NCBI RefSeq assembly: GCF_026011735.1
Contig: NZ_BRVN01000001.1
Location: 1 to 64,000, forward strand
Length of the DNA stretch: 64,000 nucleotides
DNA from: Dietzia sp. NCCP-2495
Lineage (GTDB): Bacteria; Actinomycetota; Actinomycetes; Mycobacteriales; Mycobacteriaceae
Direction of reading: 5' to 3'
The translations under genes and the position numbers were made by a program. Below are positions 1 through 64,000 of this stretch, piece by piece; within the stretch, counting starts at the first letter, position 1, and each line of letters opens with the position of its first letter. The notes under the pieces were generated by a model, which was given only the letters and a program-made list of their open reading frames with translations, ran no database searches and was not told the DNA's origin.

Positions 1-3
1 CAA

Positions 4-9
4 TATACT
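4..9 (+). promoter_or_regulatory. Possible -10 element upstream of the first operon
   Basis: TATACT lies in a short AT-rich patch (positions 1-30) unlike the GC-rich surroundings and 44 bases before the first GTG start. The -35 region falls outside the window, so this is suggestive only. Confidence 0.3.
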
Positions 10-52
10 TTCCATTATAAAAAACAACGGTCGTACGCCGCCTGGTCCGAAA

Positions 53-466
53 GTGACCGTGGGTGAGGCGCGGGCTTCGCTGCAGGTGGTCTCGGCAGTG
101 AGTTCTGTCGCGGGCTGGCAGCCGCAGCGCCTCGCGGCGGTAGTGTCAGCGGTGGTCTACGGGGCGATGATCACTGTCGCGTCGTGGGGATCGATCATCG
201 GTGTGGTGGCGACGGGTGCGCTGTTCGCTGTGCTGATCTGGCTACTGCGACGCTGGCTGTGGAACCCCTGGGTCCGGGAGCGGCGGCGGCAGGACCCATT
301 CTCCGGTGCAGGGGAGCGCGACTGGCTTCTGGTCATATGGCCGCTGTGGATGCCGATGGCCATCGTCGTGCCGGCTACGCCACCGTGGGTCGGGCTTCTG
401 GCGGGAGGCTGCGCTGGGGTTTTTGCCTATCTCGGTCTGCGTAGGCTCGGGGAGTCGTCACGATGA
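53..466 (+). CDS. Small hypothetical membrane protein
   Basis: This 137-residue protein starts at GTG. It has hydrophobic stretches at about residues 27-65 (two helices, close together) and about 90-130 (two more), separated by a basic loop rich in Arg (RRWLWNPWVRERRRQ). I do not recognise a named family. Its stop overlaps the start of the next gene by four bases (ATGA), so the membrane protein and the winged-helix regulator behind it are almost certainly translated together. A small membrane protein coupled to a wHTH regulator suggests a membrane-linked regulatory pair, but that is inference. The coding frame is supported by the coupling and by the clean alternation of hydrophobic and basic segments. 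Confidence 0.7.
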   Translation: MTVGEARASLQVVSAVSSVAGWQPQRLAAVVSAVVYGAMITVASWGSIIGVVATGALFAVLIWLLRRWLWNPWVRERRRQDPFSGAGERDWLLVIWPLWMPMAIVVPATPPWVGLLAGGCAGVFAYLGLRRLGESSR

Positions 467-807
467 ATGGCGCTATTGATCCGGTGATCCATCCGGTCAA
501 CCGGCTACGGATCTGTGTTGGGCTGCGGGCCGCCGGCGCCACCGAAGGTGGGGAAGGGCCGGACCGGGAGATGAAGTTCTCGGTATTGCGAGACCTGACC
601 GGACTGACCGACGCCACGCTGTCGAAGCAACTCACGGCGCTCGAGGCGCACGGTTACGTCACGCGGCATCGCGAGTACGGGTCGTCGCGGGCTGAGGACT
701 CGGTGTGGGTGTCGCTGAGCGCCGCGGGGGTGCACGCGCTTGAGCAGCATCTCGCCGGGCTTCAGGAGATCGTGAACTGGGTCGATCGGGACGAGCTTCG
801 GGAGTAA
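463..807 (+). CDS. Winged-helix DNA-binding regulator (HTH_34/MarR-like)
   Basis: This 114-residue protein is a compact winged helix. Residues about 10-20 (NRLRICVGLRAA) form helix 1, about 38-62 (FSVLRDLTGLTDATLSKQLTALEAHGYV) form the helix-turn-helix with recognition helix, and the acidic/basic strand pair after TRHREYG is the wing. It ends with a short C-terminal helix and has no ligand domain. This matches the short transcriptional regulators of Pfam HTH_34. The start ATG overlaps the stop of the preceding membrane gene by four bases. It probably controls its own operon; the target is unknown. Confidence 0.8.
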   Translation: MNGAIDPVIHPVNRLRICVGLRAAGATEGGEGPDREMKFSVLRDLTGLTDATLSKQLTALEAHGYVTRHREYGSSRAEDSVWVSLSAAGVHALEQHLAGLQEIVNWVDRDELRE

Positions 808-838
808 TGTCAGCCCTCTCGGAGCCGAGGAGGCCACC

Positions 839-958
839 ATGTCAGCGCGTGTCGGCAGGCGTCAGACCAGGTCGTTAGGCATGGTGGTGGCCGTCGGAGT
901 TGCTGCGTTCCTCGGCCCGTTCCACATCGGCGAGATCATCCTGACTCCGCGAGGGTGA
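839..958 (+). CDS. Candidate 39-residue single-span membrane peptide
   Basis: A short frame starts at ATG 839 with a strong ribosome-binding site (GAGGAGG at 827-833, six bases upstream), 31 bases after the winged-helix gene. It encodes a basic N-terminus (SARVGRRQTRS), one hydrophobic segment (LGMVVAVGVAAFLGPF) and a short tail ending LTPRG. The strong Shine-Dalgarno, the basic-then-hydrophobic pattern and the position directly behind two coupled genes make it a credible small protein. There is no homology evidence, and a chance ORF cannot be excluded. Confidence 0.45.
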   Translation: MSARVGRRQTRSLGMVVAVGVAAFLGPFHIGEIILTPRG

Positions 959-1174
959 ATCGGAGTCCGGCTGGCACATGTGGCGGTGGGGCCGTACTGC
1001 CAGTGGTCTGCTAGCCAGCCTGCGGTTCATGCTCATGCGAATCGGAGTTAGTGGTAGCGGCGATTCTGACTTGTCGCTTCGTCGCATGTTCTCCCGCCAG
1101 CCAGGAGGCTCACTCCGTGCGGGCGGCATTGTTCGCACGGCAAGGATAACGATGTTGAACGACGAAATTATGTC

Positions 1175-2200
1175 TTAGTTGTTGGGTACGGATCCCCGTG
1201 CCGGCACTGCCCCGATAGCTCCGCTGATCGGGGAGGTGGGCCAACAGCGGGGTGCGACGGCGGTGGCCGGGTCAAGCGCGTTGAGCATCAGGTCCACGGT
1301 CTGAGGATCGGCGTACAGCGCGGCGTGATCGGCGCCATTGTGTCGACAAGTCTCCTGGAGAACGTGTGTCGTCACGTTCGGGTAGTTCCTTGCGGGAAAG
1401 CTCATGGCAGGCGGGACCAACCCGTCTAGAGCCGAGGCAATCAGGGTGTAACTAGTGTCACCGTGAAAGGGGGAGCCACCGGCGAATAACCTCTGACCTG
1501 TCGGGGAATGTTCGTTGATGTCGAGCATTGAGGGGAAGGGCATAGGGAGCGGGCCGTCGGGGAGGTTGCGGGAGTTCTCTGCAGCCAGACCCTCAAGGTC
1601 CACCACGGTTGCGAGCGAGGCCAGACCCGGGAGACCCGCTTCTGTGGTCCCACCGGCAAAGCCGCCGATCGAGACCACACTGGCGATCCGGCCCGGGCGG
1701 GTCACCTTAGCCAAGTGCATTCCCACGGTCGCGCCCTGGGAGTGGCCCACTACATCTGCCTGCTTGGCCCCGGTCGCATCGAGAACGCGATCAAGGTAAG
1801 TGGTCATCTCGTTGACGTGGTCAGTCATGCGCTGGGCCGCGCCAATTCCGGGGAGCAGCGGGGAGGCGCCGTAGGTTGGCGCGAAAACGCAGTAGCCCTC
1901 GTTGAGTAGCGACGGCGCGATCGTGCCCCAGTTGTTGACTCCGTTGGCGCCTGTTCCGTGGAGGAGGATCACCGGACGTGGGTGTTCATTGGAGGGCTGG
2001 CAGGACCAGTCGTCGACGCCAGGCCAGGGCTGTCCAGGGTGTGTGATCTGGTAGACCCCACCCACTTCTGCGGTATACGTGACCGCCTGGGACGGCCGAG
2101 TAGTGGGGTCGGTTGCCGAGGCAGTGGGTGCGACGACTAGAGAAACGGCTGCCGCTGCCACTGCCGCGACTAAGGGGGCGATGAAGCGGGCACGTGGCAT
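1175..2200 (-). CDS. Secreted triacylglycerol lipase / esterase (lipase class 2-like)
   Basis: This 341-residue alpha/beta-hydrolase has a Sec signal peptide: MPRAR, then a long Ala/Val-rich core, with likely cleavage after the Ala near residue 29. The oxyanion segment HGTG is at 81-84 and the nucleophile elbow GHSQG at 152-156 (Ser154). A candidate acid is Asp259 (ALDGLVPP) and the candidate catalytic His is His292 (GADHAAL). Three or four Cys (Cys67, Cys104, Cys285) could form disulphides outside the cell. The fold and spacing match secreted actinobacterial lipases of the EstA/LipA class 2 type, which hydrolyse triacylglycerols or other esters. The start ATG has AAGGAG upstream. It appears monocistronic. 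Confidence 0.85.
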   Translation of the reverse strand: MPRARFIAPLVAAVAAAAVSLVVAPTASATDPTTRPSQAVTYTAEVGGVYQITHPGQPWPGVDDWSCQPSNEHPRPVILLHGTGANGVNNWGTIAPSLLNEGYCVFAPTYGASPLLPGIGAAQRMTDHVNEMTTYLDRVLDATGAKQADVVGHSQGATVGMHLAKVTRPGRIASVVSIGGFAGGTTEAGLPGLASLATVVDLEGLAAENSRNLPDGPLPMPFPSMLDINEHSPTGQRLFAGGSPFHGDTSYTLIASALDGLVPPAMSFPARNYPNVTTHVLQETCRHNGADHAALYADPQTVDLMLNALDPATAVAPRCWPTSPISGAIGAVPARGSVPNN

Positions 2201-2619
2201 CAGGTGTCTCCTTGTCGGCGCCTAGGACGGTGCAATGTGCAATGTGATTGGTGTCACCGTATTCTGCGGCGCTCGTTATTGGGGTACCTACCGTGAGTCC
2301 TGTGAGTGTGCTTGGTGGGTCACTGTTGCTGCGGTGACGCTTTGGGGGTAATCATCGCCAACGTCTGGAGGTCGGGTAGTCCGAGCTGAAGAGCTGGGCG
2401 CTGAGATGCGCACCAAAAGAGTGCGGCTACAATCCGGAGTCCATGCGTTGCCGCGAATGGGGGAGGGGCCGACAATGGGAGGGATGATTCCTCTGGAGCG
2501 TCACCCACATCCGTACTGGTAACTCTGCATATTCGATCCCTGCATATTCCGATATGGACGCCACAACGTTGTCAATGCTTGTCAGGCAACTCGTTCGGTG
2601 TTCAGTGACGCTCCGAGTT
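2201..2619. other. Intergenic region, no gene seen
   Basis: About 420 bases separate the lipase start from the end of the TetR gene. The part next to the lipase (2201-2270) must hold the lipase promoter and contains a short direct repeat (GCAATGTGCAATGTG). The rest has no frame with convincing codon bias, RBS or recognisable product, and no strong hairpin. Confidence 0.5.
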
Positions 2620-3321
2620 TCAGGACTGAACTCGGGCCACCGACGTGGACGTCGAATTCTTCGCCTCGATGGCCGTTCCAACCCACCGATGCAGGAATGC
2701 GCGTAGCTCGTCTGGGGGACGAGGAGGGTCGCCCGGGTCGACGAGGAGTGATTGGACGAACCGGAGCATGACTTCGACGAGCTCATTCATGTCGGCGTCC
2801 GTCCATCCATGTCCGGCCCAGTCGATCGGAAGGTGGTCGACTATCACGCGTCCTATGGCGATGGACCGCGTAGCGGTGACCTCGGCGGTGAGTTCTGTGT
2901 TCTCCGGTTGAACGAACAGTAGGGCGAATCGGCGATTACCTTGAAGGCGCTCGAAGGTTAGGGCGACTGCCTCGACTATCGCGTGGGAAGGTTCGGTGAG
3001 ACCTTCAAGTGACCGCGCCAAGTCGTCGAGGAACTCGTTGGTGGCGTGTTGAGCTGTCGCGACGAGCAGCGCTTGACTGTTGGGAAAGTACCGGTAGACG
3101 GTCTGGCGAGCGATACCCAGCTTCTGTGCGACCTGACGGATGTTCACATCGGTTGCACCCGACTCCATCAGCTCTCCGGCGGCGGCGATGATGCGGTTCG
3201 CGGCCTCGTCGTCGTCGGCCGGGGGAATCAGGCCGGCCCATCCATGTGTACGCACCTGTCCATTATGTCGTGCTCGTCGGTGGCGTAGTGGGTCGGGGGA
3301 TCGAGGTGGACGACTAGACAT
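2620..3321 (-). CDS. TetR/AcrR-family transcriptional regulator
   Basis: This 233-residue regulator has its helix-turn-helix at about residues 58-82 (NIRQVAQKLGIARQTVYRYFPNS is the typical TetR recognition region) and a divergent all-helical C-terminal domain for a small ligand. I start it at ATG 3321 (MSSRPPRS). Two upstream in-frame starts (3345 and beyond) would reach across the promoter of the divergent Rieske gene and add a non-homologous tail. The 40-residue basic/Pro-rich segment before the HTH is longer than usual. Its divergent placement next to the Rieske oxygenase gene, with an inverted repeat over its own start codon, suggests that it represses both genes. The inducer is unknown. 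Confidence 0.85.
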   Translation of the reverse strand: MSSRPPRSPDPLRHRRARHNGQVRTHGWAGLIPPADDDEAANRIIAAAGELMESGATDVNIRQVAQKLGIARQTVYRYFPNSQALLVATAQHATNEFLDDLARSLEGLTEPSHAIVEAVALTFERLQGNRRFALLFVQPENTELTAEVTATRSIAIGRVIVDHLPIDWAGHGWTDADMNELVEVMLRFVQSLLVDPGDPPRPPDELRAFLHRWVGTAIEAKNSTSTSVARVQS

Positions 3322-3342
3322 AGAACGTGTTTCATGTATAGT
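3315..3342 (+). promoter_or_regulatory. Predicted promoter of the Rieske oxygenase gene
   Basis: TAGACA (3315-3320), a 16-base spacer and TATAGT (3337-3342) match the sigma-70 consensus at five of six positions each. Transcription would begin near 3349, giving a leader of about 29 bases before ATG 3378 with its GAGAGGA ribosome-binding site. Confidence 0.5.
3318..3337. promoter_or_regulatory. Candidate TetR operator
   Basis: ACATAGAAC-GT-GTTTCATGT is an imperfect inverted repeat (seven of nine positions paired). It sits between the predicted -35 and -10 of the Rieske promoter and over the start codon of the TetR gene. TetR regulators typically bind such sites in divergent promoters. No binding data exist, so this is inference. 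Confidence 0.4.
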
Positions 3343-3377
3343 CATCGGCAAGGGCACTGGTGACGAGAGGACCTGGC

Positions 3378-4574
3378 ATGACGACGTTCGAGAACCCCAC
3401 ACCGAGCACGGGGACGACCCCCAGTCCGTTCGGAGCTGAGCTCACTCGACGAGCATTGGACCTGGCAGTTGCAAACACCACGGACATGGCTGAGTCGACA
3501 CTGCGGGTGCCCCTGTCGTATTACCGCGATGACAAGATCGCCGAGTACGAACGGAACCAGCTGTTGAGGGAGACGCCGCTTGCTCTGCTGGCGTCGGCTC
3601 AGATCCCGAAGAATCATGACTATGTCGTGCGCACGGTGCTCGACGATTCGTTGCTGATCACCCGTGACCGTGACGGGCAGGCTCACGTCTTCTTGAACTA
3701 CTGCCGCCACCGTGGCGCGATGCCGGCGTGCGGGGCAGGGAACAGCCGACGATTCACATGCCCGTACCACGCATGGGTTTACGACAACAATGGACAGCTG
3801 CGCGGGATTCCGGGCAAGGCAGGGTTCGACGACGTCAATCGGGACGAATACGGTCTGGTCGAGCTCCCCAGCGAGGAGCGTCACGGATTCATCTGGGGTG
3901 TCCTCAACGCCGATGCGCCAATGGATCTGGACACGCACCTGGGTGAGTGCGGTGCCGAACTCGCACGGTGGAACTACCAAGACTACCAGTACCACGACGA
4001 GCGGTCCCTGAACTCCGCCGTCAGCTGGAAGGGTGCGCTCGAAGCCTTCGCCGAGGGTTACCACTTTCCGTTCGTCCATGGCAACAGCGTCATCGGACAG
4101 AACACCATCGCGAACACCCACGTCTACGACGAGTTCGGCCCGCACCACCGTATCGGCTTCCCGTTCAACTGGGTTCGGGACCTCGAGGGTATGGAGCAAG
4201 ACGACTCGTGGGATGACCCGACTGCGCAGATGGGCATCATCTATTGGGTTTATCCCAACCTCATCCTGGCCAACAGTCCTGTAGGAGTCGAGGTCATCGA
4301 CATTCTGCCGGGTGATTCGGCCACGAGTTGCGTAGTGCGGCACAGTTGGATGGCGAAGTACCCTGCGGAGAGTCCTGAGCAGGTGGAGATGTATGCCGGC
4401 ATATTCGCACAGGTTCATTCTGCTGTTCGGGACGAAGACTTCGCGATGCTCCCTCAGTGCGGTGAAGGAGTGCGCCGCGGGCAGCATGACCACATGGCCA
4501 TCGGGCGCAACGAAATCGGCGTGCAGCACATGATCCGGGTGATGGCGGACAGGATCGGGATCTCTCTGACATGA
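3378..4574 (+). CDS. Rieske non-haem iron oxygenase, alpha subunit
   Basis: This 398-residue protein is the terminal oxygenase component of an aromatic-ring-hydroxylating or related Rieske system. The [2Fe-2S] Rieske motif is complete: Cys109-x-His111 (CRHRG) and Cys128-x2-His131 (CPYH). The mononuclear iron site follows the D/E-x2-H-x4-H pattern: Glu226, His229, His234 (EGYHFPFVH), with an Asp expected near the C-terminus. Such enzymes use O2 and electrons from a ferredoxin/reductase pair, but no electron-transfer or beta-subunit gene lies in this window, so partners must be elsewhere. I chose ATG 3378, with GAGAGGA upstream, over GTG 3360. It is divergent from TetR and followed after 37 bases by a repeat protein. 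The substrate cannot be named. Confidence 0.9.
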   Translation: MTTFENPTPSTGTTPSPFGAELTRRALDLAVANTTDMAESTLRVPLSYYRDDKIAEYERNQLLRETPLALLASAQIPKNHDYVVRTVLDDSLLITRDRDGQAHVFLNYCRHRGAMPACGAGNSRRFTCPYHAWVYDNNGQLRGIPGKAGFDDVNRDEYGLVELPSEERHGFIWGVLNADAPMDLDTHLGECGAELARWNYQDYQYHDERSLNSAVSWKGALEAFAEGYHFPFVHGNSVIGQNTIANTHVYDEFGPHHRIGFPFNWVRDLEGMEQDDSWDDPTAQMGIIYWVYPNLILANSPVGVEVIDILPGDSATSCVVRHSWMAKYPAESPEQVEMYAGIFAQVHSAVRDEDFAMLPQCGEGVRRGQHDHMAIGRNEIGVQHMIRVMADRIGISLT

Positions 4575-4611
4575 CCTCTGATGTCGCGTCGGCACCGGGG
4601 GAGGGATAGGG

Positions 4612-5745
4612 ATGAGCGCAGTCGACTGGGGGCGCCTGGAAGGTGATCTGACCGAGGAGATCGTCTCTGCGGTCCGGGAGGTCACGACGCGGTCTGCGGG
4701 GTCGGCGGTGTACGGCGCTGCGCTGACCGATATCCATGCGCGGGACATGCTGTTCCTGTGGCCAGCCATCCGGGTGGCCACAGGCGCACCGGATTATGCT
4801 GTGGCTGATCGGCGATGGGACGTCGATTGTTGGCCGGTGCAGGTCGACTGGTCAGGCAGGGGTGACAAGTGGGCTGAGACGCTGACCGCTTCTGTTGGTT
4901 TTGGTGACTACCTCTGGGATTCGGTCACTGTCCGGTTCCGCGAGAGTCTGGTGAGCGCATCCCGTCGCGCGACTCGAGCGTTGATCAGATCTGGTGTGGT
5001 CGACGAAGCGTTCGCGGTCGTAGTCCACGATCCGGATGATCCCGTTGCCGCGATGAAGAATTCACTCACCGTCGAGCAACTTGCAACGCTGTTCCCGGAG
5101 CTGAACAAGCTCGCGGAGATCGAGGACCAACTTTCTCGACTGTCGGAGCCTGAACAAGTCGAGCAACTGGTCGAGATGCTCGTACATGCCGATTCCCGCG
5201 AGCAACATCACCTGGCGCACCGTCTGTTGGTTGCCGCCGGACCGACGGCTGTTTCACGCCTTGTCGCCGCGCTGGGTCTGCTTCCTTCGGGGGCGGCCGC
5301 GTCGGGTGGCATCGATCGCGTTCTTGACGTCCTGCTCGCGATCGGCGAAGTTGACGATCAGGCCGCCGAGCGAATCCTTGCGTTTGCAAAGATTCCGACG
5401 ACAACGGCAGAGGTTCGAGCGCATGCCGTGTCCGTGCTGAGTGCCGGCGGCCAGACCGGTAGAGCAATGAACCTCCTCGCCGATCTGCCGGACAATCTGG
5501 CCGGCAGGGCGGTGAGTGCTCCGTACGTCGATGGCGAGCGAAGGCGTCAGCTCGACTACGCACCGATTCGTGAAGTTCTCGCTATGCGCCCGGAGCTGGA
5601 CGAAGTGATGGCTGCAGAACTCACGTCCGATCGGATCCAGGACATAGGGCACGAAGACCTACGAACGGCTGCGGATGCGCTGGACTCGCCGTCGCGCTTC
5701 ATCAGGCGGCACGCGTCGATCGTGCTGCTGTCGTCTCACCTGTAG
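4612..5745 (+). CDS. Unknown protein: DUF4303-like N-domain plus HEAT-like helices
   Basis: This 377-residue soluble protein has no sure family. Residues 1-115 (VYGAALTDIHARDMLFLWPAIRV, then RWDVDCWPVQVDW) resemble the DUF4303 domain seen in many uncharacterised and toxin-immunity-type proteins; that match is by eye only. Residues about 150-377 are helical and Leu/Ala-rich, with repeated helix pairs typical of HEAT/ARM arrays and a final RRHASIVLLSSHL helix. It lies 37 bases downstream of the Rieske oxygenase with a GGAGGG ribosome-binding site, so it is probably co-transcribed. No catalytic motif is visible. A role as an adaptor or chaperone for the oxygenase is only one possibility. Confidence 0.65.
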   Translation: MSAVDWGRLEGDLTEEIVSAVREVTTRSAGSAVYGAALTDIHARDMLFLWPAIRVATGAPDYAVADRRWDVDCWPVQVDWSGRGDKWAETLTASVGFGDYLWDSVTVRFRESLVSASRRATRALIRSGVVDEAFAVVVHDPDDPVAAMKNSLTVEQLATLFPELNKLAEIEDQLSRLSEPEQVEQLVEMLVHADSREQHHLAHRLLVAAGPTAVSRLVAALGLLPSGAAASGGIDRVLDVLLAIGEVDDQAAERILAFAKIPTTTAEVRAHAVSVLSAGGQTGRAMNLLADLPDNLAGRAVSAPYVDGERRRQLDYAPIREVLAMRPELDEVMAAELTSDRIQDIGHEDLRTAADALDSPSRFIRRHASIVLLSSHL

Positions 5746-6231
5746 GACTGTCGGTGTCGGAGGTGGTCTATCGAATATCAGGGGGGCGATGTCGAGTTCG
5801 CGGATGATGCAACCCGCTACAGACTACTTTACATAATGTAGATTATCGGCACTTGGGGCCATGTTGCGACGCGAAGCGTTGCACAACCGCAGTTTGTAGA
5901 TCACGCAGGTAGCCGATCCAGTGCTGAGCGCGTCATGCCGATGATGTACCTACCGGACGCGAACGGCTGTAGCGTGCCCGATGCCGTCACTGCCGAAGAC
6001 GGCGTGCTGGATACTTCCGATCGCCGTCGTTGTCTCGTCGTCGCCGTCGGTTCGATCGCTGCCGAGGTCGGCGCTGATGCCTATGGCGTGACCCTGGGTG
6101 AACTCCACCGGCAACAAGCGTGACCGACTCAAACTGCGAGCGACCGCCGTGTATCCCGGGGTTCGCGGAGTGTGACGATCGGACCTCCGAATCCCGATCC
6201 TGTTGCTGTCCCCCGGAGGCCCGTGAATCCA
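5746..6231. other. Non-coding stretch with an AT-rich palindrome
   Basis: Nearly 490 bases follow the repeat-protein gene without a convincing gene. An AT-rich core at 5826-5850 contains the odd-length palindrome TACATAATGTA (5830-5840), which looks like an operator or a -10 region, but no gene starts in the next 200 bases on either strand. Short frames at about 5935-6123 lack an RBS, codon bias or recognisable product. The AT-rich texture ends here; from about 6.2 kb on the sequence has the high GC of the rest of the window. Confidence 0.4.
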
Positions 6232-6262
6232 CCCTTTAAACGTCACTGTGACGTTTCAAGGG
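6232..6262. terminator. Hairpin terminator downstream of the thioesterase
   Basis: AAACGTCAC-T-GTGACGTTT (6238-6256) is a perfect inverted repeat, extended after one mismatch by CCCTT/AAGGG. It starts 13 bases beyond the thioesterase stop on the minus strand. No T-tract follows, as is common in high-GC actinobacteria. Confidence 0.6.
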
Positions 6263-6274
6263 GGTCCATCCGGG

Positions 6275-6664
6275 TCACGGCGTGGACGGCTTCGGAATGT
6301 TCTGTAGCCGGAGTTGGCCACGCGCGAGCACCTTGCCGTTGTCGGATTGGGTGATCACCACGTCCCACAGCTGTTGACTGCGGCCCTGGAACAACGCCTC
6401 TGCCACAATCTCGACCCGGCCGCCGGTTGTGGCACGAAGGAAATCGGTCCCGTTGTGCACGCCCACGGCGACTTGGCCGAGTTCAGCGACCGCGTGCCCG
6501 GCACCCGCGCCACCGGCGCTCTCGACCAAGCTCGCGTAGACACCACCGTGGATGGTTCCCCATTCCGTGTGGTGATCCGGTCCGAGTTCGGCGTGCGCGC
6601 GCAACGAGGTGGACGACACCTCATCGATCACAAATCCTGTGGCCTGTACGAAGTTGCTCTGCAT
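6275..6664 (-). CDS. PaaI-family hotdog thioesterase
   Basis: This 129-residue protein has the hotdog thioesterase signature W-G-x-IHGG-x4-L-x-E (IHGG at 38-41, then VYASLVESAG) and ends in the expected strand (GKVLARGQLRLQNI). It would hydrolyse acyl- or aryl-CoA thioesters in the cytoplasm as a homotetramer. The start is ATG 6664, with AAAGGA five bases upstream. The much longer open frame running in from 7048 overlaps the GyrI-like gene and is not real coding sequence. It is the last gene of the ABC-F / GyrI-like / thioesterase unit, 50 bases after its neighbour, followed by a terminator hairpin. Confidence 0.85.
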   Translation of the reverse strand: MQSNFVQATGFVIDEVSSTSLRAHAELGPDHHTEWGTIHGGVYASLVESAGGAGAGHAVAELGQVAVGVHNGTDFLRATTGGRVEIVAEALFQGRSQQLWDVVITQSDNGKVLARGQLRLQNIPKPSTP

Positions 6665-6714
6665 CACATTCCTTTGCTGGAAGTGGATTTCGGTCGCCGG
6701 TCGATTAGCCGAGT

Positions 6715-7365
6715 TCACGACGTCAGTGCCACGGGCTGTCGCAGGATCGTCTTGAGTTTCTCGGGTGCGGTCCTGCGCGGATCCGACAGGTAGATCTCGT
6801 GGTGATGACCGGTGGGCACGGCATCGAATCCGGGGATCACCTGCTCGTGCATGTGGGCGATCGTCGGGCCCTCGTCGTCGTAGGAGCCAACATGGAGTGT
6901 CTGAACCGCTGGACCTTCGACGACGGTGTCGAATCGTACGAGATCCGCGACGCCGGGGATCTTCGTCGACCCAACCGTGTCCAACGCAGACGCTGCCATG
7001 TCCGGGGTGATCCAGTCGGGCTGCCAGATCATCATGGTCCAGCTCCATGCGCTCTTGTTTCGGGCGGTGAACACGTGGAGATCGTCCGCGTACCAGAGGC
7101 CCTCGAGCGGACCGACCGTATGGACTCGTCCTAGCTGCGACCGCGCTGTCGACCGGATCGTATAGGCCGTTGTATACAAGGACTCGACGGCACTGCGATA
7201 GTCGTCTGAGACGTTCGGATCGCCGTGACCGTCAGCCATGAGGAAACGCATCTCGGGTACGTCCACCAGGTCGAACCTGCCTGCTCGTCCGCCGTACAGG
7301 TCTCGACGCTCCTTCTTGACGTCGTAGTTCGAGGTACGACTCGAGGTTGCTGGATCGTCCGACAT
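6715..7365 (-). CDS. GyrI-like small-molecule-binding protein
   Basis: This 216-residue protein resembles the stand-alone GyrI-like family. Family features include the N-terminal pattern (YDVKKERRDLYGGRAGRFDLVDVP), the stretch GPLEGLWYADD, and the C-terminal VQTLHVGSYDDEGPTIAHMHEQV and HHEIYLSDPRRTAPEKLKTILRQP. GyrI-like domains bind drugs and other small molecules; stand-alone members have been reported to bind or hydrolyse toxic compounds. It starts nine bases after the ABC-F stop, so it should be on the same message. Pairing a drug-binding fold with an antibiotic-type ABC-F protein supports a shared role in tolerance; that is inference. Confidence 0.75.
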   Translation of the reverse strand: MSDDPATSSRTSNYDVKKERRDLYGGRAGRFDLVDVPEMRFLMADGHGDPNVSDDYRSAVESLYTTAYTIRSTARSQLGRVHTVGPLEGLWYADDLHVFTARNKSAWSWTMMIWQPDWITPDMAASALDTVGSTKIPGVADLVRFDTVVEGPAVQTLHVGSYDDEGPTIAHMHEQVIPGFDAVPTGHHHEIYLSDPRRTAPEKLKTILRQPVALTS

Positions 7366-7374
7366 ATGCCGACT

Positions 7375-9000
7375 CTAGCGCTGTCCCGGGAGCGCGAGAG
7401 TAGGCCAATCGCTGAGATCGCGAAGTAACTGCCGGTCGTGTGTGGCCACTACGACAGCACACGACGCCGTGTTCAGAGCGGCTGTGAGGGCGTCGACCAG
7501 AGCGAACGACAGATGATTGGTCGGCTCGTCGAGGATCAGCAGATCCGGTTCCTCTGCGAGGCACAGCGCCATGTGGAGTCGACGCTGCTGGCCCTGGGAC
7601 AAACGCGACACGGCGGTACCCGCTGTATCGGACCCGAGTAGACCGGTTCTCGCCAGGCCGGGCGCGGAGGTGAGTCCGAGCTGGTCCACGTGATCGCGAT
7701 AAATCTCCACCGCGGTTCGGTGCGGGTCCCAGTCCGGCACCTCCTGGCCGAGGAGGGCCAGTCGGGCGTTCGGGTGCCGATTCACACGGCCCGAGTCGGG
7801 TTCGAGTTCACCGACCAGTACCGCCAGCAGGGTGGACTTCCCGGCGCCGTTCGGTCCGGTCAGCAGGACCCGGTCGCCGGTGTCGATCGATAGGGACACC
7901 GAGGCCGTGAGTCGGTCGCTGACCCGTGGCTGATGGCAGGTGAGCACGGTACGGCCGGTGGGTACCGACCAGTCCGGCCACTGAAACCTCGCGGGCGGCG
8001 GCGGAACGCTGATGTGGTGGCGCTCCAGTTCCTCGCGTCGCCGGTTGAACGTCTGCACGGTGCTGGCTGCCCTTGTCGCCCGTTCGTGCCGTCCGTGCCC
8101 CTTGGCGGGGCGCCAGGAATCGTGGAGTCGACCGCGTGCATCCTCGGCCGCGCGGCTGAGGCGTTCGTGCTCGCCCACCTGGGCGGTGTGGGCCTGCTCC
8201 CAGCGCAGGCGCTCTCTGTGTCGGCCGTCGACCCAGCCCTCGTAGCCGCCCCCGTAGAGGCGCGGCGTGCCGTCCTGGCTCGGATCCAGGTCCAGGAAGT
8301 GGGTGCATACATCGCGCAACAGCGCCCGGTCGTGGCTGGCCACGGCGAGCGCGCCGGGGTGCTCGCGCATCTTCTCCGTCAGGAAGGCCAGTCCGGACGC
8401 GTCGAGGTGGTTGGTGGGCTCGTCCAGCAGGAGTATGTCGTGTCGGGCGCCGAGGACGCAGGCCAGCCGGACCCGGTACCTCTGCCCTACCGAGAGCGAC
8501 GACAGCGGCCGTGCCCGGTCAGTGCAGGCCGAGAGGGCCTCGAGCGCCATGTCCACGCGGCGCTCGGCGTCCCACGCGTCCAGCGTGATCGCGCGGTCCA
8601 GCGCGGACGTGTAGGCGTCGTCGGCTCCGGGCCGTTCTTCGGCCATGGCGATGGTGGCCTCGTTCAACGCCTGTAGAGCGTCGAGACTGTCGGAGATCTC
8701 CAGAGCCACGGCGTCACCGACGGTCCGGCCCTCGGCGATGTCGAGATCCTGTTCGACGGTGCCGATGGTCCCACGACGTGTGATTGTGCCGTCGTCGGGG
8801 CGCCGGCTTCCGGCAAGGACCTCGAGCAGCGTGGTCTTGCCGCGTCCGTTCTCCCCCACCACCGCCACTGCGGTGCCGGCGGACAGGGTCACGTCGACCC
8901 CGGAGAGGACTCGGCGGCTCCCGAGGGTGACCGAGGCGCCGGACAGGCGGATTTGGGCGTGGGAGCCCGCGGGGAGATGGTCGTGTGATGTGTCAGGCAT
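7375..9000 (-). CDS. ABC-F ribosome-associated ATPase (antibiotic-resistance type)
   Basis: This 541-residue protein has two ABC domains in one chain and no membrane segments. Walker A1 is GENGRGKTT (49-57), signature LSVGQ (169-173), Walker B with LDEPTNHLD (192-200). Walker A2 is GPNGAGKST (382-390), signature LSQGQ (467-471) and LDEPTNHLS (490-498). The linker at about 270-340 is basic ([17 protein letters not shown]), as in ABC-F proteins that reach into the ribosomal E site and displace antibiotics or rescue stalled ribosomes. A compact size and short termini fit the resistance-type (ARE) proteins better than the housekeeping EttA type. The leader upstream looks like a drug-sensing attenuator. 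The drug class cannot be read from sequence. Confidence 0.88.
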
Positions 9001-9010
9001 GGCATGGTGC

Positions 9011-9087
9011 TCTCTGCAATGTGTGTCGCGGAGCCGGACAGCACAAATTCGCCGTCCGGCTGATGGGCCGTCGACGGCGTGCAGAGA
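9011..9087 (-). promoter_or_regulatory. Nested stem-loops covering the ABC-F ribosome-binding region
   Basis: Two perfect eight-base inverted repeats are nested: an outer stem (9011-9018 with 9080-9087, TCTCTGCA/TGCAGAGA) and an inner stem (9032-9039 with 9054-9061, AGCCGGAC/GTCCGGCT). A 12-base palindrome, GCCGTCGACGGC, lies at 9067-9078. In the minus-strand RNA, the 3' arm of the outer stem is the purine stretch GCAGAGAG, which ends about nine bases before the ABC-F ATG and is the only Shine-Dalgarno-like sequence there. Closing the stem would hide it. Confidence 0.6.
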
Positions 9088-9110
9088 TCAGGGGTGAAGC
9101 GTGGACCCTG

Positions 9111-9126
9111 CCGCCGTCAGCGGCGG
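9111..9126 (-). promoter_or_regulatory. Hairpin around the leader-peptide stop codon
   Basis: CCGCCG (9111-9116) pairs with CGGCGG (9121-9126) across the four-base loop TCAG. The TGA of the 14-codon leader ORF lies in this loop (9117-9119), so a ribosome stalled on the leader would control whether the hairpin forms. Confidence 0.55.
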
Positions 9127-9161
9127 GACCAAGGCTTCAGAGAGTACGCACCGGGATACAT
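9117..9161 (-). CDS. Leader peptide of the ABC-F gene (14 residues)
   Basis: ATG 9161 to TGA 9117 encodes MYPGAYSLKPWSRR. The ATG lies seven bases after a predicted -10, so the message may begin at or next to the start codon (leaderless). The stop codon is in the loop of a GC hairpin, followed by nested stem-loops that cover the ABC-F ribosome-binding region. Short leader ORFs of this size, whose translation stalls with antibiotic and refolds the RNA, are known ahead of erm and ABC-F resistance genes. This one was inferred only from its position and structure, and its sequence matches no leader that I know. Confidence 0.55.
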   Translation of the reverse strand: MYPGAYSLKPWSRR

Positions 9162-9168
9162 GGCGGCG

Positions 9169-9198
9169 ACTGTACTTCAACCGGTGTGGTCATGTCCA
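9169..9198 (-). promoter_or_regulatory. Predicted promoter of the ABC-F leader transcript
   Basis: On the minus strand TGGACA (9198-9193), an 18-base spacer and TACAGT (9174-9169) form a sigma-70-like promoter within the last codons of the PPOX gene. Initiation seven or eight bases downstream falls at the A of the leader ATG. Confidence 0.5.
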
Positions 9199-9794
9199 CG
9201 GAGGTCGTCGATCTGTGCCTGCAATTGCTCGATGTCGCGCCGGTACAGGCCGGTCAGCTCGTTGACGTACTCCCTTGTCCATCGCGGAGTGATGTGCTTG
9301 CTGCAGTTGGCGTCCGAGGCGACGAGTTCCACGACGATCGCCCTTTCCACGTGACCGGTGTAGGTCTTCTCCCCCATCGTGCGCAGTCGCTCGATCAGTG
9401 CGGGGTCCCGGTCCGGTTCGACGATCCGTGCGTTGCCGAACACTTTGAGGCGACTGCGCGTGGGGTAGTCCACGAAGAACAGGCAGACCCGCCCGTCTGA
9501 ATCGATGTCGCCGGTGGATACGTATTGCCGGTTGCCGCGGAACTCCACCCACGACAGGGTGGTGTCACCGTCCACGTGGACGAATCCCGCGGGTCCGCCG
9601 CGGTGCTGGACGTACGGCCATCCGGATTCGGTGACGGTGGACAGGAAGAAGTGGTCCGCTCGCCTGATCAGGGCTTTGTCAGTGCCCTCGAGGCCGAAGT
9701 CGCCGGTGGCGTGCGGCTGGGTGTGCCCCACGGCCGCCTGGCGCGCGCGGGCGGAGGGGCCGAACGCGATCTCGGGGTAACGATTGGCCGCCAT
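9177..9794 (-). CDS. Pyridoxamine 5'-phosphate oxidase-family protein (flavin-binding)
   Basis: This 205-residue protein is a PPOX-type split-barrel. It has the family N-terminus (NRYPEIAFGPSARARQ), then ADHFFLSTVTESGWPYVQHRGG, SWVEFRGNRQYVSTGDI and DYPTRSRLKVFGNARIVE, all typical of FMN/F420-binding barrel strands. A C-terminal helix (REYVNELTGLYRRDIEQLQAQIDDL) is expected for this subfamily. The start is ATG 9794, as a longer frame to 9836 adds residues unlike the family. It lies just upstream of the ABC-F leader; some read-through into the attenuator is possible. The substrate is unknown. Confidence 0.82.
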   Translation of the reverse strand: MAANRYPEIAFGPSARARQAAVGHTQPHATGDFGLEGTDKALIRRADHFFLSTVTESGWPYVQHRGGPAGFVHVDGDTTLSWVEFRGNRQYVSTGDIDSDGRVCLFFVDYPTRSRLKVFGNARIVEPDRDPALIERLRTMGEKTYTGHVERAIVVELVASDANCSKHITPRWTREYVNELTGLYRRDIEQLQAQIDDLRGHDHTG

Positions 9795-9834
9795 GTCCGC
9801 GACGCTACTCCCCCCGGTGACGCACACTCGGAGC

Positions 9835-10890
9835 ATGGGCCCGGCGGTTCGGCAGCGTCAGCACGGAGGTATAGCGGCGGTTCGGCAGCGTGAACATGGA
9901 GGTATCGCGGCGGTTCGGCAGCGAGCGCGCGGATGTGTCGCGGCATCGGTGGTGCTCCCGGTGCTCGCTTCCTGCGCGGTCTCGACGTCCGGATCCGCGC
10001 CCCTGGTCACGACGTCGGCGTCGGCCATGCCTGCGACGGCATCGGCAACGCCAATTACGGCGTCTCCAGCTGCGCCCGAGGTAACGGGTTCGACCATCCT
10101 GGACGGCGTGGAGCGGACCTGGAGCACCTACTCCCCTATGTCCATGCGACCCGACTCGCCGATTCTGCTGGTGCTCCACGGCTCCGGTGGGACGGGCGCC
10201 GGTCTACGTGACGCGGTCGGAGCCGATATCGAGAAGGTGGCCGACGAACACGGGTTCGTCGTGGCCTACGTGGACGGGTATCGGAACAACTGGAACGAGT
10301 GCCGCGTCGGCGGACGGTGGCCGGCCAAGGTCGCCGGCGTCGACGACGTCGCGCTGATGCGCCACGTGGTGAAGTCGATCGGCACGGGCGGTCCGGTGTA
10401 CGCGGTGGGGTTTTCCAGCGGAGGGCACATGGCGATGCGTCTGGCGTTGGAGGCGTCCGACCTGGTCGGGGGCGTGGGGGTGGTGGCCGCCAACCCGCCG
10501 GTCGTCGGAAACCAGTCGTGTTCCACGGACGGCGATCCCGTTCCGATCATGTTCGTCGAAGGGCGTGAGGACCCCATCAACCCTCTGTCAGGCGGCGAGG
10601 TACGGGTACGTGCTGGCTCATCGCAGGGCTCGCGCGGAGAGGTGTTGTCCGCCGCAGACGGTGCGCGGTGGTACGCGCGCCACAACGGTGTCGGGACGGT
10701 TCCGGAGCGTGGCCCCGAACGCTCGGGCGGCGTCGAGTCGACCGTGTGGGACGGCGCGGATCCGGTGCGGCTCGTGGTGCTCGACGACACCGGCCACACC
10801 TTTCCCACCGCCTCGGGTGGGTGGGGGCCGTCGGGTGCGGAGCCCTACGACGCGCCTGGCGAGATCTGGCGGTTCTTGACGACGGGGTGA
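9835..10890 (+). CDS. Lipoprotein esterase, LpqC / PHB-depolymerase family
   Basis: This 351-residue protein is a lipid-anchored alpha/beta-hydrolase. The lipobox LASC puts the modified Cys at residue 47. A Ser/Thr/Ala-rich linker follows (about 48-85). The hydrolase has HGSGGTG (oxyanion), GFSSGGHMA (nucleophile Ser), REDPINPLSGG (acid region) and DDTGHTFP (catalytic His), matching the LpqC polyhydroxybutyrate-depolymerase/feruloyl-esterase group. The n-region before the hydrophobic core is unusually long because it is built from a tandem 11-residue repeat. ATG 9835 is the most likely start, with GGAG almost touching it; the frame is also open back to TTG 9784. It is divergent from the PPOX gene, 40 bases away. 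Confidence 0.8.
   Translation: MGPAVRQRQHGGIAAVRQREHGGIAAVRQRARGCVAASVVLPVLASCAVSTSGSAPLVTTSASAMPATASATPITASPAAPEVTGSTILDGVERTWSTYSPMSMRPDSPILLVLHGSGGTGAGLRDAVGADIEKVADEHGFVVAYVDGYRNNWNECRVGGRWPAKVAGVDDVALMRHVVKSIGTGGPVYAVGFSSGGHMAMRLALEASDLVGGVGVVAANPPVVGNQSCSTDGDPVPIMFVEGREDPINPLSGGEVRVRAGSSQGSRGEVLSAADGARWYARHNGVGTVPERGPERSGGVESTVWDGADPVRLVVLDDTGHTFPTASGGWGPSGAEPYDAPGEIWRFLTTG
9842..9940 (+). repeat. Three tandem 33-bp repeats inside a signal peptide
   Basis: The unit beginning CGGCGGTTCGGCAGCG starts at 9842, 9875 and 9908, each 33 bases apart; the first two copies are nearly identical and the third has diverged. In frame it encodes the repeating block AVRQR(Q/E)HGGIA, the positively charged n-region of the LpqC-like lipoprotein. 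Copy number could vary by slippage. Confidence 0.9.
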
Positions 10891-10921
10891 GTCGCGGCGC
10901 CGGTTCGACCTCCACCCTGGT

Positions 10922-10937
10922 GTCAACCTAGGTTGAC
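10922..10937. promoter_or_regulatory. Perfect 16-bp palindrome, probable operator
   Basis: GTCAACCTAGGTTGAC is a perfect inverted repeat 47 bases before the start of the small HTH gene. Its right half and flank (TAGGTTGACGCGCG, 10929-10942) occur again at 10957-10970, 28 bases downstream. This spacing fits a dimeric regulator binding one full and one half site, most simply the HTH protein itself. Confidence 0.6.
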
Positions 10938-10962
10938 GCGCGGGTCGTGGTGGGCGTAGGTT
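10933..10962 (+). promoter_or_regulatory. Predicted promoter of the HTH-FUSC operon
   Basis: TTGACG (10933-10938), an 18-base spacer and TAGGTT (10957-10962) fit a sigma-70 promoter. The -35 lies inside the right half of the palindrome and the -10 inside the second half-site copy, so binding there should block RNA polymerase. Confidence 0.45.
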
Positions 10963-10984
10963 GACGCGCGTGAGGTGATCCATT

Positions 10985-11194
10985 GTGGAAACGATCCAGG
11001 ACTACGACGACGACAACGCCGACAACCCCGTCACCCGCCTGGCTGCGATCGCCCGGGCCAAATCCGAGCTCGCTCGTGAGGAGGCAGCTGCGGTACGGCA
11101 CGCGCGGAACCACGGACTGAGCTGGGCCGAGATCGGGGTCGTGTTGGGCGTGAGCAGACAGGCGCTGCACAAGCGATTCGGGAAGGCGGGCTGA
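10985..11194 (+). CDS. Small helix-turn-helix protein (69 residues)
   Basis: This protein has an acidic N-terminus (METIQDYDDDNADN), one helix with alternating charges (about 15-43) and a clear C-terminal helix-turn-helix (GLSWAEIGVVLGVSRQALHKRFG, about 44-66), similar to sigma region 4 or WhiB-independent small actinobacterial HTH proteins. It has no ligand domain. It starts at GTG and ends seven bases before the FUSC gene, so the two form an operon. The 16-bp palindrome in its promoter makes autoregulation likely, with the FUSC transporter as the second target. It probably binds as a dimer through the N-terminal helix; all of this is inferred. Confidence 0.75.
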   Translation: METIQDYDDDNADNPVTRLAAIARAKSELAREEAAAVRHARNHGLSWAEIGVVLGVSRQALHKRFGKAG

Positions 11195-11200
11195 TCACGG

Positions 11201-12991
11201 GTGAGCAGAGTACGAACGGTTGCGGGGTCGCGAGTGGGTAAGGTGCTGCGTTCCCTGGTTACACTCGCACCTAGTCCGCCACGGATGCGTAACGCCCTCA
11301 AGGCCGGGCTGACCGTCCTGCTGTGCCTGGCGGTGCCGACGTTGCTCGGGCGTCCCGACCTGGGGCTTCTCTGCGTGACGGGCACGTTCTCGGTTCTGTA
11401 CGCCGCGGCCGCTCCCCTTCGTCGCCGCGCGGTCACCGTGGCCGGGATCGGTCTCGGGTTGGTCGTGTCCACCGCGATCGGTGCGTTCACCTCGACATCT
11501 GTCGCACTCTTTGCCGTTGCGGCGGTCGTGTTGGCGATGGTCACGGCGGGCTTGTGTCTGGCACTGCGGGTGGGGCCGCCGGGCTCCTACTTCCTCGTCC
11601 TGTGTGCCGGCATCGCCTATCTCCTAGTGGGTGAGCACGGGACCGAGGCGTGGCTCGTGCCGACCATGACGGCGGTCGGTGCGGCCGTCGCGTGGCTCGT
11701 GACGATGGTCGAGCTCATCCCCGACCCCCGGCGTCCTGAGCGACAGGCCGTACGGGCGGCGGTGGCGGCGGTCGCCGCGTACGCGGATTCCGAACCCGGC
11801 CCGGACAGCCGTCCCCTGCACCGCGCGGCCTCGCACGCTCTCGCCGCCGCCGATGAGGCGCTGGCCGAGGGGATGTGGACCGGGTCGCCCGAGCTCGAGT
11901 CCGACCTGGCTGCCGCGCGCCGCGAGTACCTCGACCGTAGTTCACGCGCCACCCTGCACTTCGTCACCGGCGAGGAGCAGGGCTGGGATCCGCATAATCC
12001 CGATGCCGCACGGCGGATCGACGCCGAGGAGGGGCTCTCCGATGTCCCGATGCCGTCCGCGGAGGCGGCCGAACGCGTCGAGAACGCCCTCGTCGAGGAC
12101 GACCGCCGCAGCATCGGGTCCCTCCGCCGACGTCTTGCCGACGGACTTCGCTGGCCCGGCGAACCGTGGTCGGTGGCCCTGTCGGTGGGCGTGGCAACGG
12201 CAGTGTCGATCATCATCCTCACCCTCCTCGCCGGCACGGAGCAGCCGCATCTGTACTGGGTGATCGCGTTCTCGGCGCTCGTCCTCCACCAGGGCGGACC
12301 GCGGGTCGCCAGAACCTACCGGGCCCTGCACAGGCTGGCAGGCACCGTCCTCGGTCTGGGAGTGTTCTTCCTGGTCACCGTCGTCGAGCCGTCAGGGTGG
12401 TGGCTCATCGCGATGATCGTGGTCCTGCAGTTCACCATCGAACTCCTGGTGACGAGGAACTACGCGATGGCGGTCGCGTTGATCACTCCCCTTGCACTGC
12501 TCGTCGCGTCGGGCGGGACGATGCCGGAGGACCCGCTGTCGGTCATCGGCGAGCGTCTACTCGACACCGTGATCGGAGTCCTGGTGGCGCTCGTCGTGCT
12601 GTGGGGCCTCGGCCGACGGTCCCACCACCGGGCAGTTCGCGGTGACACCCGGCGCGTGTTGACCGAACTCGCCGAGTTCTCGCGCGGTGAGCACCAGAGC
12701 CGGTGGGAGCCGACTCTCGCCTCGGCGTTGCGCGACCTCAACACGAGCAACGCCCTGCTGGCCGCCGATGGCCACGGCGACTCGCCAGAGGCGCGGACGG
12801 CAGAGGCGGTCACCTACGCGGGCTACCTGATGCTCGGCACGCTCGACGAGCACTCGGTGCGTCGGTCCGCTCCCCGGTGGGCAGAACTTGCTGCGGCGGG
12901 TCTTCCCTCGGGTTGGCGACGGGATGACGACGACGATGCGGACATCAGGATCCGGGAGCAGTGCCGTCGCATGGGTGCGTCGCTGGATTGA
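11201..12991 (+). CDS. FUSC-family membrane protein (aromatic acid / fusaric acid exporter-like)
   Basis: This 596-residue protein has two blocks of hydrophobic helices: about 30-170 (ALKAGLTVLLCLAVPTLLG and following helices) and about 325-470 (WSVALSVGVATAVSIIILTLLAG, LYWVIAFSALVLHQGGPRVARTYRALHRLAGTVLG). A charged cytosolic region separates them (about 172-320), and a soluble C-terminal tail rich in acidic residues follows (DDDDDADIRIREQ). The pattern AFSALVLHQGG...R..HRLAGTVLG is the FUSC signature of proteins related to YccS and aromatic-acid efflux pumps. The GTG start follows GGAAGG. It is co-transcribed with the small HTH protein. The substrate is unknown. Confidence 0.82.
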   Translation: MSRVRTVAGSRVGKVLRSLVTLAPSPPRMRNALKAGLTVLLCLAVPTLLGRPDLGLLCVTGTFSVLYAAAAPLRRRAVTVAGIGLGLVVSTAIGAFTSTSVALFAVAAVVLAMVTAGLCLALRVGPPGSYFLVLCAGIAYLLVGEHGTEAWLVPTMTAVGAAVAWLVTMVELIPDPRRPERQAVRAAVAAVAAYADSEPGPDSRPLHRAASHALAAADEALAEGMWTGSPELESDLAAARREYLDRSSRATLHFVTGEEQGWDPHNPDAARRIDAEEGLSDVPMPSAEAAERVENALVEDDRRSIGSLRRRLADGLRWPGEPWSVALSVGVATAVSIIILTLLAGTEQPHLYWVIAFSALVLHQGGPRVARTYRALHRLAGTVLGLGVFFLVTVVEPSGWWLIAMIVVLQFTIELLVTRNYAMAVALITPLALLVASGGTMPEDPLSVIGERLLDTVIGVLVALVVLWGLGRRSHHRAVRGDTRRVLTELAEFSRGEHQSRWEPTLASALRDLNTSNALLAADGHGDSPEARTAEAVTYAGYLMLGTLDEHSVRRSAPRWAELAAAGLPSGWRRDDDDDADIRIREQCRRMGASLD

Positions 12992-13025
12992 TTCCCGGAG
13001 GTCCGATAACGGGCGAGGTGCCAGG

Positions 13026-15371
<2,346 letters not shown>

Positions 15372-15504
15372 CGTGGGCCTCCTGGTCGGGTGGACTGGCC
15401 GGAGGCACGCGGCGGGGTATCTGAATGCGTCCGGGATCTACCCCGGTCACGGTAGTCGTCTCGAACGATCGACCGGTACGGAAAACGCCGAACGGGTTGG
15501 CCAC

Positions 15505-17217
15505 TCATCCACGCTCCTGCTCTGCCATCGCCAGGTCGTGGAGGCGAGCGAATCGCGCGTGGTCGTCGTCGTCCCATCCCTCACGCTCGGTGACCGTCGC
15601 CCACCCGTCGAGGATCTGGTGGTCGTACAGGTGACCGTAACCCTGCGACCCGCCGATCGCGTTCCCCAGGTCGGCGGTGATCTGGAAGAACGTGAGGACC
15701 GGCATGTAGAACATGCCCGGATGTCGGCCCTTCCCCGGCGGCTCCGCCAGCCACGCGGGGCGGTCGAAGAGGAGGTCCGGGGTCCACCACACGACCGGGT
15801 CCGTCGCGTGCTGGACGTAGAGGACGTGCGGTGGGATCCACGGGGTGTCGTCGTGGCGCAACTCGGCGGGATCCTCGGAGAACCGGACCAGGAGACCGTC
15901 GGCGTAGACAGGTTCGGTCGCGGTGGTGCCCGGGTCACGACGCTCGACCAACGACCGCCAGATCCGGTTGGAGTTCGGCGGTCCCATCCAGAGGACCCCG
16001 TCGACCGTCGCGCGGATGTCCTGGATCCCCGAGAACGCCGCTTCGCCGGCCTGCGTGCCGAGGCTCTCGCCGTACACGTAGAGGTTCGGCCGGTGCGTGC
16101 CCTCCGGGAGCGAGGCGCGCCAGTTGACCACGGCCTCGATGAGTGAACGACCGGCGTCCTCGGCCTTCTTCCGGTCGGCGAGGAACGAGATCCAGCTGGG
16201 GAGGTACGAGTACTGGGTGCCGACAGTCGCCACGTCACCCTCGGAGAGTAGCTCGATCGCCTGGGCGGCGTGGGGATTGATCCATCCGGTGCCCGTGGTC
16301 GGGATGATCACCACGGACTCGCGCTCCCACGCATGCGTGCGATTGAGCTCCTCGACCACCAGTGCCGAACGGGCGTCATCGGTCTCCGCCGATTCCAGGC
16401 CGGCGTACAGGCGGATCGGTTGCTGGGCGGGACTGCCCAGCAGTTCACTGAGCCGCGGTTGCTTGAGCCCGCCGCTGACGAATCTGCGCCCCTGCATCCC
16501 CAGGTCGTCGAAGTTCATGACGGACCCCGGTCCCCCGGATCTTTCCGGGATCGTGGGCCTGGACGCGCCGGGGGCGTCCGAGTCGTTCTGCACGCCGGAC
16601 ACCCTGTTGGCGGCCTCGAAGAACAGTCGCGGTACCACGCCCTGCACCACACCGAGAACCAGCGCCAACGCCACCGCGATTCCGGTGAGTCGGGCACTGA
16701 CCAGCCCCAGGTTGAATCTCGTGCGGAGGGCCGAGACGAACTGTCGGTACGCCCGGCGCAGCAGGCGGGCCAGGATCAGCAGGCACGCGAACACGGCCAG
16801 CGCGACCCACGGGATCCGCATGTAATCGGACCACGGAGGGCGTGGGGAATCGACGAGGTCGGAGACCTGGTCCTGCCACCGGATCGCGGTGGCCGTCGCG
16901 GTGACGAGGTAGACGACGAGGAGGTACGGGGCGGAGAGGCTCGTGAACAGGAGCAGCTTGCGGCTCAGTGCCTCGAGATCCGGGTGGAGGGTGATCTGCG
17001 GGGTGACGGTTTTCTTCCAGAGTGCGCGCAGCCCCACTCCGACCCCGTAGCCCAGGGTCATGGACACGCCGGTGACGATGCCCTGGTAGTACCACGCACG
17101 CGGGAGCAGTGAGGGCATGAGTGATACCCACGCCAGCAGTGCCGCGACCACCAGGCCGGTGACCGAGGGCTGCCATCGGATCCACCAGCGCTTGAGCACC
17201 GTAATGACCTTGTTCAC
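15505..17217 (-). CDS. Membrane-anchored alpha/beta-hydrolase (Abhydrolase_9 family)
   Basis: This 570-residue protein has four or so N-terminal membrane helices (about 15-165), then a periplasmic or membrane-proximal hydrolase domain (about 250-560). The nucleophile elbow is YGESLGTQAGEAAF, and the segments RFVSGG, VYAGLESAETDDARSALVVEELNRTHAWER and WWTPDLLFDRPAWL are characteristic of Abhydrolase_9 proteins, common in mycolic-acid bacteria and possibly involved in envelope lipid turnover. It starts at GTG 17217, overlapping the stop of the upstream zinc-ribbon gene by four bases. The biochemical substrate is not known for the family. Confidence 0.82.
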   Translation of the reverse strand: MNKVITVLKRWWIRWQPSVTGLVVAALLAWVSLMPSLLPRAWYYQGIVTGVSMTLGYGVGVGLRALWKKTVTPQITLHPDLEALSRKLLLFTSLSAPYLLVVYLVTATATAIRWQDQVSDLVDSPRPPWSDYMRIPWVALAVFACLLILARLLRRAYRQFVSALRTRFNLGLVSARLTGIAVALALVLGVVQGVVPRLFFEAANRVSGVQNDSDAPGASRPTIPERSGGPGSVMNFDDLGMQGRRFVSGGLKQPRLSELLGSPAQQPIRLYAGLESAETDDARSALVVEELNRTHAWERESVVIIPTTGTGWINPHAAQAIELLSEGDVATVGTQYSYLPSWISFLADRKKAEDAGRSLIEAVVNWRASLPEGTHRPNLYVYGESLGTQAGEAAFSGIQDIRATVDGVLWMGPPNSNRIWRSLVERRDPGTTATEPVYADGLLVRFSEDPAELRHDDTPWIPPHVLYVQHATDPVVWWTPDLLFDRPAWLAEPPGKGRHPGMFYMPVLTFFQITADLGNAIGGSQGYGHLYDHQILDGWATVTEREGWDDDDHARFARLHDLAMAEQERG

Positions 17218-17630
17218 CGCAGTCGCTCAGCCCTTCGCGCCGCGTCGACGAGTGAGGAGGACATCCGGGCCAACTCGGACGCGTCCTCTCCCTCGGCGAG
17301 CGCCGTGGCCAGGTCCTCGCAGGCACACCGGAGCTGGAACATCCGGTCCATCAGATCGGCGGATTCGGCCTCGGAGAGGACCACCGTCCCCTCCGGCAGG
17401 TCCTGCATCCGCAGTGATCGACGCTGCTCGTAGGCGCGCTGACGGCAGGAGCGGCGGCAGTACCGGCGCCTGCGGCCGGTGCCGCCTTCGTCGACCGGGC
17501 GGCCGCACCACGCGCACGACGTCTCGCCGCGCCGGGGAGCCGGCTGGTCGGTCGTGTCGTCGGAATCCACGCCTGTGAGACTACCCAGGCCAGACCCCGG
17601 GTTTTGCGAGGTGCCGGGACGTGGGAACAT
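17214..17630 (-). CDS. Conserved zinc-ribbon-like protein
   Basis: This protein of up to 138 residues has a CxxC...CxxxC arrangement (CAWCGRPV, then RRRRYCRRSCRQRAYEQRRS), followed by a helical C-terminal half with LSEAESADLMDRMFQLRCACEDLATAL. It looks like a small nucleic-acid- or protein-binding zinc protein conserved in actinobacteria next to rbpA; I know no function. The frame opens at ATG 17630, inside the divergent rbpA promoter; GTG 17570 is an alternative that would remove an unstructured tail. Its stop overlaps the start of the membrane hydrolase (GTGA). Confidence 0.7.
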   Translation of the reverse strand: MFPRPGTSQNPGSGLGSLTGVDSDDTTDQPAPRRGETSCAWCGRPVDEGGTGRRRRYCRRSCRQRAYEQRRSLRMQDLPEGTVVLSEAESADLMDRMFQLRCACEDLATALAEGEDASELARMSSSLVDAARRAERLR

Positions 17631-17649
17631 TGTGGGGTCTCGGGACGTT
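17624..17649 (+). promoter_or_regulatory. SigH/SigR-type promoter upstream of rbpA
   Basis: GGAAC (17624-17628), 17 bases, CGTT (17646-17649) matches the disulphide/oxidative-stress ECF sigma consensus (GGAAY-N17/18-cGTT). A TAGGTA -10 for the housekeeping sigma lies just downstream at 17659-17664. In Streptomyces the rbpA homolog is known to have a SigR promoter, so the site is plausible by analogy. Confidence 0.55.
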
Positions 17650-17728
17650 TAACAGGTCTAGGTAGCACCCAGCGTCTGTGCCGATCCGTCCAGATCGGCG
17701 TCGGACGGACACGGCAGAAGGAGTTCGC

Positions 17729-18073
17729 ATGGCAGATCGAGTGCTCAGAGGCAGCCGCCTCGGTGCGGTGAGCTACGAGACGGACCGGGACCACGACCTC
17801 GCCCCCCGCCGTATGGCCAAGTACCAGACCCCCAACGGTGAGGTCTTCGAGGTGCCCTTCGCGGACGACGCGGAGATCCCGGGCACCTGGATGTGCAAGA
17901 ACGGCCAGGAAGGTCAGCTCATCGACGGTCCGGCCGTCGAGGTGAAGAAGGGCAAGCCGCCGCGCACCCACTGGGACATGCTGCTCGAGCGTCGTTCCGT
18001 CGAGGAGCTCGAGGACCTGCTCAAGGAGCGCATGGACCTGCTCCGTAAGCGCCGTCGCGCCGGCTCGCGCTAG
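17729..18073 (+). CDS. rbpA: RNA polymerase-binding protein RbpA
   Basis: This 114-residue actinobacterial transcription activator binds RNA polymerase and group-1/2 sigma factors and stabilises the open complex. All family parts are visible: the N-terminal tail (MADRVLRGSRLGAVSYETDRDHDLAPR), the core barrel (YQTPNGEVFEVPFADDAEIPGTWMCKNGQEGQ), the basic linker (KKGKPPRTHWDML) and the C-terminal sigma-interaction helix (RRSVEELEDLLKERMDLLRKRR). Only one of the possible zinc Cys (WMCKNG) is present, as in Mycobacterium. ATG 17729 has AGAAGGAG upstream. It is monocistronic with its own terminator. Confidence 0.95.
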   Translation: MADRVLRGSRLGAVSYETDRDHDLAPRRMAKYQTPNGEVFEVPFADDAEIPGTWMCKNGQEGQLIDGPAVEVKKGKPPRTHWDMLLERRSVEELEDLLKERMDLLRKRRRAGSR

Positions 18074-18122
18074 AAGTACGGCCACCACGCGGCCCTTTCG
18101 CCCAGTCGCGTAGAACCACAGG

Positions 18123-18155
18123 ACGCCCCGCCCGCCGATCCCGGCGACGGGGCGT
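18123..18155. terminator. Terminator between rbpA and ppm1
   Basis: ACGCCCCG (18123-18130) pairs with CGGGGCGT (18148-18155), with an inner CGCC/GGCG helix in the loop. It lies about 50 bases after the rbpA stop and 60 bases before the convergent ppm1 stop, so it can serve both. Confidence 0.65.
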
Positions 18156-18213
18156 TCGTCGTCCGACGACGTGGCGGATCTGTGCGGAGCCGTGCCGACC
18201 CGTGCGGACGGGT

Positions 18214-18993
18214 TTAGCGGCCGAGGAGCGACGCGAGCTGCGCCCGGCGCTTCTCCCAGCCCCACTTCGCCACGTTGACGGCGGCCTCGCGGAAGATCGA
18301 CTCGCTCATCTTGGAGTGCCCGATGGTGCGCTCGGTGAACGTGATCGGCACCTCGACGACCTTCCGTTCATTTCCCAGGAGCCGCCACGTCATGTCGATC
18401 TGGAAGCAGTAGCCCTTGGACTCGATGGAGTCCATGTCCATCTCGGCGAGGGCGTCCGCGCGGTACGCGCGGTATCCGGCGGTGATGTCCTTGATTCCCA
18501 CCCCGAGCATGATCCGCGAGTAGATGTTGCCGCCGCGTGAGATCACGTGCCGCTGCCACGGCCAGTTGACGACACTGCCCCCGGGGACGTACCGCGACCC
18601 GATCGCGAGGTCTGCGCCGGCGTCGACGGCGTCCAGCATCGCGGGCAGGCGCTCGGGCGGATGGCTGCCGTCGGCGTCCATCTCGACCAGGACGGTGTAA
18701 CCACGCTCGAGGCCCCAGCGGAATCCGGCGATGTAGGCCGCGCCGAGACCTTCTTTGCCGGTGCGGTGCAGGACGCTGATGCGGCCACGGACGTCGTCGG
18801 CGGCGAGCCGGTCGGCGACCTCGCCCGTGCCGTCCGGGCTGTTGTCGTCGGCGATGAGGACCGAGACGTCAGGTGCGGCGACCAGGAGGCGCTCGACCAC
18901 GCCGGGCAGGTTCTCCCGCTCGTCGTAGGTCGGGATGATCACGAGCGTGCGCTCAGACGGCGCGCTGCCGCCGGGCGTCGTCGGTTCGGTCAC
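18214..18993 (-). CDS. ppm1: Polyprenol monophosphomannose synthase
   Basis: This 259-residue GT2 glycosyltransferase transfers mannose from GDP-mannose to polyprenyl phosphate on the cytoplasmic face of the membrane, giving the donor for lipomannan, lipoarabinomannan and protein mannosylation. Family motifs: [46 protein letters not shown] and the GSRYVPGG / [10 protein letters not shown] stretch. No membrane helices are present, as in the catalytic domain of mycobacterial Ppm1. Its GTG directly follows the lnt stop with no spacer (TAA then GTG), so it is translated by the same ribosomes. In M. tuberculosis the two are fused; here they are separate. Confidence 0.93.
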
Positions 18994-20607
18994 TTAGTTC
19001 TCCTCGATCTCGGTGTCGGGCCGGCGCCGGGTGCCCAGGGCCGCCCACGCCAGTGCGACGAGCCCGATGAGGCAACTCACCGCTTGGGGGATGCCGCCCA
19101 GACGGGTTGCCATCGTACCGGCCGACCCGATCTCCACCTGCGCCACCAACGCCGCGGGTTCAAAGATCCCCGCCTCCTGGCGTACGTCGCCGTCTGGCCC
19201 GATGACCGCACTCACACCGCTGGTCGCGGCGATGAGGACGGGGACGTGGTGCTCGACCGCGCGTACGCGGGACATGGCGAGCTGCTGGTAGGTCATGGGC
19301 GATCGCCCGAAGGTCGCGTTGTTGGTCGGTACCGCGAGCAGTTCCGCGCCCCGGGCCACGGGCTCCCGCGCAGCGGAGTCGAAGGCCACCTCGAAGCAGA
19401 TGGCCACGCCCAGGTCCACCCCGGCGGCGCTCACCACGCCGTCGCCGTCCCCGGGCACGAAATGTCCGGCCGTGCGGGCGATCGGGAACAGCGCCTCGAG
19501 GGGCTTCCGGAGCGGCAGCCACTCCCCGAACGGTTGGATGTACTTCTTGTCGTGGCGGTCGGTCACGGGGTCGTCGGCGGTGCCGTCCCACACGAGGTAC
19601 GAGTTGGTGGCCTCACGCTCGTGGCCGGTCGCGAGCACCGTCCCGACGAGGATCGGGGCCCCGAGACGGCGCGAGAGTGCGGAGATCTGTGCGCCCGCGC
19701 GCTGGTCGGCGAGCGGCGAGATGTCAGAGGCGTTCTCCGGCCACAGCACGAGATCCGGGCGAGGGACGGTGCCAGCGTCGACGTCGTCGGCCAGTTGGGC
19801 GGTGACGCGGAGGTGGTTGTCCAGCACCGCACGGCGCTGCGCGTTGAAGTCGAGCCCCAGCCGCGGGACGTTGCCCTGGATCAGCGCCACGTCGAGGGTG
19901 CGGGTGTCCTGTGCCCCGCGCGGTGCGAGTGTGGCCACGGCGACGAGGCCCACCGCCGCGACGGCGGTGGTGACCAGTCCGGTGAGGACGCGTCCGGGCC
20001 GGGAGCGACGGAGCAGGAGGACCACCGCGAATCCGAGCGCACCGCCGAGTGTGGCCACGACGAACCCGAGCAGCGGTGTGCCGCCGAGGGACGCCAGTGG
20101 CAGCAGTGGGCCGTCGGCCTGGCCGAACGCGAGCCGCCCCCAGGGGAATCCGCCCCACGGCCACGACGACCGGATCCATTCCCACAGTGACCACCACCCG
20201 GCGAATCCGAGCAGCGCCGCGGTCGCGCGCGAGGCCGTGCGGGCGGGGCGCTCGCCGTAGGCCGGGAGCTGAGTCCGCACGCCGAGGCCGGCGCGGAGGA
20301 TGACAGTCGCGCCGGCGCCGAACGCGGCGAGGTACAGCGCCTCGACCACGGACAGGCCCCACGCGGCGTAGGCGCCCACGTACAACCCGACCCACGGGAC
20401 GAGGAGAAGGAAGAACACTAGCCCCGTCACGAAGCCGATAAGGGCGCCGGTACGGGCGCGCGGCGTGGAGCCGCGCACGGGGGCCAGGACGACGACGACG
20501 AGCGCCATTGCAGGCAGGGCCGCCCACCACAGGCCGACAGGAGGGAACGACGCGGCCAGCAGCGCACCGGCCGCAGCCGCCCAGAGGAGCCGGACGACGA
20601 GCGGCAT
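18994..20607 (-). CDS. lnt: Apolipoprotein N-acyltransferase
   Basis: This 537-residue membrane enzyme adds the third acyl chain to the N-terminal Cys of lipoproteins. Several membrane helices (about 5-225) precede a nitrilase-like domain whose catalytic triad is visible: Glu291 (LWPENASD), Lys355 (HDKKYIQPFGEWLP) and Cys404 (AICFEVAF). A last helix at the C-terminus re-enters the membrane. ATG 20607 shares its A with the stop of the upstream amidohydrolase-like gene (TGATG). The much longer frame upstream of it is basic nonsense inside the neighbouring gene. At least two lipoproteins in this window (LpqC-like and the beta-propeller-like one) are possible substrates. Confidence 0.92.
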   Translation of the reverse strand: MPLVVRLLWAAAAGALLAASFPPVGLWWAALPAMALVVVVLAPVRGSTPRARTGALIGFVTGLVFFLLLVPWVGLYVGAYAAWGLSVVEALYLAAFGAGATVILRAGLGVRTQLPAYGERPARTASRATAALLGFAGWWSLWEWIRSSWPWGGFPWGRLAFGQADGPLLPLASLGGTPLLGFVVATLGGALGFAVVLLLRRSRPGRVLTGLVTTAVAAVGLVAVATLAPRGAQDTRTLDVALIQGNVPRLGLDFNAQRRAVLDNHLRVTAQLADDVDAGTVPRPDLVLWPENASDISPLADQRAGAQISALSRRLGAPILVGTVLATGHEREATNSYLVWDGTADDPVTDRHDKKYIQPFGEWLPLRKPLEALFPIARTAGHFVPGDGDGVVSAAGVDLGVAICFEVAFDSAAREPVARGAELLAVPTNNATFGRSPMTYQQLAMSRVRAVEHHVPVLIAATSGVSAVIGPDGDVRQEAGIFEPAALVAQVEIGSAGTMATRLGGIPQAVSCLIGLVALAWAALGTRRRPDTEIEEN

Positions 20608-21581
20608 CACTCTGCGGTGTCTGCGGGGGTGCCGTCCACCACGAGTGACCGCAGGACGGGATCGGAACCGGTGAGGTCGGGCAGTGGCGGGACCCCCGAG
20701 CGCGGATCGGTGGACCACCGCTGCACGGCGTCGTCGGCGGCGACCACCGCGAGTTCGCCCGTCTCCCACCGCGCATACGTCGCGGGCGCGCCGGGGGCCA
20801 GGGTTCCGGACAGGCCGTCACGGGCACCGGCGGCCCGGCGGGCTCCGCGGGTGGTGGCGGTGAACGCGGCACGGGGCGAGAGTCCCCGCCCGCCGTCGAT
20901 CGAGGTGAGGGCCCGGAGTGCGTCCCAGGGGCGGTAGACATGGTCGGTGCCGACGGTGCCGACGGTTCTGACGCTGTCGACGGTGCTGACGGTGGCGGCC
21001 AGTGCCACGCCGGAGGCGGCGATGCGCACCAGATCGAGGCCGGTGAGGTCGTCGACGAGCGGGCGGACCAGGAGAACGGCGCCGACCGTGGCGAGCGCGG
21101 ACAGGTCGTCGTTGCTGAACTCAGTGGCGCCGATCAGCAGCGGTGTGGTTCGGGCGACCGCAGGACCGCCGAGTTCCCCGGCGAGGCGGGTCAGTTCGGC
21201 GGCGACCGCCGTGGGGTCGACGTCCGGGCCGAGGACGACGCGCTCCCCTGCGCGCACGCGTGTGTCCACGGCGTCGAGGCCGTGGGACTCGGGCAGCGCG
21301 GCACGCACGACGCCGGCGGCCGCCGCGGCCGGGTCGGCAAGGTCGGCCGGGCCGGCCGGGTCGGCATCGTCACCGGTGTTGGACGCGCCGACAACGCAGT
21401 CGACGAACGCGGGTGCCACCCAGTCCCCGCCCAGGTCGATGCGGTCCGCCTCGGGGAACAACGCGGGGCCCGGGGCGTCGGCGCCCGCCCAGGTCAGCAG
21501 TCCGTTCTCGTACGCAAACGCGGTGGCGTCCCGCGAGGCTGGGGTGAGGACGCGGCCTCCGGTGGCGAGAAGTGCAGGCAT
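20607..21581 (-). CDS. Degenerate amidohydrolase-like protein
   Basis: This 324-residue protein begins like a metal-dependent amidohydrolase (GGRVLTPAS, then LGGDWVAPAFVDCVVGAS) and ends like one (DALRALTSIDGGRGLSPRAAFTATTRGARRAAGARDGLSGTLAPGAPATYARWE). At the position where the family has HxH after the GxxD motif it reads DCVVGAS, so the first metal ligands are missing, and the middle of the barrel is Ala/Asp-rich and shortened. It is probably catalytically dead or uses another site. It is translationally coupled to lnt. A repetitive T/V/G stretch (TVSTVDSVRTVGTVGTD) comes from a degenerate nine-base DNA repeat at about 20942-20995. Confidence 0.65.
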   Translation of the reverse strand: MPALLATGGRVLTPASRDATAFAYENGLLTWAGADAPGPALFPEADRIDLGGDWVAPAFVDCVVGASNTGDDADPAGPADLADPAAAAAGVVRAALPESHGLDAVDTRVRAGERVVLGPDVDPTAVAAELTRLAGELGGPAVARTTPLLIGATEFSNDDLSALATVGAVLLVRPLVDDLTGLDLVRIAASGVALAATVSTVDSVRTVGTVGTDHVYRPWDALRALTSIDGGRGLSPRAAFTATTRGARRAAGARDGLSGTLAPGAPATYARWETGELAVVAADDAVQRWSTDPRSGVPPLPDLTGSDPVLRSLVVDGTPADTAE

Positions 21582-21704
21582 GCTCCGAGTATCCCCGAGT
21601 GGCGTCGGCGCCGCGGAATCCGCCTCACCCGAAGGACCGGCTCCACTGGGTTGGGACCCGAAGTAATGGTTCCGCTGGGCTGGGCCGACGGAGCGTGGCC
21701 GCTC

Positions 21705-21710
21705 TAGGCT
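21705..21710 (+). promoter_or_regulatory. -10 element of a probable leaderless cobG transcript
   Basis: TAGGCT ends eight bases before the cobG ATG at 21719. This places the transcription start at or next to the start codon. No Shine-Dalgarno is visible. Confidence 0.5.
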
Positions 21711-21718
21711 GGACAGAC

Positions 21719-22939
21719 ATGACGGACTTCCCTTCCCCGACCGATCGCGGCGACAACTGCCCCGGGACGGTGCGGGTGCACCCCGCCGCGGACGGTGGGC
21801 TCGCCCGACTTCGGTTTCCCGGAGGCCGGCTCCGGCCCACGGACTGGGCTGCCCTCGCGCAGATCGCCACGGACCACGGTGGCGACCTCCACCTCACCTC
21901 GCGCGGCAACATCCAGGTCCGGGGTGTACGGGACGAGGCTCTACTGCGGGACCGGGTGGAGGCGGCTGGGCTCCTCCCGAGCGTCGCCCACGACAGGGTG
22001 CGGAACATCCTCGCTTCCCCCATGGCGGGTCGCCTCGCGGGACATCACGATCTGGGCCAGCTGCCCGAGTTTCTCGACGCGGCGCTGATGGCGCGAGACG
22101 ACGTGGCGGCGCTGAGTGGTCGCTTCCTGTTCGGCTTCGACGACGGATCCGGAGATGTGCTCGCCCACAGTCCGGATCTCGCCGCCGTCGCGGGGGTCGA
22201 CGCCAGTGCTGACGGTAGTGGCGCCGGGGTGGTGAGGCTGCACGTCCGTGGGCGTGACACGGGCCTGCGCACGACGATGGCCGATGTGGCGACCGTTCTC
22301 GTAGACGTCGCCGCATCGTTCGTCTCGAGCACGGAACGACAGTGGCGTGTCCCGGCGTCCGGGCAGCTGCACGACCTCGTCGTCGTCGCACTGAGGGATC
22401 ACCCACTGACCACGGGATCCACGGCGGCGACCGGCACCTCCGAGTCACCCGGCACGCACGCGATGACCGTCGGTGGCGAGCCCTCTACCGCGGCAGAGGT
22501 GCCGCCGGTCGGCTGGGTGGACACCGACGACGGCCTCGTCAGCCTGCTCGCCGTGGTGCCCTTCGGCGTGGTTCCTGCGCGGCTCGCCGAGTTCCTCGGC
22601 GCGATCGAGCGGCCCAGCACCATCTCGGCCGAGCGCGTGATCGGACTCCACGAACTGACCGAGGGGATGGCCGAGCAGGTGGTCCGCGTGCTCGCCCCGA
22701 TGGGCATGATCTTCGACGCCGCATCACCCTGGGTCGAGGTGACCGCGTGCACCGGACTGCCCGGCTGCTCCCGCTCGCTCACCGACGTCCGCGCGGACGC
22801 CACCGCAGCAGTGCGTGAGGGCACACTCCCGGTTGTCGGACGGCAGCACTGGGTCGGGTGCGACCGTGCCTGCGGCGACACCGGTGCAGGCCAGCGCGTC
22901 ACCGCGACACCGCAGGGCTACGTGGTGGGCCGGCCCTGA
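21719..22939 (+). CDS. cobG: CobG-like precorrin-3B synthase
   Basis: This 406-residue protein belongs to the sulphite/nitrite-reductase-like family. Two ferredoxin-like halves are seen: LRFPGGRLRPTDWAALAQIATDHGGDLHLTSRGNIQVRG near the N-terminus and a second around LLAVVPFGVVPARLAEFLGAI. The [4Fe-4S]/sirohaem Cys are intact at Cys344, Cys350, Cys381 and Cys385 (CTGLPGC, GCDRAC). CobG makes precorrin-3B in the aerobic cobalamin pathway using O2. The start is ATG 21719, as an upstream extension is unrelated. It faces the cobM'-cobK fusion, 16 bases apart. With cobH, cobI, cobJ and cobL absent nearby its present role is uncertain. Confidence 0.8.
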   Translation: MTDFPSPTDRGDNCPGTVRVHPAADGGLARLRFPGGRLRPTDWAALAQIATDHGGDLHLTSRGNIQVRGVRDEALLRDRVEAAGLLPSVAHDRVRNILASPMAGRLAGHHDLGQLPEFLDAALMARDDVAALSGRFLFGFDDGSGDVLAHSPDLAAVAGVDASADGSGAGVVRLHVRGRDTGLRTTMADVATVLVDVAASFVSSTERQWRVPASGQLHDLVVVALRDHPLTTGSTAATGTSESPGTHAMTVGGEPSTAAEVPPVGWVDTDDGLVSLLAVVPFGVVPARLAEFLGAIERPSTISAERVIGLHELTEGMAEQVVRVLAPMGMIFDAASPWVEVTACTGLPGCSRSLTDVRADATAAVREGTLPVVGRQHWVGCDRACGDTGAGQRVTATPQGYVVGRP

Positions 22940-22955
22940 GCCGTCACCACCCTGG

Positions 22956-24236
22956 TCAGCGCGACCCGAAACGCTCCACGAGCCAGCGGGCCGCCTCGTC
23001 CACCCGGTGGACGGTCTCCGGCGTCGGCAGACCGGCCGCCTCGGCGGGGTCCCGCGGCCGGTCGACCATAACCACCGGGATGTTCAGCGCTCGCGCCGCC
23101 TCGAGCTTCGCGGCCGACGCCCGGCCGCCGCTCTCGCGCGTGACCAGTACGTCGATGCGGTGCCGCGACATGATGGTCCGTTCGGAATCCACCCCGAACG
23201 GGCCCTTGTCGAGCACGAGCAGGTACCGCTCCGGGAGCGGCCCGGGTGGCGGCTCCGAGCAACGGATCAGGTAGGCGCCTTGGGAATCACCGGCGAACTC
23301 GGACGCGCCGAGCTTGCCGACGGTGAGCATCGGACGCCGGTACTGGCCCCGGACCGCCTCGACCGCGGCGCGCATGTCGGGGACCCGGATCCAGCGGTCC
23401 CCTTCCCCTTCCGTCCACCTCGGGCGCTGCAGCCGCAGGAGCGGCACCCCGGTGTCGGCCGCAGCGAGAATGGCGTCGGTGGAGATCTGGACCGCGAACG
23501 GATCGGTCGCGTCGATGACCGCGCTGGCACCGGTGGCGCGCAGCCACTGTGCGAGGCCGTCCACGTCGCCGAACCCGCCGATGAGGACCTCTCCGCGGGG
23601 CAGCCGGGGCCGGGCGAGTTTCCCGGCCAGGGCCGTCACCACGTCCAACCCAGCGCTCACCAACAGGTCGGCGAGCCTGCGCGCTTCCACGGTTCCGCCC
23701 AGGACGAGGATCTTCCCCGGAGTGGTGGAGGCCGGGGCTCCCGCCCCTGACTGATCGTTGACCCCCGCTGCCTGACCGGTGGCCGGGCCTCCGTCTGCGC
23801 CCGTGCCCCCGCCCGGATGCGGGCCCTCCACGTCGACCGGCGAGGTGAAGTCCGGATGGCAGATGCCCGGGACGTGCTCCCAGGAGATGCCCGCCGAATC
23901 GAGCGTGTCTGCCAGGGTCCGGGACTCGGGGTGCTGACCGGGATCGCCGGCAAACAGGTGGACGACGCGGTCGCCGCGGCCCAGGGCGGCGGAGATCTCG
24001 TCGATCGCCTGTCCCTCGGACAGTCCGGAGATGTCCACGACCCTCGCGGTGGGCGGCACGAGGGACATCGCCTCCGCGGGCACCGCGCCGTGGGCGTGCA
24101 GACACGTCCCGCTCATCGCGATGAGCCGCGAGGCGCGGACTGTGAGGAGATCGACCGGTCCGGGGCCGACCCCGATGAGGTGGACCGCCGGCGGGGTCTG
24201 TGCGCCGCTCCCCCGCGTCACCGCCGGACCGTTCAC
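22956..24236 (-). CDS. cobK: Fusion: half tetrapyrrole methylase (CobM-like) + CobK precorrin-6A reductase
   Basis: This protein has 426 residues from GTG 24236. Residues 18-132 match only the first half of an SAM-dependent precorrin methylase (VHLIGVGPGPVDLLTVRASRLI, VVDISGLSEGQAIDEI, LFAGDPG, ending HVPGICHP where CobM reads PGVPAF). The second half, which completes the SAM and substrate pocket, is absent. A 40-residue Gly/Ala linker follows, then CobK (174-426): KILVLGGTVEARRLADLL, GKLARPRLPRGEVLIGGFGD, VIDATDPFAVQIS, MLTVGK, MSRHRIDVLVTRESGG. CobK reduces precorrin-6A with NADPH. The start overlaps the SDR stop by four bases (GTGA). The methylase half is unlikely to be an active enzyme. 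Confidence 0.8.
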   Translation of the reverse strand: MNGPAVTRGSGAQTPPAVHLIGVGPGPVDLLTVRASRLIAMSGTCLHAHGAVPAEAMSLVPPTARVVDISGLSEGQAIDEISAALGRGDRVVHLFAGDPGQHPESRTLADTLDSAGISWEHVPGICHPDFTSPVDVEGPHPGGGTGADGGPATGQAAGVNDQSGAGAPASTTPGKILVLGGTVEARRLADLLVSAGLDVVTALAGKLARPRLPRGEVLIGGFGDVDGLAQWLRATGASAVIDATDPFAVQISTDAILAAADTGVPLLRLQRPRWTEGEGDRWIRVPDMRAAVEAVRGQYRRPMLTVGKLGASEFAGDSQGAYLIRCSEPPPGPLPERYLLVLDKGPFGVDSERTIMSRHRIDVLVTRESGGRASAAKLEAARALNIPVVMVDRPRDPAEAAGLPTPETVHRVDEAARWLVERFGSR

Positions 24237-25012
24237 CGGGGCATCCTCCGCCAGACCGTCTGCGGGACCAGCCTCGCGACGGCGAACATCACCCGGAGCT
24301 GCCACGGGATCCACACGACGCCCGGGCGACGGCCCAGTACACGTTCGACCACCGCATCCGCGACCTGGTCCGGGGTCGAGGAGAACGGCGCGGGATCCAT
24401 CCCCTTCGTCATGCGACCGATCACGAATCCGGGACGCGGGATCACCAGCGTGACCCCTGTGCCGTGCAGGGCGTCCGCCATGCCGGAGGCGAAACCGTCC
24501 AGTCCCGCCTTGGCCGAACCGTAGACGTAGTTGGCGCGCCGCACGCGCTGCCCGGCGACAGATGAGAACGCCACGAGCACCCCGCTCCGGCGCGGCTTCA
24601 TCCGCTCGGCCAGGGTCGTCAGCAGCGCGGCCTGGGCCACGAAGTCGGTGTGGAGTATCCGCGCGGCGGCGCCGGCGTCCCGCTCCGCGACCTCCTGATC
24701 ACCGAGGATTCCGAAGGCCAGGACGGCGATGCCGATGGGGCCGACCCGGGACTCGATCCCGTCCACGACCGTCCCGTGCGACTCCAGATCGTCCGCGTCG
24801 AACTCGACGTGTTCCACCGCCACCGCACCCGCGGCCTCCAGGGGCGCGGCGAGCGCGGAGACGTCCCCACCGGGCCTGGACGCCAGCACGAGGGTGCGAC
24901 CCCGCGCGAGGCGCTCGGCCACCGCGAGTCCGATCTCACTACGACCGCCGAACACGGCGACGACCTCACCCCCGGAACCCGGCCGGGCAGACGATGATGC
25001 AGGAGTGGACAT
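24233..25012 (-). CDS. Short-chain dehydrogenase, DprE2-like (Rv2073c type)
   Basis: This 259-residue SDR resembles decaprenylphosphoryl-ribose 2'-epimerase subunit DprE2 and its paralog Rv2073c. The NAD(P) site VVAVFGGRSEIGLAVAERLARG lies near the N-terminus, AVLAFGILGDQEVAERD follows, and the catalytic Ser and Tyr-x3-Lys are in VAFSSVAGQRVRRANYVYGSAKAGLDGF. The C-terminal PGVVWIPWQLRVMFAVARLVPQTVWRRMP is the membrane-associating end seen in DprE2. The partner dprE1 is not in this window, and its position next to cob genes and a Rv2074-like gene points to the Rv2073c ortholog, whose substrate is unknown. The start is ATG 25012. Confidence 0.85.
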   Translation of the reverse strand: MSTPASSSARPGSGGEVVAVFGGRSEIGLAVAERLARGRTLVLASRPGGDVSALAAPLEAAGAVAVEHVEFDADDLESHGTVVDGIESRVGPIGIAVLAFGILGDQEVAERDAGAAARILHTDFVAQAALLTTLAERMKPRRSGVLVAFSSVAGQRVRRANYVYGSAKAGLDGFASGMADALHGTGVTLVIPRPGFVIGRMTKGMDPAPFSSTPDQVADAVVERVLGRRPGVVWIPWQLRVMFAVARLVPQTVWRRMPR

Positions 25013-25076
25013 GCGCCCAGTCTCCCACGGGGACGCTCGCTGACAGTGCACGTGGGCCACCCCGGCGGTCTTCTGG

Positions 25077-25082
25077 CAGGCT
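25077..25082 (+). promoter_or_regulatory. -10-like element before the F420-type reductase
   Basis: CAGGCT ends seven bases before ATG 25090, the same spacing as the TAGGCT elements before cobG and the PAC2 gene. This suggests a leaderless message. Confidence 0.4.
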
Positions 25083-25089
25083 CACCGGT

Positions 25090-25509
25090 ATGGCGCACAC
25101 CCTCGCAGAGTTGTCCGACGACGCCCACGAGTTCCTGTCGACCTACCATCTCGGGACGCTGACTACGCTGCGTGGGGACGGATCACCGCACGTGGTGGCG
25201 GTGGGGTTCACCGTCGACACCGAGGGCGGCCTGGCCCGCGTGATCACCAATCGTGGCTCGCAGAAGGCCCGGAATGCCGCCCGCGGTGCCGAGCACGGAA
25301 CGCGGGCCGCGGTCTCCCATGTCGACGGCGCCCGCTGGTTGACCTTCGAGGGACCGGTCCGCCTCCTCACCGACGCCGCCGAGGTCCGTGAGGGCGAACG
25401 GCGGTACGCGCTGCGCTACCGGGAACCCCGGCCCAACCCGGACCGTGTGGTGGTGGCGATCGAGATCGATCGGGTGCTGGGTTCGGCCGCGATGTTCACC
25501 GGCGCGTAG
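25090..25509 (+). CDS. F420-dependent reductase of the PPOX fold (Rv2074 type)
   Basis: This 139-residue split-barrel protein closely follows Rv2074, an F420H2-dependent biliverdin reductase of M. tuberculosis: LAELSDDAHEFLSTYHLGTLTTLRGDGSPHVVAVGFT, RVITNRGSQKARNA, VSHVDGARWLTFEGP, RYALRYREPRPNPDRVVVAIEIDRVLGSA. Family members reduce tetrapyrrole or other substrates using deazaflavin F420. The start is ATG 25090; the longer upstream frame is antisense to the SDR gene. The neighbourhood (cob genes, DprE2-like SDR) is the same as around Rv2074. Confidence 0.88.
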   Translation: MAHTLAELSDDAHEFLSTYHLGTLTTLRGDGSPHVVAVGFTVDTEGGLARVITNRGSQKARNAARGAEHGTRAAVSHVDGARWLTFEGPVRLLTDAAEVREGERRYALRYREPRPNPDRVVVAIEIDRVLGSAAMFTGA

Positions 25510-25539
25510 CGCTTCACCGGGGCGGAGCGCCCGGGATCG

Positions 25540-26646
25540 TCAGAGCACCCGGAGGCCGCGCTCACCGGTGTTGAGGTCCCGCCGACCGTCGGCCGTCACC
25601 GTGACGATGTCCTCGAGGCGCGCTCCCCACCGGCCGTCGAGGTAGATGCCCGGTTCGACGGAGAAGGTCATGCCCTCGGCCAGCACGGTGTCTGCGCCGG
25701 GGGCGACGAACGGCGGCTCGTGCAGGCCCAGCCCGATCCCGTGCCCGGTGCGGTGGATGAACCGCTCACCCAGACCCGCGGCCGCGAGATACTCACGTGC
25801 GGCCGCGTCGACCTCGCCGATCGCCACACCCGGGCGCACGGCCTCCCGCGCCAGGCGCTGCGCCTCCTGCAGTTCGGCGTACTCCGTGGCCACCTGCGGG
25901 TCCGGCTCGCCCATTGAGTAGGTCCGCGTGCAGTCGGAGTGGTAGCCGCTGGGTACCGGACCACCGATATCCACCACCACGATGTCGCCCTCCCGGATCA
26001 CCCGGTCGGAGACCCCGTGGTGCGGGTCGGCGCCGTGCGCGCCGGAACCGACGATCACGAACTCGGCGTGCGTGAGTCCCTCGGCCTCGATCGCCGCGGT
26101 GATGAGCTCGCCGACCTCAGCTTCGGTCCGTCCCACCTGCAGGTACTCCCCCATCCGTGCATGGACGGCGTCGATACGCCGGGCGGCGTCGGCGAGCTCG
26201 GTGATCTCGGCCGGGGTCTTGACGGCCCGGACGTGGTCGATCACGTCGGAGGCCAGCACCACCTCGCCGTCGACGCCCTGCTGGAGCGGCACCAGGTGGA
26301 GCGCCGGCATCGCGGTGGACACGGCCACACGCCCGGAGACCTTCGCCGTGACCAGGGCGACGGCGTCGGTCCCGTCCGACCACGGATGCACCGTCGCCCC
26401 CACCAGATCGGCCGCGCCGCGAACGGTGTCGGTGAGTTCGAGCGACGGCAGCACCAACAGCGGCCCGGACCCGTCGGCGGCGACCACCAGGGCCGTGAGC
26501 CGCTCGTGGGAATCCAGACGCTGGCCGGTGAGGTAGGCCATGTCCTCCCCGGAGTAGACCACCACGTGGTCGATGCCGAGTTCCCGCGCACGGGCACGGA
26601 CGGAGTCGAGACGGTGCTGGTGGATGTCCGGGGCGGTGTCGTTCAT
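25540..26646 (-). CDS. pepE: Xaa-Pro dipeptidase / aminopeptidase (PepE-like, M24)
   Basis: This cytoplasmic metallopeptidase of about 368 residues has the creatinase N-domain (VVYSGEDMAYLTGQRLDSHERLTALVV) and the pita-bread catalytic domain. Metal ligands are visible: two Asp in VVDIGGPVPSGYHSDCTRTY, His in HRTGHGIGLGLHEPPFV, and two Glu in FSVEPGIYLDGRWGARLEDIV. It removes residues next to proline. The start is ATG 26646 or, nine bases upstream, GTG 26655; a GGAGG lies between them. It is convergent with the F420-type reductase and divergent from the exonuclease gene, as for pepE in M. tuberculosis. Confidence 0.9.
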   Translation of the reverse strand: MNDTAPDIHQHRLDSVRARARELGIDHVVVYSGEDMAYLTGQRLDSHERLTALVVAADGSGPLLVLPSLELTDTVRGAADLVGATVHPWSDGTDAVALVTAKVSGRVAVSTAMPALHLVPLQQGVDGEVVLASDVIDHVRAVKTPAEITELADAARRIDAVHARMGEYLQVGRTEAEVGELITAAIEAEGLTHAEFVIVGSGAHGADPHHGVSDRVIREGDIVVVDIGGPVPSGYHSDCTRTYSMGEPDPQVATEYAELQEAQRLAREAVRPGVAIGEVDAAAREYLAAAGLGERFIHRTGHGIGLGLHEPPFVAPGADTVLAEGMTFSVEPGIYLDGRWGARLEDIVTVTADGRRDLNTGERGLRVL

Positions 26647-26694
26647 GTCCTCCACAGTAGGCCGACCGGGCCCGCGCGTGCCCCCGACGGCGGC

Positions 26695-26700
26695 TAGCCT
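26695..26700 (+). promoter_or_regulatory. -10 element of the exonuclease gene
   Basis: TAGCCT lies 44 bases before GTG 26745, which has a separate AGGAGG ribosome-binding site. Here the message would have a normal leader of about 38 bases. Confidence 0.4.
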
Positions 26701-26744
26701 GACGGGAGCCGCACGGCTACCGCCACATCACTCCAGGAGGCACG

Positions 26745-27674
26745 GTGTCCCAGGGTCCGCTCATGGTTCTCGACAGCGCGGGATTGTGGTTCCGTGCGTT
26801 CCACTCCGTCCCCGAGAAGATCACCGGTCCCGACGGGGCGCCCGCCAACGCGGTGCGGGGGTTCTGCGACATGGTCGCCGTGCTCGTCGAGGAGTACTCG
26901 CCGACGGGCCTGGTCGCGGCGCTCGACCGTGAGTGGCGGCCGGACTGGCGGGTGGAGTTGCTGCCTTCGTACAAGGCGCACCGTGTGGGCGACGACGGCG
27001 AGGAGGACGCCCCGGAGACGTTGGCACCTCAGGTGAATGCGATCCGTGAGGTCCTCACCTCCGCGGGCATCACCCAGGCGTGGGCGGCGGACGCGGAGGC
27101 CGACGATGTCCTCGCCACGCTCTCGGCACGCGATCGCGAGGTGTTGGTCGTCACCGGCGACCGCGACCTGTTCCAACTCGCCTCCCCAACCACGACCGTG
27201 GTGTACGTCGGGGCGGGCATGAAGAAGCGCCTGGCGTACACGCCGGAGGTCGTGGCCGAACGGTTCGACCTGCCGGCGGCGGAGGACGCGGCCGTGTACG
27301 CGGACTATGCGGTACTGGTCGGGGACGCCTCCGACGGACTACCCGGGGTGGCGGGCATCGGGGCCAAGACCGCGGCGGGGCTGCTGCGTGAGTACGGCGA
27401 CCTGGACGGGATCGTCGCCGCGGCCGCGGACCCCGACTCGGGTCTGACCGCGCGTCAGCGCACCGCGATCACCAACGGCGCCGGGTACCTGACCGCCGCC
27501 CGGGGCGTGGTCCGGTTGGGCCAGCGGGACTATGATCTGAAGTTCTCCGGGGATCCCGACGGACACCATGGCGCACTCGACCAGAACCGACTCGACGCAC
27601 TCGCGGAGTCGACCGGCCAGCCGCGGGCGATCGGGCATCTGGTGGAGGCGACTCGCCGACTCGCCGGGGCCTAG
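26745..27674 (+). CDS. 5'-3' exonuclease (FEN / PolI N-domain-like)
   Basis: This 309-residue stand-alone flap endonuclease-type protein matches the N-terminal nuclease domain of DNA polymerase I. Metal-binding acids are in MVLDSAGLWFRAFHS, WAADAEADDVLATL, VVTGDRDLFQL and YAVLVGDASDGLPGVAGIGAKTAAGLL (the last is the H3TH DNA-binding element). It cleaves 5' flaps and RNA-DNA junctions during repair and Okazaki-fragment processing. GTG 26745 has AGGAGG upstream. It matches Rv2090 in position, between pepE and helY. Confidence 0.9.
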   Translation: MSQGPLMVLDSAGLWFRAFHSVPEKITGPDGAPANAVRGFCDMVAVLVEEYSPTGLVAALDREWRPDWRVELLPSYKAHRVGDDGEEDAPETLAPQVNAIREVLTSAGITQAWAADAEADDVLATLSARDREVLVVTGDRDLFQLASPTTTVVYVGAGMKKRLAYTPEVVAERFDLPAAEDAAVYADYAVLVGDASDGLPGVAGIGAKTAAGLLREYGDLDGIVAAAADPDSGLTARQRTAITNGAGYLTAARGVVRLGQRDYDLKFSGDPDGHHGALDQNRLDALAESTGQPRAIGHLVEATRRLAGA

Positions 27675-27752
27675 GAAGTGACACCCGCCGACTCACCGAG
27701 GGATAGCGCCGGACACCGCACGGAACTGGGCGGCGCGCTGGATCGGGGCCGA

Positions 27753-30428
27753 TCAGGTCATGTGGTCCAGCACGACACCGCGGCGCAGTGAGCCGACCGC
27801 CGAGCGCGCATTCCTCGCGAGCTCCGGCTCGGCGACCTGACCCACCTGCGCGAGGACGTCGATCACCAGTCGCGCCGAGCGGACGAAGTCTCCCGCGGTG
27901 AGCTCCACACCCTCCTGCCAGGAGGCCGCGAGGATCGAGGACAGCGCCCCGCCGGACACCCAGTGGTGCAGAACCGGGGCGAGTCCGGCATCGAGATCCG
28001 GGGTTGCGGGGAGCTTGTGGCTCCGCTCGATCGCGGCGACCTCCTCGGCGACGCGTGAGGTCTCGGAGAGGGCCTGCCGCAGGGTCTCGTCGGAGGGCTC
28101 CCGCACTGCCGATTCGGTGCGCGGGTGCGCGACCACCGTGGCGATGACGGCGGCCAGTCCCGCGGGGTCGAGTCCCTCCCAGACGCCGCGCGTCAGGCAT
28201 TCGGCCACGAAGAGATCCTGCTCGGTGTGGACGCCGGCGAGCAGACGACCCGCGTCGGTGGCCCTGAGGGTGCCCTCGATCGTGTCGAGATAGCCGAGGT
28301 CGACCAGGAGTTCCACGATGCGCCGGAACCGACGGGCCAGCGAATCAGCATCGGCGTCGATCTCGGCCTCCAGGGCGGCGACATCGGCATCCGCTCTGGC
28401 CCACCGCTCGTGGAGGCGAGCGAGCTTGTCGATCCGAGGATCGTCGTGGAGCGGGTTCTCACGGAGCGCACGGCGCGCGGCCGTGATCCGCGGATCCTTG
28501 CGCTGGTGCTTCCCGCCGGTGTTCTTCATCCGACCCTTGGCCTTGCCGCGCAGGTGCTCCATCCGCTGGACGAGCGCCCTCTTGGCGCGGCCGTCCAGCT
28601 TGCGGCGCCCCTTGGGCAGGTCGACCCGGCCGACCGGGATCGGTGGCGCGGCGAAGTCGTGCTGACGCAGCCACCCGGTCCATCCTGTGTCGGTCAGACA
28701 GAGCAGCGCCGGGTCGGACTGGATGTCGGTGCGGACCTGGAGCACGGTCGCGACCATGCCGAAGCGTTTGCGCCCGACCGTGATCACCGACCCCGCGGTC
28801 TGCTTGTGCATGGCGGCGCGCACCGCGCTGAGTCGGTCGTCCCGTGTCGCCTTCTCCGCCCGGCGCTCCAGACGGCTCAGTTCGGCGCGGACCGCCATGT
28901 ACGCGTCGAGCTCCTCGTCACCCCCGGCCTCGGTGAGCGACGCGCGCATCCGATCCCGCTCCTCGGCCCGCTGCTCGATCGCCCGCGAGCGGGACACGAG
29001 GGTGCGGTCGGTCTGGAACTGCGCGAACGACCGCCCGATGAGCGACGTGGCCTCGTCCACGCCGAGCTGTTCGACCAGATTGACCGCCATGGAGTAGTCG
29101 GGTGCGAAGGCGCTGATCAACGGGAACCGAGGAGTGTCCACGAGGGCGGACAGGGCGTCCAGGTCGAGATCTGCCTGCTCGAGAACCACCGCGGTGCCCT
29201 TGGTGTCGATCCCGCGGCGGCCGGCCCGGCCGGTGATCTGCGAGTACTCGGAGGCGGTGAGCATCGTGTGGGTGTCGCCGTTGAACTTGGTGGTCTTCTC
29301 CAGCACGACCGCGCGGGCGGGCATGTGGATCCCGAGCGCGAGGGTTTCTGTGGCGAAGACGACCTTGATGAGCCCGGCCGAGAACAGCTCCTCGACCACC
29401 GTGCGGAACAGCGGGAGCATTCCGGCGTGGTGGGCGGCGATACCGCTGACCAACCCGGCCCGGAACGCCTGGAAGTCCAGCGCCTGGAGATCCTGCTGCG
29501 GGACCTGTGCGCAGGCGGCGTCGACGTGGGCACCGATGCGCCTGGCCTCGTCACCGGTCGTCAGACGCAGGCGTGCCCGTCGCATCTGCGCGACCGCCCC
29601 GTCGCAGCCCGCCCGGGAGAAGACGAAGTAGATGGCGGGCAGGAGACCCTCGTCGTCGAGGTGCTCGATGACGTCCTGTCGCTTGGCCCACTGTGCCCGC
29701 TGACGACCGGCGACGCGCTCGTCGTGGTAGCCGGTCCGGGAACGACGACGATGCTCGGCGGCGGAACGGACGGGGACGAGATCGCCGCGGGTGTAGAGCA
29801 TGTGTGCCAGCGGTACCGGCCGGTGATCGGAGAGCACGACGGCGGTGTCGCCCCGGATCTCGCTGATCCAGTCCCCGAGCTCGTCAGTGTTGCTCAACGT
29901 CGCGGAGAGACCGACCAGACGGACTGTCGGGTCGAGAGTGAGGATGATCTCCTCCCACACGACACCGCGCGAGCGGTCACCGAGGTAATGGATCTCGTCC
30001 ATCACCACACAGTCGAGATCGTGGAGTGCCGACGAGCTGCCGTAGATCATGTTGCGCAGGACCTCGGTGGTCATCACCACGATCGGCGCGTCCGCGTCGA
30101 TCGAGTGGTCACCGGTGAGCAGACCCACGTTCTCGGGGCCGAACCGCTCACGGAACTGGCGGAACTTCTGGTTGCTCAGCGCCTTGATCGGGGTGGTGTA
30201 AAAGCATCTGCCGCCTCCGGCGAGGGACCGGTACGCGGCGTACTCGCCGACGAGGGTCTTACCGGATCCCGTGGGCGCCGAGACGAGTAGGTTCCGTCCC
30301 GAGTCCAGTTCGGCGAAGGCCTCGAGCTGGAACGGATCCGGGTCGAAGCCCTCCCCCGACAGGAACGACTCGACGAGGATGCTCTGCTCGTCCGGTCCTT
30401 CGGACGGGGGCTCAGATGATGTCGTCAT
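27753..30428 (-). CDS. helY: HelY / Ski2-like DEAD-box helicase
   Basis: This 891-residue superfamily-2 helicase has motif I APTGSGKT (51-58), Ia [21 protein letters not shown] ([15 protein letters not shown]), III SATLSN and [11 protein letters not shown], then the Ski2/Mtr4-type C-terminal helical region. Family members unwind RNA or DNA; the bacterial role is not settled. ATG 30428 starts inside the end of tatC (17-base overlap), so translation is probably coupled to tatC. The open frame continues upstream of this ATG within tatC but encodes Pro/Arg-rich nonsense. It closes the arc-to-helY gene run. Confidence 0.92.
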
Positions 30429-31518
30429 ATCGGGCCCCGCCGGCGGGTGGCGCCTGGAGCGGGGACATCGACGACGACGCGGCGTTCCCACCGGGTGCGG
30501 TGGCGGATGCCGAGCCGCGCACCGGGGCAGGGCGCTCGAGAGGGCCGGAGCTCGCGACACCGCCGGATGCACCGATGCCGTCCGAGGGGCCGATCCCCGA
30601 CGCGGCGTCGATGGCCGAGGCGGACTCGTCATCGATGTCCAGCCACTCGGCGCGGGACTTGCTCTTGCGCTTGTCGTGGATCCGGGCGAACTGGATCGAG
30701 AACTCCACCAGCAACGTCACCGCCAAGGCGAGCGCGAGCATCGAGAACGGGTCCTGGCCTGGCGAGGCGACGGCCGCGAACACGAAGATACCCATGATGA
30801 TGCCGCGGCGGGACTTGGCCAGGACCTCGTAGCTGAGCACCCCTGCCACGTTGAGCATGGCGATAAGCAGTGGGATCTCGAAGCTCACACCGAAGATCAG
30901 GATGAGGTGGATGAGGAAGGAGAAGTACTGTGTGCCCGACAACGCGGTGGTCTGGACGTTGTCGCCGATCGAGAGCAGGAACTCGAGGGCGTGGACGATC
31001 ACGACGTAGGCCAACACGGCGCCGCCGATGAACAGGATGGCGGCGAGGATCGTGAAGACGAACCCGTAGCGACGCTCGTTCTTGTGCAGGCCCGGGGTGA
31101 TGAAGGCCCAGAGCTGGTAGAGCCAGATCGGACTCGCCAGGACGATCCCCGCCGTCGCGGACACCTTGAGGCGGAGCATGAACTGCTCGAAGGGGCCGGT
31201 GGCGAGCAACCGGCACTCGTCGCCGTCCCCCAACTGCAGGCGGGCACCCGGAGGGATGTCGCAGTACGGATCGGTGAGGATCTGGCCGAGTGACGGCACG
31301 ACGAAGATGTTGGAGCCGTACCACCAGAAGCCGACACCGAGCATCACCACGATCGCGGCCACGGCGATGAGCAGCCGCGTCCGCAGTTCGTAGATGTGCT
31401 CGATGAGCGGCATGGTGCCGTCCGGGTTTTGCCGCCGCCGACGACGGCGCTTGGACGGCACGCGACCGGCGCCCCCCGAAGGAGAATCGCCGGCCGCCGT
31501 GGCTCCGGGATCAGTCAT
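30412..31518 (-). CDS. tatC: Sec-independent (Tat) translocase subunit TatC
   Basis: This 368-residue protein has six membrane helices: the first after [23 protein letters not shown] with the conserved HIxELRxRL motif, others at [64 protein letters not shown] and [16 protein letters not shown]. TatC recognises twin-arginine signal peptides and recruits TatA. Two non-conserved tails stand out: a basic N-terminal 35 residues ([13 protein letters not shown]) and a low-complexity Ser/Gly/Ala C-terminal tail of about 100 residues. It is 13 bases downstream of tatA. Confidence 0.95.
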
Positions 31519-31531
31519 CGATTTCTATGAC

Positions 31532-31933
31532 CTATTGTCCCTGCCCGCCGTTGTACGGGGCGGTGGGATCGTTGTACTGCTGCGGGGCGTTGGGCGCCTG
31601 CGGCTGCTGGTACTGCGGCGCCTGCGGCTGAGCCTGGGGTGCAGGCTGCTGGTACTGCGGCTGGGCCGGCTGCTGCGGGGCCTGGGGCGCAGACTGCTGG
31701 TACTGCTGCGTCTGCGGCTGGACGTACTGCGTGGCAGAAGGCTGTCCCTGGGTGATGGCCTGCGTTTCCGACTTCTCTTCGGCGCCGTCGTTCTGCATCT
31801 CCTTGATCTCGGACTTGAAGATGCGCATCGACCGTCCGAGGCCGCGGGCCGCGTCCGGGAGTTTCTTCGAACCGAAGAGTAGGAGCACCACCGCGAGGAC
31901 GATGAGCCAGTGCCAGATGCTCAACGCACCCAT
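31532..31933 (-). CDS. tatA: Tat pore subunit TatA with a Gln/Pro-rich tail
   Basis: This 133-residue protein has the TatA N-terminal membrane helix ([39 protein letters not shown]), the FGxKKLP hinge and an amphipathic helix. Everything after about residue 55 is a Gln/Pro/Tyr-rich repeat tail ([15 protein letters not shown]) of around 78 residues, far longer than the short charged tail of E. coli TatA. The DNA there repeats CTGCTGGTACTGC. It probably has its own promoter in addition to read-through from pafC. Confidence 0.93.
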
Positions 31934-31963
31934 GTCAACCTCCGTTTGTCTGACAACGTTTCC

Positions 31964-31969
31964 ATGCTA
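31964..31969 (-). promoter_or_regulatory. Possible -10 element of the tat genes
   Basis: On the minus strand TAGCAT lies about 30 bases before the tatA ATG, which has its own GGAGG ribosome-binding site. The 108-base gap after pafC leaves room for this internal promoter. Confidence 0.35.
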
Positions 31970-32041
31970 ACGCACCTACTCCGGGGGCCGTCGCGCCCGT
32001 ACCGCCGGTTACCTCTCGTGACCTGCGCGTTCACCGACTAT

Positions 32042-33034
32042 TTACGTCTCGGCTGCAGTCGCTTCCCCCGCCGCATCGTCACCAGCGTCGACATGGTCTC
32101 CGGCGTAGGCGGCCAGACCGGCCGCCGCCCGCTGCGCGATCTGGTCCGCGAGCTCCGGATCGACCGGGGTCACCACGTCGGCATGACCCAACAGGAAGCG
32201 GAGGAGCCAGGCCCGGTCGTGATAGGCGATCTCCACGTCGATATCGCCGTCCGGTCGCCGGTGGACAGAACGGAACCCGAACTCGTCGAGGAACCACGCA
32301 CCGGCCGCCGGGACAACCGCCTTCTCGATCGTCGGTGTGCCGTCGCCGTCGTCGTCACCCTGGGGCTCCGGACCGAGCGCGCGGCGTTCACCGACGTCCT
32401 CCACCCGGCTCATCCGGTCCGTGCGGAACATCCGCCACTGGCCGGAGCCGCGATCCACCCCGTGCACATACGAATGACCGTCTGAGACGGAGATCCGTGC
32501 CGGGTCCACGACGCGGATGGTGGAGGTGTCGGAACTGGCCGAGTGGTAGACGAACCTCAACGCCCGGCCGGACCGGACGGCGGTGCGCACCACGTCGGCG
32601 TCGGCGTCCGTGGCGCCCGCCTCCGGGGCCGGCGCCGCACCGTGGGTGCCCGCTGCGGTCCGGAGGGTCGCCAGCAGATCCCGAAGTGCGGTCTGTTCGA
32701 CGACCTCGGGCCGGTCGAGGAACACGGCCAGGCCGGTCTCGAGGGTCACCGCCTCGGCGGCGGTGAGGCGGACCGGTCGGTCGATCCCGGCGGTGAAGGT
32801 CACCTCGACCAATTCGGCCTCGTCGAGATCCTCCGCGGAGAACGCCAGGTCGATCAGGTCACCGGGACCGTAGCCCGGCAACCCGCATGACCACAGCTGC
32901 CACAACGCGTCGCGGAGCTGGCCGTCCGACAGGCCCAGGTCCTGTGCCGCCTCGGACACGGGGACGGCGCCACGACTGTGGAAGTACGGGACGATGCTCA
33001 GCAGGGTCGCGAGCGGGACCGAACGGGGGCTCAT
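32042..33034 (-). CDS. pafC: WYL-domain regulator PafC
   Basis: This 330-residue protein has an N-terminal winged helix (LATLLSIVPYFHSRGAVPVSEAAQDLGLSDGQLRDALWQL), a middle WYL domain (VVRTAVRSGRALRFVYHSASSDTSTIRVVDPARIS, HSYVHGVDRGSGQWRMFRTDRMSRVED) and a C-terminal WCX extension. PafB and PafC together activate the LexA/RecA-independent DNA-damage response in mycobacteria. ATG 33034 overlaps the pafB stop by four bases (ATGA). Confidence 0.92.
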   Translation of the reverse strand: MSPRSVPLATLLSIVPYFHSRGAVPVSEAAQDLGLSDGQLRDALWQLWSCGLPGYGPGDLIDLAFSAEDLDEAELVEVTFTAGIDRPVRLTAAEAVTLETGLAVFLDRPEVVEQTALRDLLATLRTAAGTHGAAPAPEAGATDADADVVRTAVRSGRALRFVYHSASSDTSTIRVVDPARISVSDGHSYVHGVDRGSGQWRMFRTDRMSRVEDVGERRALGPEPQGDDDGDGTPTIEKAVVPAAGAWFLDEFGFRSVHRRPDGDIDVEIAYHDRAWLLRFLLGHADVVTPVDPELADQIAQRAAAGLAAYAGDHVDAGDDAAGEATAAET

Positions 33035-33999
33035 CGGCGGGCCTCCTCGGCAGCGGTGAGGATCGAGACCACGCGGACGCGTAGTTCTGCCGGACCGAGC
33101 GCGACAGCGTCGGCGCCCTGGGCCGCGACCAGCGAGGAGAGCTCCCCCAGTGGCGCGGCGATCTCGAGGTCGGCCCCGGCACGGCCGAACCTCACGTGCG
33201 GCTCCTCCGCCCGTGCCATGGCCCGTAGTTCCGCGGCGTGCCCGTCGGCGGCCCACACGGTGGCCTGCAGGATCGGGTTGAGCCGGGACACCGCGTCGTC
33301 GAGGAGGTCGAGCACCCGGTCGGTCGAGGGCACGGGCACGCTGCGCCGACCTTTGCCGACCTTGACGTCCGACATCCGGACCAGGCGGAAGGTCCGCGCC
33401 TCGCCACGGTCCAGATCGTGGCCCACGAGGTACCAGTGACCGTGCCGCGATCCGGTCCACCACGGCTCGACGCGGCGGGACGTGGCCTCACTGCCACCGG
33501 CCGGGGTGTGCGCGAATGTCACCACGGCGCCGTCGGCCACGGCCTCGGACACCACTGCCGCGGTGGCCAGTTCGGCGGGGTCCTCGACGGAGACGGTCGT
33601 CCCCACGTCGTGCCCGGGATCGATCCCCGCGGCGGTGAGTTTGGCCAGCGCTCCGCCGGCACGTGCCGATCGCTCCCCCTCGCGCCAGACCTCGGCGGCC
33701 ACGGCGAGGACGCCGGCCTGCTCCGGGGTCAGCGTGATCTCGGGGAGCTCGTAGTCCCGGGCCGGGATGCGGTATCCGGCCGGTGAACCCGGTGCCAGCG
33801 ACGCCCCCTGCTCGAGCGGCACGCCGGCGTCGCGGAGCTCGCGCTTGTCGCGCTCGAACATGCGCAGGAAAGCGGCCTCGTTCTCGCAGTCGTCGTAGCC
33901 CTGCACCATCCGCTGGATCTGACCGGCGGACAGGTAGGCGTTGGTCGACCGCAGGCAGATCACGAGGTTGACCAGTCGCTGGGACTTCGAGGTGGACAC
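33031..33999 (-). CDS. pafB: WYL-domain regulator PafB
   Basis: This 322-residue partner of PafC has the same three-part layout: winged helix (SKSQRLVNLVICLRSTNAYLSAGQIQRMVQGYDDC, then AFLRMFERDKRELRDAGVPLE), WYL domain (AVADGAVVTFAHTPAGGSEATSRRVEPWWTGSRHGHWYLVGHDLDRGEARTFRLVRMSDV) and C-terminal extension. The start is GTG 33999, 11 bases after the pafA stop; frames extending further upstream run through pafA. The heterodimer probably regulates DNA-repair genes, possibly responding to single-stranded DNA. Confidence 0.92.
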   Translation of the reverse strand: MSTSKSQRLVNLVICLRSTNAYLSAGQIQRMVQGYDDCENEAAFLRMFERDKRELRDAGVPLEQGASLAPGSPAGYRIPARDYELPEITLTPEQAGVLAVAAEVWREGERSARAGGALAKLTAAGIDPGHDVGTTVSVEDPAELATAAVVSEAVADGAVVTFAHTPAGGSEATSRRVEPWWTGSRHGHWYLVGHDLDRGEARTFRLVRMSDVKVGKGRRSVPVPSTDRVLDLLDDAVSRLNPILQATVWAADGHAAELRAMARAEEPHVRFGRAGADLEIAAPLGELSSLVAAQGADAVALGPAELRVRVVSILTAAEEARR

Positions 34000-34010
34000 G
34001 AGTGCGAACG

Positions 34011-35417
34011 CTATCTGCCGAGCCCGGCGATCAGCTCGTCGACACGCGGATCCATGTTGGCGAAAGGGTCGCTCAGCGGGATGGTCGGCAGCGCGCCGTC
34101 GGTGACCTTGAGGTGGACCCAGTCGACGGTGTGGTCTCGCCCCGCCTCGCGGGCTGCGGAGATGAAGCGACCCCGCAGGGCCGCTCGCGTGGTCTCCGGT
34201 GCGGCGGTGCGGGCGTGCTCGACGGCCGAGTCGTCCACGACCCGGGACACCATGCCGCGACGTTCGAGGATCGAGTGGAGCCCGCGACCGGGACGGATGT
34301 CGTGGTAGGTGAGGTCGATCTGTGCCAGGCGCGGGTGGGTCATGTCGACGCCGGTCTTGTCCTGTACCTGCCGGATGAGCCGGAGCTTGGCCGCCCAGTC
34401 GATGTCCGCGGCGATCGAGTCGTGGTCCCCGGACTCGACGGCGTCCAGTACGCGCTCCCACAGAGCGACGCAGTCGGTCACCACGTCCCGGTCGTCGCGC
34501 TCCCAGCCGCCGGCGTCGAGGTAGCGGTGCACGGCGGCGAGGAACTCTCGTTGGATCTCGAGCGCGGTCATGGTGGTTCCGTCGGCCATCGCCACAGGCC
34601 GCGTGCCGGTGAGGTCGCGGCTGATCTCGCGGATCGCCCGGACCGGGTGCGTCACGGCCATGGGACGCAGGTCGATGCCGGCCTCGAGCATCTCCAGCAC
34701 GAGCCGTGTGCTGGCCACCTTCAACAGGGTGGTGGTCTCGATCATGTTGGAATCGCCCACGATCACGTGCATGCGCCGGAATCGGGTCGAGTCGGCGTGC
34801 GGCTCGTCGCGGGTGTTGATGAGCGGCCGGGACCGCGTGGTGGCGGACGAGACGCCGTCCCACATGTGCTCGGCGCGCTGCGAGAAGCAGAACACCGGCT
34901 CGTGGGTCTCCCCCAGCCCGACGCCGGCGGGAGTGCCGGGCAGGATCTTCCCGGCGCCGCACAGCAGCTGCCGGCTCACGAGGAACGGCAGAAGGGTGGT
35001 GCCGATGCTGCGCACCTGGGTGGACCGGTCGAGGAGGTAGTTCTCGTGGCAGCCGTAGGAGTTGCCCACCGAGTCCGTGTTGTTCTTGAACAGGAACACC
35101 TTCGCGTCGATGCCCTCGGCGGCCAGCGACTCCTCCGCCGCGAGGCCGAGCGCGTCGACGATCCGCTCGCCGGCCCGGTCATGGGCCACGAGCTGGCGCA
35201 GCCCGTCGCACTCGGCCGTGGCGTACTCGGGATGCGAGCCCACGTCGAGGTAGAGACGGGAGCCGTTCTCGAGGAAGACGTTCGAGCTGCGCCACCGCTC
35301 GACCACGGGGCGGAAGAGGTACCGCGCGATCTCGTCGGCACCGAGCGAGCGGCCACCCTCGACCCCGACGCTGGTGATCCCGAATTCGGTCTCGATCCCG
35401 ACGATGCGCCGCTGCAT
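34011..35417 (-). CDS. pafA: Pup-protein ligase PafA
   Basis: This 468-residue glutamine-synthetase-like enzyme activates the C-terminal Glu of Pup with ATP and joins it to lysines of target proteins. The family start [15 protein letters not shown] carries the metal-binding Glu, followed by [44 protein letters not shown] and [32 protein letters not shown] 35417 lies five bases after the pup stop. In Mycobacterium prcB and prcA separate pup from this region; here nothing lies between. Confidence 0.95.
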
Positions 35418-35422
35418 GGGCT

Positions 35423-35599
35423 CTACTGCCCGCCCTTCTGGACGTAGGACTTCACGAACTCCTCGGCGTTGGTCTCGAGGATGTCGTCGATCTCGTCCAG
35501 CAGTGAATCCGCGGAGCTGGTGTCGGCGGACTTGGCGACCTGGCCGGCCTCGTCGTCGCCCTCGCCGGGGCCGCCGGCGTTTTTCTGGATCTGGGACAT
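35423..35599 (-). CDS. pup: Prokaryotic ubiquitin-like protein Pup
   Basis: This 58-residue, acidic, mostly disordered modifier protein ends in [13 protein letters not shown]. The terminal Gln must be deamidated to Glu by Dop before ligation by PafA. The Arc-binding helix region ([21 protein letters not shown]) is intact. AAGGAG lies eight bases before ATG 35599, which settles the start; an in-frame GTG nine bases upstream overlaps that Shine-Dalgarno. Confidence 0.96.
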
Positions 35600-35668
35600 G
35601 GTGGTCACTCCTTGTGTCGTGGCGCCGTGGGCGCCGGAACTTGCGTGGTGCGCGCGTGGGGTGGGAGC

Positions 35669-37180
35669 TCAGCCCGTGGGCGTGTAGGTACCGTCCGGAC
35701 CGTCCGCCGACAGGAAGTCCGGGGTGGCCTCGCAGAACTCCCTGGTGCCGGTGTACGGGTCCGCCAGGTCGATGCGGCGTTCGTGCCCCCGGGTGTCGAC
35801 GACGACGACGTGGTCCCACCCCGCCGCGTGGACGCGATCCCCGAGTTCGGCCAGGAAGCGCCCTCGGGCCCACGCCCGCGTCCGTTCCGGCGGCGTCGTG
35901 ATCGCGGCCTCGACCTCGGCGTCAGTCGTGAGTCTGCGGATGGCGCCCTTGGACGCTAGACGGTTGTAGAGTCCGCGGTCGGGATCGAGGTCGTGGTACT
36001 GGACGTCGATCAGGGCCAGCCGCGCGTGGTCCCAGGACAGGTCGTCGCGGGCGCGGAAGCCCTCGAGCAGACGTAGCTTGGCGGGCCAGTCCAGGCGGTC
36101 GGCGCACGACATCGGGTCCTGCCCGAGCGCGTCGAGGACAGCCCGCCACTCGTCGAGCACCTCGAGCGCCCACGCGGGTCGACCCCGTCCGTCGCCGACC
36201 AGGTCGGCGACCCTGGCCAGGATCTCCCGCTGGATCTCGAGCGCGGTGAGCTCCCGACCATCGCCCAGGCGAACGGTCGCGGTGAGCGAGGGGTCGTGGC
36301 TGATGATGTGCACCGCCTCGACCGGATCCACGGGCAGCAGGTCCGCCAGGTCGACGCCGGCCTCGATCGCGTCCAGCACCAGGCAGGTGGTGCCGATCTT
36401 GAGGTAGGTGGGCAGTTCGGCCATGTTGGCGTCGCCGATGATCACGTGCAGCCGCCGCCAGGTCTCATCGGTGGCGTGGGGCTCGTCGCGGGTGTTGATG
36501 ATCCCGCGGCGCAACGTGGTCTCGAGCCCGGTGAGCACCTCGATGTAGTCGGCACGCTGGGAGATCTGGAACCCCGCGGTCTGTCCCTCCTGGCCGATGC
36601 CGACCCGGCCTGCGCCGGTGTAGACCTGACGGGACAGCAGATGGGCGGCCAGGCTCATGGTGAGCGCGTCGAAGTCCACGTCGCGCCGCACGAGGTAGTT
36701 CTCGTGCGCCCCGTAGGAGGCGCCCTTGCCGTCGACGTTGTTCTTGTAGAGCTTGAGCTCCGCGTTGCCCTCGGTGGCCGAGGACTCGACGCCCGCGCGG
36801 TGCATGATCAGCTCGCCCGCCTTGTCCCAGATCACCGCGTCGCGCGGCGAGTCGACCTCGGGGGCCGAGTACTCGGGGTGGGCGTGGTCCACGTAGAACC
36901 GGGCGCCGTTGGTGAGCACCCGGTTGGTGATGCCGAACTCACTCGGGTCGTACGCGCGGGCGATGCCGAAGTCGAAGCCGCGGGCGTCCCGCAGCGGGGA
37001 CTCCGATCCGTAGTCCCATCGGGCCTCGTCCGCGCCGCCGGTGCCCTCACCAGGGTCGCTGTAGGCCTTGACGACCTGCGTGGAGGTGACCACCGAACTC
37101 AGCAGTGGCTGGCCCACCGCGACGATGCCGAATTCGATCTCGGTGCCGATGATCCGCCCCCGCGGCTCCGCGGCGCTCAC
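35669..37180 (-). CDS. dop: Pup deamidase/depupylase Dop
   Basis: This 503-residue PafA paralog deamidates Pup and removes Pup from substrates. The metal-binding Glu pair is in [26 protein letters not shown], the Dop-type loop, follows, then [39 protein letters not shown] and [34 protein letters not shown] 37180 overlaps the arc stop by four bases, giving tight arc-dop coupling, and 69 bases separate dop from pup. The larger open frame upstream of the GTG runs into arc and is not used. Confidence 0.94.
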
Positions 37181-38880
37181 TCGTCCCCTCCCCTGTCGGG
37201 CACGGTGACCTCGACCACGCGCTCGCCACGGACGCCCGTCAGGCGGGCCCACTCTTGCGGGTTCGAGGTGTTGGGGAGATCCGTGTTCTCGGCGAACTCG
37301 GCATCGACTGCGTCGAGGAAATCGTCCGTCGTCAGGCCCTTGCCGCCGCCGTGGACGATGTCCTTGATCGCGAGCTTCTTGGCCCGGTCGACGATGTTGC
37401 GCAGCATCGCTCCGGAGGTGAGGTCCGCCAGGTACAGCGAGGAGCGGCGCCCGGACGCGAACACCAGGTGGACATAGGTCGTGTCGGCGTCACGGGTGTA
37501 GAGGCGTTCGGCGACCCGGTCGATCAGCGCCCCGACGTGCTCGGTCGGCTCCGCCCCGTTCATGTCGTCCGGATCGAACCGCAGGTCCGCGGTGATGTAC
37601 TTGCCGAGGATGTCCACGGCAGCGTCCCGGTCCGGACGGTCGATCCGGATCTTCAGGTCCAGTCGGCCCGGACGCAGGATGGCTGGGTCGATCATGTCCT
37701 CGCGGTTGGAGGCGCCGATCACGATGACGTTGCGCAGGTCCTCCACGCCGTCGATCTCTGCCAGCAGCTGCGGGACGATCGTGGTCTCCATGTCGGAGGA
37801 CACGCCCGACCCCCGCGTCCGGAAGATCGAATCCATCTCGTCGAAGAACACGATCACCGGGTTGCCCTCGGTCGCCTTTTCCCGCGCGCGCTCGAAGATC
37901 GAGCGGATGTGACGCTCGGTCTCGCCGACGTACTTGTTGAGCAGTTCCGGCCCCTTGATGGACAGGAAGTACGAGTTCGGGTACGTGCCGTTGCTGACGT
38001 CCTCGCCACGCGAGAGGGCGGCGGCCCGTGCCAGTGAATGCGCCACGGCCTTGGCGATGAGCGTCTTGCCACAGCCGGGCGGGCCGTAGAGCAGCACTCC
38101 CTTGGGCGGTGCCAGGTGGAACTCGCGGTACAGGTCGTGGTGGATGAACGGCAGTTCGATGGCGTCCCGGATCTGCTCGATCTGCGGTCCGAGACCGCCG
38201 ATGTCCGAGTAGTCGACGGTCGGGATCTCCTCGAGCAGCAGCTCGTCGACCTCGGCCTTGGGCACCACCTCGAACGCCACGGCGGCCTTCGGGTCCACCA
38301 GGACCGCATCGCCGGAACGCACCGGCGCGGGATGGTCCGCGGTACGGCCGCCGCGCAGGGACTCGGCCAGGTGCACGATGTGCTCCTCGTCGTTGCCCAT
38401 CACCACGCGCGCACGCAGACCGTCGGCCAGGACGTCACGGAAGACCGCGGTGACGCCGGTGGTGGGCAGGACGGAGGAGACCTCGAGGACCGTCAAGGCC
38501 TCGTTGAGGCGCACCGTGGCGCCCACCGTGAGATCCGAGGTATCGAGACCGGGCGCGATCGTCAGGAGCATGCGCCGACCCGAGGTCACCACCTCGACGG
38601 TCTCGGCACTCTCGCCCGCGGCGGCCACGACCACGCCGTAGGTGCTCGGCGGTGTCCCGAGACGTTCGACCTCGCCCTTGAGCATCGCGAGCTCGTCGCG
38701 GGACTCCTTGAGCAGTTCGGCCAGACGCACGTTGCGTGCGCCCAGGGCATCAATCTTGACGGACTTCTCGCGCTCCGCACGGGCACCCTCGTCAGCCGCC
38801 TTCCGCAGCCTCGCCAGTTCCGCCCGGTCGACAGTGACACGATCGTCACCCTGTCCGGCCGGGGAAGGTCCCTCTGTCAC
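37177..38880 (-). CDS. arc: AAA+ ATPase Arc (Mpa homolog) without proteasome-docking tail
   Basis: This 567-residue ring ATPase recognises pupylated proteins. It has an N-terminal coiled coil (about 17-75, binds Pup), tandem OB domains (about 78-210), Walker A GPPGCGKT (266-273), the Walker B VIVFFDEMDSIF and an arginine-finger region. It ends shortly after GERVVEV with TVPDRGGDE. Mycobacterial Mpa is longer and ends in GQYL, which opens the 20S proteasome gate; that tail is absent here. Arc without the tail is known from Corynebacterium, where pupylated ferritin is disassembled rather than degraded. The start is GTG 38880. Confidence 0.94.
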   Translation of the reverse strand: MTEGPSPAGQGDDRVTVDRAELARLRKAADEGARAEREKSVKIDALGARNVRLAELLKESRDELAMLKGEVERLGTPPSTYGVVVAAAGESAETVEVVTSGRRMLLTIAPGLDTSDLTVGATVRLNEALTVLEVSSVLPTTGVTAVFRDVLADGLRARVVMGNDEEHIVHLAESLRGGRTADHPAPVRSGDAVLVDPKAAVAFEVVPKAEVDELLLEEIPTVDYSDIGGLGPQIEQIRDAIELPFIHHDLYREFHLAPPKGVLLYGPPGCGKTLIAKAVAHSLARAAALSRGEDVSNGTYPNSYFLSIKGPELLNKYVGETERHIRSIFERAREKATEGNPVIVFFDEMDSIFRTRGSGVSSDMETTIVPQLLAEIDGVEDLRNVIVIGASNREDMIDPAILRPGRLDLKIRIDRPDRDAAVDILGKYITADLRFDPDDMNGAEPTEHVGALIDRVAERLYTRDADTTYVHLVFASGRRSSLYLADLTSGAMLRNIVDRAKKLAIKDIVHGGGKGLTTDDFLDAVDAEFAENTDLPNTSNPQEWARLTGVRGERVVEVTVPDRGGDE

Positions 38881-38974
38881 GCGATCACCCGCTCTCCCTC
38901 GTCGCCGACGAATCTCCTCGTCGTCGTTCCCTCCACCCTATCGCCGGGGCGAGGTGGGGGCGTCGGCGCGGTGA

Positions 38975-38993
38975 GGTGGGGTCTCATCCCACC
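38975..38993. terminator. Weak hairpin between trmI and arc
   Basis: GGTGGG-GTCTCAT-CCCACC forms a six-base stem in the 142-base gap between trmI and arc, both on the minus strand. It may end the trmI message; no T-tract is present. Confidence 0.35.
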
Positions 38994-39022
38994 GGACGGG
39001 CGCGCGGCGGGATGGTCCCGGG

Positions 39023-40925
<1,903 letters not shown>

Positions 40926-40941
40926 GAGTGCAGGAGTGGGA

Positions 40942-41709
40942 ATGACGGAGGCCTATTACGAGCCGCTCGGTACAGAGGACGACTGGGAGCTGTTCCGGGC
41001 GACGCCCCACACGGTGAGCGCATGGGGACCGGACCTCCAGCACGGGGCTCCGCCCTCGGCCATCCTCACCCGGGCGATGGAGCGGGTCGAGGGTGCCGAG
41101 GACACGCGGATCTCCCGGGTCGCGGTGGACCTCCTCGGTGCGGTCCCGCTGGGCGAACTGCGGACGCGTGCCCGGGTCACGCGCCCGGGGAAACGGATCG
41201 AGCTCGTCGAGGCCGAGCTCGAGGCCGGTGGCCGCGTGGTCGCCCGCGCCAGTGCATGGCGCATGCGGGCCAGCGACACGACAGAGGTGGAGCAGACAGT
41301 CGAACCTGTCCGGCAGCTTCCCACCAGTGATCGGGACAGTTCGTTCTTCAGCCGGTGGACCAGCGGCTACATCGATTCCCTGCAGATCCGCGGCGCAGAG
41401 GACGGCACGGTCTGGGCTCGGCCCAGTTTGCCTCTGGTCGCCGGTGAGCCCGTGACCCCGATCGTTCAGCTCATGTGTGTCGCGGATATCGCCAACGGTG
41501 TCGGGGCGGTGCTGGAACCGACCGACTGGCGGTTCCTCAACACCGATCTGATCACGCACGTCCACCGTCTCCCCCGAGGTGAGTGGATCGGAGTCCGGGC
41601 CGACGCCTCGATCGGGCCCGACGGAGTGGGTACCACTCAGGGCACCCTGTTCGACGAGAACGGTGCGATCGGACACACCCTCCAGGCGTTGCTCATCGAA
41701 TCGGTCTAG
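40942..41709 (+). CDS. Acyl-CoA thioesterase (double-hotdog type)
   Basis: This 255-residue protein has two hotdog-like halves in one chain, as in the TesB-like / thioesterase-family proteins near hisG in actinobacteria: WGPDLQHGAPPSAILTRAMERV with the Leu-Gln-His-Gly-x-Pro motif in the first half, PIVQLMCVADIANGVGAVLEP and WRFLNTDLITHVHRLPRGEWIGVRADASIGPDGVGTTQGTLFDENGAIG in the second. It likely hydrolyses fatty acyl-CoA. ATG 40942 has GGAG five bases upstream, 16 bases after the RecB-like gene, so the two are co-transcribed. Confidence 0.8.
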   Translation: MTEAYYEPLGTEDDWELFRATPHTVSAWGPDLQHGAPPSAILTRAMERVEGAEDTRISRVAVDLLGAVPLGELRTRARVTRPGKRIELVEAELEAGGRVVARASAWRMRASDTTEVEQTVEPVRQLPTSDRDSSFFSRWTSGYIDSLQIRGAEDGTVWARPSLPLVAGEPVTPIVQLMCVADIANGVGAVLEPTDWRFLNTDLITHVHRLPRGEWIGVRADASIGPDGVGTTQGTLFDENGAIGHTLQALLIESV

Positions 41710-41776
41710 TCACCGGACAGGCAACGGGACCCGGAGGCCATCGGCCGCCGGGTCCGCGACTTTTCCGACGGGCTGA

Positions 41777-42628
41777 TCAGCCCATCCGGCACGAGCGGAT
41801 GTCGGTCGCGATGATCGACTTGGCGCCGGCGGCGGCGAGTCGGTCCATGATCGAGTTGACCTGCTTGCGCGGCACCATCGACCGCACGGCGATCCACGCG
41901 GGATCAGCCATCGGCGACACCGTCGGTGACTCGAGGCCGGGCGTGATCGCCGAGACGTCCTCGAGCAATTCCCTGGGGCAGTTGTAGTCGAGCATCATGT
42001 ACTGCTGGGCGAAGACCACGCCCTGCAGTCGGTTGCGCATCTGCGTCATCCCAGACGTGGCGTCGGCGCCGGCACGCGCGATGAGCACTCCCGACGAATC
42101 GCAGAGAACGTCCCCGAACGCCTCGAGTCCGTGGAGCTTGAGAGTGCGACCCGAGCCCACCACGTCGGCGATGCAGTCCGACACACCGAGCTGGATCGAG
42201 ATCTCCACCGCGCCGTCGAGACGGATGACGTCGGCCTCCACGCCGCGGTCGGCGAGATCCTTGCGAACGATGTTCGGGTACGACGTGGCGATCCGGGCAC
42301 CCGCCAGGCGATCCGTGCTCCACCCCTCACCAGCGGGGCCGGCGTAGCGGAAGGTGGACCGGCCGAAACCCAGGTCCAGGAGCTCATCGACCTCGGCCAG
42401 GGAATCGGCACTGAGATCTCGCCCGGTGATCCCCAGATCGAGGCGGCCCGAACCGACGTAGACGGCGATGTCCTTCGGACGGAGGAAGTAGAACTCGACA
42501 TCGTTCTCGCGATCGATGAGCGAGAGGTCTTTACTCCCCTCGTGGCGCCGGCGGTACCCGGCCTCTGCGAGCATCTCGGAAGCGGACTCGGACAGGGCGC
42601 CCTTGTTGGGCACTGCGACGCGCAGCAT
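41777..42628 (-). CDS. hisG: ATP phosphoribosyltransferase (long form)
   Basis: This 283-residue enzyme of the first step of histidine synthesis joins ATP and PRPP. The catalytic part has [19 protein letters not shown] and [17 protein letters not shown]; the PRPP site is in [20 protein letters not shown]. The C-terminal 80 residues ([29 protein letters not shown] and following) form the histidine-binding regulatory domain, so the enzyme is the self-sufficient HisG_L type, inhibited by histidine. ATG 42628 has GGAG upstream. The frame stays open to GTG 42679, which overlaps the hisE stop. Confidence 0.95.
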
Positions 42629-42675
42629 GGTGACTCCAGACGAGTGGGTGTGTGAGGGTGTGGCGCGGTGTCGGC

Positions 42676-42939
42676 TCACAGATGTCGGTAGATGTCCTCG
42701 AGACCCAGCCCCCGCTTGAGCATCATGACCTGGGTCCAGTACAGGAGCTGCGAGATCTCCTCGGCCAACTCTGCGTCTGACTGGTACTCGGCGGCGATCC
42801 AGACCTCGCCGGCCTCCTCGATGACCTTCTTGCCCAGATGATGGACGCCCTTGTCGTACGCGGTCACGGTCCCGGAGCCCTCAGGGCGCGCGGAGATCCG
42901 CTCGGACAGTTCGGCGAACAGCGAGTCGAAGGTCTTCAC
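42676..42939 (-). CDS. hisE: Phosphoribosyl-ATP pyrophosphatase
   Basis: This 87-residue MazG-like all-helical enzyme hydrolyses phosphoribosyl-ATP, the second step of histidine synthesis. The metal-binding pattern is complete: [52 protein letters not shown] 42939 overlaps the stop of the upstream HAD phosphatase gene by four bases and hisG follows, giving the actinobacterial hisE-hisG order. Confidence 0.95.
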
Positions 42940-43652
42940 GCGCCCGATTGTCCCACAGCCACGCCGACGGGTGTCCCCGAGGTGAGTGTGTGCAGTGCCG
43001 ACAGGCCCACGCCCTCCAGGGTCGGATGCGTGTGCGCACCCGGGACATCGGGCTGTCCCTCGGTCGACGGGACATAGAGCACACGGCATCCGGCTGTGAC
43101 GGCCGCGGTCGCGCCCGTCACGGAGTCCTCCACCGCGACCGTCGATGCGGGGCTGACTCCGAGTCGCTCGCAGGCCAGGAGGTACGGGTCCGGTGCGGGT
43201 TTGCCGTTCGGGACCATGCACCCGGTCACCACCACGTCGAAGCGTGTCCGGTCGATGAACTCCAGCGGAACCCGCGCGACGTCCGCGGTGGTGTTGGTGA
43301 CCAGGGCGACCGTCGTCCCGGTCTCCGCGATCTCGGTGAGGAGTTCCTCGGCTCCCGGGCGCCAGCGCATGTCGGTGCGCATCAGTTCGGTGACGCGGGT
43401 GTTGAGGCGGTGCGCCAACCGATCGAACTCAGCGCCCTCGATCGTGCGGCCGGTGTACTCACCGAGGATTTCGAAGAAACCCTGGAGGGAGTTGCCCAGG
43501 GTCCGTTCGCGGGTGGCGTCGTCCAGCGGACGGCCCATGTATTCGGCGAGCTCGAACACCGCGATGTCCCACAGGCGTTCGGTGTCGACGAGGGTGCCGT
43601 CCATATCGAGGCAGAGGGCGGCCGGGGGCAGATCAGAGGCGTTGCTGGTCAC
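42936..43652 (-). CDS. HAD-superfamily hydrolase (beta-phosphoglucomutase-like)
   Basis: This 238-residue cytoplasmic phosphatase has all four HAD motifs: [12 protein letters not shown] (nucleophile Asp), LVTNTT (Thr/Ser), [10 protein letters not shown] (Lys), [13 protein letters not shown] (acidic pair), with a helical C1 cap between motifs I and II. It resembles the family member adjacent to hisE in other Mycobacteriales. It is translationally coupled to hisE, so it could supply histidinol-phosphate phosphatase activity, but its motif set fits phosphosugar substrates better; the substrate is open. Confidence 0.85.
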
Positions 43653-43725
43653 GGCCTACTGTCTACCGGACTGGCCGCTGGCTGGCAGATCCGGCGGACG
43701 GCCGGGGGCAGGCGAACCGCGCCGT

Positions 43726-44250
43726 TCAGCACTCCTGTGGGGCGACGATGAAGTGCTCGGTGTGCGTGGTGGAGCCGAAGGGCACCACTGATCCCGGCGC
43801 GAAGGTCGGGAAGAGCGACTTGCTCGCGGACACCGTCACGGCGATGTGACCACGCCCGGTGATGGTCCCCTGGGTGCCGACCTCGGGTCCGGTCGACTGA
43901 ACGGTCTGCGACCCACGCTGGCCGGTGTCGATGTTGTGCCACGAGATGGTCGCCGAGTTGAACGGGAACATCGTGGCCGAGAAATCGAAAGAGCCGACCG
44001 GGTGGTCCAGATCCCTCGCACCCGCCGCCACTGCCTGGTGGAAACGGCCGTCCTCGCCGAGCTTGCAGCTCGGGAACACGCTGTACCGGATCGTGTGCTC
44101 GCCGCCCAGCGGGTACGGGAGCCGGACATCCCACGCGGGAGTGTCGTGCCACACCTGGGCGGACGCGGCCGGGGCGTTCGCCACGGCCACTCCCCCGGCG
44201 AGCATGGCAGCTGCGCACACCATGGCAGCGGGTCGACGGATGGCACTCAT
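43726..44250 (-). CDS. Secreted protein of unknown function
   Basis: This 174-residue protein has a clear Sec signal peptide (MSAIRRPAAMVCAAAMLAGGVAVANA, likely cut after the Ala of APAASA near residue 31). The mature part is beta-rich and polar with two Cys, near residue 62 (PSCKL) and the last residue (QEC), probably a disulphide. GAGGAG stands before ATG 44250. I do not recognise a family. It resembles the small secreted proteins often seen in mycolic-acid bacteria. Confidence 0.75.
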   Translation of the reverse strand: MSAIRRPAAMVCAAAMLAGGVAVANAPAASAQVWHDTPAWDVRLPYPLGGEHTIRYSVFPSCKLGEDGRFHQAVAAGARDLDHPVGSFDFSATMFPFNSATISWHNIDTGQRGSQTVQSTGPEVGTQGTITGRGHIAVTVSASKSLFPTFAPGSVVPFGSTTHTEHFIVAPQEC

Positions 44251-44347
44251 GGCGGACTCCTCAGCTCGGACTACGGCTGTACCAGGTCTATCGCTGCGGA
44301 AGACCGAGTAGTTAGCCGTTCCGGGCGACGCGGGTCAACGAACGGGA

Positions 44348-44372
44348 CCCGGGTGCAAGATCTGCACCCGGG
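44348..44372. terminator. Terminator after metH
   Basis: CCCGGGTGCA (44348-44357) pairs with TGCACCCGGG (44363-44372) over a five-base loop, 68 bases beyond the metH stop and about 100 bases before the secreted-protein gene. No T-run follows. Confidence 0.65.
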
Positions 44373-44440
44373 CCCCGCTCGTCATGATCGCTCCCGACCG
44401 CCGTCCCGGGTATCGCCGACCCGACGCAGTCGCGAGCGGA

Positions 44441-47400
44441 TCAGGTGTTGAAGTACTTCGCCTCCGGGTGGTACAGCACGAACGCGTCGGTCGACTGCTC
44501 CGGGTGGAGCTGGAGTTCGTCGGACAGCTCCACGCCGATACGCTCCGGCTCCAGGAGGTCGATGACGACCTTCCGTGACTCCAGGTCCGGGCACGCGCCG
44601 TAGCCGAAGCTGTACCGGGCGCCGCGGTACTTCAGGTTGAAGTACTCCTCGATCGCGTCGGGGTCCTCGGTGGAGACCGCGCCGTCCGGTAGCTGCAGCT
44701 CGTCACGGACCCGGCGGTGCCAGAACTCGGCCAGAGCCTCGGTCAGCTGTACTGACAGGCCGTGCACCTCGAGGTAGTCACGGTAGTTGTCAGCGGCGAA
44801 CAGTTCGTTGGCGAAGTCGGCGATGGGCGTGCCCATCGTGACGAGCTGGAACGGCAGGACGTCGACGACGCCCTCCTCGATGCACCGCTCGCGGGAGGCC
44901 AGGAAGTCCGGGATGGACAGGAAGCGCGGCCGCTGCTGCCGCGGGAAGGCGACCTTGTGGAGCACCTCGGCGTCGGGACGCGGCTCGGCGAGGATCCAGA
45001 CCTCGTCACCGACCGAGTACGCCGGGAAGTACCCGTACACGACCGCGGCGTGCGACAGGATTCCCTTCGTCGTCAGCTTGCTGATCCACTCGCGCAGCCG
45101 CGGACGGCCTTCGGTGGCCACCAGGTCGTCGTAGTCCGGTCCGTCCCCGCCGCGGGTGCCGCGCAGCCCCCACTGACCGAAGAACAGGGCACGCTCGTCG
45201 AGGTGGCCGGCGTAGTCGGCCACCTGGATACCCTTGGCGATGCGGGTGCCCCAGAACGGCGGGGTGGCGATCGGCTGGTCCGCCGCGACATCGGAACGCT
45301 CGGGGACCACGATCGGCTCGGCCTCGGCGGCACGCTTGGCGGCGATCCGCTCGGAGCGTGCGCGACGCTCGCGGCGCTCGGCAGCCTTGGCCGCGGCCTC
45401 CGACGATTCCGAGATCGGCACGCCGGTGCGCTTGGCGGTCATGACCTCGTCCATCAGGCGCAGGCCCTCGAACGCGTCACGGGCGTAGAAGACGTCGCCC
45501 TCGTACATGTCGGCCAGGTCGACCTCGACATACGCGCGGGTGAGCGCGGCACCACCGAGGAGGACGGGGAACTCTCCCGCGATGCCCTCGGAATTGAGTT
45601 CGGCGAGGTTGTCTCTCATGACCACGGTGGACTTGACCAGCAGTCCGGACATGCCGATCACGTCGGCCTTGTGCTCGCGGGCCGCGGAGATAATGTCGGC
45701 GATCGGCTGCTTGATACCGATGTTGACCACGTCGTAGCCGTTGTTGGACAGGATGATGTCCACGAGGTTCTTGCCGATGTCGTGCACGTCGCCCTTGACC
45801 GTCGCCAGGACGATGCGGCCCTTGCCGTCGTCATCACTGGCCTCCATGTGGGGCTCGAGGTGCGCGACGGCGGCCTTCATCGTCTCCGCCGACTGCAGGA
45901 CGAACGGAAGCTGCATCTGGCCCGACCCGAACAGCTCACCGACGGTCTTCATCCCGTCCAGGAGATGCTCGTTGATGATCTCCAACGGCGGGATCTGCTC
46001 CATCGCCGCGTCGAGGTCATCCTCGAGGCCCTTGCGCTCGCCGTCGACGATGCGGGCGGCGAGGCGCTCCATGAGGGGCATTCCGGCGAGCTCCGCCGCA
46101 CGCGCGTCCTTGGCACTGGCGGCCGAGACGCCCTCGAACAGCTCCATGAACACCTGGAGGGGGTCGTAGCCCTCACGACGGCGGTCGTAGACCAGGTCGA
46201 GTGCCACCTCACGCTGCCGCTCGTCGATCTTGCTCATCGGCAGGATCTTGGAGCTGTGCGCGATCGCGGTGTCCAGCCCGGCCTGGATGCACTCGTGGAG
46301 GAACACCGAGTTGAGCACCTGGCGGGCAGCCGGGTTGAGGCCGAAGGAGATATTGGACAGACCCAGCGTGGTGTGGATGTCCGGGTACTTCTCGGTCAGG
46401 CGGCGGATGGCCTCGATGGTCTCGATGCCGTCGCGTCGCACCTCCTCCTGACCGGTCGAGATCGGGAAGGTGAGGCAGTCGATGATGATGTCGTTCTCCG
46501 CCACGCCCCAGTTCTCGGTGAGGTCGGCGATGAGCCGCTCGGCGATCTCGACCTTGCGGTCGGCGGTACGGGCCTGGCCTTCCTCGTCGATCGTCAGACC
46601 GACCACCGCGGGTCCGTGCTCGGCGACCATCCGCATGATCCGCTGGAAGCGGGAATCCGGTCCGGCCCCGTCCTCGTAGTTCACCGAGTTGACCGCGCAG
46701 CGTCCACCCAGGTGCTCGAGACCTGCCTTGATGACGTCCGGCTCGGTGGAGTCAAGCATGATCGGCAGCGTGGAGGCCGTGGCGAACCGGCCCGCCAGCT
46801 CCGCCATGTCCAGGGCACCGTCACGCCCCACGTAGTCGACGCACAGGTCGACCATCTGGGCACCGTCGCGCATCTGTTCCTTGGCGATGTCCATGCACGT
46901 CTCCCAGTCAGAAGCCAGCATGGCCTCCCGGAAGCGCTTGGAACCGTTGGAGTTGGTGCGTTCGCCGATCATGATGATGCCGGCGTCGGCGCGCATCGGC
47001 GTGGCGGTGTAGAGCGACGAGACGGCGTTGATCGGTTCGACCGTGCGCTCCGCCTTGGTCCGTCCGAGGACCTCCGCGCGGAGCTTGGTGATGTGCTCGG
47101 GCGTGGTGCCACAGCAGCCGCCCACCATCGACAGTCCGAACTCGGAGACGAAATCCGAGACCTGCGGCGCGAACTCGTCCGCCCCGAGCGGGTAGACCGC
47201 GCCGTGCTTGCCGAGCTCGGGAAGACCGGCGTTGGGCATCACCGACACCGGGATGCTGGCGTGCTGGGACAGGTAGCGCAGGTGCTCGACCATCTCGGAC
47301 GGACCGGTCGCGCAGTTGAGGCCGATCATGTCGATGCCGAGCGGCTCGAGGGCGGTCACCGCGGCACCGATGTCCGAACCCAGGAGCATGGTGCCGGTGG

Positions 47401-48001
47401 TCTCGATGGTGACGTGGGAGATGATCGGGAGCTTCCGGCCGGCCGCGGCCATACCGTCCTGGCACCCCAGGACCGCGGCCTTGACCTGGAGGAGGTCCTG
47501 GCTGGTCTCGATCAGGTACGCGTCCGCGCCACCGCGGGCGAGTCCCTCTGCGGCCAGCGCGTACGCGCCACGGATCTCCTGGAACGTGGTCTGCCCAAGC
47601 GACGGGAGCTTGGTACCGGGCCCGAGCGAGCCGAGCACCATGCGCGGGACCCCGTCCTCTGACGGGCCCATCTCGTCGGCGACCTTGCGGGCGATCGCGG
47701 CGCCCTTCTCGGAGAGTTCACTGATCCGGTCGACGATGTCGTAGTCGCCGAGATTGGACAGGTTACAGCCGAAGGTGTTGGTCTCCACGAGGTCGGCTCC
47801 GGCCTCGAAGTAGGCGCGGTGGATGTTCTCGACGACGTCCGGGCGGGTGGCGTTGAGGATCTCGTTGCAGCCCTCCAGGCCGAGGAAACCGGCGTCGACG
47901 TCGAGATCCACCGCCTGCAACATCGTGCCCATCGCCCCGTCGCCGATCAACACACGCCGACGAACGGCTTCCAACAGGGGCGAATCGAAATCGACTGACA
48001 T
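44441..48001 (-). CDS. metH: Cobalamin-dependent methionine synthase
   Basis: This 1186-residue four-module enzyme transfers the methyl group of methyl-tetrahydrofolate to homocysteine through bound cobalamin. Modules in order: homocysteine-binding barrel ([25 protein letters not shown], zinc Cys in [10 protein letters not shown]), pterin barrel ([20 protein letters not shown]), B12 module (cap, then [22 protein letters not shown], the DxHxxG site, and [14 protein letters not shown]), and the SAM-dependent activation domain ([19 protein letters not shown]). The start is ATG 48001. There is no cobalamin riboswitch in the 49-base divergent gap. The enzyme requires B12, of interest because the nearby cob genes are incomplete. 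Confidence 0.96.
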   Translation of the reverse strand: [1186 protein letters not shown]

Positions 48002-48038
48002 GGCCCCAGTGTATGGGTGAGCGGAAATCGGACGTACG

Positions 48039-48044
48039 TAGGCT
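48039..48044 (+). promoter_or_regulatory. -10 element of a probable leaderless PAC2 transcript
   Basis: TAGGCT ends six bases before ATG 48051, placing the first transcribed base at the A of the start codon. No Shine-Dalgarno is present. Confidence 0.55.
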
Positions 48045-48050
48045 GTACCA

Positions 48051-48977
48051 ATGACTGTCGAATGGAGTCCCGATGGGCAGCTGGATCTCGAGAGCCCGGT
48101 GATGATCGTCGCCTTCGAGGGATGGAACGACGCCGCAGACGTGGCGACCGGGACGATCGAGCACCTCGCCCTCAACTGGGAGGCCAGGCAGATCGCCGAG
48201 ATCGGCGGTGACGAATTCTTCGACTACCTGGACCAACGCCCCGTCGTCACACACGCGGGGGGCGTCTCGCGGTCGATCGAATGGCCCCGGATCGTGGTGT
48301 CCGCGTGCAGTCCCGACGGTGTCGCCAATGACGTCCTGTTGGTACGTGGACCCGAGCCGGCCCTCAAATGGCGTCGCTTCGCCTCGGAGTTCGTCGACCT
48401 CGTCGACACCCTCGGGGTGTCCCAGGTCGTCCTGCTGGGTGCCTATCTGGCGGACGTGCCCCACACCCGTCCGGTCCCCCTCACCGGCGCGGCGTTCAGC
48501 CGGCAACGCATGGCCACGATGGGGATCGAACCCTCGGACTACGAGGGCCCGACCGGAATGACCGGGGTTCTCCAGCAGCTCCTCACCGAGGCCGGTGTCC
48601 CGACCCTGAGCCTGTGGGCGGGGGTCCCCCACTACGTGGCCTCACCGCCGAATCCGCGCGGAACGGAGGCCGTCCTGTCGTGGCTGGCCGACAACCTCGG
48701 GATGGCGGTGGCGATGGACGCGCTCCACGTCCAGGCCCGGACCTGGGTGGACAAGGTCAACGCAGCGGCGGGCGAGGACGAGGACCTGCGCGACTACATC
48801 CGGTCCCTTGAGGACCGGGTGGACGAGTCCACGGGCATCCACCACGGCGTCGACCCCGAGCCCGACCGTGGACGCGCCTCCACCGGGGAGGCGATGCCGT
48901 TGGTCGACGGCGACGCGATCGCCGCGGAGTTCGAGCGCTTCCTGCGAGGGGACCGGGACGAGCCGGACGACGACTGA
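48051..48977 (+). CDS. PAC2-family protein (Rv2125 type)
   Basis: This 308-residue protein has the PAC2 fold: VMIVAFEGWNDAADVATGTIEHL, VSACSPDGVANDVLLVRGPEPALKWRRFASEFVDL, VVLLGAYLADVPHTRPVPLTGAAF and PTLSLWAGVPHYVASPPNPRGTEAVL. PAC2 members in eukaryotes and archaea act as proteasome-assembly chaperones; the bacterial function is not known. It is notable in an organism that seems to lack the 20S proteasome genes at the pup locus. It is probably transcribed from a leaderless promoter divergent from metH. Confidence 0.88.
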   Translation: MTVEWSPDGQLDLESPVMIVAFEGWNDAADVATGTIEHLALNWEARQIAEIGGDEFFDYLDQRPVVTHAGGVSRSIEWPRIVVSACSPDGVANDVLLVRGPEPALKWRRFASEFVDLVDTLGVSQVVLLGAYLADVPHTRPVPLTGAAFSRQRMATMGIEPSDYEGPTGMTGVLQQLLTEAGVPTLSLWAGVPHYVASPPNPRGTEAVLSWLADNLGMAVAMDALHVQARTWVDKVNAAAGEDEDLRDYIRSLEDRVDESTGIHHGVDPEPDRGRASTGEAMPLVDGDAIAAEFERFLRGDRDEPDDD

Positions 48978-48983
48978 CGCGGG

Positions 48984-50237
48984 TCAGTCCAGCGACGTGT
49001 GGACGCCGAGCAGACCGTCCAGAGCGGTCGCGACCGCCGCGCCGGCCCCCTCGTCGGAGGTGTCGCCCTCGAGCGTCGCCGCGGCCCAGGCATCGACAGC
49101 GGCGAGCGCGCCCGGCGTGTCGAGATCGTCGGCGAGTCGCTCACGCAGTGCCGCGATGACGTCTGCGGAATCGGCGCCGGCACCACAGGCGACGGCCCGA
49201 CTCCACGTCGAGTGACGCACGCGCGCGGCGTCCAGCACGTCCTGCGACCAGGACCGGTCGGTGCGGTAGTGGCCGGCGAACAGACCCAGCCGGATGAGTG
49301 CCGGATCCACTCCCTGACCGCGGAGCTCCCGGACGCGGACGAGATTGCCGAGCGACTTGCTCATCTTGACGCCGTCGAGACCGATCATCGCGGCGTGCAC
49401 GTAGAACCGGGCGAACGGCCGCTCCCCTGACGCGGCCTCCGCGTGCGCGGCGGAGAACTCGTGGTGCGGGAACGCCAGATCGGTCCCCCCGCCCTGGATG
49501 TCGAAGCTCATGCCGAGCCGGTTGCGGGCGATCGCTGAACACTCGATGTGCCAGCCGGGGCGTCCGTCACCCCACGGCGAGGGCCACGCGGGCTCGCCCT
49601 GTCGCTGCATCCGCCACAGAAGTGCGTCGAGCGGGTGTTCCTTACCCTCGCGGTCCGGGTCACCGCCCCGTTCGGCGAAGGCCGCGGCCATCTCATCGTC
49701 GTCATATCCCGACTCGTACCCGAAGTCCCCCGTGGCACGGTGCCGGTAGTAGACATCGGCGTACCCGGCGATCCCCGGATCGACACGGTAGGCGTGGCCC
49801 AGGTCCATGAGCTCGCCGACCATCTGGACCACCTCGTCGATCGTCTCTGTGGCGGCGACGTACTGCTGCGGTGGGAAGATGCGCAACGCCTCCATGTCCG
49901 AACGGAAGCGATCCGTCTCGGCGTCGCCCAGCTCGCGCCAGTCCACGCCGTCCCGCTCGGCGCGCTCGAACAGCGGATCGTCGACGTCCGTGGTGTTCTG
50001 CACGTAGTGCACCGCGTGCCCGGAATCAAGGAGCACCCGGTAGACGAGGTCGAACGTGAGATAGGTCGCCGCGTGGCCGAGATGGGTGGTGTCGTACGGG
50101 GTGATCCCGCAGACGTACATCCGGGCGACCGGTCCCGGCGCGACCTCTCGGACTGAACCGGTGGCGGTGTCGTAGAGGCTCAGTGAGGCGCCGTCGCCGG
50201 GGACCGAGGGGACGACAGGCGTGGACCACGAGTGCAT
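48984..50237 (-). CDS. mshC: Mycothiol ligase MshC
   Basis: This 417-residue cysteinyl-tRNA-synthetase paralog joins cysteine to glucosaminyl-inositol, the third step of mycothiol synthesis. Catalytic features: zinc Cys43 ([10 protein letters not shown]), HLGH (53-56), WHIECSAIA and HHEF (zinc ligands), and KMSKS. Compared with CysS it lacks the C-terminal tRNA-binding domain, which fits MshC. It heads a minus-strand group ending with a phosphatase-like, DUF3090 and SCO1664-type gene, the usual actinobacterial mshC neighbourhood. Confidence 0.95.
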
Positions 50238-50264
50238 GCGGCCGAGTCTAGAGACTCCCGGTGC

Positions 50265-51047
50265 TCAGAACAGAGGCCAGGGTAAGGGGTACCCCGGTCC
50301 CGGCGTGGGGAACCGTCCACCGGTCACAAGGGCGTCGACGCGAGTGGCGAGTGCGTCGATCTCGTCCGATGACAGCAGGTCGCCCAGTTCGGTGGTGAGC
50401 CCGTCGTCAGTGGCCAGCGCCCCGGCCAGACGATCCAGCCCCGCGAGGTCACCCCCGTCGAGGGGCTGCGATGCCCACCCCCACAGCACCGTCCGGAGCT
50501 TGGGATCGACGTGGAAGGACAGTCCGTGGTCTATCGCCCAGCTGCGACCGAGACGATCCACGAGGACGTGCCCGCCCTTGCGGTCCGCGTTGTTGACGAC
50601 CAGATCGAACACCGCGATGCGACGCAGTCGCTCGTCGGTGCCGTGCGCCACGACCACCTCTTCGCCCCGGGCCCCCTCCCCCCGGAGGACCACGGCGCGC
50701 CCGTCGGGGACCGACTCGACAGGATGCACGTCCACCGGGTCGGGTCCGTCGCCGGTCGCCGGATCGCGCTCGTCCACCCACCGTTGGGCCATCCCCACCC
50801 CACCGGGTCCGTGGGCGGTCACGGTCTCGGGGACGAGATCCCAGCCGAGTGCGTCGGACACGAGGTACGCGGCGACCTCCCGTGCGGCGAGGGTGCCGTC
50901 GGGGAAATCCATCAGGGGACGCTCGCCCGCCGTCGGTTTGTACACCCACTGGTCCCCGTCCGCGTCGACGCAGCGGTAGACGGCGTTACTCCCGGACGGG
51001 ATCCGGTGCAGGACGGTGAGCTCGGGGGTGACGGGCCGGCGCGTCAC
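50265..51047 (-). CDS. SCO1664-family kinase-like protein
   Basis: This 260-residue protein has parts of the PI3/4-kinase-like fold: SNAVYRCVDADGDQWVYKPTAGERPL (nucleotide lysine), TLAAREVAAYLVSDALGWDLVPET, then FDLVVNNADRKGGHVLVD, matching the catalytic loop, and WAIDHGLSFHVDPKLRTVLWGW, the metal-binding DxG. The family occurs next to mshC across actinobacteria; its substrate is unknown. GTG 51047 overlaps the DUF3090 stop by four bases. Confidence 0.82.
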   Translation of the reverse strand: MTRRPVTPELTVLHRIPSGSNAVYRCVDADGDQWVYKPTAGERPLMDFPDGTLAAREVAAYLVSDALGWDLVPETVTAHGPGGVGMAQRWVDERDPATGDGPDPVDVHPVESVPDGRAVVLRGEGARGEEVVVAHGTDERLRRIAVFDLVVNNADRKGGHVLVDRLGRSWAIDHGLSFHVDPKLRTVLWGWASQPLDGGDLAGLDRLAGALATDDGLTTELGDLLSSDEIDALATRVDALVTGGRFPTPGPGYPLPWPLF

Positions 51048-51631
51048 GGGTCGATGAGCTCGGTCAGTGCCTCCGTCGACCGCGGGTGATAGCCGTTGAG
51101 CCGGACACACAGGTGCCCGGTGGTGTCGATCGGCTCGCCGCAGAGGGGGCACGGCTGTCGGCCGGCCGAGACGACCTTGTCGCTCCGCAGGACGAACTGG
51201 CGGGCGCGGTGCGGGGTGAGGAACACGCGCAGCGCGTCCGGTGCGTCCTCGGCGTCGGACAGCACCACGGACTCGTCCGTCGCGTCCGGATCGATCGCGA
51301 GGAGCTCCACGACGATCTGGCCGCTGTCCCCGTCCCAGCCCAGTCCCATCGTCCCGACGGTGAACTCGGGGTCGACAGGCATCTCGAGCGGCTCGAGGTC
51401 GTCGACCATCCCGCCTGCGGGAGGCACCGTGACATCGGATTTGGCGGCGATCTCGTCGAGGAGGTCCCCCATCCTGTCGGAGAGGATCTTGGCCTGCTGC
51501 TTCTCACACCGCACGGTGATCGTGCGCCCGGAGCCGGAGGCCTGGACGAAGAAGACACGCTCGCCCGGTTGGCCGACCGTGCCCACCACGAACCTGCCGG
51601 GTTCGCGGAACTCGTGGACTGACCTGCTCAT
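51044..51631 (-). CDS. DUF3090-family protein with zinc ribbon
   Basis: This 195-residue, conserved actinobacterial protein carries HEFREPGRFVVGTVGQPGERVFFVQA at the start, an acidic central part and a C-terminal CPLCGEPIDTTGHLCVRLNGYH that should bind zinc. No function is known. It is coupled to the kinase-like gene downstream and belongs to the mshC-associated set, which suggests a shared pathway. Confidence 0.85.
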   Translation of the reverse strand: MSRSVHEFREPGRFVVGTVGQPGERVFFVQASGSGRTITVRCEKQQAKILSDRMGDLLDEIAAKSDVTVPPAGGMVDDLEPLEMPVDPEFTVGTMGLGWDGDSGQIVVELLAIDPDATDESVVLSDAEDAPDALRVFLTPHRARQFVLRSDKVVSAGRQPCPLCGEPIDTTGHLCVRLNGYHPRSTEALTELIDP

Positions 51632-51686
51632 GCCGGGTGTCTCCTTGGGTGCGCTGGAGGGTGGGTGTGCCTGGTGCTACGGGTAC

Positions 51687-52391
51687 TCAGGGTACGTTCC
51701 CGCCGGGGACGGCATCGGATTCCGCATGTCCGGGAGTCGCCGCGGCCACGTGGCCGGCCGGGTCGCCACGGAGGCCGGTGAGGTCCCCGCCCGTGTCGTT
51801 GACCCGCAACACGAACGGTCGGTGCGGCGTGTAGCGCACGACGGACACCGACGCGGGGTCCACGACGATCCTCTGGAACTGGTCCAGGTGCATCCCGTAC
51901 GCGTCCGCGAGGATCGCCTTGATCACGTCACCGTGGCTACAGGCGACCCACAGGACGTCCCGGCCGGAGGCCTCCGCCAGCCGCCGGTCGTGGTGGCGGA
52001 TGGCGTCGACTGACCGGGCGGCCATCACGGCGAGCGACTCGCCCCCGGGAAACTCCGCTGACGAGGGGTGCTGCTGCACGACCGACCACATCTTCTCGCC
52101 GGTGAGCTCCTTCAGTGGCCGCCCGGTCCAGCTCCCGTAGTCGACCTCGACCAGTCGTTCGTCGACGACCGGATCAATCCCCAGTGCCGCGGCGAGGGGC
52201 TCGACCGTCTGCCGACACCGCATGAGCGGTGACCGCACCACCGCCTCCACGGGCAGTCCGTCAAGCCTTCCCCGTAGTGCCGCGGCCTGGGCGTGCCCGG
52301 TCTGGTCGAGTTCGATCCCCGGGGTCCGACCGGCGAGTGTCAACGCCGTGTTGGCGGTGGAACGGCCGTGCCGGAGAAGGATGACGGTCAT
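51687..52391 (-). CDS. Histidine phosphatase (MSMEG_4193 family)
   Basis: This 234-residue phosphoglycerate-mutase-like protein has the catalytic LLRHGRSTAN, the second Arg in RSPLMRCRQTVEPL, the acid in LVEVDYGSWTGRPLKEL, and the second His in VACSHGDVIKAILAD. The MSMEG_4193 family is fused to or beside DUF3090 and SCO1664-type genes in most actinobacteria. The substrate is not known; a phosphomonoester in or near mycothiol metabolism is a reasonable guess from context only. Confidence 0.87.
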   Translation of the reverse strand: MTVILLRHGRSTANTALTLAGRTPGIELDQTGHAQAAALRGRLDGLPVEAVVRSPLMRCRQTVEPLAAALGIDPVVDERLVEVDYGSWTGRPLKELTGEKMWSVVQQHPSSAEFPGGESLAVMAARSVDAIRHHDRRLAEASGRDVLWVACSHGDVIKAILADAYGMHLDQFQRIVVDPASVSVVRYTPHRPFVLRVNDTGGDLTGLRGDPAGHVAAATPGHAESDAVPGGNVP

Positions 52392-52440
52392 AGAGGGCAG
52401 GTTACCGGCGGCGCCACGGGGCCGCCGCCGCCCCGGGCGT

Positions 52441-52532
52441 CAACGGCCACCTGGCCCGGGCCTCAACAGCCACCTGACCCGGGCCTCGACAGCCACCTGA
52501 CCCGGGCCCCACCAGCCGCCTGGCCCGGCGGT
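52441..52532. repeat. Four tandem 23-bp repeats between two genes
   Basis: Units starting at 52441, 52464, 52487 and 52510 share CAGCCACCTGACCCGGG as a core; two middle copies are nearly identical, the outer ones diverged. Each contains a small CCCGGG palindrome. They fill most of the gap between the phosphatase start and the uppP stop. No spacers, so not a CRISPR array. Confidence 0.9.
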
Positions 52533-52549
52533 CACGGTCCGGAACCGGG

Positions 52550-53434
52550 TCAGTTGGCCGGGATCGTGCCGGTGGCGAGCAGCCCCATGACCAGAAGCCC
52601 GAGGAGAATGCGGTATCCGGCGAACCAGGCGAGCGAGTGCTTCTCGACGAAGCGGAGGAACCAGGCGATCGCGGCGTAGCCGATCGCGAAGGCGACGAGG
52701 GTGCCCACCAGGAGCTGCGCACCGCTGGCCGACTGCCCCGCCGCCGGGTCGAAGGCGTCCGGGAGGCTGAACAGTCCGGAGGCGAGCACCGCAGGGATGG
52801 CCAGCAGGAACGAGAACCGGGCGGCGGCCTCGCGCGACATGTTGAGGAACATGCCCGCGGAGATCGTGCCGCCGGATCGACTGACGCCGGGGATCAGGGC
52901 GAGGCACTGGGCCAGGCCCATGATGACCGCGTCCTTCATCTTGAGCCCCTCGAGGGACTTGGGTTCGACCGGCCGGTCCTGACGGCCGAGCTTCTCCGCG
53001 AGGAGGAAGACGAACGAGAACGCGATGAGCACGATCGCCGTGATCCACAGGTTGCGTGCCGCGTCGCGGATGAAGTCCTTGCCGAAGAACCCGATGAGCG
53101 CGATGGGGATCGAGCCGATGATCACGTACCACCCGAGGCGGTAGTCGGGATCGTCGCGGCGCGCGGAGTCGAACACGCCGCGGATCCATGCGATGAGGAT
53201 CCGCACGATGTCCTTGAAGAAGAACACCAGGACCGCGGCCTCGGTTCCCAGCTGGACGACGGCGGTGAACGACGCTCCCGCGTCCTCCCCGAAGAACCAG
53301 GTGGAGAAGATCCGGAGATGCCCGGAGGACGACACGGGCAGGAACTCGGTGAGGCCCTGGAGGACCGACAGGACGACGACCTGGAGCCAGGACATTCCTT
53401 CCGCGGTCGGTGCGGCGAGGACCGTTGTGTTCAC
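52550..53434 (-). CDS. uppP: Undecaprenyl-diphosphatase UppP (BacA)
   Basis: This 294-residue polytopic membrane enzyme recycles undecaprenyl diphosphate to the monophosphate carrier for peptidoglycan. Signature segments: [20 protein letters not shown] and [17 protein letters not shown], both catalytic, plus about eight hydrophobic helices. GTG 53434 with GAGGGA upstream adds 13 residues to the more classical start at ATG 53395, whose only Shine-Dalgarno touches the ATG; I prefer the GTG. The open frame upstream of it is not conserved. Confidence 0.94.
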
Positions 53435-53580
53435 GGTGCGGCTCCCTCTCGTTCGGTCGTGCCGGATGGTGTTCTGCGGCCCGGTCGCGCCTCGCCGCCC
53501 GTGCAGAGGGTAGTCGACCGGACCTGAAAGGTGCCTGAAGTCGTGCGTGGTGGACAATAGGCCACGTCGAAAGGAACACC

Positions 53581-54609
53581 GTGAATCGTCGTGTCCTCCG
53601 CCGTTCCGGCGTGCCCGCAGCGCTCCTCGCGCTCGTGGTGGTCCTGTCCGCCTGCTCGACCCCGACCGATCAGTTGGACGAGTCCCAGCTCGTGCAAGGC
53701 GACGCGGCGCCGGTCGAGTCGCCCCAGCAGTCCGATCCGAAGGGTGGCGAACTCGTCGCCGTACCCGGATCGGTCCGCGCGCTCGTGGCCGTGGGTGATC
53801 GGCTCGCCGCGCAGACGGTGCGACCGCCGTCGCTGGAGATCGGCACCGTCGAGGGCACACAGTGGTCTCCGGATGTCACCGTCGAGCTCCCCGAGAGCGC
53901 CGGGGTCGCCACCGGTGGTGACGACGGGTCGATCGTCGTGCCGTACGACGACGGCGTCGTCGTGGTCTCCCCCGACGGCGACTCCCGCGAGGTATCCGGA
54001 CTGGGCCCGGTCTCCGCGGCCGCGGTGACCGCCGACGGTCAGCTCGTCACCGGCACCGCCGACGGCGACATCGTCTTCCGGGATGCCGAGGGCACGGAGG
54101 TGAACCGCCTCGGCGGACTCTCGGCCGTCGACGTGCTCGAGCTCTCGCGGGACGGCTCGATCTCCGCGCTGAGTCGTCCGGACTCCGTGATCGCGAGCAT
54201 CGATCCGGACGAGGGTCAGGCGGGGCCCCTCCTGCGCGCAGGGCGAGGCGCGGGGATGGTCGATGAGTTCTCCGAGCAGTCGCTCGTCGCCTCGGACACC
54301 GTCGGCAGCACGCTGCTCGTGTACTCGACCTCACCGGTCAGACTGCACCAGCAGTTCCCGGTCGCGGCGTCGCCCTGGGCCGTGGCGTCGGCGCCGTCCG
54401 GTGAGGTGGTCTGGATGACGTCCACCGGAACCAACACCGTTCAGGCGTACGATCTCGGCGACGGCATCGGCACGCTGCTCACCGAGATCCCGACGGTGCG
54501 TCAGCCAGACGCACTGGCGGTGACCGATTCCGGCACCGTGGTGGTGGGGTCCGGGGACGGGGCGGGGCTGCACCTGATCCGCCCTGACCTGTCCGAGTCC
54601 GTCGGCTGA
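53581..54609 (+). CDS. Lipoprotein with beta-propeller-like body (LppL type)
   Basis: This 342-residue protein has a lipoprotein signal: [25 protein letters not shown], modified Cys25. The mature part has repeated short blades with DG and GxxV turns ([54 protein letters not shown]), which suggests a WD40-like propeller. It lies in the position of LppL (Rv2138), between uppP and pyrD. The GTG start has AAAGGA upstream, and a TAGGCC -10-like hexamer at 53558-53563. The ligand is unknown. Confidence 0.85.
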
Positions 54610-54678
54610 TCCGGGCCTGCCGGCCGGTCCCGGGTCGGAACACGACGTAACCCGCCCACGCAACACTCGAGGAGAACC

Positions 54679-55746
54679 GTGTACGCGCTGATCAAGAAGG
54701 TGCTGTTCCGCTTTCCCGCGGAGCGGATCCACCACCTGGTGTTCGGGCTGCTCAAGCTTCTGACACTGATCCCGCCACTCGGCGCACTGGTCCGCAGGGT
54801 CCTCGGCGTGCATGACGAGATCCTCGCGCAGGACGTGCTCGGCAGGGCGTTCCCGGGACCGTTGGGGCTCGCCGCCGGGTTCGACAAGAACGCGGCCGCG
54901 GTCGACTCGTGGGGCGCGATCGGCTTCGGGTTCAGTGAGGTCGGCACGGTCACCGCGTCCGCCCAGCCGGGTAACCCGACCCCGCGTCTGTTCCGCCTCG
55001 TCGAAGACCGCGCGATCCTCAACCGGATGGGCTTCAACAACCACGGCGCCGGCAACGCGGCCAACAACCTGCGCCGCCGTCGCAGCACTGATCCCGTGGG
55101 CATCAACATCGGAAAGACCAAGATCGTTCCGGCCGAGGATGCGGTCCGGGACTACGTCGCGTCGGCGACGATGCTCACCGGGCTGGCGGACTATCTCGTG
55201 GTCAACGTCAGCTCTCCCAACACGCCCGGCCTCCGCGATCTCCAGGCCGTGGAGTCCCTGCGTTCGATCCTCACTGCCGTGCAGAACGTGTCGACGATCC
55301 CGGTGTTGGTGAAGATCGCCCCAGATCTGGACGACGACGACATCGACGCTGTCACGGATCTGGTGCTCGAACTCGGTCTGGCGGGAATCGTCGCGACCAA
55401 CACGACCATTTCCCGGGAGGGCCTGCGGACACCCGCCGGTGAGGTCGAGGCGCTCGGCGCCGGTGGCATCTCCGGGGCGCCCGTCGCCGCACGGTCCCGC
55501 GAGGTCCTCTCTCGCATCTACGCTCGTGCAGGCGGCAGGATCGTCATCATTTCGGTCGGCGGTGTCGAGTCGCCCGAGGACGTCTGGGACCGCATCACCC
55601 ACGGGGCGAACCTGGTCCAGACCTACACCGGGTTCATCTTCGCGGGTACCTCGCTCCTGTACGGCACGAACAAGCTGGTGGCCAAGCGTCTCCGTCAGGG
55701 CGGGTACCGCTCGCTCGCGGAGGCCGTCGGTTCGGCGGTCCGCTGA
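54679..55746 (+). CDS. pyrD: Dihydroorotate dehydrogenase, class 2 (quinone)
   Basis: This 355-residue membrane-associated flavoenzyme oxidises dihydroorotate to orotate with quinone, the fourth step of UMP synthesis. The N-terminal 40 residues form the two-helix quinone tunnel characteristic of class 2 ([26 protein letters not shown]). FMN and substrate motifs: [38 protein letters not shown] (with the catalytic Ser), LVKIAPD, VATNTT and [11 protein letters not shown]. It follows the lipoprotein gene by 69 bases. Confidence 0.95.
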
Positions 55747-55810
55747 GCCGGGTCGTCCGCTGGACCCGCTGCTCGACAGCGCAGCGTGGACATCACAACG
55801 AGGCCAGTAC

Positions 55811-55840
55811 AGCGCCCACCCCGACGACGGGGTGGGCGCT
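55811..55840. terminator. Strong bidirectional terminator between pyrD and the PEBP gene
   Basis: AGCGCCCACCCCG (55811-55823) and CGGGGTGGGCGCT (55828-55840) form a perfect 13-base stem with a four-base loop between convergent genes. Confidence 0.85.
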
Positions 55841-55846
55841 GTGCGT

Positions 55847-56389
55847 CTACTGCTCGAAGAGCGCGGTGGTGGTGCCGCGCGCCAGGCCCTGACCGAAGAG
55901 GTTGAATCCGACGAACGCACACGAGGCGTCGTCCCCGAGCTCGATCACGTCGCCCACCGCGTGGACGGCGAGGATGTAGCGGTGCGGTCCGTGCCCGGCC
56001 GGAGGGGCCGCGCCGACGAACCCCTTGAAGCCGGCGTCGTTCCGGACGACCACGGCCCCGTCGGGCAGGCCCGAGGTGTCCGCTGCGGTGCAGGCGCCTT
56101 CCGGCAGCGAGGTGACGTCCGCCGGGATGTTGGCGACCGACCAGTGCCAGAAGCCCGAGGCCGTCGGCGCGTCGGGATCGAAGACGGTCACCACGTAGCT
56201 CTTGGTGCCCTCGGGTCCGGCGCTCCAGCTCACCTGGGGTGAGCGGTCGAGTCCGCCCTCTACACCCATCGTGCCGCCCAGTTGTCCCGCGGCGAGGGCC
56301 GCGCCGTCGGCGAAGGACTCACTGGTCACCGTGAGGGCGGGAAGCTGCGGCAGTGCGGCATAGGGATCGGGAACGCGGAACTCGGTCAT
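55847..56389 (-). CDS. PEBP / YbhB-YbcL family protein
   Basis: This 180-residue phosphatidylethanolamine-binding-like protein has LDRSPQVSWSAGPEGTKSYVVTVFDPDAPTASGFWHWSVANIPADVTSLPEGA (the ligand-pocket DPDAP and HW motifs) and GPHRYILAVHAV near the end. It corresponds to TB18.6 (Rv2140c) in position and sequence, a cytoplasmic protein of uncertain role, sometimes linked to phospholipid or phosphorylated-ligand binding. ATG 56389 has GGAGAG upstream; a longer frame upstream to 56578 is not conserved. Confidence 0.92.
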   Translation of the reverse strand: MTEFRVPDPYAALPQLPALTVTSESFADGAALAAGQLGGTMGVEGGLDRSPQVSWSAGPEGTKSYVVTVFDPDAPTASGFWHWSVANIPADVTSLPEGACTAADTSGLPDGAVVVRNDAGFKGFVGAAPPAGHGPHRYILAVHAVGDVIELGDDASCAFVGFNLFGQGLARGTTTALFEQ

Positions 56390-56578
56390 CGTCACTCTCC
56401 TGGTCTCGAACGTCGTGGAGGCGGTCCTCCATCCGGCCACGTCCATGTCTACCAGCGAATACCGACTGCCGTGGCGAGCGCGAGGACCCCGATTTGGTCC
56501 TCGGTTCGGGCATCGGCTAATGTTTCTCCTCGCACGGCCAAGGCGGGACACACCCCGCGGAGGCCAGCAAGTGTGCAA

Positions 56579-56664
56579 GCGCGAGTGGCGGAATGGCAGA
56601 CGCGCTAGCTTGAGGTGCTAGTGTCCTATTAACGGACGTGGGGGTTCAAGTCCCCCCTCGCGCA
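56579..56664 (+). tRNA. tRNA-Leu (anticodon GAG)
   Basis: The acceptor arms GCGCGAG (56579-56585) and CTCGCGC (56657-56663) pair completely. The anticodon arm CTAGC-TTGAGGT-GCTAG gives GAG with U33. A long variable arm (GTCC/GGAC stem) marks a class II tRNA, and the T-arm is GGGGG-TTCAAGT-CCCCC. The discriminator is A, as leucine tRNAs require. The 3' CCA is not encoded. It is followed by a terminator hairpin. Confidence 0.95.
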
Positions 56665-56685
56665 CACTGTGTCGAGACAGTAGAT

Positions 56686-56715
56686 GGGCCCCGGATCCGT
56701 GAGGATCCGGGGTCC
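56686..56715 (+). terminator. Terminator after tRNA-Leu
   Basis: CCCCGGATCC (56689-56698) and GGATCCGGGG (56703-56712) pair perfectly around a GTGA loop, extended by a G-U and two G-C pairs. The hairpin begins 22 bases after the tRNA. Confidence 0.75.
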
Positions 56716-56800
56716 GCTCTCGTTTCGGAACCGGAACACACCGCTGTTGGCCGGGTCCCGACACGGCGGGCGACGAACGAGACCGGAAGAGGTCGCAGCC

Positions 56801-57163
56801 ATGGCCCGCACTCCCCCTCCTCCCGCCCAGCAGGACCTACTCAACCGACTGCGTGAGTACCTGGTCGACGAGCCGGTCACCGACGAAAGGTCCATGTTCG
56901 GCGGGGTGTGCGTGATGGTTCGCGGCAAGATCCTCGTGAGCGCGGGTAAGGACGGAAGCCTCCTCGTCCGGGTCGACGCCGCCCGGCATGACGAGCTCGT
57001 GGCACGGCCCGGCGCGCGGCAGGCGGAGATGGGCGCCGGCAGGGACATGGGACCCGGCTGGATCACAGTCGCGCCCGACGGTGTCGATTCCGATCCGGAC
57101 CTGGTTGTGTGGCTCGACGCGGCGCTCGAGTACAACAGCGTCGCGGCGGATGGTCGACGGTGA
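56801..57163 (+). CDS. TfoX/Sxy N-terminal domain protein
   Basis: This 120-residue protein has TfoX_N features: NRLREYLVDEPVTDERSMFGGVCVMVRGKILVSAGKDGSLLVRVDAARHDELVARPGARQAEM and WITVAPDGVDSDPDLVVWLDAALEYN. TfoX regulates competence in gamma-proteobacteria; in actinobacteria the domain occurs alone and its function is unknown. The start is ATG 56801 with GGAAGAGG upstream. The stop overlaps the start of the HExxH protein by four bases, first link of a five-gene coupled run. Confidence 0.82.
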   Translation: MARTPPPPAQQDLLNRLREYLVDEPVTDERSMFGGVCVMVRGKILVSAGKDGSLLVRVDAARHDELVARPGARQAEMGAGRDMGPGWITVAPDGVDSDPDLVVWLDAALEYNSVAADGRR

Positions 57164-57939
57164 CGACGTCGGGCGGACATCGCCCGCAGGGCCGGAGCGG
57201 CGCCCTCCGTGGCGGCACTCTCGCGGACGCCGTCGTGTCAGCCCTCGCCGCCTGTGCCAGGGCCGTCGATCGACTCCTCGACGCCGGAGGTGTGGCGCCT
57301 CCACGACTGACCCTGCCGGACGAGGTCCTCGGTGAACTCCGTGCGCTCTTCGGCGACACCGTGGATCTGTCAGCCGTCGTGATCCGACGCGGCCATGTCC
57401 CGGGAGTCCCCCACCGCAGGGCCTTCGCGCTCCCGGGACTGATCTACCTCGGCCCGGATCCCGGCATCGTGGCGACGGCCGGAGGCGCGGGCTCCGGTGC
57501 CAGCTCCGGTGCCAGCACCCATGCCGGCGACCTGTGCCCACGGGCGACCCCGACGCTCGTCCACGAACTCGTGCACCTCTGGCAGGGACGCGTCATCGGG
57601 CCTCGCTACGTGCTGCACGCCCTGGTGGAGCAGGTCCGGCGGGGACGACGCGCCTACGACTGGCGGGCGGCGCTCGGGCTGGTGCCTCCGGCTCCCGGTG
57701 CACCTCCTCTCGTCGCCTTCGACACCGACTGCAATCCCGACCTCACCTCCGATATCAGCCCGGAACCACTGGGGTTCGAGGCTCACGCCCAGCTCGTGTC
57801 CGAGGCGTACGCGCGGCGCGTCGGCCTCGCCGGGACACGGGCACACGGAGGGCGGGACGAGGAGCTGCGGGCCATGGAGGCCGCGCTCACCAGGCTCCGA
57901 GCAGGCGACGGCCAGCCCGGGACGGGTGCACGCGTTTAG
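57160..57939 (+). CDS. HExxH-containing protein, possible zinc metalloprotease
   Basis: This 259-residue protein has the motif HELVH at 135-139 (PTLVHELVHLWQGR), the zincin signature, followed about 70 residues later by GFEAHAQLVSEAYARR, whose Glu could be the third ligand. The N-terminal part resembles the fold around VVIRRGHVPGVPHRRAFALPGLIYLGPD, in which a strand leads to the active-site helix, as in DUF4157-type putative peptidases. A Gly/Ser/Ala loop at about 107-122 is variable. No signal peptide, so it acts in the cytoplasm if at all. It is coupled to the TfoX-like gene (GTGA) and followed after 33 bases by the SDR gene. Confidence 0.65.
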   Translation: MTTSGGHRPQGRSGALRGGTLADAVVSALAACARAVDRLLDAGGVAPPRLTLPDEVLGELRALFGDTVDLSAVVIRRGHVPGVPHRRAFALPGLIYLGPDPGIVATAGGAGSGASSGASTHAGDLCPRATPTLVHELVHLWQGRVIGPRYVLHALVEQVRRGRRAYDWRAALGLVPPAPGAPPLVAFDTDCNPDLTSDISPEPLGFEAHAQLVSEAYARRVGLAGTRAHGGRDEELRAMEAALTRLRAGDGQPGTGARV

Positions 57940-57972
57940 CGTCAGGCCTCGTCGTCGTCGTACCGTGTCCTG

Positions 57973-59421
57973 GTGAGCGGCATTGACAAGGACGACTTCG
58001 AGACCTTCCAACGGGTCCTCGAACAGGCGGCGGCACTGGACGCCGACCATCCCGATTCGATCCGCGTGCAGCGGTCCGTGGGCCACATGTTCAAGCTCCT
58101 CAAGAAGGCGCGGCGCGCCGAGGTGCGACGTGAGCGGCAGGAGGCGGACAAGGCGGTCATCGAGGCCACCGCGACCGGCTCCCCCACCCGGATCGACGAC
58201 GAGACCGCGGGAATCCGGCTCGTGTCCAACGCGCCCGGCGCGATCGCCGGCCACCTGCAGCGCGCGATGGCGTGCTACGTGTGCAAGCAGCGCTTCACCC
58301 AGGTCGACGCGTTCTACCACCAGCTGTGCCCCGAGTGCGCCGCCGCGAACCGGGCACGCCGCGACCCGGCCATGAACCTCACCGGCCGTCGTGCGCTGCT
58401 CACCGGCGGCCGCGCCAAGATCGGCATGTACATCGCGCTGATGCTGCTGCGCGCCGGGGCCGACGTCACCATCACCACCCGGTTCCCTCGCGACGCCGTC
58501 CGCCGATTCGCGAAGATGGACGACTACGACGTGTGGAAGGACCGGATCCACGTCATGGGCGTCGACCTGCGCGATCCCGCGCAGGTGGTGGCCCTGGCCG
58601 ACGAGGTGGCCGCCGCCGGACCACTGGACATCCTCATCAACAACGCCGCGCAGACGGTGCGTCGCTCCCCCGGTTCCTATTCGGGCCTGGTCGAGGGCGA
58701 GAACGCGCCCATCACCGGTCGCGCCGCGGAGGTGCCGATGGTGACGATGGGCCGCACGTCCGAGCTCCACCCGGCCGCGCTGATGGGCGGCGAGTCCGCG
58801 CTGATCGGCCACGACGAGGCGGAGCGGGAGGCCGACCACATCGCGGCGCTGGCGCTGCAGGCCGGGTCGTCCTCGCTGGAGCGGATGGCCGCCGGGACCG
58901 CGATCGACGCCGGCGGGCTCCTGCCGGACGTCGTGGACCACAACAGCTGGGTGGCCACCGTCGAACAGGTCGAGCCCATGGAGATGCTCGAGGTGCAGTT
59001 GTGCAACTCGGTGGCGCCGTTCATCCTCGTCTCCCGCCTGCGCCCCGCGATGGCCGCGTCAAAGGCCCGGCGCAAGTACGTGGTGAACGTCTCGGCGATG
59101 GAGGGGCAGTTCTCGCGCCGCTACAAGGGCGCCGGTCACCCGCATACCAACATGGCCAAGGCCGGGCTCAACATGCTCACCCGTACGTCGGCGGAGGAGA
59201 TGTTCACCGAGCACGGCATCCTCATGACCGCCGTGGACACCGGGTGGATCACCGACGAGCGCCCGCACGTCACCAAGGTTCGTCTGCACGAGGAGGGGTT
59301 CCACGCCCCGCTCGATCTGGTGGACGGCGCGGCCCGCGTGGTGGACCCGATCGTGCGCGGCGAGGCCGGCGAGGACCTCTACGGCTGCTTCCTCAAGGAC
59401 TTCGAGCCGAGCCCGTGGTGA
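57973..59421 (+). CDS. SDR-family protein with zinc site and without catalytic Tyr
   Basis: This 482-residue protein is much longer than a typical SDR (about 250). Residues 1-100 are helical and charged; a CxxC-CxxC zinc site follows (Cys101, Cys104, Cys119, Cys122). The Rossmann domain starts at LTGRRALLTGGRAKIG (144-151), with ILINNAAQTVR and the catalytic-serine strand YVVNVSAMEG (Ser374). At the YxxxK position it reads HTNMAK: Lys396 is present but the Tyr is replaced by Thr392. A long insertion (about 240-330) has no SDR counterpart. The normal redox mechanism is therefore doubtful. The stop overlaps the next start by four bases (GTGA). Confidence 0.8.
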   Translation: MSGIDKDDFETFQRVLEQAAALDADHPDSIRVQRSVGHMFKLLKKARRAEVRRERQEADKAVIEATATGSPTRIDDETAGIRLVSNAPGAIAGHLQRAMACYVCKQRFTQVDAFYHQLCPECAAANRARRDPAMNLTGRRALLTGGRAKIGMYIALMLLRAGADVTITTRFPRDAVRRFAKMDDYDVWKDRIHVMGVDLRDPAQVVALADEVAAAGPLDILINNAAQTVRRSPGSYSGLVEGENAPITGRAAEVPMVTMGRTSELHPAALMGGESALIGHDEAEREADHIAALALQAGSSSLERMAAGTAIDAGGLLPDVVDHNSWVATVEQVEPMEMLEVQLCNSVAPFILVSRLRPAMAASKARRKYVVNVSAMEGQFSRRYKGAGHPHTNMAKAGLNMLTRTSAEEMFTEHGILMTAVDTGWITDERPHVTKVRLHEEGFHAPLDLVDGAARVVDPIVRGEAGEDLYGCFLKDFEPSPW

Positions 59422-59966
59422 GTGGCGCGACCGAGGCGGGTGACGCGCGTGATTCGGGCGACCGCGGCCGGGCCGTTCAGACGGTCCTCACCACGCAGCT
59501 GTTGCCGGCGCTGCGTGCGGCGGTAGCCGACCTGGGTGGGGATTCCGACGGAACGCTGGTCCACACGGCGCCCACCACCGCGAGCTCGGGGTGGCCCACC
59601 AACACCGCCGCCGCACTCGTCCACCACCTCTGCGGCGTGGTGACCTCGTGGGGCGCGGCCTGCCTGGGCGGCGAGTCCGTCGACCGCGACCGGACCTCGG
59701 AGTTCTCCTACGCCGGGCCGGTCGGCCCCGAACTCGACCGCCTGGACCTGCTCGTCGCCCGCCTTCCAGAGTGGACCGCCGCCGCGCTCGCCCGCGGCGA
59801 TCTCGCCCATCCGACGGGGACGGCGTTCGACGAGGACACCGCCCGCCGCTCCGGCACGTTCACGATCGACTGGGTGCTGGCCCACATCCTCCACGACATC
59901 GCCGGTCACCTGGGCCACCTCGAGCTGACCCGCGACGTCCTCCTCACCCGCCTCGAGCGGCGATGA
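59418..59966 (+). CDS. DinB-like / mycothiol-dependent maleylpyruvate-isomerase-type protein
   Basis: This 182-residue helical protein follows the DinB-2/MDMPI N-terminal pattern: VQTVLTTQLLPALRAAVADL, WPTNTAAALVHHLCGVVTSWGAA, LDRLDLLVARLPEWTAAALARGD, WVLAHILHDIAGHLGHLELTRDVLL. His in HHLCG, HILHD and HLGHLE could bind metal; related enzymes use mycothiol as cofactor. The start is GTG 59418 and the stop overlaps the nucleoside hydrolase start (ATGA). The precise reaction is unknown. Confidence 0.75.
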   Translation: MSGATEAGDARDSGDRGRAVQTVLTTQLLPALRAAVADLGGDSDGTLVHTAPTTASSGWPTNTAAALVHHLCGVVTSWGAACLGGESVDRDRTSEFSYAGPVGPELDRLDLLVARLPEWTAAALARGDLAHPTGTAFDEDTARRSGTFTIDWVLAHILHDIAGHLGHLELTRDVLLTRLERR

Positions 59967-60982
59967 CCCCCACTCCCGTCCTCCTGGACTGCGATCCGGG
60001 TATCGACGACGCGCTGGCGATCGCGTACCTCGTCGCCGAGCACCGCGCCGGGCGGATCGAGCTCGTGGGCGTGGTGTGTACCGCCGGCAACGTCGGTCTG
60101 GACGACACCGTCGCGAACGCACTGGCCTGGCTGGACCTGGCCGGCGCTCCCCCGGTGCCGGTGTGCGCGGGCGCGGCGGGTGCGAGCGTGGTGTCGCACG
60201 TGTTCACGCCCGAGACCCACGGTCCCCGCGGCGCGGGGTACGCCGACCTGAAGGCCGGACAAGACCACGTGACGACGACGACACCGGCGCGGCTCGATCC
60301 CCGCAATGGTGCGCAGCTCTGGGCGCATCTCGCACATGAGCACCGGGGTGAACTGGTAGCGGTGGTGACCGGCCCCACGTCCACGCTCGCGCAGGCGCTC
60401 GACCTGGAGCCGTTGTTGCCCGGTCTAGTGGCAGACCTCGTGGTAATGGGCGGTACGTTCCGCGGACACCCGGGCAACACCACCCCGGTCAGTGAGTGGA
60501 ACGTGGATGTCGATCCCGAGGCAGCCGACGCGGTGTGCCTGGCCTGGGAAGACGCCCGTCGCGCGGACACCGATGTCAGGCCGCCCCTGTGGTGCGGGTT
60601 GAACCTCACCGAGCAGGGGGTGTGGACCCCGGAGCACTCGTCCCGCCTGCTCGCGGCGGCGGACACGCCGCTGACCCGCGCACTGCTCGATGCGTTGCGC
60701 TTCTACTTCGAGTTCCACGAGTCAGTCGGCGAGGGGTACCTGGCGCAGGTGCACGACCCGTTGGTCGCCTGGATGGCGCTGCACCCCGGCGAGGTGGTCG
60801 CGGAGCAGTCGCATATCCGCGTCGAGTGCTGCGGGTCCCACACGCGCGGGATGACCGTGGAGGACCGCCGCGGACACCGGGACCGGCGGCCCAATGCCCG
60901 GATCGCGATCGATGTACACGTCCCTGGTGGGCCTGCCGCGGTACTCGACGAGGTGGTCGCCGCGATCGCCTCGCTGGCCTGA
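59963..60982 (+). CDS. Inosine-uridine-preferring nucleoside hydrolase
   Basis: This 339-residue enzyme hydrolyses N-glycosidic bonds of ribonucleosides. The calcium-binding DxDxxxDD (LLDCDPGIDDALA, Asp9 to Asp16), LVGVVCTAGNV, VVTGPTSTLAQAL, LVVMGGTFR, EWNVDVDPEAA and HDPLVAW (with the general-acid region) are all present. Longer open frames in from 59591 are not used; ATG 59963 is coupled to the DinB-like gene. It ends the operon behind tRNA-Leu. Confidence 0.9.
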   Translation: MTPTPVLLDCDPGIDDALAIAYLVAEHRAGRIELVGVVCTAGNVGLDDTVANALAWLDLAGAPPVPVCAGAAGASVVSHVFTPETHGPRGAGYADLKAGQDHVTTTTPARLDPRNGAQLWAHLAHEHRGELVAVVTGPTSTLAQALDLEPLLPGLVADLVVMGGTFRGHPGNTTPVSEWNVDVDPEAADAVCLAWEDARRADTDVRPPLWCGLNLTEQGVWTPEHSSRLLAAADTPLTRALLDALRFYFEFHESVGEGYLAQVHDPLVAWMALHPGEVVAEQSHIRVECCGSHTRGMTVEDRRGHRDRRPNARIAIDVHVPGGPAAVLDEVVAAIASLA

Positions 60983-61036
60983 GCACCCACCAGAGGACGT
61001 ACCAGGGTGCACATCGGACAGAACTAGAACCGGTGC

Positions 61037-61042
61037 TAGGCT
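61037..61042 (+). promoter_or_regulatory. -10 element of the leader-acyltransferase transcript
   Basis: TAGGCT ends seven bases before the ATG of a 24-codon ORF at 61050, so transcription starts at or next to that ATG. CGGACA at 61015-61020 is a possible -35 with a 16-base spacer. Confidence 0.5.
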
Positions 61043-61049
61043 CCTGCGG

Positions 61050-61124
61050 ATGTGCGAGACGAAGGGTGACGCTCCGCGTACGCGCATGATCATCGTCTTT
61101 TCCACAGTCCGGGAGATTCCATGA
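61050..61124 (+). CDS. Leaderless 24-residue leader peptide of the acyltransferase gene
   Basis: The ORF begins MCETKGDAPRTR and continues with a hydrophobic-to-polar stretch MIIVFSTVREIP. It starts at the predicted first transcribed base and its TGA overlaps the acyltransferase ATG by four bases (ATGA). The acyltransferase has only a partial GGGAG Shine-Dalgarno inside this ORF, so its translation should depend on ribosomes that finish the leader. The peptide is unlike anything I know. It may be a regulatory uORF rather than a functional protein. Confidence 0.5.
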   Translation: MCETKGDAPRTRMIIVFSTVREIP

Positions 61125-62596
61125 GGTCGGTCGCTGCTGCTCTGCTCGTCGCCGCCGGCGGGGCGGTCGTCGCCGGCGTGAGCGCCCGGCGCGCCGCAGT
61201 CGCCGAGGGTCGCGCCGAGCCGATCGCCGACTCCGTGCGCGCCACTCTCGCCACAGCGAGGATGCAGGTCGAGGCCCGGATCAGGACTTTCGCGGAGTCG
61301 GGTTCGGCGCCCGCCGGGATGCGGACCGCTGTGGGCGCCCGGGCCGTCGGCCCTTCCGCCACGGGTGCCGCAGGTGCCACCGGGCACGCCGGTCCCGGCG
61401 CCGCGTCGTCCGACTTCTCCTCGTCCGCCTTCTCAACCGGTGTCCGGTCGGACAGGGGGTACGGACTTCTCCGACCTGCGGGTGCCCGCGGCTTCGTGCC
61501 GGCACTCGAGGGCATCCGAGGACTCGCCGCCGTGGGGGTCATGACCACACACATCGCGTTTGTCACGCGGTCCTCCTACGGCTCGCCCGTCAAGCGGATA
61601 TTCGGCCGGCTGGACATGGCCGTGGCGGTGTTCTTCGCCAAAACCGGATTCCTGGTCTGGCGGGCACATGCGCGTCACGCGTGGGAGGACAAGCCCGGAA
61701 CCGCCAGGCCCGCCGGGGAATTCCTGACGTCGCGCGTCAAGCGGATAATGCCCGCCTACGTGGTCCTCGTCGCCGCCGCGATGCTGTTGCTCAAGCAGAA
61801 CCACGTCAACGGTCCGGTCACGTGGCTGCTCAATCTCACCCTCACGCAGATCTACACCCCGAAGTTCCTCGTCGCCGGGCTCACACACGCCTGGTCACTG
61901 GCCGTGGAGATGGCCTTCTACGCGGCGCTTCCCGTGCTCTGGACCGCCATGCGGCGACTTCGGGGTGCCTCCGCCGGGTGGCGGATTCCGGTGATCATCG
62001 CCTTCGGTGCCTCCGGCCTGGTGTTCCCCGCGATCCCGTGGCAGGCTCTCGGTCTCCTCCCCGCGGGTGTGAACGTGCAGATCCTGCCGCCGGCGTTGAC
62101 CGCGTGGTTCGCCGCGGGCATGCTGCTCGCGGAGATCGCCACCGCGCCTCCGGGAACCCTCGTGCGGATGTGCCGTGACAAGGCGGCCCGGTGGGGTTGG
62201 TGGATCGCCGGTGGCGCGGCGCTGGTGGCCACGACCGTCCCGGCCTGGTTCTCCGAGGGCTTCACGCATCCCGGACCGGCCGAGTTCGCCCGGCGTACGG
62301 GCCTGTCCGGAACCATGGCGTTCCTCGTCCTGGCCCCGGTCGTCCTGGCCCCGGAGGGCACGCGATTCCCGGTCCTCGAGTCGATGCCTCTTCGGAAACT
62401 CGGTACCTGGTCGTACGGGATCTTCCTGTGGCACCAGCTGATCCTGCTCGCCGCCTTCCCGGTGACCCGGACCGCCCTGTGGGATCGCCGCATGCACGTC
62501 ATCTGGCCGGTCACGGTGGCCGGATCGATCGCCGCAGGCGCCGCGAGTCACCGTTTCCTCGAGGAACCGGCGCGGATGCTGCTCGAGCGCCCCTGA
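61121..62596 (+). CDS. Acyltransferase-3 family membrane protein (OafA/TmaT-like)
   Basis: This 491-residue protein has about ten membrane helices in residues 125-490. The acyltransferase-3 signature is present: PALEGIRGLAAVGVMTTH with Arg133 and His144, FFAKTGFLVWR, SRVKRIMPAY, THAWSLAVEMAFY and SYGIFLWHQLI. Family members acylate sugars or lipids of the envelope; TmaT acetylates mycolyltrehalose in mycolic-acid bacteria. Residues 1-120 are an extra membrane anchor (MRSVAAALLVAAGGAVVAGVSA) plus a Gly/Ala/Ser-rich linker not found in short members. The substrate is inferred only from family. It is preceded by an overlapping leader ORF. Confidence 0.85.
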   Translation: MRSVAAALLVAAGGAVVAGVSARRAAVAEGRAEPIADSVRATLATARMQVEARIRTFAESGSAPAGMRTAVGARAVGPSATGAAGATGHAGPGAASSDFSSSAFSTGVRSDRGYGLLRPAGARGFVPALEGIRGLAAVGVMTTHIAFVTRSSYGSPVKRIFGRLDMAVAVFFAKTGFLVWRAHARHAWEDKPGTARPAGEFLTSRVKRIMPAYVVLVAAAMLLLKQNHVNGPVTWLLNLTLTQIYTPKFLVAGLTHAWSLAVEMAFYAALPVLWTAMRRLRGASAGWRIPVIIAFGASGLVFPAIPWQALGLLPAGVNVQILPPALTAWFAAGMLLAEIATAPPGTLVRMCRDKAARWGWWIAGGAALVATTVPAWFSEGFTHPGPAEFARRTGLSGTMAFLVLAPVVLAPEGTRFPVLESMPLRKLGTWSYGIFLWHQLILLAAFPVTRTALWDRRMHVIWPVTVAGSIAAGAASHRFLEEPARMLLERP

Positions 62597-62633
62597 CCGG
62601 CGCGAAGTGGTCCTGACATTTCGGTGACCGACC

Positions 62634-63413
62634 GTGCGTCGGAAACTCCGGGAAAGTAGTTTCTTTCGACCTGTCGATCGGACCTCCTCCTGTTCGTCGA
62701 AGAAAGTCCTCCGGCCGGGAGGTCGGGAACTGTCGGAGTGGATGGTCGGGTCGTCGACCATCGCCGGCAAGCGGGTCGTCGAGTTCGCCCAGGGCCTGGG
62801 ACTGACCGCCTCGCTCCTGCTGGAGGAGTCCCCGGCCTCGTACACCGGTGTCGAATCGGACGCGGACGCCGTCGAGGTCACCCGCTCCGCGATCGAGGAC
62901 CGCGGGGACATGGTCGTGGCGTCCGCCCAGGAGACCGGGCTCGCGTCCGGCGCCGCCGACATCGTGGTGGGCGAGGCGATGCTCACGATGCAGGGTGATT
63001 CCACCAAAAAGCAGATCATCGACGAGGCGGCACGTGTCCTCGACGCCGATGGCCGCTACCTCGTGCATGAACTGTGCCTCGTGCCGGACACCCTGGACGA
63101 CTCCGTCAAGACCGAGATCCGCAAGGACCTCGCACGGCCGATTCGAGTGAACGCCCGACCTCTCACGGTGGCCGAGTGGTCCCAGCTGTTCGAGGCGTCG
63201 GGCTTCGAGGTCGAGGCCACCGAACTCCGCCCGATGGCACTGCTGCAGCCGAAGCGGATAATCGAGGACGAGGGCGTACTCGGCGTGGCCCGGATCGTCG
63301 GCAACCTCCTGCGGGACCCCGACGCCCGCACGCGGGTGCTCGCGATGCGGAAAACCTTCACCACGCACGAGGATCGCATGAGCGCCGTCGGATTCGTACT
63401 GCGCAAGCGCTGA
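62634..63413 (+). CDS. SAM-dependent methyltransferase (class I)
   Basis: This 259-residue protein contains an N-terminal KKVLRPGGRELSEW segment typical of a group of mycobacterial small-molecule methyltransferases, motif I VVEFAQGLGLTASLLLE, acidic residue after YTGVESDADAVEV, motif IV GAADIVVGEAMLTM and post-motif ELCLVPDTLDDSVKTEI. The GTG start at 62634 lacks a good Shine-Dalgarno; the homologous N-terminal segment supports it. It lies 37 bases after the acyltransferase and is probably co-transcribed with it. The substrate is unknown. Confidence 0.82.
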   Translation: MRRKLRESSFFRPVDRTSSCSSKKVLRPGGRELSEWMVGSSTIAGKRVVEFAQGLGLTASLLLEESPASYTGVESDADAVEVTRSAIEDRGDMVVASAQETGLASGAADIVVGEAMLTMQGDSTKKQIIDEAARVLDADGRYLVHELCLVPDTLDDSVKTEIRKDLARPIRVNARPLTVAEWSQLFEASGFEVEATELRPMALLQPKRIIEDEGVLGVARIVGNLLRDPDARTRVLAMRKTFTTHEDRMSAVGFVLRKR

Positions 63414-63440
63414 GGGACCGAGACCGGCCCGGGCGGTGGA

Positions 63441-64000
63441 TCAGGAGTCGAACGCGTCGATGATCGCCTGGGCCGCGAGCGCCGCCGTCAGCGTGCCCTC
63501 ACGCACCTTCGCCTCGACATCGGCGGCGACGCCCCGCACTTCCGGGTCGGCCTCCAGCCTGGCCATGAGCGTGTCGTGCACCATCGACCAGGTCCACTCG
63601 ACCTGCTGACGGGCACGACGCGCCGCGACCTCGCCGAGCTTCTCCATCTCGGACTGATGCGACTGCACGGCGTCCCAGAAGCGGTCGAGCCCGTCGCTCT
63701 CGAGCCCGGACATGGTGAGGACCGGGACCTTCCACACCGCATCGGCGGGCCGGACCAGCCGTAGGGCGGCGCCGAGTTCACGAGCGGCCCGCTGGGCGTC
63801 CTTCACATGCGGCCCATCGGCCTTGTTCACCGCGACCACGTCCGCCAGTTCCAGCACACCCTTCTTGATGCCCTGGAGCTGATCGCCGGTCCGGGCCAGC
63901 GTGAGGAAGGTGAAGCAGTCGACCATCCCGGCAACGGTGACCTCGGACTGGCCGACGCCGACGGTCTCCACGAGGATCACGTCGAAGCCGGCGGCCTCGA
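63441..64000 (-). CDS. meaB: Methylmalonyl-CoA mutase-associated GTPase MeaB (5' part outside the window)
   Basis: The visible 186 codons form the C-terminal part of a MeaB/ArgK GTPase: G3 VETVGVGQSE, G4 region VVAVNKADGPHV, then the helical dimerisation tail (RFWDAVQSHQSEMEKLGEVAARRARQQVEWTWSMVHDTL). MeaB guards and reloads adenosylcobalamin on methylmalonyl-CoA mutase. Walker A and the start lie beyond 64000. Its presence suggests that a B12-dependent mutase gene lies next door, outside the window. Confidence 0.9.
   Translation of the reverse strand, partial: EAAGFDVILVETVGVGQSEVTVAGMVDCFTFLTLARTGDQLQGIKKGVLELADVVAVNKADGPHVKDAQRAARELGAALRLVRPADAVWKVPVLTMSGLESDGLDRFWDAVQSHQSEMEKLGEVAARRARQQVEWTWSMVHDTLMARLEADPEVRGVAADVEAKVREGTLTAALAAQAIIDAFDS

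Follow-up and report, generated by a model that had tools for sequence, protein, structure and literature searches.

A putative leaderless, macrolide-sensing attenuator upstream of ABC-F genes in Dietzia and its relatives

Described attenuators and the Dietzia locus

Leader peptides with a +X+ arrest motif precede several macrolide-resistance genes, and MefAL (MTASMRLR) and ErmDL (MTHSMRLRFPTLNQ) are the known examples given in the accessible parts of PMC10314930. According to the same partial source, MefAL acts by transcriptional attenuation of the mefA/msrD operon, and the attenuator of the ABC-F gene msrD, with its leader MsrDL (MYLIFM), is likewise induced by macrolides, stalling at termination of a 6-codon leader followed by an intrinsic terminator. 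Among actinobacteria, the Streptomyces ABC-F genes lmrC, tiaA and are5sc are also reported to be under ribosome-mediated attenuation and to respond to lincosamide, streptogramin A and pleuromutilin drugs (portions of PMC12421871 and PMC8546547); the are5sc and tiaA leaders (MLV and MVGDDDISG) stall ribosomes at the start codon and have ribosome binding sites. Macrolide induction of an ABC-F gene has been described for Mycobacterium abscessus (PMC8373217, in part). Inverse toeprinting with erythromycin has defined the arrest classes +X(+), XP(X), +X(W) and XP(W), with in vivo agreement for XP(W), and in the accessible text of these reports the XP(W)/+X(W) motif comes from random libraries and a test construct (PMC6238534; PMC13410324).

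We analyzed a 64,000-nt stretch of DNA from Dietzia sp. NCCP-2495 (the window), which carries an ABC-F gene on the minus strand (7375..9000, ATG at 9000, 541 aa). The best NCBIfam models for the protein are NF000355 (ribosomal protection-like ABC-F; 318 bits, below the cut-off of 380) and NF000171 (TlrC/CarA/OleB/SrmB; 314 bits, below the cut-off of 800), and the nearest named match is a Dietzia aerolata ABC-F protein with 73% identity; we infer a ribosome-protecting function. By comparison, the cassette upstream of this gene is of the same kind as the known drug-inducible erm and ABC-F attenuators and would work like them, the differences being a probably leaderless leader, an RNA element at the stop codon (element 0), a KP(W) arrest triplet and sharing among gene classes. 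The RLR motif of MefAL and ErmDL recurs in sister leaders among the relatives, which read MYRGMASMRLRTRR and MHTGVASMRLRIRR, whereas KPW, RPW or KLW is found in 23 aligned leaders, that of the window among them; neither the predicted leaderless start nor element 0 has a counterpart in MefAL or ErmDL. In contrast to MsrDL, the leader is longer, the proposed stall falls at a triplet within it and no terminator was found; in contrast to are5sc and tiaA, the leader is predicted to lack both a start-codon stall and a ribosome binding site. No description of the cassette was found in searches of the open-access literature, which covered natural XP(W) leaders non-exhaustively.

The leader and its distribution

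The original prediction of a sigma-70 promoter, TGGACA-N18-TACAGT, was borne out: with the -35 hexamer TGGACA at 9193..9198 and the -10 hexamer TACAGT at 9169..9174, both on the minus strand and 18 nt apart, it was the sole promoter found by the scan of 8900-9300 (one found; shuffles mean 0.0, sd 0.1). Downstream lies the leader ORF, MYPGAYSLKPWSRR followed by TGA (9117..9161, minus strand; ATG at 9161, TGA at 9119-9117). Since the -10 hexamer ends 7 nt before the leader ATG, the leader ORF is probably leaderless, and the -10 spacing suggests a transcription start on or beside the A of this ATG, at about 9161.

This arrangement recurs among the relatives. The pattern search gave 39 distinct instances, including one taken as a chance match (L067), of which 33 have the codon-14 start. 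In 29 of these 33, as expected of leaderless mRNAs, TANNNT precedes the start by 6-8 nt (6 nt in five, 7 nt in 22 and 8 nt in two); the remaining four have other spacings within 0-29, and two of them belong to leaders with an ATG one codon upstream, to which the spacing is 7. The same 6-8 nt spacing was seen for all 12 non-ABC-F leaders, with the start chosen by hand and the box read by eye. A short upstream ORF is conserved throughout the 33 aligned rows described below, and codon 1 of the 14-codon register is ATG or GTG in 30 of them; the other three (L024, L045 and L060) start elsewhere in frame.

The ABC-F gene is present in 10 of 23 Dietzia genomes, with one copy cut at a contig end, and the cassette, including the leader ORF with its stop codon in the loop of a GC hairpin that had been predicted and that can be read directly in the window, precedes the orthologous gene in all nine with intact upstream DNA. 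One Dietzia genome (G001) contains the same contig as the window. Across the order, ABC-F matches at E 1e-110 or better were detected in 56 of 397 genomes, with loci returned for 30 and the other 26 scanned by pattern only. The pattern CGCTGACGGCGG-GCCGTY-GCCGGRYGGY matched 22 of the 397 genomes (reversed control pattern, 0) and adjoined an ABC-F frame in every one, 21 being ABC-F matches and one a shorter ABC-F-like frame (G408). At the class level it was found in three of 394 genomes, corresponding to the window, one more ABC-F gene (L065) and the instance taken as chance (G435, L067).

From all sources we assembled 53 ABC-F loci, 36 of which have CGNTGACGGCGG where a short ORF ends. In two more (L050 and L052) the cassette was recognized by the RNA model only, L022 and L034 are truncated or disrupted, and 13 have other leaders (L055, L051, L054, L056, L058, L059, L061, L064 and L029-L033). 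Removal of the near-copies L015, L035 and L019 from the 36 left the 33 rows of our main alignment, in which CGNTGACGGCGG is invariant by construction and element 0 partly by selection. In a tree of 38 ABC-F proteins, the 33 cassette rows fall on one side of a branch with 100/100 support, opposite five of the 13 genes with other leaders. Matches were also obtained in 21 plasmid records, 12 of which were fetched: six carry the cassette, five have other leaders and one is broken. The cassette plasmids come from Micrococcus, Streptomyces and Prescottella (Rhodococcus) equi records. A scan of viral contigs gave no match.

The 33 rows were picked by the stop-codon motif, and the peptide was not a criterion, leaving the arrest triplet and elements 1 and 2 unselected. 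Codons 9-11 of the window leader (9129..9137, minus strand) encode Lys-Pro-Trp, the proposed erythromycin arrest site, where Pro10 would occupy the P site and Trp11 the A site. At this one fixed position all 33 rows have an erythromycin arrest motif, namely KPW in 20, KVR in five, RLR in three, KLR in two, KLW in two and RPW in one, and all six triplets lie within the +X(+), +X(W) or XP(W) classes as given in the accessible part of PMC6238534, KPW belonging to both +X(W) and XP(W). The narrower Arg/Lys-X-Arg/Lys motif of ErmDL and MefAL is present in 10 of 33 rows and absent from the window, which has KPW. The distal triplet is the conserved part of the peptide, codons 2-8 being variable. These features suggest an erythromycin-type macrolide as the inducing drug.

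On the ABC-F tree the distribution of KPW needs six changes, five of them forced by well-supported branches and all within the arrest classes; leaders thus appear to have repeatedly swapped motif without leaving the arrest set. Since replacement of ErmDL Arg8 by Trp relieved telithromycin stalling (PMC8298421, in part), KPW leaders may, by analogy, sense fewer drugs and ignore ketolides. Natural KP(W) leaders, together with natural pairs (KPW vs RLR), would offer a way to ask how a leader sets drug specificity.

RNA elements and the proposed switch

The leader RNA (9161-8970) folds better than every one of 200 dinucleotide shuffles (z -3.8). No Rfam family matched 8960-9230 up to E 1, and none matched at gathering thresholds in six relatives. 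On the minus strand, the stop codon sits in the CTGA loop of hairpin A, CCGCCG-CTGA-CGGCGG (9111..9126; arms 9126-9121 and 9116-9111, 6 pairs), and is followed by element 0, GACGGCGGC extended by AGGG (9106..9118), which can pair with element 1, CGCCGTC (9073..9079). Alignment and consensus folding further delimit element 2, AGCCGGACGGC (9051..9061), and element 3, GCTGTCCGGCT (9032..9042). A Shine-Dalgarno-like (SD) sequence, TGCAGAGAG (9010..9018), is located 9 nt before the ABC-F ATG, and folding assigned an anti-SD arm, element X, TCTCTGCA (9080..9087).

RNAalifold on the 33 rows gave two helices, 0:1, in which the sequence just after the stop codon pairs with GCCGTC, and 2:3. The 0:1 helix is paired in 100% of cells and 2:3 in 97.9%, together 98.8% (slid controls 31-56%), and the alternative helix 1:2 is also paired in 100% of cells (slid controls 27-77%). 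As 0:1, 1:2 and 2:3 share strands, these pairings are mutually exclusive, and two exclusive pairings each would explain the near-invariance of strands 1 and 2. The recount on these rows was made because a second set, of 35 relatives, had been selected with a pattern made up of elements 0, 1 and 2 plus CCGGCTC; the pairing in that set, 98.6% for 0:1 with 2:3 and 92.4% for A with 1:2 and 3:4, is therefore partly by construction. Hairpin A has all six pairs in 17 of the 35, five in six and four in 12. The 3:4 hairpin of the family is incomplete in the window, which has no element 4.

Across the relatives the elements are almost constant and the spacers between them vary, and covariation is thin. 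Two-sided changes in 0:1 and 2:3 amount to one pair in three cells of the 33-row alignment, and none beyond shuffles were detected in 1:2 or the other off-state helices; compensatory changes, which the original prediction had named as a test, are thus few in the first pair of helices and absent from the alternative ones. We also compared the pairing of each row's own 0:1 arms with that of foreign arms. Own arms paired better in the 12 non-ABC-F leaders (-21.1 vs -18.5 kcal/mol, p 0.001), though the own arm was the single best in only one of the 12 (ranks 1-8), and in 24 ABC-F representatives (-19.9 vs -19.0 kcal/mol, p 0.014), both groups having been hand-picked to avoid near-copies. The p value for all 33 rows was 0.003. 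Relatedness is not fully removed in these comparisons and could add to the effect.

Two nested perfect eight-base stems had been proposed between the stop hairpin and the ABC-F start, and both are present in the window. The inner stem, AGCCGGAC / GTCCGGCT (9061-9054 / 9039-9032), can be lengthened to 11 pairs, one of them G-U (9061-9051 / 9042-9032), and corresponds to 2:3. It is conserved, as are the leader peptide and the -10 spacing, conservation among relatives having been another test named in the original prediction, but it is not simply an off stem, being also part of the predicted switched-on state. The outer anti-SD:SD stem, TCTCTGCA / TGCAGAGA (9087-9080 / 9018-9011), is identical in L001 and L014 and has one changed pair in L009, while the other relatives have different or weaker anti-SD matches (eight pairs in L017). 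This stem showed no own-versus-foreign preference (p 0.61; p 0.70 for the 24 representatives), and anti-SD:SD pairing as a family-wide feature was dropped on this result.

The sequence comparison shows a conserved leader, arrest triplet and -10 spacing together with conserved 0:1, 1:2 and 2:3 complementarity, and the switch between these pairings is modelled. We propose, with a probability of roughly 0.75, that the cassette senses macrolides as a ribosome-mediated attenuator acting mainly on translation. The transcript would begin on or beside the A of the leader ATG. Without drug the leader would be read through, and the ribosome at the stop codon, or later hairpin A, would occupy element 0, leaving element 1 to element 2 (and, in the window's clade, X to the SD), such that the ABC-F start is shut. 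With an erythromycin-type drug, the ribosome would stall at the Lys-Pro-Trp codons (P site Pro10, A site Trp11) and reach as far as the stop codon, covering the 5´ arm of hairpin A and freeing element 0. As RNA polymerase proceeds, element 0 would pair with 1 (in the window also with the neighboring anti-SD arm X) and 2 with 3; the SD would emerge unpaired, ABC-F protein would be made and ribosomes would be protected.

We modelled these steps by sequential folding, setting the front of the ribosome at nt 44 (the stop codon) for codon 10 in the P site. The probability of 0:1 exceeded 0.5 in 33/33 rows with the codon-10 ribosome, in 17/33 for free RNA and in 0/33 with the ribosome on the stop codon. 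Conversely, when element 2 had just been made, 1:2 exceeded 0.5 in 33/33 rows with the ribosome on the stop codon, in 25 for free RNA and in 17 with the stalled ribosome. In the window, the predicted 0:1 hairpin also took up the anti-SD arm X (GGCAGGG with CUCUGC), and SD opening, when the SD had just been made, was 0.76 with the stalled ribosome compared to 0.00 both for free RNA and with the ribosome on the stop codon (33-row means 0.47, 0.26 and 0.23, respectively). With 26 nt of coding RNA added, equilibrium folding gave a window SD opening of 0.02 even with the stalled ribosome, and 33-row means of 0.35 stalled and 0.25 free. With the window SD shut at this point, the switch would have to be kinetic, and the modelling supports a kinetic switch, not an equilibrium one. 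The shift to 0:1 is clear in these foldings, and the window SD opens only until the 26 nt are added. The original idea that stalling opens the stop hairpin and shifts pairing downstream largely holds, except that the helix triggered by the stall would be 0:1, absent from that prediction.

In the described ABC-F attenuators control is often transcriptional, as for lmrC and are5sc (portions of PMC8546547 and PMC12421871), and an alternative hairpin of the cassette, most likely 1:2, could similarly be a terminator whose formation is prevented by stalling; 1:2 did form in every row with the ribosome on the stop codon and element 2 just made. However, a search of 8900-9300 for an intrinsic terminator (a GC hairpin plus T run) found 0 (shuffles 0.1), and inspection of the 33-row alignment by eye gave no conserved T run downstream of element 2, element 3 or the SD. 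Because no intrinsic terminator is seen, translational control appears likelier, and we regard a transcriptional mechanism as unlikely. The leaderless start might instead sense drugs that block initiation (lincosamides, streptogramin A or pleuromutilins) and not macrolides, given that the Streptomyces are5sc and tiaA leaders stall at the start codon with those drugs and not with erythromycin in the accessible text of PMC12421871. We consider this improbable, as the conserved part of the leader is the distal triplet and codons 2-8 vary, and a start-codon ribosome mask left 0:1 unraised (mean 0.30, compared to 0.33 for free RNA and 0.63 for the codon-10 ribosome).

The triplet contains Trp in 23 of 33 leaders, which would fit amino-acid attenuation through a conserved Trp codon, but the other 10 have Arg at that codon and the identified downstream genes are ABC-F, Erm and MFS genes, not genes of Trp metabolism; this reading is scarcely credible. 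The start-codon sensor, the intrinsic terminator and the Trp attenuator were each set aside on the evidence given here. A nearly invariant core with little covariation could, lastly, reflect shared ancestry alone with no switch. This is very unlikely, given that the cassette-bearing ABC-F proteins are 53-82% identical to that of the window, yet the elements hardly vary and the spacers do, that 0:1 pairing is better between a row's own arms than with foreign arms and that related cassettes precede other gene families. The reading we prefer thus remains the macrolide-sensing, mainly translational attenuator, which, if correct, would suggest that an attenuator can take its sensor input from leaderless translation and would make drug-inducible resistance readable from sequence in a large bacterial group.

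Related leaders in front of Erm and MFS genes

At E 0.01, a covariance model of the cassette matched 88 of the 387 genomes of the order that were scanned, the E-values being rough. We fetched 20 second-tier places, of which 14 lie before Erm genes, two before MFS genes, one before a frame without a family match (L131; 200 aa, no NCBIfam match and no clear leader) and three inside unrelated frames (L132, L134 and L136), the last being taken as chance matches. All seven Erm proteins tested exceed the NF000499 cut-off and the other seven were judged by their HE[LH]GQNFL start; for the two MFS genes the best model is LmrA, with scores below its cut-off.

The leaders of the Erm46-like methyltransferases, such as MLVLGTASLRLRSR, match the RNA model and, as in the ABC-F cassette, their start is preceded by a -10 box at 6-8 nt, but they are more divergent in sequence and mostly carry +X+ triplets. 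Nine distinct Erm leaders have RLR (four), RIR (one), RPR (two), KPW (one, L133) or RPL (one, which fits only XP(X)), and no arrest triplet was found in the erm(46) leader or in the two MFS leaders. Another leader compared among those of actinobacterial erm genes is the ErmX-type leader, on which a literature search returned nothing relevant.

Together with the ABC-F loci, these matches suggest, tentatively and at somewhat under even odds, a leaderless attenuator family in Dietzia and its order that is common to ABC-F, Erm and LmrA-like efflux genes, is carried on mobile elements, makes natural use of XP(W)/+X(W) arrest and has switched repeatedly between +X+ and KPW, tuning macrolide and ketolide sensing. 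If so, it would cover both resistance genes of what looks like TnRErm46 of Rhodococcus equi, an element whose description mentions neither "leader" nor "attenuat" in the main text (PMC6794481). On R. equi plasmids, the leader of erm(46) matched the covariance model at E 5e-5 and 2e-4, a range that also holds chance matches, and the gene order at one locus (L027) fits that of TnRErm46 as described in the accessible part of PMC6794481.

Genes adjoining the cassette

In three same-genus loci (L019, L020 and L021), comparison by eye showed that the DNA 5´ of the cassette is unlike that of the window, where a PPOX-type gene stands, and that the cassette and the ABC-F gene remain joined despite this difference. 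Close behind the ABC-F gene, on the minus strand of the window, are two small genes, one with no NCBIfam match (6715-7365) and one for a hotdog thioesterase (6275-7048), which perhaps share one transcript with the ABC-F gene.

Related leaders before erm and exporter genes

Putative attenuators built as in the ABC-F cassette were found 5´ of Erm46-like 23S rRNA methyltransferases at nine loci (L119, L121, L122, L125, L128, L133, L135, L137 and L138), with the proposed erythromycin arrest triplet KPW present in the leader of one of them (L133, MCAIAVSKPWGE). For the erm(46) leader VGNTNIAVTEFRRF of a Rhodococcus equi plasmid (L027, 4204-4327), a GC hairpin holds the stop codon, and the downstream stem of elements 2 and 3 closely resembles the 2:3 stem of the ABC-F leaders. 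Similar leaders, MSGASAAATAAVTRTHRL and MSGASASAACAAVTRTSR, precede LmrA-like MFS exporter genes at L120 and L130, respectively; neither leader contains a +X+ or XPW triplet.

Other ABC-F leaders and a possibly altered frame

Short leaders of a different type were observed before ABC-F genes outside the clade carrying this cassette (L029-L033; L051, L054, L056, L058, L059, L061 and L064; L055). Examples such as MHLYFL, MQQLLFL and MALPYFI are reminiscent of MsrDL (MYLIFM), the leader of the macrolide-induced MsrD attenuator. At L082, the attenuator is retained before a 395 aa ABC-F-like frame that seems to lack a middle stretch.
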